From Gemmatimonas sp. (GTDB lineage Bacteria; Gemmatimonadota; Gemmatimonadetes; Longimicrobiales; Longimicrobiaceae): a stretch of 35,185 nt of DNA. The notes beneath the pieces are model-generated. The model was not told the origin of the DNA. It worked only from the letters and a program-made list of their open reading frames with translations, and did no database searches. Shown piece by piece: positions 1 through 35,185 of the stretch (the first letter of the stretch is position 1; each line of letters starts with the position of its first letter). Location of the stretch: NCBI GenBank assembly GCA_009380025.1, contig WHSP01000031.1:1-35185 (forward strand). The letters are read 5' to 3'. The position numbers and the translations under genes are program-made.

Positions 1-2044
1 GGCTGATGCGCCGGACTTCGACATCCGCGGGTCGTTCCCACGGCAGAGGAGGCTCCCGACCCTCATGGAACTTTCGCACAACCCGTGCCCAAACCGGTGC
101 GGCAAAACCACCTCCGGTAGCTCCCCCAGAAATTGCTGCAGGTTGATCGAGACCGATCCAGACCCCGGTCAGGATCTCAGGCGTGTAGCCGACGAACCAG
201 ACATCGGTGGCGTCGTTCGTCGTACCGGTCTTGCCTGCAGCGGGAATATCGTAGGAGAGGTTCCCGATGGCCGGATTCCGGACGACGTATCCGGTTCCGC
301 CGTCGACGACCTCGCGCAGCATATCCGTGATGATCCAGGAGAGCGACGGAGCGAAGGCCACCTCGGCACCCGGCGCCGGCTCCCAGATCAGCCCGCCCTC
401 TCCGTCCTCGACGCGATCGATCAAGCGTGGCTCTACACTGAGTCCCCCGTTGGCAAACGCGGCGTAGGCGGCGACGAGGTCGATCGGATAGACAGCGGCG
501 GCGCCGATGAAGACGGAGGGGTAGTCAGGGATGGGCGTTTCCAGTCCCGCACGGTGGGCGACGTTCTCGACCGCCGGGGCACCGATTTCCTGGCCGAGCC
601 GGATCGCGACCATGTTCTTGGAGCGCTTAAGCGCCTCGCGCAAGGACATGTCGCCTTCATAGTCATTGGAGTAGTTGCGGGGCACCCAGGTGTCGCCGTC
701 GGGCATTCGAACGAAGAGGGGCGAGTCGGGAAGGCTGTACATGGGTGAACGGCCCATCTCGAGGGCGGCCGCATAGACGAACGGCTTGAACGCCGAGCCG
801 GGCTGACGGAGCGCCTGGGTAGCGCGGTTGAACTGCGAATCCGTGAAATCACGACCTCCGACGAGGGCGAGTACGGCTCCTGTGTGGGGATCGAGAGACA
901 CCACCATGCCCTGCAGATATGGAGTGGTAACCACACCCTCTCCCTCGGACGACTCCTCCTGCTCCTTGAACTCCTCGTAGGTCGTGTGGGGATACCAGCC
1001 ATACGCCCCGCTCTCGACCTCCCGGAGTTGTTCTTCGAGGCTCGCTTCGGCCTCTGCCTGGAGTGCGGGATCCAGCGTCGTGTAGATGCGGAGGCCGCCG
1101 GTATAGAGGAGCTCACCGAAGCGGCCTTCAAGATCCCGACGGACCTGCTCGACGAAGTAGGGGGCGCGGACGACACCGGCAGGAGGAGCGAGGTTGAGCG
1201 GCGTCTCCTCTGCGGTCGTCGCCTCCTCGGCCGTAATGACTCGGGTCGCCGCCATGGCGGCGAGCACCACGTTCCGCCGGCCTTCGGCTACATCGGGACT
1301 CCGCCGCGGATTGTAGGCACTCGGGGCCTGCGGAAGGCCGGCCAGCGTCGCCGCCTCTTCGACGGACAGCTCGGTGGCCGATTTGTCGAAATAGGTACGC
1401 GAGGCCGCCTCGATGCCGTAGGCACCGGATCCGAAGAAGATATGGTTCAGATAGAGCTCGAGAATCTGTTCCTTCGTCAGCTGACGCTCCATCTCCAACG
1501 CGAGCCGCGCCTCGGCGATCTTCCGTCGGAACGTCATCTCCCCACGCGGGAGCTGTTCGGGGAAGAGGTTTCTCGCCAGCTGCATCGAGATGGTGCTCGC
1601 GCCGGTGGCGGCGAAGCCGTCGAGCAGGTTGTCGCGAATGGCGCCGACAATTCGGCGGACGTCCACGCCTTCATGCTCGTAGAACCGACGATCCTCGATC
1701 GCGACGAATGCGAGGGGGACGTACGGCGGTAGCTCCGACAAGGAGACGAGCTGACGACGCTCTCGATAGAAAAGGCCGAGTAGGCCACCCTCGGCGTCAT
1801 AGAGCTCGGTTGCCTGCTGGGGAGCAAACTGCTCGATCGCGGCGGCGGTCGGGCAGCCGCCGCCGCCGGCGCACGCGTTCGTCCAGGCGCCGACCGCCGC
1901 ACCCGCTCCGCCGAAGAACAGACCCACTGCGAGCAGTCCGACGATCCACCAGAACGGCACACCCCGCAGGAACTCCAGCACGCGTTCCATCGGTGTGGCG
2001 GGGTGTTCCCTCGCTGCTATCTCACTGGATCTGGGATCGTTCAC
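1..2044 (-). CDS. Class A penicillin-binding protein, PBP1A type (3' end outside window)
   Basis: Bifunctional peptidoglycan synthase: it polymerises lipid II and cross-links the stem peptides at the outer face of the cytoplasmic membrane. I translated the minus strand by hand. One transmembrane segment lies near residues 30-52. The GT51 domain follows, with EDRRFYEH (catalytic Glu about residue 117), STISMQLARN and LEMERQLTKEQILELYLN. The transpeptidase domain has SAFK (catalytic Ser about residue 417), SKN and KTGTT. The reading frame stays open to base 1, so the C-terminus is missing. I chose the GTG at 2044 because AGGAGAG sits a few bases upstream; the in-frame ATG at 1990 has no ribosome binding site. 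About 681 codons are visible, near the usual full size for the family. It is the first gene of its visible transcript, with a 378-base gap to the upstream acyl-CoA synthetase gene. Confidence 0.93.
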   Translation of the reverse strand, partial: MNDPRSSEIAAREHPATPMERVLEFLRGVPFWWIVGLLAVGLFFGGAGAAVGAWTNACAGGGGCPTAAAIEQFAPQQATELYDAEGGLLGLFYRERRQLVSLSELPPYVPLAFVAIEDRRFYEHEGVDVRRIVGAIRDNLLDGFAATGASTISMQLARNLFPEQLPRGEMTFRRKIAEARLALEMERQLTKEQILELYLNHIFFGSGAYGIEAASRTYFDKSATELSVEEAATLAGLPQAPSAYNPRRSPDVAEGRRNVVLAAMAATRVITAEEATTAEETPLNLAPPAGVVRAPYFVEQVRRDLEGRFGELLYTGGLRIYTTLDPALQAEAEASLEEQLREVESGAYGWYPHTTYEEFKEQEESSEGEGVVTTPYLQGMVVSLDPHTGAVLALVGGRDFTDSQFNRATQALRQPGSAFKPFVYAAALEMGRSPMYSLPDSPLFVRMPDGDTWVPRNYSNDYEGDMSLREALKRSKNMVAIRLGQEIGAPAVENVAHRAGLETPIPDYPSVFIGAAAVYPIDLVAAYAAFANGGLSVEPRLIDRVEDGEGGLIWEPAPGAEVAFAPSLSWIITDMLREVVDGGTGYVVRNPAIGNLSYDIPAAGKTGTTNDATDVWFVGYTPEILTGVWIGLDQPAAISGGATGGGFAAPVWARVVRKFHEGREPPLPWERPADVEVRRIS

Positions 2045-2422
2045 CGCTCTCTCCTGTGGGGATGACGTGCAGTGCCGTAACGGGCCGGGCCCATCCGAGC
2101 CAGGGTCCCCGCCTTGTAACCGCTCCTCGAGCGTCAGTTCCGGGCATTAGAAGCCGTTGCGGTTCCAGACCTCTGTACGCCGAAGTCTGCCATTGACGGG
2201 GCCCCGGGTGCGTCCAGAGCAACGTCTCAGGCAATGTGGTGCAACGTCAACCCGTCGGTCTGCCCGTGGCTCAGCCGCTTCCAAGAGGCGAGCCCGTTCG
2301 TGAACGAACGCCGTGCTCGCGGGCGGGCGCACCTGCGATATACGTGCCTCTAAGGGCGCGCGCCGATGTGACAACCACTATTGAATCCTGGCGGAAAGCT
2401 CGGCAAGCTGTCATCAGCCAAC
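2045..2422. other. Intergenic region without a recognised gene
   Basis: This 378-base stretch separates the acyl-CoA synthetase stop from the PBP1A start; both genes are on the minus strand. Short open frames exist on both strands, but none has a convincing ribosome binding site or a recognisable product. No tRNA fold was found. It presumably carries the PBP1A promoter, but I cannot place one. Confidence 0.5.
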
Positions 2423-4252
2423 TCAGCCCGGGGCGTAGATCTCCTCGATCAGGTCCCGATGGTGCTCCTCCACGACTCGACGCTTTATTTTCAGCGTCGG
2501 CGTGATCTCACCAGCCTCGATGGTGAACTCGGTCGGAACGATGGCGACTTTCTTGGGGACCTCGAAGCGGGCGAATCCGCCCAACCGACCGAGCGTCTCC
2601 TCCTCGATGAGCTCATGGACCCGCGGGTCACGCGCCAGCGCGACGGGATCGAGGTCGGCGATGCCCCTTTCACGGGCCCAGACGGTCAGGTTGTCGTAGT
2701 CGGGCACGACGAGGAGTGACGGAAATGGCCGTTTGTCACCGATCATCACCACCTGGGCAACGTACCGCGATATCGCCGCTGCGTTTTCCAGTGGGGCCGG
2801 AGCGATGTTCTTGCCGCCAGCCGTTACGATGATGTTCTTGATCCGATCCGTGATGCGCAGGAAGCCGTCTGCATCGATCTCCCCGATGTCTCCGGTATGC
2901 AGCCATCCATCGGCATCGATGGCCTCGTTGGTCGCCTCGGGATTCCGGAAGTAGCCCTTCATGATCTGTGGCCCGCGCGCCAGGACCTCACCATCGGGGC
3001 CGATTCGAACCTCGGTACCGGGGAGCGGTAGGCCGACGGTTCCCAGCTTGACTGCCCCCGGTTTGTTGGCCGTGAGAACTGGAGAGCTCTCGGTGAGGCC
3101 GTACCCTTCGTAGATCGGGATCCCGGCAATCCAGAAGAAGCGGGCGATCTCTTCGGCCAGGGGCGCACTGCCCGAGACGAAGCCCTTCAGCCGCCCTCCC
3201 GTGCGCTTCCGGACGGTGGCGAAGACAAGCCTGTCTGCAAGTTTCTCGCGAAATCCTCTGGGTTCGGATCGATGTCCGGCCAGCACGTCCTCGATGGTGG
3301 CGTCGCCAACCTTCATGGCCCAGGTCAAGATTGCCCGTCGTACGCCGGTCGCTCCCATCACCCTCGAGTAGATCTTCTCGAAGACCCGGGGTGCCGCTGC
3401 GGCGAAGTGTGGTCTCACCGCTGGCAGGGCGCTCGCAAGTTTGTCGACGGCATCGACGTAGGCGATCGTCGCCCCGACGTGCCAATAGTAATAGCCCGCC
3501 AGCCGCTCAAAGGAGTGCGAGATCGGCAGGAACGACAGGGCGACCATCCCCGGACCGAGCTCTATGACCCTGTGCTGGGCCGTCGCGCAGACGTTCGACG
3601 TGAGGTTACGGTGCGTGAGCAGCACCCCCTTCGGATGTCCGGTCGTTCCGGACGTATAGATGATGGTCGCCACGTCCTCTGGTTCCACTTCGGCCGCGAG
3701 CTTCCGGACGCCAGGGAAGGCGCCCGAGGCGATGTGGCGATCCCCCCGCGCCATCGCCTCCTGAATCTTCACCACCCCGTCGACGCCGGGGTCGTCGAAG
3801 GCGATGACGGCTTCCAGGTCGGGAAGTCGATCCCGAACCTCCTCGACCTTCTCGAGCTGTTCGCGAGTCGAAACGAAGGCGATCCGGGCACCCGAATCCT
3901 CGAGGATGTGTGCGATCTGGTTCGACGGAAGCGTTGCGTAGATGGGGATGTCCGCAGCTCCCAAGGCGAGCACGGCAAAGTCTGCGATCGCCCACTCCGG
4001 CCGATTCTCGGAGAGGATCGCCACTCGATCACCTTTCGAAACACCGAGCGCGCTGAGACCCGCGGCAAGCCGCTCGACACGGCTTTCCACCTCGCGATGT
4101 GAGAGCCGGTGCCATTTGTCGCGCTGCTCGTAAAGCATCGCGTCGTGTCGGCCGAAGCGATCGATCGCGCCGAGGTAGAGCCTGGTCAACGTGCTTGGCT
4201 CGGTCTCCTCGAGGGGTATGACGGGCGCCTCTCGGCGTACGCTCGTTGCCAT
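2423..4252 (-). CDS. Long-chain acyl-CoA synthetase (AMP-forming)
   Basis: Activates long-chain fatty acids to acyl-CoA through an acyl-AMP intermediate, feeding beta-oxidation or lipid synthesis. The protein of about 609 residues is normal length for the FadD/FAA1-like group. The ATP-binding P-loop IIYTSGTTGHPKG is at about 197-209, followed by GYGLTESSPV, GWLHTGDIGEID and the hinge region DRIKNIIVTAGGKNIAP. The open frame extends about 118 codons upstream of the chosen start, but that extension is arginine-rich and unlike the family. I therefore prefer ATG 4252, which begins MATSVRREAP; no clear ribosome binding site precedes it. The bacilliredoxin gene lies 71 bases upstream on the same strand, so the two may share a transcript. 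An enoyl-CoA hydratase gene near 27.4 kb could act in the same pathway, but this is inference. Substrate chain length cannot be read from the sequence. Confidence 0.92.
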   Translation of the reverse strand: MATSVRREAPVIPLEETEPSTLTRLYLGAIDRFGRHDAMLYEQRDKWHRLSHREVESRVERLAAGLSALGVSKGDRVAILSENRPEWAIADFAVLALGAADIPIYATLPSNQIAHILEDSGARIAFVSTREQLEKVEEVRDRLPDLEAVIAFDDPGVDGVVKIQEAMARGDRHIASGAFPGVRKLAAEVEPEDVATIIYTSGTTGHPKGVLLTHRNLTSNVCATAQHRVIELGPGMVALSFLPISHSFERLAGYYYWHVGATIAYVDAVDKLASALPAVRPHFAAAAPRVFEKIYSRVMGATGVRRAILTWAMKVGDATIEDVLAGHRSEPRGFREKLADRLVFATVRKRTGGRLKGFVSGSAPLAEEIARFFWIAGIPIYEGYGLTESSPVLTANKPGAVKLGTVGLPLPGTEVRIGPDGEVLARGPQIMKGYFRNPEATNEAIDADGWLHTGDIGEIDADGFLRITDRIKNIIVTAGGKNIAPAPLENAAAISRYVAQVVMIGDKRPFPSLLVVPDYDNLTVWARERGIADLDPVALARDPRVHELIEEETLGRLGGFARFEVPKKVAIVPTEFTIEAGEITPTLKIKRRVVEEHHRDLIEEIYAPG

Positions 4253-4323
4253 GGGTGAGGGGTGGGCGTTATCGGTTCCGAGCGTTTGAGAATGAGCCCC
4301 GCCACCGCGGGGCTCTCGGCGGT

Positions 4324-4749
4324 TCAGACCGGACTGGCGCAGTGCCGATGGAAGGCGTCCACGAGGTCCTCGGCGATCTGATCGGCGTCGCGGCCCTCGA
4401 TCTGGTGTCGTTCCATCATGAACACGACCTCGCCATCCTTCAACAAGGCGAGGGAGGGCGATGACGGCGGATAACCGTGGAAATGCCTCCTCGCCTGCTC
4501 CGTGGCCTCGAGGTCCTGTCCGGCGAACACGGTAGTCGCGCGATCGGGTCGATTCTCGTGGTGGAGAGCCAAGGCGACGGCCGGCCGTGCATTCCTCGCG
4601 GCGCACCCACAGACCGAGTTCACTACCACGAGGTTCGTTCCGCTCTGTGCGAAGGTATCTTCCACCTCGTTCGCGTTTCTGAGCTCCTCGACTCCGAGGC
4701 TGGTCAACTCCTCCCGCATGGGTCCGATCAGGATTTCCGGATATGGCAT
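4324..4749 (-). CDS. BrxA/BrxB family bacilliredoxin (YphP/YqiW-like)
   Basis: Small thioredoxin-fold protein of the BrxA/BrxB family (formerly DUF1094). Family members remove bacillithiol from, or reduce, oxidised protein thiols in the cytoplasm. The 141-residue length fits the family exactly. The diagnostic CGC motif is at residues 47-49 (VNSVCGCAARNARP), followed by the conserved FAGQDLEAT and PSSPSLALLKDG segments. The start ATG 4749 is supported by AAAGGAG eight bases upstream. It lies 40 bases downstream of the cobalamin adenosyltransferase gene and is probably cotranscribed with it. Whether this organism makes bacillithiol cannot be judged here; no bacillithiol biosynthesis gene is present in the window. 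Confidence 0.93.
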   Translation of the reverse strand: MPYPEILIGPMREELTSLGVEELRNANEVEDTFAQSGTNLVVVNSVCGCAARNARPAVALALHHENRPDRATTVFAGQDLEATEQARRHFHGYPPSSPSLALLKDGEVVFMMERHQIEGRDADQIAEDLVDAFHRHCASPV

Positions 4750-4789
4750 CTGCGGTGCTCCTTTATTGTGATCGCGGCGACGGCCGCAG

Positions 4790-5359
4790 TTAGCGCCGGC
4801 CGACCCAGAGTATGTCCTCGCGACCTCCTTCCTGATTCGCCAGTCTGGCGAGCATGAAGAGAAGATCGGACAACCGGTTCAAGTATACTAGTATACCCGA
4901 ATCCAGCGGAGAGTGCCTGTGCAAGGTCAGAACGCGCCGCTCCGCGCGGCGGCAGACCGTGCGGGCGACGTGCAGGCGGGACGCGTTCTCCGTTCCGCCC
5001 GGCAGAACAAATGCTCGGAGAGCGGGCAGCTGTTTCTCCGCCTCGTCGATCCATCGCTCCATCTCAGTGATCCGGTCGATCGGGAGAGCGGGAAGCTGCT
5101 TCGCCGCACCCCGCCCGGTCTCGGCCGAAGGTGTGGCGAGGTATGCGCCGATCGCGAAGAGATCCTCCTGGATCTGTCGAAGGCGATCGAGCATCGGCGA
5201 CCCACCAGTCACTTCCGACGCCGCGGCGACCGAGCCGAGAATGGCGTTCAACTCGTCGACCTGGCCGTACGCCTCAACCCGAAAGTCATCCTTCGGAACG
5301 CGGCCACCACCGAAGAGGCCGGTCTCCCCGGCGTCACCCGTCCGGGTATAGATCTTCAT
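4790..5359 (-). CDS. Cob(I)alamin adenosyltransferase, PduO type
   Basis: Transfers the adenosyl group of ATP to cob(I)alamin, making adenosylcobalamin for B12-dependent enzymes. The 189-residue protein starts MKIYTRTGDAGETGLFGG, the ATP-binding N-terminus typical of the PduO/EutT-type trimer. It also has the conserved VDELNAILG, the arginine-rich helix VARTVCRRAERRV and the C-terminal YLNRLSDLLFMLAR. Start ATG 5359 overlaps the stop of the DinB-like gene in an ATGA arrangement, which indicates translational coupling. A longer open frame upstream in the same phase is only the shadow of that DinB gene. The codons for GILVY contain the 14-base perfect palindrome GTATACTAGTATAC (4883-4896), unusually AT-rich for its surroundings. 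Confidence 0.94.
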   Translation of the reverse strand: MKIYTRTGDAGETGLFGGGRVPKDDFRVEAYGQVDELNAILGSVAAASEVTGGSPMLDRLRQIQEDLFAIGAYLATPSAETGRGAAKQLPALPIDRITEMERWIDEAEKQLPALRAFVLPGGTENASRLHVARTVCRRAERRVLTLHRHSPLDSGILVYLNRLSDLLFMLARLANQEGGREDILWVGRR

Positions 5360-6081
5360 CGAAGGTTTGCTTGCCGGGTTTCCGAACGCAATGCGTGGAT
5401 CGCCGCCGCGCCGAGACTCCACTCCAACCACAGCAGTCGCCGCAACACTTTTCGGGCCGTCCACTCTTCTCCTTCCAGTTCCAGCGTTCGATTGCGCGCC
5501 TGCGGCGGCAGGTTGGCGAGGACCTGGACCACGAGGGCCATCGCCGTGTCGAGCCGGGCGACGACGCCCTCTGGAACTTGCGCGAGGGGCGAGGCTCCCA
5601 GTCGGGTCAGCACCCACCACTGGGCCCTCGCGAGTTCGTCCAGGATCGTTCGCAAGGTGTACTGGGGATCTCCGATCCGCTCGAGCTGCTCGTTGCTCAT
5701 CCGCCGAACCAGCGGTACGAGCTGCCCCCTCAAGGTACCGATCCGCTGGAGCCCGTTCAGCAACTCGTCGGCCCCGATTGGGGCCCGGTCGGCTTCGAAG
5801 CATGCCTGGCTCTCGCCGCTCGACACATCGGCAGCGGTCGAAATCCACTCCTCAACCACGATCTCCAGCTCGTCGCTCCCGGGGACGGACGCTTCGCCTT
5901 GCTCGGATAGGTACCTGATCCACGTGGAGAGCACCGGCGCGAACGCCTCCAGGGCAGCCTCCTTGTTCGACCCGGTGGCGGCGCAGCCTGGGATGCTGAA
6001 CGAGTGAACGTGGGTTGCCCCGTCAACCGCTTCTTCCAGCCCGACCGGGAAACGCGCTGCCGTGGCTCTATCGTCAGTCAT
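5356..6081 (-). CDS. DinB-like protein with HicB-like N-terminal domain
   Basis: A 241-residue cytoplasmic protein with two parts. Residues about 20-65 carry HVHSFSIPGCAATGSNKEAALE followed by a WIRYLSEQGE segment. This resembles the HicB-like fold, with its GC..G.T.EEAL pattern and the following helix. Residues about 85-235 are helical and resemble the DinB/YfiT four-helix bundle, with a final WLEWSLGAAAIHAL helix. The usual metal-binding histidine triad of DinB proteins is not evident; the place where 'HHVWEHR'-like residues are often seen reads RAQWWVLTR. Function is unknown; DinB-family proteins include thiol-dependent transferases. The start overlaps the LD-carboxypeptidase stop by 8 bases, and its stop overlaps the cobalamin adenosyltransferase start, so it sits inside a tight operon. 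Confidence 0.75.
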   Translation of the reverse strand: MTDDRATAARFPVGLEEAVDGATHVHSFSIPGCAATGSNKEAALEAFAPVLSTWIRYLSEQGEASVPGSDELEIVVEEWISTAADVSSGESQACFEADRAPIGADELLNGLQRIGTLRGQLVPLVRRMSNEQLERIGDPQYTLRTILDELARAQWWVLTRLGASPLAQVPEGVVARLDTAMALVVQVLANLPPQARNRTLELEGEEWTARKVLRRLLWLEWSLGAAAIHALRSETRQANLR

Positions 6082-7000
6082 CAGTCACCGCCGGTTCGAG
6101 CAGTTCGAGGGTGCCTGCACTTGCGTCGAAGCGTGCGCGGATGCCGATGGGGAGGGTCCAACTCTCGGGGATGTGTCCGAAAGGGAAGCCGTAGGCGAGC
6201 GGAATGCCGAGCCCGCCCAGTCGATCGAGCACGACCTCACGAGGATGGGGAATTCCGGGAGCGTCCGCGTCCGGCCGATCGCTGATGGCACCCACGAGAA
6301 CCCCCGCGGCTCCCTCGAACCGCCCGGCAAGTAGAAGCTGGGACAGGAGCCTGTCTACTCGGTACGCCGGCTCGCTGACCTCTTCGATGAATACCAGGGA
6401 GTCTCGGGCGTCCAGTTGGAACGCAGAGCCCACGGTGGCGGCGAGGAGGGAGAGATTCCCGCCGACGAGCCTGCCGGTAGCCGTGCCTCCCACCAGCGTC
6501 TCGACCCCTGGGCCGTCGGCAGGGAAGGGAAGGAGCCTGGGTGCGCGATCGCCCTCGAGCATCCGTCCGAGTTCGGACCGGGTGAGTTCGGGGAACTCCA
6601 GCGTGGCCGGATGCGGTCCATGAAGCGATACCATGCCCAGCTTTCGAATCGCGAGGTGGATTGCGGTATTGTCGCTGTAACCGATGAACGGTCGGGGGCG
6701 CTGGAGCAGTTCGCGGAAATCCAGCCGCGGAAGAATCCGCATCGTTCCGTACCCACCCCGGAGGCACCAGATGGCATCGTTGTCGGGCGAGTCGATAGCG
6801 GCCTGGAGGTCGGTCAGGCGCTCCTCATCGGTTCCGGCGAGGTAGCCGTGCCTGTTTCGAGCGTGTCGCCCCACCCGTGGCGTCCAGCCCAGGCCGTGTA
6901 CTCGTTCGCTCGCTCGCTCCACCGCTCCGCCACCGAGAGGTCCCGCTGGAGCGACCAACGACACGACGGCACCGGGTCTGAGGCGACGCGGCCGAATCAC
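6074..7000 (-). CDS. LD-carboxypeptidase (muramoyltetrapeptide carboxypeptidase, peptidase family S66)
   Basis: Removes the terminal D-alanine from the tetrapeptide of recycled murein, a step in cytoplasmic peptidoglycan recycling. The 308-residue length is normal. The catalytic serine is in GYSDNTAIH (Ser109), the acid in LVFIEEVSE (Glu206 or Glu207) and the histidine in GFPFGHIPE (His276), matching the Ser-Glu-His triad of family S66. The N-terminal CLRGGYGTMRIL segment (79-90) is also typical. The start is GTG 7000, with GGAGGGG just upstream. It overlaps the TGA stop of the upstream MFS remnant (GTGA), so translation may be coupled to that remnant. Microcin-C-type immunity is another known role in this family, but nothing in the context points to it. 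Confidence 0.93.
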   Translation of the reverse strand: MIRPRRLRPGAVVSLVAPAGPLGGGAVERASERVHGLGWTPRVGRHARNRHGYLAGTDEERLTDLQAAIDSPDNDAIWCLRGGYGTMRILPRLDFRELLQRPRPFIGYSDNTAIHLAIRKLGMVSLHGPHPATLEFPELTRSELGRMLEGDRAPRLLPFPADGPGVETLVGGTATGRLVGGNLSLLAATVGSAFQLDARDSLVFIEEVSEPAYRVDRLLSQLLLAGRFEGAAGVLVGAISDRPDADAPGIPHPREVVLDRLGGLGIPLAYGFPFGHIPESWTLPIGIRARFDASAGTLELLEPAVTDD

Positions 7001-7245
7001 CGCCCCTCCACAATCCCCGGCGGCGGAAGCTGCCCCGGAGCTGCCGCGAGCAAGGCGGCCGCGATCATCGCGAGCAGCGCTCCCGCTAGATAGGGTGCTC
7101 CGATCCAGATGCGCGCGAAAACGATCCCGCCGCCTACCGGGCCGGGGACTCGACCGAGCGCTGAGAGCGACTGCGACACGCCCAGGAAGGCAACGGCCGG
7201 TGCCTCGTGCGCCGATTCGGCGAATGACCCGTCGGTGGACGCCAC
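6997..7245 (-). pseudogene. MFS transporter remnant (C-terminal part only)
   Basis: The 82-codon frame reads LGVSQSLSALGRVPGPVGGGIVF, then a hydrophobic helix ending LLAAAP. This matches the last two transmembrane helices of drug-efflux-type major facilitator transporters, where a LGxxQSxxALARVxGPxxGG pattern is common. A complete transporter has about 400 residues and 12 helices; here everything upstream is missing, and within about 190 bases the divergent HTH gene begins. The only possible start is a GTG at 7245 with no ribosome binding site. I read it as a decayed gene, though a short expressed peptide is possible because its stop overlaps the LD-carboxypeptidase start. Confidence 0.6.
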
Positions 7246-7431
7246 GGCGAACGTATCTATGGAACGATCCGAAAGTCTATCATTTACGATTTGGCGTAGC
7301 TAAGGTAAGCTGAGGGCGCGGTGTGGACAACGCGAGAACGGGGTCGCGCCGGGTTCGTGAGTACAACGGCTAAGCAGTAGGGCCGAAAGGAAGTTACGGA
7401 ATCCACTGCACCTGGACCGGGAGGCATCTGT

Positions 7432-7869
7432 ATGGCTACGAACCGGACCATCGACGAAACGAACGACGCTCGCCTCAACGAGCTGTACTGGTACACGGGT
7501 CGCACCATCGAAGAGATCGTACGGGAGCTTGGCGTGAACCGGAACACCTTGTACGCATCGATTCGTCCGCTGCCCTCCGGGATGACCTGCACGACTTGCG
7601 GCGCCGCCGTCGTATTCGCCAACCGAACCAAGCGTTCTTCCGGCATCGGACTCTGTGAAGGTTGCAGCATCGAGACCGTCTTTCTCGCCGAGCTCGACTC
7701 CGACGCGCCCGCCCCTCTGGACGCCCCCGCACCCGACAACCAGCGCCGGTGGGAGCGTTGGCGTGAAGAGCTTGTCGCGGTGCCCCCAGAGCGCGCCGCC
7801 CTGATCGGCGGGGCTGCAGCCCTCGGCGCCATCTTCGGCACCGTCGCGGTCAAGGCGGCGCGCCGCTGA
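7432..7869 (+). CDS. HTH / zinc-ribbon protein with C-terminal membrane segment
   Basis: No named family was recognised. The 145-residue protein starts with an HTH-like segment: LNELYWYTGRTIEEIVRELG followed by VNRNTLYASIRPL (about 15-47). Two CxxC pairs follow, CTTC (about 53-56) and CEGC (about 75-78), which look like a zinc ribbon. An acidic, proline-rich linker leads to a hydrophobic stretch (about 122-140: LIGGAAALGAIFGTVAV) that ends in basic residues. The layout suggests a membrane-tethered nucleic-acid-binding protein with the DNA-binding part in the cytoplasm; this is inference. The start ATG 7432 has GGGAGG seven bases upstream. A TPR protein gene follows 36 bases later on the same strand, so the pair is probably an operon. 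Confidence 0.75.
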   Translation: MATNRTIDETNDARLNELYWYTGRTIEEIVRELGVNRNTLYASIRPLPSGMTCTTCGAAVVFANRTKRSSGIGLCEGCSIETVFLAELDSDAPAPLDAPAPDNQRRWERWREELVAVPPERAALIGGAAALGAIFGTVAVKAARR

Positions 7870-7905
7870 GCGTCGACTCTGGAGCCCTCCAAACTTCACA
7901 AGCCA

Positions 7906-8226
7906 GTGAGCACGTCGCGGATCGAAGCGCTTCAGAAGATGCTCGACGATCGCCCTCGCGATCCGAGGGCCAGGTTCGGCCTCGCCCTCGAGTACGAACG
8001 CCTCGAACGATGGGATGACGTCGTCCTGCAACTGCGCGAGTACCTCTCCGTCAGCGACGACGAGGGCAACGCCTACGGCCGCCTGGCTCGGGCGCTCGCC
8101 CTCCTCGGCCGCGTCGACGAGGCACGGCAGGCATACCGTGACGGCATTCAGGCTGCCACACGACACGGACACCCCACGATGGCCGCCGACCTCGAGGAGG
8201 AGCTCGCCGAGTACGACAACGGCTGA
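7906..8226 (+). CDS. Small TPR-repeat protein
   Basis: A 106-residue soluble protein made almost entirely of tetratricopeptide-like helices: DPRARFGLALEYERLERWDD (about 19-38), then EGNAYGRLARALALLGRVDE and ARQAYRDGIQAATRHG. TPR units normally form a scaffold for protein partners. It lies 36 bases after the HTH/zinc-ribbon gene on the same strand, so the two products may act together, which is inference. The start is GTG 7906; no strong ribosome binding site is visible, so translational coupling to the upstream gene is possible. The gene converges on shikimate kinase, with 111 bases between the stops. Confidence 0.8.
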   Translation: MSTSRIEALQKMLDDRPRDPRARFGLALEYERLERWDDVVLQLREYLSVSDDEGNAYGRLARALALLGRVDEARQAYRDGIQAATRHGHPTMAADLEEELAEYDNG

Positions 8227-8337
8227 GCGGGATAGCGTCAGTACACCGAGTCGGAACTCTGACGACGTATTGGTGCCGGTGGGTGACGCCTTTGGCGACT
8301 CGGGATACCTCGCGCAATTGTGACAGCAGTTACTTAT

Positions 8338-8886
8338 TCAACGGTACGCCCCGTTTCGCATACGTACTGTAGCCTCGAGCTCGAACCCGATGTCTTCCGC
8401 GCTACGATGGTCGGCCGGAATGGTCAGGTCTGCCAGGCGGTACAGCCCCTCCCGCTCCTCCAGCATTCCCGTGACCGGCCCGATCGGATCAGGGTGATCC
8501 TTCAGCGGTCGGTCCAGCGAGTCCTCCAACAGCCTCCGAACTGTCTCCCCGGGGGACACCCGCAGCCAGGCCGACAACGTCCCCGGTCGGATCGCCTCCA
8601 GGAGCTCAGGATTCTTGATCCACCCTCCTCCCGGCGCTACCACCAACCGCGCTCCTTCGGCCACTTCTCGCGTCAGATCGGCTTCCAGGTCTCGAAAGAA
8701 CCCTTCTCCGTCCGACATGATGATCTCTGAAATCGTCCGCCGCTGACGTCGCTCGATCTCCACGTCGAAGTCGACGAAGTCCCAGTCCAATCGCCGCGCC
8801 AATGACTCCCCCACCGTGCTCTTCCCGGAGCACATGTACCCCATCAGGACGACCCGCTCGATTCCATCGGTGACTCCTCGGCTCAA
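8338..8886 (-). CDS. aroK: Shikimate kinase
   Basis: Phosphorylates shikimate at the 3-hydroxyl with ATP, the fifth step of chorismate and aromatic amino acid synthesis. The 182-residue protein has the Walker A loop GYMCSGKST (16-24), where a cysteine replaces the usual glycine or alanine. It also has the shikimate-binding DFDVEIERR, the GFFRDLE arginine segment, the APGGGW glycine motif and the lid DRPL. I chose TTG 8886 because the next in-frame ATG (codon 15) falls inside the beta strand before the P-loop. GGAAGAG lies about nine bases upstream of the TTG. It diverges from gyrA, leaving about 120 bases for both promoters. No other shikimate-pathway gene is in the window. Confidence 0.92.
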
Positions 8887-9005
8887 CGGCGGCTCTCTTC
8901 CATCACAGGTACGGGTGCGGGGGTTGCGCAGGCTTCACCTCAGTCGCAGAATGCGGGCCGATCCTCCATCCCGAAAACTTCCCGAACCCAAGCCACCGCC
9001 CTTTC

Positions 9006-11531
9006 GTGTCCATGCAGCGAGACCGCATCGTCATGCGCCTCATCGAGGACGAAATGAAGCAGTCCTTCCTCGACTATTCGATGAGCGTGATCGTCCAGCG
9101 TGCTCTGCCCGATGTCCGGGACGGGCTCAAACCCGTGCACCGCCGTATCCTCTACGCGATGCACGAGTCCAACCTCTCGCCCACCCGGCCGTTCAAGAAG
9201 AGCGCGACTGTCGTCGGTGACGTCCTCGGCAAGTACCACCCGCACGGAGATACCGCGGTTTACGATGCGATGGTGCGGATGGTCCAGGACTTTTCACTGC
9301 GATATCCGCTGATCGAGGGACAGGGGAACTTCGGGTCGATCGATGGAGATTCGGCCGCCGCCTACCGCTACACGGAGGTTCGCCTGGCCCCGATCGCGAC
9401 GGAGCTGTTGGCCGACATCGACCGGAATACGGTTGACTTCGTGCCGAACTTCGACGATCGGCTGGAAGAGCCGGTCGTATTGCCGGGGAAGGCACCGACT
9501 CTGCTCCTGAACGGGAGCAGCGGGATCGCGGTGGGGATGAGCACCAACATCCCGCCGCACAACCTACGGGAGGTAGGCGAGGCCGCGATCCACCTGCTGG
9601 ACCATCCGGAGTGTACGCTCGAGGAGCTGATGGAATACTTGCCGGGGCCGGACTTCCCGACGGGTGGGCTGATTGTGGGGCGGGAGGGGATACGGCAGTC
9701 GTACGAGACGGGGCGTGGCCGGATCGTGATGCAGGGCCGGATCGGGAGGGAGACGCGGCGTGGGGGAAGGGAGCAGTTGGTGATCACGGAGATCCCGTAC
9801 GCGACGAACAAGACGCGGATCATCGAGCAGATCGCGGAGTTGACCAAAAAGGGACGGGCCCCGGACATATCGGACTTGCGGGACGAGTCGGATCGTGATG
9901 GAATTCGCCTCGTGGTGGAACTGAAGAAAGGCGGGGACGCGAAGAAGGTTGTCCGGGCACTTCTGAAGTGGACGGCGTTGCAGTCGACGTTTGGAGTCAT
10001 CAGCCTCGCGCTGGACAACGGGATCCCACGCGAGTTCACCCTGAAGCAGATTCTGGAGCACTATCGCGATCATCGGGTGGAGGTGGTGGTGCGTCGTTCC
10101 CGCTGGGAGCGGGACCGGGCCGTGGAGGAAGCGCATATTCTCGAGGGGTTGCTAGTGGCCCTGGAGAACATCGCCCGGGTAGTCGAGATCATACGGGGCT
10201 CACGACGGCGAGCGACGGCGGCAGGGAAACTTCGTGCGGAGTTCAAGCTGACCGAGAGGCAGGCGGAGGCCATTCTGATGATGCGCCTATACCGGTTGGC
10301 TCAGCTGGAGACCAAGGAACTGCGGGATCGGTTGGGGGTGCTGCACGCGAGGACCCGCGAGTTGGAGGAGATCCTCGGGGATCCGGCCCGACAGTTGGCG
10401 GAGGTGCGGAGAGAAATGCAGGAGTTGGTGGACAGGTATGGTGACGGGCGTCGCACACGCATCGTCGAAGGCAAGCCGGAGTCGCTGATCGAGGCGATGG
10501 TGGCGCAAGAGGAGGTGGTCGTCATCGTCAGCCATGAGGGCTATGCCAAGCAGATACCGATGTACCTGTACCGGCGGCGTCTGACTTCTGGGAAGCCAGT
10601 TGCCGGGATGGAGCGGTTCGAAGACGACTATCTGGAGCATGTCTTTGCCGCGAACACGGCCGATTCGCTGCTCTTCTTCACCGAGTCCGGGCAGGCATTC
10701 AGGGTGTCTGTCGCGGATATTCCGGAGGTCGAAAGGAGCTCGCGCGGCCGATCCCTTCAGCAATTGCTGGGAATGGAGAAAGGGGATCGTCTCTGTCGGA
10801 TCCTGTCGCCGGCGCGCCACGTTTCGGAGAGGCACCTGGCATTCGTCACCGAGAGCGGTCTCGTCAAGCGGACTGCGCTGGATCAGTTCGGTTCGCAGCG
10901 CTTCGGGGGGGTGACTGCGATCAACCTTCGCGACAGCGATCGTCTCCTCGTCGTGGAACCCTCCGACGGGACGGGCGACCTGCTCCTCGCCAGCAGTGAC
11001 GGTCGTGTGATCCGCTTTGCCGAAGAGGAGGTCCCGGAGGTAGGGCGCACCGCGCAGGGGGTGCGCGGAATGAAGCTGGCACCCGGCGATAGGATCGTCG
11101 GGTCGTTGGTGATTCGACGCGAAGCGACGGTTTGCGGGATCACCGAGAAAGGTTTCGGGAGGCGGATTCAGGGCGACGCATTTTCGAGCCAGAAGCGGGA
11201 CGGTCGTGGGGTCGTCGGATTCGGGGTCGACGCAAAGAGCGGCAAGTTGGTCGGCGCGGTGGAGGTGCTCGAAGGCGACCACCTCATGCTGCCGATAGTG
11301 GATGGCAGGCCCGTTCACCTCGCTGCCGATCGGCTCCCTCCGGGACTTCCCGGGGATCCTCTCGAACGGGTTGCCACGCTGCCGGAGGTGGCTCGGATCC
11401 GGGGTGTGACCCTGGCGGCAGGCGTGGAGGGCCGGGCATCAGGGGAGGACGAGATGGAAACGGTGGCGGTGGGGCCGACGGCTGAAACGGCGGAGGGCGA
11501 CGCAACGCAGTTCGATCTGATCAGCGAGTAG
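9006..11531 (+). CDS. gyrA: DNA gyrase subunit A
   Basis: Breakage-reunion subunit of type IIA topoisomerase; with GyrB it introduces negative supercoils. The 841-residue protein has the catalytic tyrosine in AAYRYTE (Tyr122) and [13 protein letters not shown], which is gyrase-like rather than ParC-like. The quinolone region reads [10 protein letters not shown], with Thr at the position of E. coli Ser83. The C-terminal domain shows beta-pinwheel blades. The GyrA box that marks true gyrases is degenerate: QKRDGRG at about 729-735 (bases 11190-11210) instead of QRRGGRG. ParC or a second GyrA paralogue is therefore the alternative. The start may be GTG 9006 or ATG 9012; neither has a clear ribosome binding site. 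gyrB lies 18 kb away with recF and dciA. Confidence 0.85.
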
Positions 11532-11570
11532 CTCGCCTTTCAATCCACTGCTGACGAGGGGAAGAAGGGT

Positions 11571-12287
11571 TCAGGCAGCGAGCTCGCGATCGCCGAGCTG
11601 CGCCACGTCGGCCGAGCGAAGGGTACCGCCTGCGGAAAGCACGTTTGCCACGCGGTTCGGGCGCGGCTGGTAACGCAGCGTCGTCGCTCGGATGCCGAGA
11701 AGGAGGTTGACGGTCACCAGGGTCCCGGGGACGCCCGAGCGATCGAGGAGGGCGCGGAGCTGGTCGGGAGCGGCGCGGTCGAAGTTTCGGGCTACGACGA
11801 CGAGGACATCTGGCATCTCTTCGACGGCTACCGCGAGCGCATCGCGCGTATGACCGGAGATCGCGAGGTTCACTTCAGGAAGGGCGAAGACCACACCCTC
11901 CCGCATACCGAGAGAGAAGCGGATGAACGGGTCGCTACCGATCTTATCGAGCCAACCGGTTCCGGTGATTTCTTCGACAATGCAACGGATCCCGGAGCGG
12001 AACTCCTCCGTTGCCGACCGGCCGCGGAACGAGAGCCGTCGCAGGTATTCGGCGAAATGGCGGTCCGGGTCGAAGTGGCGAAATGTTGGAAGGAGGCGTT
12101 CTGCGGTGGCTCGGTCGACCCAGCCGGTCGCCGCGAGGGCGTCCAGAAGGGACTGGCCGTGGAGCCCCGGCGCGGATTCCGCCACACGCTCGAGGGCGAA
12201 CTGCATCCTCGCCGCCTCGGACGCGAGCCGAAGATGCTCGGTCGGGGGGCTGACGAACAACTTGTTGAGATTTCCGAACCAGATCAT
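11571..12287 (-). CDS. Conserved-looking hypothetical protein, 238 residues
   Basis: No family was recognised. The protein is soluble, with no signal peptide or membrane segment. It starts MIWFGNLNKLFVSPPTEHLRLASEA. The middle contains a HFDPDRHFAEYLRRLSFRG segment. The C-terminal half alternates short hydrophobic strands with helices (VNLAISG, VLVVVAR, GTLVTVNLLLGI), suggesting an alpha/beta fold. Third-position GC bias looks coding. The start ATG 12287 has only a weak upstream purine stretch. It converges on gyrA with 39 bases between stops and diverges from the SnoaL-like lipoprotein gene. The shared upstream region contains four phased GTAC motifs. Confidence 0.7.
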   Translation of the reverse strand: MIWFGNLNKLFVSPPTEHLRLASEAARMQFALERVAESAPGLHGQSLLDALAATGWVDRATAERLLPTFRHFDPDRHFAEYLRRLSFRGRSATEEFRSGIRCIVEEITGTGWLDKIGSDPFIRFSLGMREGVVFALPEVNLAISGHTRDALAVAVEEMPDVLVVVARNFDRAAPDQLRALLDRSGVPGTLVTVNLLLGIRATTLRYQPRPNRVANVLSAGGTLRSADVAQLGDRELAA

Positions 12288-12301
12288 CGACTTCGCCTAC
12301 G

Positions 12302-12344
12302 GTACACGTCCAAGGGTACTCCACAATGTACCCGCCTCCGGTAC
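12302..12344. promoter_or_regulatory. Four phased GTAC motifs in a divergent promoter region
   Basis: GTAC occurs at 12302, 12316, 12328 and 12341, at intervals of 14, 12 and 13 bases. Three of the four read GGTAC on one strand or the other. The cluster lies between the divergent 11571-12287 and 12398-13009 genes. It could be an operator array for a regulator that binds one face of the helix every 12-14 bases. This is inference; chance cannot be excluded. Confidence 0.3.
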
Positions 12345-12397
12345 CCGTCAAGGTCGAGCGAAAGCTGCGCCAACCGGCTGTGCGGCTTCTTGACACG

Positions 12398-13009
12398 ATG
12401 AGGCACCCGAACAATTTGATGCAGCCGACCGCTCCCATACCCGGACCCCACTTGCCACGTCTCTGGCCTTTCGCGGTGCTTCTCGCCATCGTCCAGGGCT
12501 CGTGTACGATCGAGCAGACGCCGCAAGAGTACATCGATCACCTGACGACCCCCGCGGCCGAGCTCGAAGTGTCGCGCGATGAGCTCATGGTGCGGCTCCT
12601 GTCGACGGCCCCGGCGCTGGAGCGGCGTGATCGTTTGGGCGTCTCCGGCGCTCTCGCCCCTGGTGCGGAGGTCTTCGTTCTGGGTCTTCGCCCTGGAGAG
12701 CAGCTGACCACCCCGCGAGCCGTGGTGGATACACTCGTCTCTCTTATTGGCGGATCGGACGTGGGCATCGGCGAGGCGGTCGTGACCGTCGCGCCGGGAA
12801 ACGATGTGGCCTGGTTCCGCGTCGCCTACGACCTCCCCGGCTCGAACGCGGACAGCTCGACGATCAACTTCAGCGGTGTCTTTGTACGAGCAGAGGGGGA
12901 TTGGCGCCTGACCCACGGCCACCTCTCGGGTGGTGTCAGTTCGTGGCCACCGGATCCGGCGCCGCCGCCGAATCCGGAACCGGCCGATACTCCGGCGGCA
13001 GACGGATAG
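12398..13009 (+). CDS. Putative lipoprotein with SnoaL/NTF2-like domain
   Basis: About 203 residues. A signal-like hydrophobic stretch (LWPFAVLLAIVQGSC) ends in a cysteine, so it may be a lipoprotein, although the residue at -3 is Gln rather than the usual Leu. The body ends in INFSGVFVRAEGDWRLTHGHLS, the pattern seen in SnoaL-like/NTF2-fold proteins where GxWrixhxHxS closes the sheet. The tail is proline-rich. The substrate or partner is unknown. Start candidates are ATG 12398 and ATG 12419, and the frame is open further upstream to 12326; none has a good ribosome binding site. The last 74 bases overlap the 3' end of the convergent GT51-like gene. Confidence 0.7.
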   Translation: MRHPNNLMQPTAPIPGPHLPRLWPFAVLLAIVQGSCTIEQTPQEYIDHLTTPAAELEVSRDELMVRLLSTAPALERRDRLGVSGALAPGAEVFVLGLRPGEQLTTPRAVVDTLVSLIGGSDVGIGEAVVTVAPGNDVAWFRVAYDLPGSNADSSTINFSGVFVRAEGDWRLTHGHLSGGVSSWPPDPAPPPNPEPADTPAADG

Positions 13010-13817
13010 TCACGGTGTCGTCGGGGGTCGGGAATCTCCGGGTCATAGGTCGATCGGCGAGACCGGGTTGGAAGGCGAGACGTTCGGCGACGGCCTCGTT
13101 GTAGCCCGCAGCGTCGATCTTGCCGGCCTCGAGCATCGCCCGCAGCACCTCGTTCCTGCGCACGCCCACGGCGCCAGGCCGGTCCGCGGGGTGTTCGATT
13201 CGGGGCTCGAGCAGCAGGCCCGCGAGGGTCGCTGCCTCGCCGAGCGTCAGGTCCGGAGCCGACTTCCCGAGATATTCCTCCGCGGCATAGTAGATGCCGT
13301 GGAGGGGCTCGCCGCGGATGCTCCCCAGGTGAACCCGGTTCAGGTAGAGCTCCAGGAGTTGCGACTTGGTGGCACGCTGCTCGAGGACCGGCGCCATCAC
13401 CAGAGCGCGCGCATCCGATATCACACCACCGTCGAGGCGATGGATCTGACGAACGAGCTCCCGCGGGATGGTCGTCTCCCGCTCATCTCTCGCCCGAAGC
13501 GTTCCCCCGTCCTCGTATTCCGGGTCGACCACGACCATGAAGGCATCCGGTAGGTAGGGCGGAAGGCTATCAAGGGCCACCCAATCGGGTCGGCGAATCG
13601 CGTCTCTGCGTTGTTCCAGAACACCTCCCCGCAACTGCCGATCGGCGGCCATGGCAAACCCGGCCACGATCCCGATGACCAGGAAGCCAACCGCGACGAG
13701 TGCAAGGGCCTGTCGCGAGCCCGGCGACCTCGTCCGCTGCCACTGGTCGCGTGTGAGACGGCCACCCCGACGTGGGGGCTTTCCTCCGAGCCTCTTCCCC
13801 CGCGGTACCCTCGCCAT
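12936..13817 (-). CDS. GT51-like protein lacking the catalytic glutamate (probable inactive transglycosylase)
   Basis: The 293-residue protein has a basic N-terminus, one membrane anchor (about 37-58) and a domain related to the GT51 peptidoglycan glycosyltransferases. The later motifs are clear: VLEQRATKSQLLELYLNRVHLG (about 144-165), then YYAAEEYLGK and LTLGEAATLAGLL. The first motif is ruined. Where active enzymes, including PBP1A in this window, read AIEDRRFYEH, this one reads VVVDPEYEDG, with Val97 in place of the catalytic Glu. Motif 2, normally GSTIxxQL, reads TTIPRELV. It therefore probably does not polymerise lipid II and may be a structural or regulatory paralogue; that is inference. 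The start is ATG 13817. The 3' end overlaps the convergent lipoprotein gene. Confidence 0.8.
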   Translation of the reverse strand: MARVPRGKRLGGKPPRRGGRLTRDQWQRTRSPGSRQALALVAVGFLVIGIVAGFAMAADRQLRGGVLEQRRDAIRRPDWVALDSLPPYLPDAFMVVVDPEYEDGGTLRARDERETTIPRELVRQIHRLDGGVISDARALVMAPVLEQRATKSQLLELYLNRVHLGSIRGEPLHGIYYAAEEYLGKSAPDLTLGEAATLAGLLLEPRIEHPADRPGAVGVRRNEVLRAMLEAGKIDAAGYNEAVAERLAFQPGLADRPMTRRFPTPDDTVTIRLPPEYRPVPDSAAAPDPVATN

Positions 13818-13962
13818 TCGTCAATTCGCGATCTGAGATGAACCCGACCCCCCCGCACGGTGATATAGACCTCGGAGCGGATCGTGCCGCGTAGGGCAAA
13901 TACTATTCCAGATTGCCCTCTTCCGCGAGGTCGAACCGGGGCCGTCTTCCTGTACGCCACGT

Positions 13963-15288
13963 ATGTTGCAATCCGGTTTCCAACGGGTTACCGTGCTGCC
14001 GCGCAAGCCGAAATTCGATTGCGATTTAGCTGAGCTCATGGCCAACGTCGACACGACCTATATCCGGCGAGGGTTCGGCTTGACCAAACAGGTCGAGCCG
14101 CTGGTCCAGGCGGAGTACCACAGCCGACTCGTCGACCGGATTCGCGAGGCGGGCAATGAGCTCACCTTCGGCACGGGGGCCGGTGCCGTGACGATCCGAC
14201 TCGCGGACTCCTTCGGCTTCTGCTACGGCGTCGACCGCGCCGTCGACTACGCCTACCAGACACGCACCCAGTTTCCCGATCGCCGCCTCTTCCTCGTCGG
14301 CGAGATCATCCACAACCCGCATGTGAACGCGAGGCTCCAGGCGGTCGGGATCGAGTTCCTCCAGCCTGGCAGCACAGGATCGTTTGACTTCTCGGGGATC
14401 GAGGCCAACGATGTCGTGATCCTGCCTGCCTTCGGGGTAACCGTCGCGGCTTTCCATGCTCTCCGCGGGATCGGCTGTACCATCGTCGATACCACCTGCG
14501 GAAGCGTGCTGAACGTCTGGAAACGCGTGGATCAGTACGCCCGCGACGGCTACACGGCGCTAATTCATGGGAAGTATCATCACGAGGAGACGAAGGCAAC
14601 CGCCAGCCAGGTTTTTCGGCATCCGAACGGCCGATACCTCATCGTCCTGAACATGGACGAGGCTCGCTTGGTGACCGACTACATCGAGCGAGCTCCAAAC
14701 GCCCTCTCTCGCGACCAGTTCATCGACTTTTTCGCCGTTCGATCTTCGACCGGGTTCGAGCCGGATCGGGACCTCGCGCGCATCGGCTGCGCGAACCAGA
14801 CGACGATGCTGGCGGGTGAATCCCTCGCTATCGCGGCGAAGGTGGGACAGGCGCTGGAGCGTCGGTACAGGAGTTCGGAGGGCTTCGATCTCGCCGACCA
14901 CTTCCGCTCTTTCGATACGATCTGCTCGGCAACCCAGGAGCGGCAGGACGCGGTGATCGAAATGATGGAGGATGAGAAGGGACCACCAGACGTGATGGTG
15001 GTGATCGGCGGATACAACTCGTCGAACACGAATCATCTCGCCGTTATCTGCTCACGCTACACGGCCACCTACCATGTCGCTGACGCCGCGTGCATCAATG
15101 TGGAGCATGGAACGATCCGCTTCAAGCCCAACGGTACTCCCCTTGACGCATCCGAGGTCGAGGCCGAGGATTGGCTTCCGGGTGACGACCTGAGGGTGGG
15201 GCTCACGGCTGGCGCCTCAACACCGAACAACAAGATCGGTGAGGCGGTTGAGCGATTGTTGCGGACCAGGGGGATCTCGCTCGACTGA
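13963..15288 (+). CDS. ispH: 4-hydroxy-3-methylbut-2-enyl diphosphate reductase, long cyanobacterial/plant-like form
   Basis: Last enzyme of the MEP pathway, reducing HMBPP to IPP and DMAPP with a [4Fe-4S] cluster. Cluster cysteines are in GFCYGVDRAV (Cys87), DTTCGSV (Cys179) and DTICSATQERQ (Cys321). Substrate-binding residues appear in EIIHNPHV, HGKYHHEE, NQTTM and SSNTNHL. At 441 residues it is far longer than the E. coli type (about 315). Its N-terminal TTYIRRGFGL...EYHSRLVDRIREAG segment resembles the extension of cyanobacterial and plastid enzymes. The start ATG 13963 has no clear ribosome binding site; ATG 14038 would remove the first 25 residues but keep the conserved extension. It diverges from the GT51-like gene. 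No other MEP-pathway gene is in the window. Confidence 0.94.
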   Translation: MLQSGFQRVTVLPRKPKFDCDLAELMANVDTTYIRRGFGLTKQVEPLVQAEYHSRLVDRIREAGNELTFGTGAGAVTIRLADSFGFCYGVDRAVDYAYQTRTQFPDRRLFLVGEIIHNPHVNARLQAVGIEFLQPGSTGSFDFSGIEANDVVILPAFGVTVAAFHALRGIGCTIVDTTCGSVLNVWKRVDQYARDGYTALIHGKYHHEETKATASQVFRHPNGRYLIVLNMDEARLVTDYIERAPNALSRDQFIDFFAVRSSTGFEPDRDLARIGCANQTTMLAGESLAIAAKVGQALERRYRSSEGFDLADHFRSFDTICSATQERQDAVIEMMEDEKGPPDVMVVIGGYNSSNTNHLAVICSRYTATYHVADAACINVEHGTIRFKPNGTPLDASEVEAEDWLPGDDLRVGLTAGASTPNNKIGEAVERLLRTRGISLD

Positions 15289-15326
15289 ACTCGAGAGCTG
15301 ATCCTCGGAGTCGCTCCCATATTCCC

Positions 15327-15431
15327 CGTCATTCCCGCGAAGTCAGGAATCCAATGCTGGGCATCCGACGGAGCGACTGGATCCTCGCTCTTTGCTCGCT
15401 GCCTGCGAGGACAAGCTCCGCGGGGACGACG
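15327..15431. repeat. REP-like imperfect hairpin repeat
   Basis: The left arm CGTCATTCCCGCG (15327-15339) is matched by the right arm CGCGGGGACGACG (15419-15431); 11 of 13 positions are complementary. Inner segments around AGGAATCCA and TGGATCCT also pair. The left arm has the CGTCATTCCCGCG consensus seen in dispersed intergenic palindromes of many bacteria. It lies between the convergent ispH and lipoprotein genes and could also help terminate transcription. Only one copy is present in this window. Confidence 0.6.
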
Positions 15432-15454
15432 AGGTTCTGACTACCAGGCGGCGA

Positions 15455-16036
15455 TCAGTCGCCTAGCGACTCCTGTAGCGTGGTGAAGAAGCGCTCCTCC
15501 AAGCGGCCCGTGCTCGTGCACCTCACCGCGCTTGCTGCGACCGATGACGCTCGAGCGTTAGCGCTAACGTGGAGTTGTAATTCGCTGCCCCCCTCGGAAG
15601 CGAGCACCTGCGAGACCAGGGTCAGGAAGACGTCGTACGCGTCGGCGTTCGGCGCGCCGACACCTTGGCCGCAGCTGAGATAGCGCGAGGGCCGCACGCC
15701 ACCGATCCTCCGTAGGCGAACGTTCTCGAGCCCGAGAATGCGGCTCTCCCGATCCGCCAGGCTCACGTCCAGCTCGAGCTCCTGGAACGCGGTCGGAAGC
15801 TGACGGAAAACCTCGTCCGCCGTCGCGGCCAGCTGAAACCTCTGAATGTAGCGGTCCTCGCTCAGAACGGTCTCGTACCAAGACCCTTCCCTGGTCGTGA
15901 TCCGTACTGATCTCCGCTGCTCGTCGACGAACGCGCCTCCTCCTCCTCCGCCGGCAGACGCGGAGCACCCCGCAAAGAGGAGGAGAAGAAGGAACAGAGA
16001 AGCACGGGCGACATGGGTCCTCTCGAAGGTGAGCAT
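15455..16036 (-). CDS. Putative lipoprotein, unknown function
   Basis: About 193 residues. The start MLTFERTHVA is followed by a leucine-rich signal and the lipobox LLFAGCSAS, so the mature protein should be lipid-anchored, then a glycine-rich linker. The rest contains RYIQRFQLAATADEVFRQLP and a single YLSCGQGVGAPNADAYDV segment, and ends LEERFFTTLQESLGD. No family was recognised. The open frame extends 32 codons upstream, but only the ATG at 16036 places the signal peptide at the N-terminus. The gene contains a 14-base perfect palindrome, CGTTAGCGCTAACG (15556-15569), in its coding sequence. It diverges from the M28 peptidase; the 409-base space between them holds a dispersed repeat. Confidence 0.75.
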   Translation of the reverse strand: MLTFERTHVARASLFLLLLLFAGCSASAGGGGGGAFVDEQRRSVRITTREGSWYETVLSEDRYIQRFQLAATADEVFRQLPTAFQELELDVSLADRESRILGLENVRLRRIGGVRPSRYLSCGQGVGAPNADAYDVFLTLVSQVLASEGGSELQLHVSANARASSVAASAVRCTSTGRLEERFFTTLQESLGD

Positions 16037-16445
16037 TGGCAGATGAGTCTGTGACAGGACGAGGGAAAGTCCCACAGGGAGAGGAGCGGCGAGGAACAAA
16101 CGTAGTATACGGCCGACCGCAATCCCCTGCAAGAGAATCGTATCGTGTCGGAGGCTCTTCAGTTCGCCGTCGCTCTAGAAGTCTGTTGAAAAACAGGGTG
16201 CGCGAAGGCCGAAGAGAAACCGTGCAGGTCAAGGCGCGCGACGAGCCGCGAGTGAGCCAGGCCGGCTGGGCCGCCCCCGAGACGACCGCATCGAACTTGT
16301 CTGCCATGTTCGCTGCTGCTGGGAAGAAGCGTCCATTGCTCGGTGCAAGCGGCGCGCCCCCCGCTGTTCAAGGACGATCTCGCCGAGCATATTGCCAATC
16401 AGGGCCAACCAGGAACCTTCGTCCGTCGCCCGCCAAGAGGCTACC
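16037..16445. other. Intergenic region containing a dispersed repeat
   Basis: This 409-base space separates the divergent lipoprotein and M28 peptidase genes. It holds the repeat copy that starts at 16183. The repeat may extend to about 16320, but its right end cannot be fixed because the other copy is cut by the window edge. Open frames here on both strands look like repeat-derived shadows. Confidence 0.55.
16183..16242 (+). repeat. Dispersed repeat, copy A
   Basis: This segment matches 35125-35185 in the same orientation: 60 versus 61 bases with three substitutions and one single-base indel. It begins with a small hairpin, CTGTT-GAAA-AACAG (16183-16196). The indel falls in the loop of that hairpin, so the stem is intact in both copies. 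The right boundary is unknown because copy B is cut by the end of the window. The element encodes no recognisable transposase and is probably a short non-autonomous or REP-type element. Confidence 0.8.
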
Positions 16446-17870
16446 GTGCCCAAGAGAGTGATCCCGCTGCTCCTCCTGTCGACTGTGGGGTGTGCGAACC
16501 CGAACGTCACGCCGGAGCCACCCAGCGCGATGGGACCCGCACTTCGTCCTCCGCTCGCTGCGCCAACTCCCCTTTCGCCGGGCTCTTCTCCCGACTTCGA
16601 CAACCCCCGCATCCATGAGATCGTCGGGGCCGTCTCGGCCGAACGGGTCGAGCGGGACGTTCGGAGGCTGGTCGGCTTCGGGACGCGGCACACCCTCTCG
16701 GACACCGTCTCCAACACGCGGGGGATAGGCGCGGCTCGGCGATGGCTGTTCGGGGAGTTCGAACGTATGTCGGCACAATGCGGTGGGTGTCTCGAGGTGA
16801 TGTACGTGTCGGACATCGTTCCCGGAGAGTCGGGCGGTCGGGTGCCCGTCGACGTTCAGGTCGTCAATCCCATCGCCATCCAACGTGGCCGCCTGCACGG
16901 GGACCACTACGTGCTGATGACCGCGCATTACGACTCCCGCGTCACGGATCCGAACGACTCGGCGAGCGACGCGCCTGGCGCGAACGACAATGCCTCCGGG
17001 GTCGCCGGGGTGTTGGAGGTCGCGAGGGTGCTGTCGCGCTACCCGACCGACGTTTCGATCGTGTACGCACCGTTGGCGGGTGAGGAGCAGGGGCTTCACG
17101 GTGGCCGAATTCTCACGGCTTACGCGGAGGACAACGGCTGGTCGATCATCGGAGTGCTGAACAACGATGTGATCGGCAACACTACGGGGGTCACCGGAAT
17201 CGTCGACAACACGACGGTCCGGGTCTTCGCCCCGGGGCTCCCGCCGACCCTCGAGCGGGAGGAACTCCAGCGATTGCTGTCCGCCGGTGGAGAGCTCGAC
17301 GTACCATCACGCCAGCTTGCAAGACGGGTCGTTCGAATCGCGGATACCTACCTCCCCACCTTGGACGCTCTCATGATCTATCGTCTCGATCGATTCGGTC
17401 GCGGCGGCGATCATTCCCCTTTCTTCAATCAGGGCTTCACGGCCGTCCGCATCACCGAGACGCATGAGGACTATCGACGGCAGCACCAGGATGTTCGGAT
17501 CGAGGATGGAGTGGAGTACGGCGACGTGCCCGACGTGATGGACTTCGGATATCTCGCTACCGTTGCTGGCTTGAACGCCGCAGTGATCGCTTCCCTTGGC
17601 TGGGCTCCCCCTGCGCCGGAGGAGGTCTCGATTTCCGGTGCGGTCCTTCCGTCGACCACTCTGCGATGGTCCGCGGTCGATGCGCCCGACCTGCTCGGCT
17701 ATCGGCTCTATTGGAGGCGCCCGACGGAACCTGCCTGGACCCAGTCCCGTTGGCTGGGCGATGTAACCGAATTCACGCTCGAGAACGTGGTGATCGACAA
17801 CTACTTCTTCGGCTTGGCTGCAGTCGACCGGGACGGAAACGAGAGCTTGGTAGTCTTCCCCAACCAATAG
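16446..17870 (+). CDS. Peptidase family M28 lipoprotein (zinc aminopeptidase-like)
   Basis: An exported metallopeptidase of family M28, which usually removes N-terminal residues from peptides. The start GTG 16446 has AAGAGG upstream and gives a short signal ending in STVGC, so Cys16 is the likely lipid anchor. The two-zinc ligands are visible: His161 (MTAHYDSR), Asp181 (GANDNASG), Glu213 and Glu214 (AGEEQGL), Asp241 (NNDVIG) and His340 (TETHEDY). After about residue 380 a fibronectin-III-like domain (LRWSAVDAPDLLGYRLYWRR ... VIDNYFFGLAAVDRDGNES) forms the C-terminus. The length of 474 residues fits M28 plus one accessory domain. A longer frame upstream runs into the repeat and is not used. 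Confidence 0.92.
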   Translation: MPKRVIPLLLLSTVGCANPNVTPEPPSAMGPALRPPLAAPTPLSPGSSPDFDNPRIHEIVGAVSAERVERDVRRLVGFGTRHTLSDTVSNTRGIGAARRWLFGEFERMSAQCGGCLEVMYVSDIVPGESGGRVPVDVQVVNPIAIQRGRLHGDHYVLMTAHYDSRVTDPNDSASDAPGANDNASGVAGVLEVARVLSRYPTDVSIVYAPLAGEEQGLHGGRILTAYAEDNGWSIIGVLNNDVIGNTTGVTGIVDNTTVRVFAPGLPPTLEREELQRLLSAGGELDVPSRQLARRVVRIADTYLPTLDALMIYRLDRFGRGGDHSPFFNQGFTAVRITETHEDYRRQHQDVRIEDGVEYGDVPDVMDFGYLATVAGLNAAVIASLGWAPPAPEEVSISGAVLPSTTLRWSAVDAPDLLGYRLYWRRPTEPAWTQSRWLGDVTEFTLENVVIDNYFFGLAAVDRDGNESLVVFPNQ

Positions 17871-17963
17871 AAGGCCGTTCGCTGAAGCAGTTTATCAACG
17901 ACCTTCCAGCTGCCGGCTACTGGACCCACACCAGGCGCCTGATGTCAGGCGGGCCGTCGCTGC

Positions 17964-18290
17964 TCAGTCATCGTCGTCGTCGGGGGGGCTGAACCCCTGC
18001 GACTCTTCGGCGAGCATCTCCACGAACTCGCTGCCGAGCGCCTGCTGGAGTAGTCGGCGCACCTTCGGAAATCGCTCGACGACTTCGGCCATCTCAGGGT
18101 TCACGAACTCCTCCGTAAACTCTTCGCGGTCGAACTCCGCAGGGTTTTCGTCGATGAACGATTTCAGCTCCGAGATGACGTCCTCCAGCTCGTTCAGCAG
18201 TTCCCGGGGGAAGTGTCCTTCGTCCAGGGAGAGGGCGGATTCCGTCCACTCATGGAGCTGTGCGGTAAGGGCGTCGAGTTGCTGGTTCAT
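17964..18290 (-). CDS. Small acidic hypothetical protein
   Basis: A 108-residue protein starting MNQQLDALTAQLHEW. It is strongly acidic and helical, with a glutamate-rich centre (ELLNELEDVISELKSFIDENP) and a tail of five aspartates. No family was recognised. The frame is open upstream to 18425, but that part is cysteine- and arginine-rich and looks non-coding, so I prefer ATG 18290. It diverges from hslO and converges on the M28 gene with 93 bases between. A 6-bp hairpin (17936-17951) without a T-tract lies in that gap. Confidence 0.65.
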   Translation of the reverse strand: MNQQLDALTAQLHEWTESALSLDEGHFPRELLNELEDVISELKSFIDENPAEFDREEFTEEFVNPEMAEVVERFPKVRRLLQQALGSEFVEMLAEESQGFSPPDDDDD

Positions 18291-18515
18291 GCGAGTCTGG
18301 AGGTCCAGGAAAAGCCGTTCGGCGACAACCGAGCATGGCACAGGCTGTGCCTTTGCGACGGACAAGGCTAAGTGGCAACCATAGCGTGTGCAAGGCTTTC
18401 GAGCGATTCGCTCGAGAGTCGTCATCGAGGCTCTTTTTCCGAGCGTCGGTGTACTGCCGTGCCAACTGCCCGAAGGTTGTCGTACCGGGCGAATGATACG
18501 CAGGAGACTTGCTCG

Positions 18516-19409
18516 ATGAGTTTGGATTACTTGGTCCGGGCCACGGCGCTGGATGGCCGGGTCCGGGCGTTTGCACTAGATGCTTCCGGCGTTGTCAGAG
18601 AGCTCCAGAGACGGCATCAGATGTACCCCGTGCCGACGGCTGCGGTGGGCCGTACCGCGATGGGCGCTCTCCTCCTTGCTGCGGCATCCCTGAAGAAGGG
18701 CGACCAGGTTCTCACCGTCGAGATCCGGGGTGGAGGGCCGATCGGCCGGATCCTCTGCACCGCCAACGGCAAAGGTGAGGTTCGAGGTCTCGCTTCGAAC
18801 CCGCAGGTCCACGCGGAAAATGTCCGGCCGGGGAAGCTGAACGTCGCGGGTGTCGTTGGAAGCGAAGGCTACCTCTCGGTTACCAAGGACCTCGGCATGC
18901 GTGACTCCTATCGCGGAACGGTCGAGTTGCAGACAGGAGAGGTGGGAGACGATCTGGCCTACTACTTGAGCCGCAGCGAGCAGGTACCGTCGGCGGTGGG
19001 GCTCGGCGTTTTCGTCGTCCCGGACGGCGCCGTGGAGGCGGCTGGGGGCTTTCTCATCCAACTCCTTCCCGGGTTGAAGGACGCCGAGATCGAACGGATC
19101 GAAAAGGAAGTCGCAGCGCTACCACACCCGACTTCCCTCATCCGAGATGGTGTCAGGCCCGAGCAGGTGCTTGCGCGAGTCTTCTCGAACCGGGTCGAGA
19201 TCCTCGACAGCTATCCGGTTCGGTTCGGGTGTCCGTGCTCTCGAGAACGCTTCGAGAGCGCCTTGATCACACTCGGGATCGAGGAACTCACGAAGATCAT
19301 CGAGGAAGAGGATAAGGAGTACACGGAGCTGGTTTGTCACTTCTGCAACGAGGCGTACCATTTCGCTCCTGCGGATATGGACGCGATCCTCCGCTCCGCA
19401 GCTTTCTGA
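18516..19409 (+). CDS. hslO: Hsp33 redox-activated chaperone
   Basis: A cytoplasmic holdase chaperone switched on by oxidation of its zinc centre. About 297 residues, normal length. The N-terminal domain starts MSLDYLVRATALDGRVRAFA. The C-terminal zinc-binding cysteines are present as CPC (FGCPCSRERF) and CHFC (ELVCHFCNEAYHF), the four redox-active residues of the family. The start ATG 18516 has GGAGA about ten bases upstream. A longer frame to 18372 overlaps the divergent gene's leader and lacks family similarity. Oxidative-stress inducibility is typical of the family but cannot be seen here. Confidence 0.95.
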   Translation: MSLDYLVRATALDGRVRAFALDASGVVRELQRRHQMYPVPTAAVGRTAMGALLLAAASLKKGDQVLTVEIRGGGPIGRILCTANGKGEVRGLASNPQVHAENVRPGKLNVAGVVGSEGYLSVTKDLGMRDSYRGTVELQTGEVGDDLAYYLSRSEQVPSAVGLGVFVVPDGAVEAAGGFLIQLLPGLKDAEIERIEKEVAALPHPTSLIRDGVRPEQVLARVFSNRVEILDSYPVRFGCPCSRERFESALITLGIEELTKIIEEEDKEYTELVCHFCNEAYHFAPADMDAILRSAAF

Positions 19410-19470
19410 AGTAGGATCGGTGTCGAAGCATGACGGGCAGATCCGGTGTGGTACGTCGCAGAGGCCGCCC

Positions 19471-19923
19471 TCAGCCGAGGCGGTCGCCGAACCTGAGGGA
19501 GGTCAAGATTTCACGCGCTTCCTTGGCCTCTACCTCCCCTCCCTCCTGATCGGTCGAACAGGAGTAGCTCGCGAAGAGGAGCTGTCCCGGCGCCGTCGCG
19601 ACGAAGACGAGCCAGTGGATCGGCCCTTCCCCATCCTCCGCCAGGTACTCACAAAGCGCTCCGGCACCCGCGCCCGAGAGCTCGACGTCCTCGACCTCGT
19701 CCTCTTGCAGCTCGACTTCCTGATCCTCGAGGAAAGCGTATAGCTCGTCCGCCGGATCGTCGTCCTCACCTGGATCCCGCGAGAAGGGCATGATATGCAG
19801 GAGACCGCAGCCATCCAGCTTGGCGACCACAACGCCGCCCTCCTCGTCGAGATTGAGGTCCCAGTCATCCGGAAGCTTCAGGTCGAAAGAGCCATCCCCT
19901 TCGTCGTATCCCACGGTTTTCAT
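19471..19923 (-). CDS. Acidic hypothetical protein, 150 residues
   Basis: A soluble, very acidic protein starting MKTVGYDEGDGSFDLKLPDDWDL. It contains WDLNLDEEGGVVVAKLDG, a run of DDDPADELYAFLED, and ends AKEAREILTSLRFGDRLG. The N-terminal pattern of a 'PDDW' turn followed by strands, and the C-terminal 'IL.SLRF', resemble small proteins that predict a PsbP/DUF1795-like fold, but I am not sure of this. Start ATG 19923 has GGAGAG about five bases upstream, which rules out the longer upstream frame. It converges on hslO with 61 bases between stops. Confidence 0.75.
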   Translation of the reverse strand: MKTVGYDEGDGSFDLKLPDDWDLNLDEEGGVVVAKLDGCGLLHIMPFSRDPGEDDDPADELYAFLEDQEVELQEDEVEDVELSGAGAGALCEYLAEDGEGPIHWLVFVATAPGQLLFASYSCSTDQEGGEVEAKEAREILTSLRFGDRLG

Positions 19924-20139
19924 CCTGCTCTCCCTCGCCCCCATTTCGGAGTGTCCGCGGCACGAGCGCACTCGGGCCGGTACGTTCGGAGAAGCCTCTC
20001 CGAAAAATATTGCGCGGGGCCGGCCAATCGGGACCCGGCGAGCGGACATCTCCGGCCCCCCTCTCGCCGACACGGGCATGGAACGTGCTGAACCAACCCC
20101 GGCCACCCTCCCCAGAACCGCAAACCGCAGGAGGCCACT

Positions 20140-20307
20140 ATTCGCACTATCGGTGTCAGTCTTGTCGCCATCGCGGCACTCGCCGCCAGTATGACGATCG
20201 CGAGGCAGCGAAACGAGCAGAAGCAGCCCGGGTCGAGGCACGCATCAAGCGACACGCCGGCAGCGATCGGCCCCAACCTCGACGCTATCCGATCGGCCGG
20301 CCTGTGA
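20140..20307 (+). CDS. Small membrane peptide with ATT start codon
   Basis: The 55-codon frame begins IRTIGVSLVAIAALAASM (initiator Met in place of Ile if it starts at ATT), a basic residue plus a hydrophobic helix. A charged, proline-containing tail follows, ending IGPNLDAIRSAGL. A perfect AGGAGG (20129-20134) lies five bases before the ATT at 20140. Going upstream in frame to the stop at 20089 there is no ATG, GTG, TTG or CTG. The next in-frame ATG would cut off the hydrophobic helix. A factor-independent terminator follows 55 bases after the stop. It is too short and unusually started for standard gene calling. No family was recognised; a single-span membrane peptide or exported peptide is likely. 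Confidence 0.5.
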   Translation: MRTIGVSLVAIAALAASMTIARQRNEQKQPGSRHASSDTPAAIGPNLDAIRSAGL

Positions 20308-20614
20308 GAGCACCAGTGTGAGGATGTAGCCGCCCGGCGGCCCGTCGCCTGCGCCCGGCACCCCCCGTTCTTTCTGTGAGCGGGGGTTTTCTTCTGCCCA
20401 TGCGCGGCCGTCGGAGCGCCTGTGGGACGAACCGATTTTATTATGAAAGTTTAATCGGTATGAACCATGTCAACCCGTTGAATTTATTGAACTAAGGATA
20501 GAAATTTATACTTCGGAATTACGAGTAAATGCGTCTCAGGCAGGATGGCGGTGCGGCCGGTACGGCGTGCCGCTCTGCACGTGAGGCCTGTATTGAACAG
20601 AAGAAGGTGATTCT
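20308..20614. other. Intergenic region: terminator followed by AT-rich leader
   Basis: The first part contains the terminator at 20362-20394. From about 20435 to 20530 the sequence becomes markedly AT-rich (for example TTTTATTATGAAAG and AAATTTATAC), unlike its surroundings. It probably carries the promoter for the SLT transglycosylase gene; I could not fix a -35/-10 pair with correct spacing. Confidence 0.5.
20362..20394 (+). terminator. Factor-independent terminator
   Basis: CCCCCGTTC pairs with GAGCGGGGG (nine pairs with one G-T wobble, loop of seven bases), followed by TTTTCTT on the plus strand. It ends the transcript of the small ATT-initiated gene and supports that gene being expressed from the plus strand. 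Confidence 0.75.
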
Positions 20615-21319
20615 GTGCACGATAAGAAACCTCGTACAGAACGACGGAAGCTTCGTCCGGGACGAGAGAGCCTGGTTGGACTGCTGAAGAGTCCGGTCAC
20701 ACAGTTGATTCTCGTGGTCACGGCGGTCGGACAGGTCGTGAACACTCAGATGAATGGTGTAGACAACGGAAGTCACTTTGCGTCGAGTGTTGCGGCGCAG
20801 GAGTTGGCGACGGTGGCGCTCGCGCCGACCAAGGCGACGCCCGACCGGCAAGCGGGAGCCCGGAAGGCGGAGCAGCTCGGGGCGGAGTATCGGCGCCAGG
20901 GCTTCAACGTTTCCTCGCAGCTGGCGCGGCAGATCGGTGAAGCTGCCGCGGAATACAGTATCGATACGGAGGTGGCATTCGGTTTGGTTCGCGCGGAGAG
21001 TTCATTCCGCAACGTGGCCACCAGTCGAGTGGGCGCCGTTGGGCTCACGCAGTTGATGCCACGGACGGCGGCGTGGATCGAGCCGGGTGTGACCCGCTCG
21101 CAGCTACGAGACCCGAAAACGAACCTGCGAGTCGGCTTCAAGTATCTCAGATACTTGGTGAACAAGTACCAGGGTGACGAGCGGCTCGCGCTGCTCGCCT
21201 ACAACCGTGGACCCGGAACCGTCGATCGGGCACTGAGCCGCGGGAGCAACCCCGATAACGGGTATGCGGACTTCGTCTACGGGAAGTCCAACCACGGGCA
21301 CGCGCTGTTCACACGATAG
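20615..21319 (+). CDS. Lytic transglycosylase, SLT domain
   Basis: Cleaves the MurNAc-GlcNAc bond of peptidoglycan, forming 1,6-anhydro ends. The 234-residue protein has a basic N-terminus with a hydrophobic segment (about 28-43) that acts as signal or anchor. The SLT domain follows, with the catalytic Glu128 in VRAESSFRNVATSRVGAVGLTQ, then LMPRTAAW and LLAYNRGPGTVDRAL. The start GTG 20615 has AAGGTGA a few bases upstream. It sits downstream of an AT-rich leader and upstream of a strong hairpin (21375-21397), so it is probably a single-gene transcript. Confidence 0.92.
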   Translation: MHDKKPRTERRKLRPGRESLVGLLKSPVTQLILVVTAVGQVVNTQMNGVDNGSHFASSVAAQELATVALAPTKATPDRQAGARKAEQLGAEYRRQGFNVSSQLARQIGEAAAEYSIDTEVAFGLVRAESSFRNVATSRVGAVGLTQLMPRTAAWIEPGVTRSQLRDPKTNLRVGFKYLRYLVNKYQGDERLALLAYNRGPGTVDRALSRGSNPDNGYADFVYGKSNHGHALFTR

Positions 21320-21374
21320 GAAAAGCAACGGCCCACCAGCTCCGTTGGAGCAGGGCTGGACCCAGCAACGGAAA

Positions 21375-21397
21375 GGGGCGCTTCACCGAAGCGCCCC
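21375..21397. terminator. Bidirectional hairpin terminator
   Basis: GGGGCGCTTC-ACC-GAAGCGCCCC forms a perfect 10-bp stem between the convergent transglycosylase and ferredoxin genes. T-rich sequence follows on the plus strand (TCATTGCATTCTT) and a short TTTCC on the minus strand. Confidence 0.7.
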
Positions 21398-21422
21398 TCA
21401 TTGCATTCTTGGCGGATCGGCC

Positions 21423-21656
21423 CTAATCGGACATCACGCGGTTCTTCTCGACATAGTCGGTCCATTCCGGCGGAATGTCCGTATCGGGAAAGATCGCCTG
21501 AACCGGACACTCGGGCTCACACGCCCCGCAGTCGATGCACTCGTCGGGGTTGATGTAGTATTGATCTTCCGCCTCATAGATGCAGTCAACCGGGCACACC
21601 TCGACGCAACTCGCGTCCTTCACGGTGATGCACGGTTCGGCGATCACGTACGTCAT
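21423..21656 (-). CDS. 7Fe ferredoxin ([3Fe-4S][4Fe-4S])
   Basis: A small cytoplasmic electron carrier of 77 residues. Cysteines are at 9, 17, 21, 25, 40, 43, 46 and 50, the same spacing as the 7Fe ferredoxin I of Azotobacter (8, 16, 20, 24, 39, 42, 45, 49). The segments [12 protein letters not shown] and [17 protein letters not shown] are diagnostic. I chose ATG 21656 because the longer frame adds a tail foreign to the family; GGAG lies upstream. Redox partners cannot be inferred from the neighbours. It is a candidate donor for iron-sulphur enzymes such as IspH, which is inference only. Confidence 0.94.
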
Positions 21657-21914
21657 TTCCAGGCTCCGAATCGGGTACAGAAAACCAGCGTCACGACTTC
21701 CAACCACTCACAGCGTGAAGAGGATAACAAGTGCCTCGATCAATCACAATACCCCTTTCCCGAGACCTGAGAGCCAGCGCGGTCAAGGTGATCGGTCGGA
21801 CCAGCTGAGCATCTTACGGGCCGTGGGTGGAGCTCTTCTGCGGCCCACCCCCGGGCGAGTCGTTCCCAAAAGTGTGCGAGGCGTCATACCGAGGTGACGT
21901 CGGGGGTCGTGATC

Positions 21915-22358
21915 TCAGCCAGTCTTCCTGGCGACCAGCAGATCGTAGGTTGCTCGCTGCGCCGCTGAAAGCTGGGTCGGCAGACCGACCGCGAGCGCGG
22001 GCTGTCGAGTGGATGTCGGGAGGTGCAGCACCAGTTGATCGACCCCGACGGGCGGAGAGTACGGTTTTGCGAGGCCGGTCGGGTCGATCTGGAGCGTCTC
22101 ACCCTCCTCGAGTAGGCTCGCGAGGAACCGCCCATACTCGAGCCACTCTGCGATTGGATCGCCTCCCTCGTCCGCAACTGCTGGAATCAGCGTCTGATCG
22201 AAATATCCCGTAGCGCGCGAGAAGTCATCCGGTGACCTTTCCCGAAGCTGGCGGAGCCAGGATCGGTAGAAGTCCCTGGGGTCGCGAGCGCCAAGGCGCC
22301 CGAGGGCCTCCTCGAATCGCTGGTCAGCGAGGGCGCGAAGATCGGAAATCCGGTCCAA
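21915..22358 (-). CDS. Hypothetical protein with uncertain, possibly frameshifted N-terminus
   Basis: The 147-residue frame from TTG 22358 starts LDRISDLRALADQRFEEAL (initiator Met). It contains ARDPRDFYRSWLRQLRE, a DPIAEWLEYGRFLASLLEEGE segment, and ends LSAAQRATYDLLVARKTG. No family was recognised; it is soluble. The TTG has no ribosome binding site, and the same frame remains open and coding-like for 26 codons upstream (GADQPDLNPFIVPISTSH). It then meets a stop at 22437-22439. An ATG at 22440 in the neighbouring frame would give MRKF and then join this frame if one base were removed. The true start is probably near 22440, with a frameshift or sequence error. Confidence 0.65.
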   Translation of the reverse strand: MDRISDLRALADQRFEEALGRLGARDPRDFYRSWLRQLRERSPDDFSRATGYFDQTLIPAVADEGGDPIAEWLEYGRFLASLLEEGETLQIDPTGLAKPYSPPVGVDQLVLHLPTSTRQPALAVGLPTQLSAAQRATYDLLVARKTG

Positions 22359-22522
22359 GTGAGACGTCGAGATCGGAACGATGAAAGGGTTGAGGTCGGG
22401 CTGGTCTGCGCCTGTCGCCCCGGCGAAGAAACTTCCTCATCTGGGTTGGTTCCCGATCAAGTCCTGGCCTCCGCGTGCTCGTCGGGCCACATTGTCCTTC
22501 CGGACCAATCAGCGGAGGCACC

Positions 22523-23104
22523 ATGGCGGATCACGACTTCCGGCCGATCGGTAGCTTCATGAATCCAGGGATGCCGGGCAGTTCCGGCGATGGATCGGAC
22601 GACGTCTTCGAGCTCTCATGGGAGCTCTTCGGCGAACTGTGCCGCGTGCTCGCGTTGCGGGTCTATCGCGACTACGATCCCGACCTCGTGATCGGGATTG
22701 CCACCGCGGGCGTGATCCCAGCCGCCGTCGTCGCCGACATCCTCCAAGTCGACTTCTACAGCATGAAGATCACCAGGATGTCGGAGGGTCAGCGGGTGAG
22801 CCATGCGCCGATGCTCATGTCGACCGCGCCGGTTCAGGCGGCCGGGAAGCGGATACTCCTCGTCGACGAGATCACGACGAGCGGCGAAACACTCCGTATC
22901 GCGCTGGCGGCGGTACGCGATGTCGTGCCGACAGAGATCCGCACCGCCACCTGCTTCTGTCGACCCGGCGCCTATGTTCCGGACTACCACGCCCTCCTCA
23001 CCGATGCGCTCGTCGTTTTCCCCTGGGACCGCCAGGTCATCGAGGAGGGCGAGTTCGTCGTCCATCCGACGTACCGCGGCAGCCTCGAGGAGGACAGCGA
23101 ATAG
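22523..23104 (+). CDS. Phosphoribosyltransferase (PRTase type I)
   Basis: The 193-residue protein starts MADHDFRPIGSF and has the type I PRTase core. The PRPP-binding loop is ILLVDEITTSGETL, and the preceding DLVIGIATAGVIPAAVVAD strand-loop binds pyrophosphate. Members of this group include xanthine-guanine and other purine PRTases, so purine salvage is the most likely role. The base specificity cannot be read from the sequence. The start ATG 22523 has GGAGG about four bases upstream; the longer frame to 22475 is not supported. It converges on rho, with a strong hairpin between the two. Confidence 0.88.
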   Translation: MADHDFRPIGSFMNPGMPGSSGDGSDDVFELSWELFGELCRVLALRVYRDYDPDLVIGIATAGVIPAAVVADILQVDFYSMKITRMSEGQRVSHAPMLMSTAPVQAAGKRILLVDEITTSGETLRIALAAVRDVVPTEIRTATCFCRPGAYVPDYHALLTDALVVFPWDRQVIEEGEFVVHPTYRGSLEEDSE

Positions 23105-23131
23105 GGCTCCCGTCGGTTGCCATCTGCGACG

Positions 23132-23177
23132 ATCCCGGCAAGGGACCTTGGGGCGACACACCCATCCTTGCCGGGAT
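23132..23177. terminator. Long perfect inverted repeat between convergent genes
   Basis: ATCCCGGCAAGG (23132-23143) and CCTTGCCGGGAT (23166-23177) pair perfectly over 12 bases, with a 22-base loop. It lies 27 bases after the phosphoribosyltransferase stop and 46 bases before the rho stop. A weak pyrimidine tract (CTTCTTCC) follows. It probably acts as a terminator or mRNA-stabilising stem for either transcript. Confidence 0.6.
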
Positions 23178-23223
23178 GCTTCTTCCTGCGATCTGCCAAA
23201 GTGGACTCAGGGCAGCGGACCGG

Positions 23224-24477
23224 TCACCCCGCCTTGGCCATCGACTCGAGGAACTCCTTGTTGTTCTTCGTTTTCTTCATCCGACCCAGAAAGAACTCGA
23301 TCGCCTCGGCCGGCGGCATGTCGGAGAGGAAGTTTCGAAGGAGGTAGACACGGCTGATCTCCATCTCGTCGAGTAGCAGATCCTCCTTGCGGGTTCCGGA
23401 GCGATTGATGTCGATTGCCGGAAAGATCCGCTTGTCGGCGATGTGGCGATCGAGCACGAGCTCCAAATTGCCGGTGCCCTTGAACTCCTCGAAGATCACT
23501 TCGTCCATCCGACTGCCCGTTTCGACAAGGGCAGTCGCGACGATCGTCAGTGAACCACCGTCCTCGATGTTCCGGGCCGATCCGAAGAATCGCTTCGGCT
23601 TGTGCAGCGCATGCGCGTCGACGCCGCCCGACAGGATCTTGCCCGAATGCGGCACCGTCACGTTGTACGCACGGGCGAGACGAGTAATCGAGTCCAGTAG
23701 GATCACGACGTCGCGGCCGTGCTCGACGAGCCGCTTCGCCTTCTCCAACACCATCTCCGCGACCTGCGTGTGTCGGTCTGCAGGCTCATCGAACGTCGAT
23801 GAGATGACCTCCGCCGCGACGTTCTCCTCCATATCCGTCACTTCTTCGGGCCGCTCGTCAATCAGCAGCACGATCAGGTGAACCTCGGAATGGTTGTCCG
23901 TGATCGCGTTGGCGATCTTCTGGAGAAGGATCGTCTTCCCCGCCTTCGGCGGCGCCACGATGAGACCGCGCTGCCCCTTCCCGATCGGCGCCATCAGGTC
24001 CATCACCCGCATCGAGATATCTCCACTCTTCGACTCGAGATGGATCCGCTCGTCCGGGTAACGCGGCCTGAGGTTGTCGAAAGCGATCCGATGCTTCGCA
24101 TTGTCCGGATCGTCCCCGTTGACCTTTTCGACCTTGAGCAGCGCCAGATACCGCTCACCTTCCTTCGGCGGCCGGACCTGCCCCTGAACCGTGTCACCCG
24201 TGCGCAGGTCGAACCGCTTGATCTGGCTTGGGCTGACGTAGATGTCGTCGGGACCGTAGAGGTAGTTCCAATCTTGCGATCGGAGGAAACCGTACCCTTC
24301 AGGGAGCACCTCGAGGACGCCCTCGCCACGCAGAACGACCTCCGTATCGAGGAGGTTCTGCTCAATCCTGAAGATGAGATCCTGCTTGCGTAGGCCCGAA
24401 TAATTGGAGATGTTCAGGCCTTCCGCCATTTCGTGCAACTCCGCGATTGTTTTTGATTTAAGGGCCGAAATGTCCAC
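23224..24477 (-). CDS. rho: Transcription termination factor Rho
   Basis: Hexameric RNA helicase that ends transcription at Rho-dependent sites. The 417-residue protein has the N-terminal Rho helix ([18 protein letters not shown]) and the cold-shock-like RNA-binding domain with [13 protein letters not shown]. The ATPase core follows, with Walker A APPKAGKT (175-182), [12 protein letters not shown], the catalytic [11 protein letters not shown], the Q-loop [12 protein letters not shown], and [18 protein letters not shown]. The length is standard. The leader and the divergent site-2 protease share a 184-base upstream region that contains AT-rich patches; autoregulation is common for rho but cannot be shown here. 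Confidence 0.97.
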
Positions 24478-24661
24478 TTGGAGCTCCAGAACGTATATGG
24501 AATACGGCGAGCGAACGGGTCGCCGCTGTGTTTCGAATACCGATGTTAAACCGAAAGGAAAGAATGCTGGCTGGGGTGCACAACGCCGGCAGGGCGGTCA
24601 GATCGGTCTGTCGGGGACGATTCCGCCAACATAACGAGAGCCCTCATAGAGGTCAAGAACC

Positions 24662-25783
24662 TTGGCTGATTGGTTGAGTCTGTTCGCGGTCTATCGGACG
24701 GTGGTGATCCGCGACGACGAGATCGTTCAGGGGGTCCTCCATCCCGAGCTGGGACCGGATCATCCGGTCGTGCGCGCCGCTCTGGAGAGGTGGGAGGGTA
24801 CCCACTTCGTCTATCCCACGGAGGACGGAACGGAAGTCACGCTGGTCCGGCCGGTGGCGGAACGTCCTCGGGAACGTTGGTGGATCCATTATCTGCTGGG
24901 GCTCACGACGTTCGTGACCACGACGGCTGCGGGAGCGTACTTCGCGGGGCGACAGCCCTTTGTGCTGGCGTTCCTTCCCGGGCCGCTGGCGATTCCCTAC
25001 CCGGTCGGTCTGGCGCCCGCGGACTTCTTACCGGGACTCAGCTTCTCTGTTCCGCTGCTGGTCGTGCTGCTGGGGCACGAATTAGGCCACTATCTGGTTG
25101 CACGGAGACATGGGATGAACGTATCGCCGCCCTTCTTCATCCCGGCACCGCACTGGATCAACTTGATCGGCACGTTCGGTGCCTTCATCCGTCTCCGTTC
25201 GGCGGTGGTGAACCGGATCGTTCTTCTGGACGTGGGGGCGGCGGGTCCCCTCGTCAGCTTCGGCCTCTCGGTTCCCGTGGCGGCGGTCGGCCTAGCCCTG
25301 ACGCGCCCGCTACCACCCCTGGTCGACGGAGAGGCGGCCCGCTACGCCATCCGGTTCGGCAACCAGCTGATCTGGCTCGGTGACTCGATATTGTTTGGCT
25401 TCCTCGACCGGGTGTTCGCTGGCGAGGGAGGTTTCCTCCTGTTGCATCCCCTCGCGTTCGCCGGGTGGATCGGCCTCTTCGTGACGGCCCTGAACCTCTT
25501 CCCGCTCGCCCAGCTCGACGGCGGGCACATCCTCTACGCGCTGCTGGGCCATCGCCAGCGATACCTCGGCGCAGCGTTCCTCGCGGCACTTCTGGCGCTC
25601 GGCTTCTTCTGGTGGGGTTGGTGGCTCTGGGCGGCGCTGATCCTCTTTCTCGGGAAGGGCCGGGTGCGGCATCCGTCCGTTTTCGATCCGGAAGTGCCCG
25701 TGGTCGGTGTGCGCCGTCTCTGGGGATGGGCCTGCGTGGCGATCTTCATCCTCACGTTTGTCGCAATTCCGATGCGCCTTTGA
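24662..25783 (+). CDS. Site-2 protease family intramembrane metalloprotease (M50)
   Basis: An integral membrane zinc protease of 373 residues. The active site HELGH (139-143) lies at the start of a membrane segment, and the second motif NLFPLAQLDGGH (about 279-290) supplies the third ligand. Several hydrophobic helices surround them. The soluble N-terminal 70 residues (GPDHPVVRAALERWEGTHFVYPTEDG) are seen in a cyanobacterial and plant EGY-like M50 group. Members cleave membrane-bound regulators such as anti-sigma factors or processed signal peptides; the target is unknown. The start is TTG 24662, with GAGGTC about ten bases upstream. It diverges from rho. Confidence 0.9.
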   Translation: MADWLSLFAVYRTVVIRDDEIVQGVLHPELGPDHPVVRAALERWEGTHFVYPTEDGTEVTLVRPVAERPRERWWIHYLLGLTTFVTTTAAGAYFAGRQPFVLAFLPGPLAIPYPVGLAPADFLPGLSFSVPLLVVLLGHELGHYLVARRHGMNVSPPFFIPAPHWINLIGTFGAFIRLRSAVVNRIVLLDVGAAGPLVSFGLSVPVAAVGLALTRPLPPLVDGEAARYAIRFGNQLIWLGDSILFGFLDRVFAGEGGFLLLHPLAFAGWIGLFVTALNLFPLAQLDGGHILYALLGHRQRYLGAAFLAALLALGFFWWGWWLWAALILFLGKGRVRHPSVFDPEVPVVGVRRLWGWACVAIFILTFVAIPMRL

Positions 25784-25808
25784 ATGGCGGAAATTTCAAA
25801 AAGTTTAC

Positions 25809-25814
25809 TTGACA
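25809..25814 (+). promoter_or_regulatory. Possible -35 element (TTGACA)
   Basis: A perfect TTGACA lies 64 bases before the start of the 25879-26235 gene, in a local AT-rich patch. The sequence 17 bases downstream (AGAGAT) is a poor -10 match, so this is weak evidence for a promoter. Confidence 0.3.
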
Positions 25815-25878
25815 AAGACTCGGTTCCCGGGAGAGATTGGGAGGAACGGATTCTCCTGAATGGCTAATCGGAGCCCGA

Positions 25879-26235
25879 ATGGCGCGTCACAACCGAGAAG
25901 GAGCGGGAGAGGATCAGCTCGGTCGGACCTACGTCGTGACCTATCAGCCCGACTGGTTCTATCAGGTCAAGGTGACGCGTGACCTCGAATCGGGGCGTCA
26001 GTCGACGAAGACTCTTTTTCGGAATCCGGAGAGCCCGCAGGCGGAGCCGGGCGCCCGGGTTCGAACGCGAATCGATTCCGAGGAACTAGGGATCGAGTTC
26101 GAAATCACGATCGAGGATCCGCGTGGGATCGTCCGGAGGGTCACCGTCGAAACGGTAGCACCGGAGGGTCCGGACGAGAACCAGAACCTCGGATTTACGG
26201 TCACGCGCGCGCGGCCCCGGCGATCGGTCCGGTAG
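25879..26235 (+). CDS. Hypothetical protein, 118 residues
   Basis: A soluble basic protein starting MARHNREGAGEDQLGRTYV. It is mostly beta strands: VVTYQPDWFYQVKVTRDL, GIEFEITIED and GIVRRVTVETV. No family was recognised. The start ATG 25879 has GGAG five bases upstream; the longer frame to 25837 lacks this. Its neighbours are the site-2 protease gene upstream and the DapA-family gene 147 bases downstream, all on the plus strand. A TTGACA (25809-25814) upstream could be its own -35 box. Confidence 0.7.
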   Translation: MARHNREGAGEDQLGRTYVVTYQPDWFYQVKVTRDLESGRQSTKTLFRNPESPQAEPGARVRTRIDSEELGIEFEITIEDPRGIVRRVTVETVAPEGPDENQNLGFTVTRARPRRSVR

Positions 26236-26382
26236 GCCGTTCCCCGAGGTGCAGCTCACCCAGGTAGGAACTTCTCCAGCCCTTTCGAAACCCCGCCCGG
26301 GGTGCTCTTTTCCGCTGATCCAGACGCCGGCAGACTTGTCTCGGTCCGGCAGAGCAATCAGATCTGCGAGGGAGGAGCGGAC

Positions 26383-27282
26383 TTGTCTCCATACACGGGC
26401 GTCTTCGCCCCGACGACCACCCCCTTCGACCCCGCCACGGGCGATCTCGACCTGGAGTCGCTGCGAAACAACGCTCGGCACCTCGTAGCGACCGACCTCG
26501 CTGGCCTGGTACTCTTCGGCTCGACCGGCGAGGGCGTTCTGCTGGATGATGACGAGCGGGTAGCGGGGCTGGAGGCGGTTCGGGAAATTGCCGAGGGCAA
26601 GCTCATGCTCGCGGGGGTGGGTGCCGAATCGACGCGGGCGACGGTCCGTCTCGTCAGGAGGGCGGCGGAGGCCGGTGCAGATGCGGCGCTCGTTCCGCCG
26701 CCGGCCTACTATCGACCGCAGTTGACCGTCGAGGCCCTGTGGGGACACTACTCGGCCGTAGCGGACACGTCGTCCGTTCCCGTACTCCTGTACCAGATCC
26801 CGCCCGTCTACAGTGGTGTCGAGCTCGGCGTCGGCCTGGTGGCCGAGCTCTCGCGACACCCGAACATCCACGGGATCAAGGATTCGACCGGCGACCTGGA
26901 GGCAATGCAATCGATCAGGGAGGCTTGCGCCGGCGATTTCGCGGTGCTGGTAGGAAGTGGAGCGGTCGTGCACGGCGCCCTGGAAGTTGGCGCGTGCGGG
27001 GCCATCCTGGCGATCGCGAACCTCGCACCGGACGAGTGCGCGGAGATCCTGGCTGCCGGGATGGCCGGAGACCCGAGGCGGGGAGAGATACTGCAGGCTC
27101 GGTTGGCCCCCCTGCACCGCGCGGTCGTCGGCAGATATGGGGTGCCGGGCGTCAAGACGGCCCTGGATTTGATTGGCCTCGTGGGTGGTCCGCCGCGGCC
27201 GCCCCTACTTCCGCTTCCGGCGGGCGACCGTGATGAAGTGCGAGCGGCGCTCGAGGCCGCCGGGCTGTTCGCCGGGCAGTAA
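26383..27282 (+). CDS. DapA family aldolase/lyase (dihydrodipicolinate synthase-like)
   Basis: A class I aldolase-fold protein of 299 residues. The Schiff-base lysine is in HGIKDSTGDL (Lys166), the catalytic tyrosine in LLYQIPP (Tyr137), and the substrate loop is GSTGEG (46-51). The N-terminal APTTTPF is also typical. The family includes dihydrodipicolinate synthase, N-acetylneuraminate lyase and 2-keto acid aldolases. The GSTGEG loop differs from the GTTGES of true DapA, so I do not name the substrate. The start TTG 26383 has GGAGGA about seven bases upstream; the longer frame to 26302 is unsupported. An enoyl-CoA hydratase gene follows 74 bases downstream. Confidence 0.88.
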   Translation: MSPYTGVFAPTTTPFDPATGDLDLESLRNNARHLVATDLAGLVLFGSTGEGVLLDDDERVAGLEAVREIAEGKLMLAGVGAESTRATVRLVRRAAEAGADAALVPPPAYYRPQLTVEALWGHYSAVADTSSVPVLLYQIPPVYSGVELGVGLVAELSRHPNIHGIKDSTGDLEAMQSIREACAGDFAVLVGSGAVVHGALEVGACGAILAIANLAPDECAEILAAGMAGDPRRGEILQARLAPLHRAVVGRYGVPGVKTALDLIGLVGGPPRPPLLPLPAGDRDEVRAALEAAGLFAGQ

Positions 27283-27356
27283 AGCGCTGTCGGCGCCGAC
27301 CTGCGGTCGGGATCTCCGGCGCGCCCTCACCTATCGCGACACCGAGGAACCACGCC

Positions 27357-28142
27357 ATGCGCGGATTCGCCAACCTATCCGTCGAGACATCCGACGGCAT
27401 CGCTACTGTGACGGTGGCGAGACCCGAGAGGCTCAACGCGCTCGACCACGATACCCTCGAGGAGCTGGAGCGGGTCGTCGCCGGAATCGGCGAGGACCCG
27501 ACGATCCGGGCGGCCATCATCACTGGGAGTGGAGAGAGGGCCTTCGTCGCCGGTGCCGACATCGCGGAGCTGTCCCGGATGACGCCGCTGAACGGCGTGG
27601 AGGTGAGCCGGCTCGGCCAGCGCGTCTTTCGGGACATCGAACTTTCTCGGAAACCTGTCGTCGCGGCGGTCAATGGGTTCGCCCTTGGGGGCGGATGTGA
27701 GCTCGCACTCGCGTGCCACCTGCGGATCGCTGCGACTACCGCGCGATTCGGTCAGCCGGAGGTCAACCTCGGCCTCATCCCCGGCTACGGCGGTACCGTT
27801 CGACTTCCCCGTCTCGTCGGTAAGGGTCGGGCGCTCGAGCTCATCCTGACCGGGGAGATGATCTCGGCGGAGGAGGCCCATCGGATCGGGCTCGTGAACC
27901 GCGTTGTGCCCGCCGAGTCCTTGCTCACCGAGTCACGTTCCCTCGTCCAGAGGATTCTTGCCGCGGGACCGCTCGCCGTTGGCCTTGCCCTGGAGTCGAC
28001 GACTCGTGGCCTGGAGATGCCCCTCGACTCTGCCCTTTCGTTCGAAGCCAACCTCTTCGGACTCCTCGCCGCTACCGAAGACTTCCGGGAGGGGACGAGC
28101 GCCTTCCTGGAAAAACGCCGCGCCGAGTTCAAGGGACGCTGA
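27357..28142 (+). CDS. Enoyl-CoA hydratase/isomerase family protein
   Basis: A crotonase-fold enzyme of 261 residues that adds water to 2-enoyl-CoA, usually in fatty acid beta-oxidation. Both catalytic glutamates are present: Glu115 in GGGCELALACHLRIA and Glu135 in GQPEVNLGLIPGYGG. The oxyanion hole segments AFVAGADIAEL and GFALGGG are also intact. The length is normal. The start ATG 27357 has GAGGA about nine bases upstream. It lies between the DapA-family gene and recF with short gaps, so cotranscription is possible. The pathway link to the acyl-CoA synthetase near 2.4-4.2 kb is inference. A crotonase with another substrate is possible. Confidence 0.92.
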   Translation: MRGFANLSVETSDGIATVTVARPERLNALDHDTLEELERVVAGIGEDPTIRAAIITGSGERAFVAGADIAELSRMTPLNGVEVSRLGQRVFRDIELSRKPVVAAVNGFALGGGCELALACHLRIAATTARFGQPEVNLGLIPGYGGTVRLPRLVGKGRALELILTGEMISAEEAHRIGLVNRVVPAESLLTESRSLVQRILAAGPLAVGLALESTTRGLEMPLDSALSFEANLFGLLAATEDFREGTSAFLEKRRAEFKGR

Positions 28143-28179
28143 CCGCGGTTCCGACTGTCAACCTTCGACCTCGCGTTCG

Positions 28180-29313
28180 TTGTACCTCTCCTCGCTCCGA
28201 CTCACGAACTTCCGGAACTTCGCGGACGAACGGCTGACGATCCCCCGCGAAGGGGTGGCGATCGTGGGGGACAATGGGCAAGGCAAAACGAACTTGCTCG
28301 AGGCGATCTACTACCTGGAGATCTTTCGGTCTTTTCGAGGGGCGCCCGATGATCAGCTCGTTCGCTTCGGGGAAGATGTCTGCCGGGTCGAGGGATTGGT
28401 CGGCGGAGCCGGGGAGGCGCGTACGATCGCGGCCGCGTACGATCGTCGCGCCCGGCGGAAGAAGGTGACGGTCGACGGCGTCGAGCCCGATCGGATCGGC
28501 GACGCGCTCGGACGAGTGGGCGTAGTGATGTTCTCGCCAGCCGACGTGGCATTGGTGTCGGGGAGCCCTGCCGGACGCCGCCGGTTTCTCGATATTGTGT
28601 TGTCGCTTACGGAGCGCCACTACCTCGAGGACCTGCAGCGTTACCGCCAGATCCTCCTTCAGCGCAACGCGGTGCTGCGTGCGGGCGAATCGACGGCCCT
28701 CGTGAGCGCCTGGAACCCGGGCCTCGTTCGGGCCGGCAGCCGGGTCGTTGCGGCCCGGCTGAGATGGGTTCGTTCTCGGCGGGACAGCTTCGCCGCGCGA
28801 ATTCGTGAAATCGCGAATGGCAGCGACGCTGCCCTCGAGTTCGACCCCTCCCTCCCCCTCGATGAGGAAGAGTCCGGTGACGATCTCGACCGCGTCGTGG
28901 CGACGTTCGAGAGCGAGCTGGCTCGGACAGCGGATCGGGAGCAGCGGCGCGGGGCAACCCTCGTGGGGCCACATCGGGACGACCTGAGGATGCGGGCGGC
29001 GAGCGGCGGCCACGGCGAGTGGGTCGACCTCCGGGTCTACGGATCGGGGGGCCAGCAGAGAACCGCAGCGGTTGCGCTACGAATGGTGGAGGCGGACACC
29101 CTCAGGGAGCGACTGGGATCGGAGCCTGTCATCCTGCTCGACGATGTGTTCGCCGAGCTCGATGTCGGGCGTTCACAGCGCATCCTCCGCTGGGTCGATC
29201 GTGAAGCGCCGGCCCAGGTGATCATCACCGCTCCGAAGCCTGCCGATATCGAGCTTCGCGGGGGAGCGCTGCCCGTGTGGAGCATTCGTGGCGGCCATGT
29301 CGAATCACTTTGA
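28180..29313 (+). CDS. recF: DNA replication and repair protein RecF
   Basis: An SMC-like ATPase that helps load RecA at gaps with RecO and RecR. The 377-residue protein has Walker A GDNGQGKT (30-37) followed by NLLEAIYYLEIFRSFRG. The ABC signature is GSGGQQRTAAVALRM, and Walker B is VILLDDVFAELD. The frame is open far upstream inside the enoyl-CoA hydratase gene; I chose TTG 28180, which gives the normal N-terminus LYLSSLRLTNFRNF. No ribosome binding site is visible. The gene order recF-dciA-gyrB is the classic replication-repair cluster, but dnaA and dnaN are not adjacent here. Confidence 0.96.
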   Translation: MYLSSLRLTNFRNFADERLTIPREGVAIVGDNGQGKTNLLEAIYYLEIFRSFRGAPDDQLVRFGEDVCRVEGLVGGAGEARTIAAAYDRRARRKKVTVDGVEPDRIGDALGRVGVVMFSPADVALVSGSPAGRRRFLDIVLSLTERHYLEDLQRYRQILLQRNAVLRAGESTALVSAWNPGLVRAGSRVVAARLRWVRSRRDSFAARIREIANGSDAALEFDPSLPLDEEESGDDLDRVVATFESELARTADREQRRGATLVGPHRDDLRMRAASGGHGEWVDLRVYGSGGQQRTAAVALRMVEADTLRERLGSEPVILLDDVFAELDVGRSQRILRWVDREAPAQVIITAPKPADIELRGGALPVWSIRGGHVESL

Positions 29314-29380
29314 CTACAACCCGGCGGGAAGCTAGTTTCTCGGAGTCCTTTCACCCAGCACCACCCCAACCCTACCTGTA

Positions 29381-29698
29381 GTGAGCCGTTCGCGCCGCTC
29401 ACCGTCCGGTCGTCCACAGCTCGTAGGTGAGCTCATCCCGCGATACCTGGAGCGCCAAGGCCTCAGCGCGAAGGTGGAAGCGGCCTCCGTGATGCCCGAA
29501 TGGGAAGTGCTCGTGGGCCCGGGGATCGCAGCCGTCACGACCCCCGTTCGCGTCAGCGATGGCACCCTCTTCGTGGCCGTCAAGACCTCCGCGTGGATGA
29601 TGGAGCTCAACATGATGAAGGCCGATCTGATGCGCCGACTCAACGCCGGAAAGCGCCACGGACGCATCGAGCACCTCGTCTTCGTGATGGCGGGCTGA
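29381..29698 (+). CDS. dciA: DciA family (DUF721) protein, likely replicative helicase loader
   Basis: A 105-residue protein of the DUF721 family. DciA is the ancestral loader of replicative helicase DnaB in bacteria lacking DnaC or DnaI. The typical pattern is present: WEVLVGPGIAAVTTPVRVSDGTLFVAV, then TSAWMMELNMMKADLMRRLN and a final strand. The start is GTG 29381. It sits between recF and gyrB, the position in which DUF721 genes are commonly found, which supports the call. Confidence 0.92.
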   Translation: MSRSRRSPSGRPQLVGELIPRYLERQGLSAKVEAASVMPEWEVLVGPGIAAVTTPVRVSDGTLFVAVKTSAWMMELNMMKADLMRRLNAGKRHGRIEHLVFVMAG

Positions 29699-29739
29699 AA
29701 CACGCCCCCTTCGTGTAAAAATTGCCCCGATCGCCCTAC

Positions 29740-29774
29740 CCCCGTCGCCTTGGCCTAAAGTCGATTCGACGGGG
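29740..29774. promoter_or_regulatory. Inverted repeat in the gyrB leader
   Basis: CCCCGTCG (29740-29747) and CGACGGGG (29767-29774) pair perfectly over eight bases, with a 19-base loop. It lies between dciA and gyrB and could be a leader hairpin or a weak terminator for dciA; no T-tract follows. Confidence 0.3.
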
Positions 29775-29799
29775 CACTTCGGGCCTGCTCGTGGGGTAG

Positions 29800-31800
<2,001 letters not shown>

Positions 31801-31831
31801 CCAATAGAGTGACGGGCGGCACCGGGATGGC

Positions 31832-32692
31832 TCACGCGCCGGGGTGAGCCCTCAACACTTCGGAGCGCACCCAGCGCTCCAGCAGCCACTCCCAGCCGAG
31901 TGTTTCGCGTACAGCGGCCGGGGTGGTGCCGAAGATCCGCTTCATCTGATGACAGAGCGCCGAGTGGTCGGCGTAGCCGAGGGCGCAGGCGTGCGAGAGG
32001 ATGGACCTGCCGGGGTCGATCTGGATGCGCATCGCGGCGTGAAGTGCACGCGCTGCCTGGAGCCAGCGACTGGGGGCCGGAAGGCTCTTCTTGCGGAAGC
32101 GGAAGCGAGTGCTCGATTCGGCCGCGCCGATCGACTTCAACAAGGGACCGACCTCAGTAAAACGCGGTGCGGCCGTGAAGATTTGTGCGATGAGGTGATT
32201 GAGCGTTGGCGAGAGGCGAAGCCCGAAGAGTGGCAGCCACTCGACGACGTCGATACCGATGCTCGTCGTAGTCGTCAAGGGGCGCCGAAGAGACTCTCCC
32301 AGCGGAGCGTTGCCAGCCACGACCGCCCTGACTGATGCCTTGGCTGCCTGCCCCGCGAGGAACAGCCCGTCCTCGATATCCGGCCCGAGGGAAAGAACGA
32401 CCGGGACCGCGGGAAGGCGGCGCCTCAGATTCCTGACAGCTTCGGAGCAAGTGGGCCAGTCGACGTTGCGTGCACTGACGTGCAGAGCCAACACCGAACC
32501 GGGGACGATCTTCGACAACTCGACCTCCCGAACCATCACCGTCGTGGCGCCTGGGGTGTAGGGCGGTCTGACGTGGAGAATCGGATAGTGCGGACTCAGA
32601 CGGTCGGATGCTGGCGATGCCCAGTCCGAGAGCTGGTGTGCGGGTGGCGTGCGCCCCACCTGGGATCTTGCCGTCGGGTATCTGGTGTTCAT
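31832..32692 (-). CDS. AraC-type HTH transcriptional regulator
   Basis: The C-terminal part carries the double-HTH of AraC/XylS proteins: RSILSHACALGYADHSALCHQMKR and FGTTPAAVRETLGWEWLLERW. The N-terminal half is not a cupin sensor; it has an alpha/beta pattern (PGSVLALHVS, VPVVLSLGPDIEDGL, RAVVAGNAPLGESL) that resembles a receiver-like fold lacking obvious phospho-acceptor residues. The start is uncertain: ATG 32692, TTG 32728 and ATG 32536 are in frame, none with a clear ribosome binding site. A strong inverted repeat lies just upstream (32734-32766), which suggests an operator and possibly self-regulation. It converges on gyrB. Confidence 0.75.
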   Translation of the reverse strand: MNTRYPTARSQVGRTPPAHQLSDWASPASDRLSPHYPILHVRPPYTPGATTVMVREVELSKIVPGSVLALHVSARNVDWPTCSEAVRNLRRRLPAVPVVLSLGPDIEDGLFLAGQAAKASVRAVVAGNAPLGESLRRPLTTTTSIGIDVVEWLPLFGLRLSPTLNHLIAQIFTAAPRFTEVGPLLKSIGAAESSTRFRFRKKSLPAPSRWLQAARALHAAMRIQIDPGRSILSHACALGYADHSALCHQMKRIFGTTPAAVRETLGWEWLLERWVRSEVLRAHPGA

Positions 32693-32733
32693 TCGAGCTA
32701 CGTGTGGGCGAGTACGTCGATTGGCCAACTCAT

Positions 32734-32766
32734 CCGTCGGGTAGCGTGCTGCGCGCTACCCGACGG
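32734..32766. promoter_or_regulatory. 13-bp perfect inverted repeat, candidate operator
   Basis: CCGTCGGGTAGCG (32734-32746) and CGCTACCCGACGG (32754-32766) are perfectly complementary, with a seven-base loop. A third half-site, CCGTCGGGTA, occurs at 32671-32680. All three lie at or just upstream of the start of the AraC-type gene, so they could be its autoregulatory operator; the hairpin could also act in RNA. Confidence 0.5.
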
Positions 32767-33300
32767 CGGTGTCCGTTCAATCGAGCGGCAATGGAGGATT
32801 CGGGCTGCCTGAAACGCATCGTTGCGTACCGGCGGGTGGAGGTTGAGGTGGGACGCTTGGGCCGGGGCCCGAGGGCGGATTGGGTAGGAACCCTCTCGAA
32901 AAACGGTGCCTTCGGAGAACAGACCGCAGCATCTCCGTCGGCGGGAGCAGGTGGTGGCAAGCGACGGACCAGACAAAGAGTGCCGACCCCTCAATCGCTA
33001 TAAGGACAGCCAGAACAGGGCTTTACCAATTCGCTCGTCGAGTTGATCGCTGCTCGTCCGCTTGTAACCCTCGGGGTCATTGTCGATCCTCTGCGACCCA
33101 GCGGAAAGGCGATGTGTTCGCCGCGGTCGGTTTTGGTCGACGGGCTGGCCAGAACGGAGGATTGGTCGGCACAGGGGAAGTCTCGGTGCCGGCAGTTGCG
33201 TGGTCCGCGAACTCGCGGCGGAGGTCGGTGTAGCAGCCGTGATCCCCCGCCCCGCCGGTTTGGGGAGGTGCGTCCGGTTTCGCTGGTCCGAGGAGCGTGC
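32767..33300. other. Intergenic region without a recognised gene
   Basis: More than 500 bases separate the AraC-type gene from the MltD-like gene. Frames on both strands are arginine- and proline-rich and look non-coding. A tRNA-Thr-like patch at 33031-33100 does not fold. The region probably carries promoters for both divergent genes. Confidence 0.5.
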
Positions 33301-34227
33301 ATGAATCTACGGGCAGTTCTGTCCACTGCCGTATCTTCCGGCGGCCTGCTCGGCGTCGTGATCGTGGGGTACAGTCTCCCGGCATTCCACGCCGCAGCGC
33401 CAATCATTGCCGACGTTCCGGGGGCATTCGATGTCCGCACCCGAGCGACGTGGGATCTCCCCATAGTGCGGGATGCGTCCGTCGAGCGCTTCGTCGACCT
33501 CCTGCACGAGCAGCAGCAGGATCGGATGGCGCAGTACCTCAAGCGTTCCGGACGCTACGAGGGAATGATCCGAGGCAAGCTGCGCGAGCGCGGCCTACCC
33601 GAGGACCTTCTCTATCTCTCGATGATCGAGTCCGGCTTCGACCCGAACGCGCAGTCGGTGGCTTCGGCCGTCGGATTGTGGCAGTTCATGGCCCAGACGG
33701 CGCGAGGCTACGGGCTCCGCATCGACACCTACGTCGACGAGAGGCGAGACCCGGTGAAGTCGACGGACGCGGCGCTGAGGTACCTGGCGGACTTGTACGA
33801 GGAGTTCGGATCGTGGAGCCTCGCCGCGGCGGCCTACAATTCCGGCGGCGGCCGGGTTGCACGGATCATGCTCGAAGAGACCGGATCGGTGAGGGGCCGT
33901 GAGAGCGACTTCTGGCGGATTCGGAATCGCCTCCCGGCCGAGACCCGGGCGTACGTCCCCTTGATTTACGCGGTCGCTCTCATTGGCAAGGAGCCGCACA
34001 GGTACGGCTTGGACCGAGTGGAGCGGCTACTGCCGATCGAGGTGGAGCAGGTCGAGGTGCCGGGAGCGACGTCGCTCCAAACTGTCGCGGCGGCGATTGG
34101 TCTCGATGCCGATGACCTCCGGGAACTGAACCCTCACCTGATTCAGGGCACGACTCCGCCCGGCGAACGTTACCCTGTTGTGATTCCGGCAAGCCGGCGG
34201 GATCAGTTTGTGCACAATTTCGGCTGA
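33301..34227 (+). CDS. MltD-like lytic transglycosylase with C-terminal LysM-like region
   Basis: A periplasmic murein-degrading enzyme of 308 residues. Residues 1-35 form a hydrophobic signal or anchor. The SLT domain has the catalytic Glu110 in LSMIESGFDPNAQSVAS and the following AVGLWQFM, then LAAAAYNSGGGRV. The C-terminal part (about 258-305: TSLQTVAAAIGLDADDLRELNPHL) looks like a single LysM-like peptidoglycan-binding unit. The start ATG 33301 has GAGGAG about six bases upstream; the longer frame to 33043 is not supported. A LemA gene follows 181 bases downstream. Confidence 0.92.
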   Translation: MNLRAVLSTAVSSGGLLGVVIVGYSLPAFHAAAPIIADVPGAFDVRTRATWDLPIVRDASVERFVDLLHEQQQDRMAQYLKRSGRYEGMIRGKLRERGLPEDLLYLSMIESGFDPNAQSVASAVGLWQFMAQTARGYGLRIDTYVDERRDPVKSTDAALRYLADLYEEFGSWSLAAAAYNSGGGRVARIMLEETGSVRGRESDFWRIRNRLPAETRAYVPLIYAVALIGKEPHRYGLDRVERLLPIEVEQVEVPGATSLQTVAAAIGLDADDLRELNPHLIQGTTPPGERYPVVIPASRRDQFVHNFG

Positions 34228-34408
34228 GTGGCCGACGGCCGGGCAGTCTCGACGGAGCCTGATGCTTGCGTGCCTACGCATCGGGTTCGCGCCGCGAGTC
34301 CTTTCGATGACTGCCGAGCGGCGCGGAGCTTCGCTGGGCCGCCTTGTCAGCGACGAGGACGGGCTGGCCCCAACCGGGTGATCCGGGCAGGAAGAGAGAA
34401 CGGGACCT

Positions 34409-35002
34409 ATGCGGACCAGAATTCCAATTGCCGCCTGCTTGATCGTTTCGACGTTGACGGGGTGCGGGTACAACCGGATCCAGGCGCTGGACGAACAGGT
34501 CGACGAGCTCGGCTCCAACATTGAAGTGGAACTGGTGAACCGGAACAACCTGATCCCGAATCTGGTTGCGACCGTGCAGGGTGCCTCGGAGTTCGAGCGG
34601 GGGACCTTCACGGACGTGGCGGAGGCGAGGGCGGGTCTCGAGCAGGCGCGGGAGGGGGTTGCGGAAGCGGTGGAGGAGGGGGACATGCAGTCGCTCGCCG
34701 TGGCCGCGGACGAAGCAAACCGTCAGATCGGCACCTACATCAACGTCGCGGTCGAAGCGTACCCACAGCTTCGGGCAACGCAAAGCTTCATGGCCCTTCA
34801 GGATCAGCTCGCCGAGAGCGAAAACCGGATCTCGGTCGCTCGTCGCGACTACAATGAGGCGGTTCGGACGTACAATACCTACGTGAGACAGTTCCCCCAA
34901 GTGGTTACGGCAAGGTTGGTCGGGGCCGAGCGGAAGGAGCCGTTTGAAGCGCCGGAGGGGGCCGAGCAGACTCCGACGGTGGACTTCGGCACGGGAAGCT
35001 GA
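34409..35002 (+). CDS. LemA family lipoprotein
   Basis: A 197-residue membrane-anchored helical protein. A short signal ends in the lipobox STLTGC, so Cys19 is the likely lipid anchor. The LemA core follows: NRIQALDEQVDELGSNI, the hallmark NLIPNLVATVQG and a C-terminal YNEAVRTYNTYVRQFP. Function in the family is unclear; LemA often lies beside YgcG/TPM-domain or peptidase M48 genes, neither of which is visible before the window ends. The start ATG 34409 has a purine-rich GAAGAGAGAACGG stretch upstream. Confidence 0.93.
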   Translation: MRTRIPIAACLIVSTLTGCGYNRIQALDEQVDELGSNIEVELVNRNNLIPNLVATVQGASEFERGTFTDVAEARAGLEQAREGVAEAVEEGDMQSLAVAADEANRQIGTYINVAVEAYPQLRATQSFMALQDQLAESENRISVARRDYNEAVRTYNTYVRQFPQVVTARLVGAERKEPFEAPEGAEQTPTVDFGTGS

Positions 35003-35012
35003 GCGTCCACGA

Positions 35013-35124
35013 GATCCCGACCCACTGGTCATCGACAAGCCCGCCGGTCTCCTCGCGCAGCCGATGTCACCCCACCATCCGTCAAAAACACTCGCTCACG
35101 GCATCGCCCACTACTTCTTGAAGG
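35013..35124 (+). pseudogene. RluA-like pseudouridine synthase remnant
   Basis: In frame from 35013 the sequence reads DPDPLVIDKPAGLLAQ, then TLAHGIAHYF. This matches the start of the catalytic domain of RluA/RluC/RluD-type synthases (xLVIDKPAGLxxxP ... TLxxxLxxyx). There is no start codon or ribosome binding site in frame between the lemA stop and this segment. The match stops where the dispersed repeat begins at 35125. The catalytic HRLD segment expected further on is not in the window. I read it as a gene broken by the repeat. Confidence 0.5.
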
Positions 35125-35185
35125 CTGTTGGAAAAACAGGCTGCGCGAAGGCCGAAGAGAAATCGTGCAGATCAAGGCGCGCGAC
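35125..35185 (+). repeat. Dispersed repeat, copy B (cut by window end)
   Basis: This segment matches 16183-16242 with three substitutions and one extra G in the loop of the leading hairpin (CTGTT-GGAAA-AACAG). It directly follows the pseudouridine synthase remnant and continues beyond the window. Confidence 0.8.

Follow-up and report, generated by a model that had tools for sequence, protein, structure and literature searches.

GT51 domains are regarded both as enzymes and as drug targets; their fold and family are known. According to the accessible part of PMC6053601, the residues of motifs I-III, together with Arg148, lie in the ligand-binding pockets, the donor phosphate is contacted by Lys140 and Arg148, and the flap is the separator of the donor and acceptor sites. 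A conserved but catalytically dead GT51 subfamily, such as the one described here, is new as far as a search of the open literature reaches: no GT51 pseudoenzyme was found in titles or abstract starts of open-access articles, nor was the present gene found in titles or abstract starts of the literature on Longimicrobiaceae and Longimicrobium.

The analysed window is a stretch of 35,185 nucleotides (contig WHSP01000031.1) from a Gemmatimonas sp. with a genome of 5.0 Mb, belonging to the Longimicrobiaceae, whose members are soil bacteria. Its reverse strand contains, at 12936..13817, an unbroken reading frame with an ATG start, coding for the 293 aa protein here called pseudo-GT51; the first-pass annotation, which had described the gene as intact apart from its motifs, was right on this point. 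A basic N-terminal tail is followed by a single hydrophobic helix and by the GT51 domain. The tail, predicted to be cytoplasmic (residues 1-31, 13725..13817, base coordinates converted by hand), carries the family motif GK.LGGaPr.GRwt and has low pLDDT. The predicted membrane anchor (residues 32-60, 13638..13724) was assigned from sequence and model, and forms the beginning of a predicted helix spanning residues 33-73. Alignment places a degenerate motif I with a shortened flap at residues 96-117 (13467..13532), and degenerate motifs II and III at residues 118-141 (13395..13466), where Gln is replaced by Glu120, Lys by Asp135 and a second Glu by Ala138. The retained part of the head, defined by Pfam and alignment, covers residues 142-231 (13125..13394) and includes motif IV (LLELYLNR) and motif V (RRNEVL). 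A C-terminal tail, residues 251-279 (12981..13067), with consensus PG.dyaPMtRP.....vIRLpp, is conserved but modeled with low confidence (pLDDT about 41-62). All these features lie on the reverse strand. At least two intact GT51 enzymes are encoded by the same genome: a PBP1A within the window (2-2044, reverse strand) and another one on contig C444. The PBP1A is canonical, with its GT51 motifs intact, and is truncated by the contig start.

Transgly (PF00912) is the sole Pfam family matched by the protein, at 66.7 bits where 27 are required; the match is confined to profile positions 89-177 of 178, corresponding to the part containing motifs IV and V, and the 293 residues include no transpeptidase domain. 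The same family matches all 19 orthologues found (see below) at E 0.01 or better. Structural models were built on 19 sequences from one family: the AlphaFold model of pseudo-GT51 (pLDDT 77.0, pTM 0.66) aligns with E. coli PBP1b (3vma) over 199 residues (Z 20.0, rmsd 2.9) and with the A. aeolicus PGT over 160 (Z 19.8, rmsd 2.2), the former comparison assigning it to the GT51 fold. The MtgA equivalog model, TIGR02070, has its cut-off at 182.65 bits and gives the protein only 35.9.

The catalytic site was evaluated by aligning the 19 orthologues with 36 canonical GT51 rows and the A. aeolicus PGT. The patterns expected of an active enzyme are ED..F..H.G for motif I, G.STI..Q for motif II, RK..E for motif III, LE.YLN for motif IV and RR..VL for motif V. 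The canonical rows were drawn from 43 loci by a pattern requiring motif IV as well as the motif I Glu and the His after it: their conservation in 36 out of 36 rows at those columns is therefore by construction, while the other columns are unselected. The motif is also present in six of the seven excluded loci (L028 and L042 being on the same contig); the seventh is L124. Residues 91-100 of pseudo-GT51 read DAFMVVVDPE, and the ungapped alignment of motif I to the active PBP1A of the window, over LPPYLPDAFMVVVD / LPPYVPLAFVAIED, brings Val97 onto the column of the catalytic Glu, as the first-pass annotation had proposed. This column (E83 in A. aeolicus, E100 in S. aureus MGT) contains Glu in none of the 19 orthologues: 17 have Val, one Leu and one Gly. 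The loss of the motif I Glu in all 19 is far beyond chance. The possibility that this copy alone was mutated, among homologues with an intact Glu, thus fails, and the earlier suggestion of a stable pseudoenzyme, whose fold is under selection, agrees with a loss extending to the whole clade. A displaced catalytic Glu was also sought, and no conserved acidic substitute is present in the segment between motifs I and II of the 19 orthologues.

The losses are not limited to this residue. The motif I His is absent from all orthologues, although the Asp is retained in 17 out of 19. In motif II, previously noted as degraded, the Ser116 column features Ser in one orthologue and the Gln121 column features Gln in none, Asp or Glu being found in its place, versus 36 of 36 canonical rows at both columns. 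The later motifs, said to be kept, are so for motifs IV and V, but not for motif III, whose degeneration had been missed: no orthologue has R136 or K137 (A. aeolicus numbering), and the second conserved Glu persists in 13 of the 19, the window copy, with Ala138, not being among them. The donor-site Arg is lost from all orthologues, with a gap in 16, while a Lys or Arg is retained in 15 of 19 at the position of SaMGT Lys140. Motif IV retains Glu and Asn in all orthologues (E156, N160) and Tyr in 18, and motif V reads RRNEVL in all 19 (R220-L225). Three of the invariant residues, Q124, R161 and E223, are specific to the clade. The distance from the motif I Asp to the motif II Gln position is 21-22 residues in the orthologues versus 36-60 in the 36 canonical rows, so that even the shortest of these rows exceeds them by 14-15 residues. 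Conservation, expressed as the mean fraction of the top residue, is lowest in the domain at residues 96-116 (0.44), and reaches 0.72 at residues 132-230 and 0.68 in the C-terminal tail (251-279). Given the roles assigned to these residues in the accessible part of PMC6053601, the losses in motifs I-III and in the donor site indicate that catalysis and most lipid-phosphate contacts are gone, and that the core of the head is left. As judged from alignment and predicted model, pseudo-GT51 is an anchored GT51 domain which has lost its catalytic Glu, most lipid-phosphate contacts and much of the flap, and has conserved the head, motifs IV-V and two tails.

A profile of the 19 proteins, searched against 394 genomes of the class, finds full-length members in 19 of the 21 Longimicrobiaceae genomes, all at E 1.1e-116 or better. 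None of the 373 class genomes outside the family contains a full-length orthologue, the best match there (E 3.3e-34) falling in an 819-aa frame. The gene is missing from two Longimicrobiaceae genomes: one, 61% complete, lacks ispH as well; in the other, 86% complete, the contig stops 119 bases short of ispH. When genome contigs were searched with the single protein, no relative was found; the best 80 matches of a profile search of genome contigs consist of six Gemmatimonadota loci, followed, at lower identity, by matches to the GT51 part from other phyla. The 19 orthologues form one clade in the tree (support 100/99). As to the parent lineage, the best tree points to MtgA-type enzymes (94/91), and origins from PBP1b-type (p-AU 0.27) or PBP1A-type (0.098) proteins are not rejected.

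Three related ideas were discarded. A replacement of MtgA by pseudo-GT51 does not fit with the several Longimicrobiaceae genomes holding both, the MtgA-like frames (240-356 aa) being recognized by length and similarity. Further pseudoenzymes did not turn up among the seven short GT51 frames read from the order's other families (L034-L040), all of which carry the canonical ED..F..H. Decay of an ancestral GT51 gene at the ispH locus is opposed by the absence of any GT51 trace next to ispH in four genomes from outside the Longimicrobiaceae.

Reading frames are intact in 19 of 19 orthologues, and 38 alignment columns are invariant. For the whole gene, dN/dS ranges from 0.16 to 0.75 in nine pairs, and is below 1 in every pair, as estimated by simple Nei-Gojobori counting, the genes being GC-rich. 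In the seven pairs compared, it always exceeds the values of both ispH and the nearby 'MIWFG' gene, indicating that constraint on pseudo-GT51 is moderate.

The gene lies in a conserved block with ispH, an NTF2-like (SnoaL) lipoprotein gene and a gene for a protein with the fold of the FokI cleavage domain; in the samples of the order, all members of the block except ispH are restricted to Longimicrobiaceae. The divergent neighbour, ispH (LytB family, 13963..15288, forward strand; PF02401, E 4.8e-65), is adjacent at 17 of 18 loci. Its LytB domain starts at residue 78 of 441, as in long forms which are found also outside the family. Only at L175 (G019:C143), of the 18 loci, is ispH not found beside pseudo-GT51 although the contig extends some 4 kb upstream; either a rearrangement or a misassembly may be involved. 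On the other side, a convergent gene (12326..13009, forward strand) encodes a putative lipoprotein with an NTF2-like domain (SnoaL_3, PF13474, E 8.3e-7), and shares 74 bases at its 3' end with the pseudo-GT51 gene. It is found in 18 of 80 genomes of the order, all Longimicrobiaceae, and at 17 of 18 other loci of the family it lies, on the opposite strand, between pseudo-GT51 and the MIWFG gene.

The MIWFG gene (11571..12287, reverse strand), coding for 238 aa, follows pseudo-GT51 on the same strand at 18 of 18 other Longimicrobiaceae loci; among 117 genomes of the order, it is present in 19, the same ones that contain pseudo-GT51. Its product is modeled with pLDDT 87.7, and the model matches the FokI cleavage domain with Z 17.0 (rmsd 2.4, 152 residues aligned). 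The Pfam family FokI_cleav_dom gives weak matches in five of 19 members (best E 0.019), and a profile sequence search against solved structures gave no match. The catalytic motif is not conserved: no invariant Asp, Glu or Lys is present at residues 112 to 140 of the alignment, which makes nuclease activity doubtful. From its sequence, the protein is possibly a second pseudoenzyme of the same block. The neighbours of pseudo-GT51 being convergent or divergent, no operon is available to name a pathway.

The reading we lean towards, by a little, is that pseudo-GT51 is a vertically inherited, Longimicrobiaceae-specific GT51 pseudoenzyme, serving active wall synthases as a scaffold in the membrane or as an allosteric partner. 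Its parts differ in strength: the residues missing from the alignment make the protein almost certainly non-catalytic, while a role as partner or regulator of wall synthesis has about an even chance, regulation of a partner PBP being our best guess. A dead enzyme copy often acts on its living relatives, and for this reason the most economical partners are the wall synthases active in the same membrane. Polymerisation of lipid II would have been lost, and the membrane-bound protein would act on class A PBPs, on monofunctional GT51 enzymes where present, or on the RodA/FtsW complex. Contact with the synthase partner would be made by the surface of the head, while the basic tail (GKxLGGaPrxGRWT) would bind a cytosolic factor and the C-terminal tail a periplasmic one, the neighbouring NTF2-like lipoprotein being a candidate for the latter. 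The invariance of Q124, R161 and E223, along with a C-terminal tail both conserved and predicted with low confidence, suggests binding surfaces. Several points speak against this reading: no operon names the pathway, constraint on the gene is moderate, and the conservation of the motif I Asp in 17 orthologues and of the second Glu in 13 would be odd, if active-site contacts were all irrelevant.

These same residues bear on two of the alternatives. Pseudo-GT51 might still act as a glycosyltransferase, either on a different substrate or through a catalytic residue that has been displaced, and the second Glu, as well as the invariant E156 and E223, could be called upon in its favour; yet the window copy lacks the second Glu, E156 belongs to motif IV and is present in active enzymes too, and the segment 96-116, where a replacement base would be expected, is the least conserved of the domain. 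We regard such an activity as highly improbable. The protein might, instead, use the old groove to bind lipid II, the growing chain or a molecule resembling moenomycin without catalysis, as a sensor or for sequestration. The Lys or Arg at the SaMGT Lys140 position, the motif I Asp and the ubiquitous Glu and Asn of motif IV would suit a binder, as would the adjoining, divergent ispH, which feeds polyprenyl carrier synthesis. However, the motif I His, motif II Gln, motif III Arg-Lys and donor-site Arg are gone from all 19 orthologues, the motif I-II segment falls 14-15 residues below the shortest canonical row, and the lost residues are those of the ligand pockets, as far as the accessible part of PMC6053601 tells. 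Lipid II sensing is hence possible but less likely. The binding to lipid II or moenomycin-like molecules put forward by the first-pass annotation is weakened, and is unlikely to take place in the canonical grooves; as a whole, a binding role appears rather improbable.

The two other alternatives concern the gene and its surroundings. The higher dN/dS than in the neighbours, in seven of seven pairs, and the disappearance of motifs I-III might be taken as signs of a relic, losing its function by drift; but frames intact in every orthologue, 38 invariant columns and a fixed position in nearly all Longimicrobiaceae leave very little room for decay. Pseudo-GT51 might also be a structural part of a family-specific envelope module, formed with the NTF2-like lipoprotein and the FokI-fold protein and unconnected to wall synthesis. 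All three genes are restricted to Longimicrobiaceae in the samples searched, and occur together at nearly all loci; the lipoprotein gene, however, lies between the other two on the opposite strand, so that no transcript is common to all three, and short-range gene order within one family can survive by descent alone. Such a module is unlikely, though not negligibly so. Doubtful is also a variant linked to wall synthesis, based for the lipoprotein on co-location only: a Longimicrobiaceae module of partly broken enzymes, where a dead GT51 spanning the membrane, an outer NTF2-like lipoprotein and an inner FokI-fold protein without a conserved nuclease motif would jointly control wall synthases, an arrangement not seen elsewhere.

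A whole family keeping the GT51 head without its chemistry would make the structural role of the domain separable from the catalytic one, and would serve as a natural experiment on what holds or switches active GT51 enzymes in the membrane. The case also calls for caution in poorly studied phyla, where a GT51 domain match should not be equated with wall-making activity, unless motif I is checked.

Among known proteins, the monofunctional GT51 enzymes MtgA/SgtB (TIGR02070) share with pseudo-GT51 a single N-terminal anchor and a lone GT51 domain, and MtgA-type enzymes are grouped with its clade in the best tree, with support (94/91) that is not strong; they differ by the presence of the catalytic Glu and of motifs II and III, and by the absence of the additional conserved C-terminal tail. 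Class A PBPs (PBP1A/PBP1b) have in common with it the GT51 fold and motifs IV and V, and the rows labelled in this analysis as PBP1b-type also feature the longer loop after motif IV; pseudo-GT51, in contrast, has neither a transpeptidase domain nor the catalytic Glu. A parallel is found in bacterial pseudoenzymes at large, for instance in the serine-threonine pseudokinases, where, according to the accessible part of PMC12599244, a different fold has likewise been kept, and conserved within a clade, after the loss of its catalytic residues.
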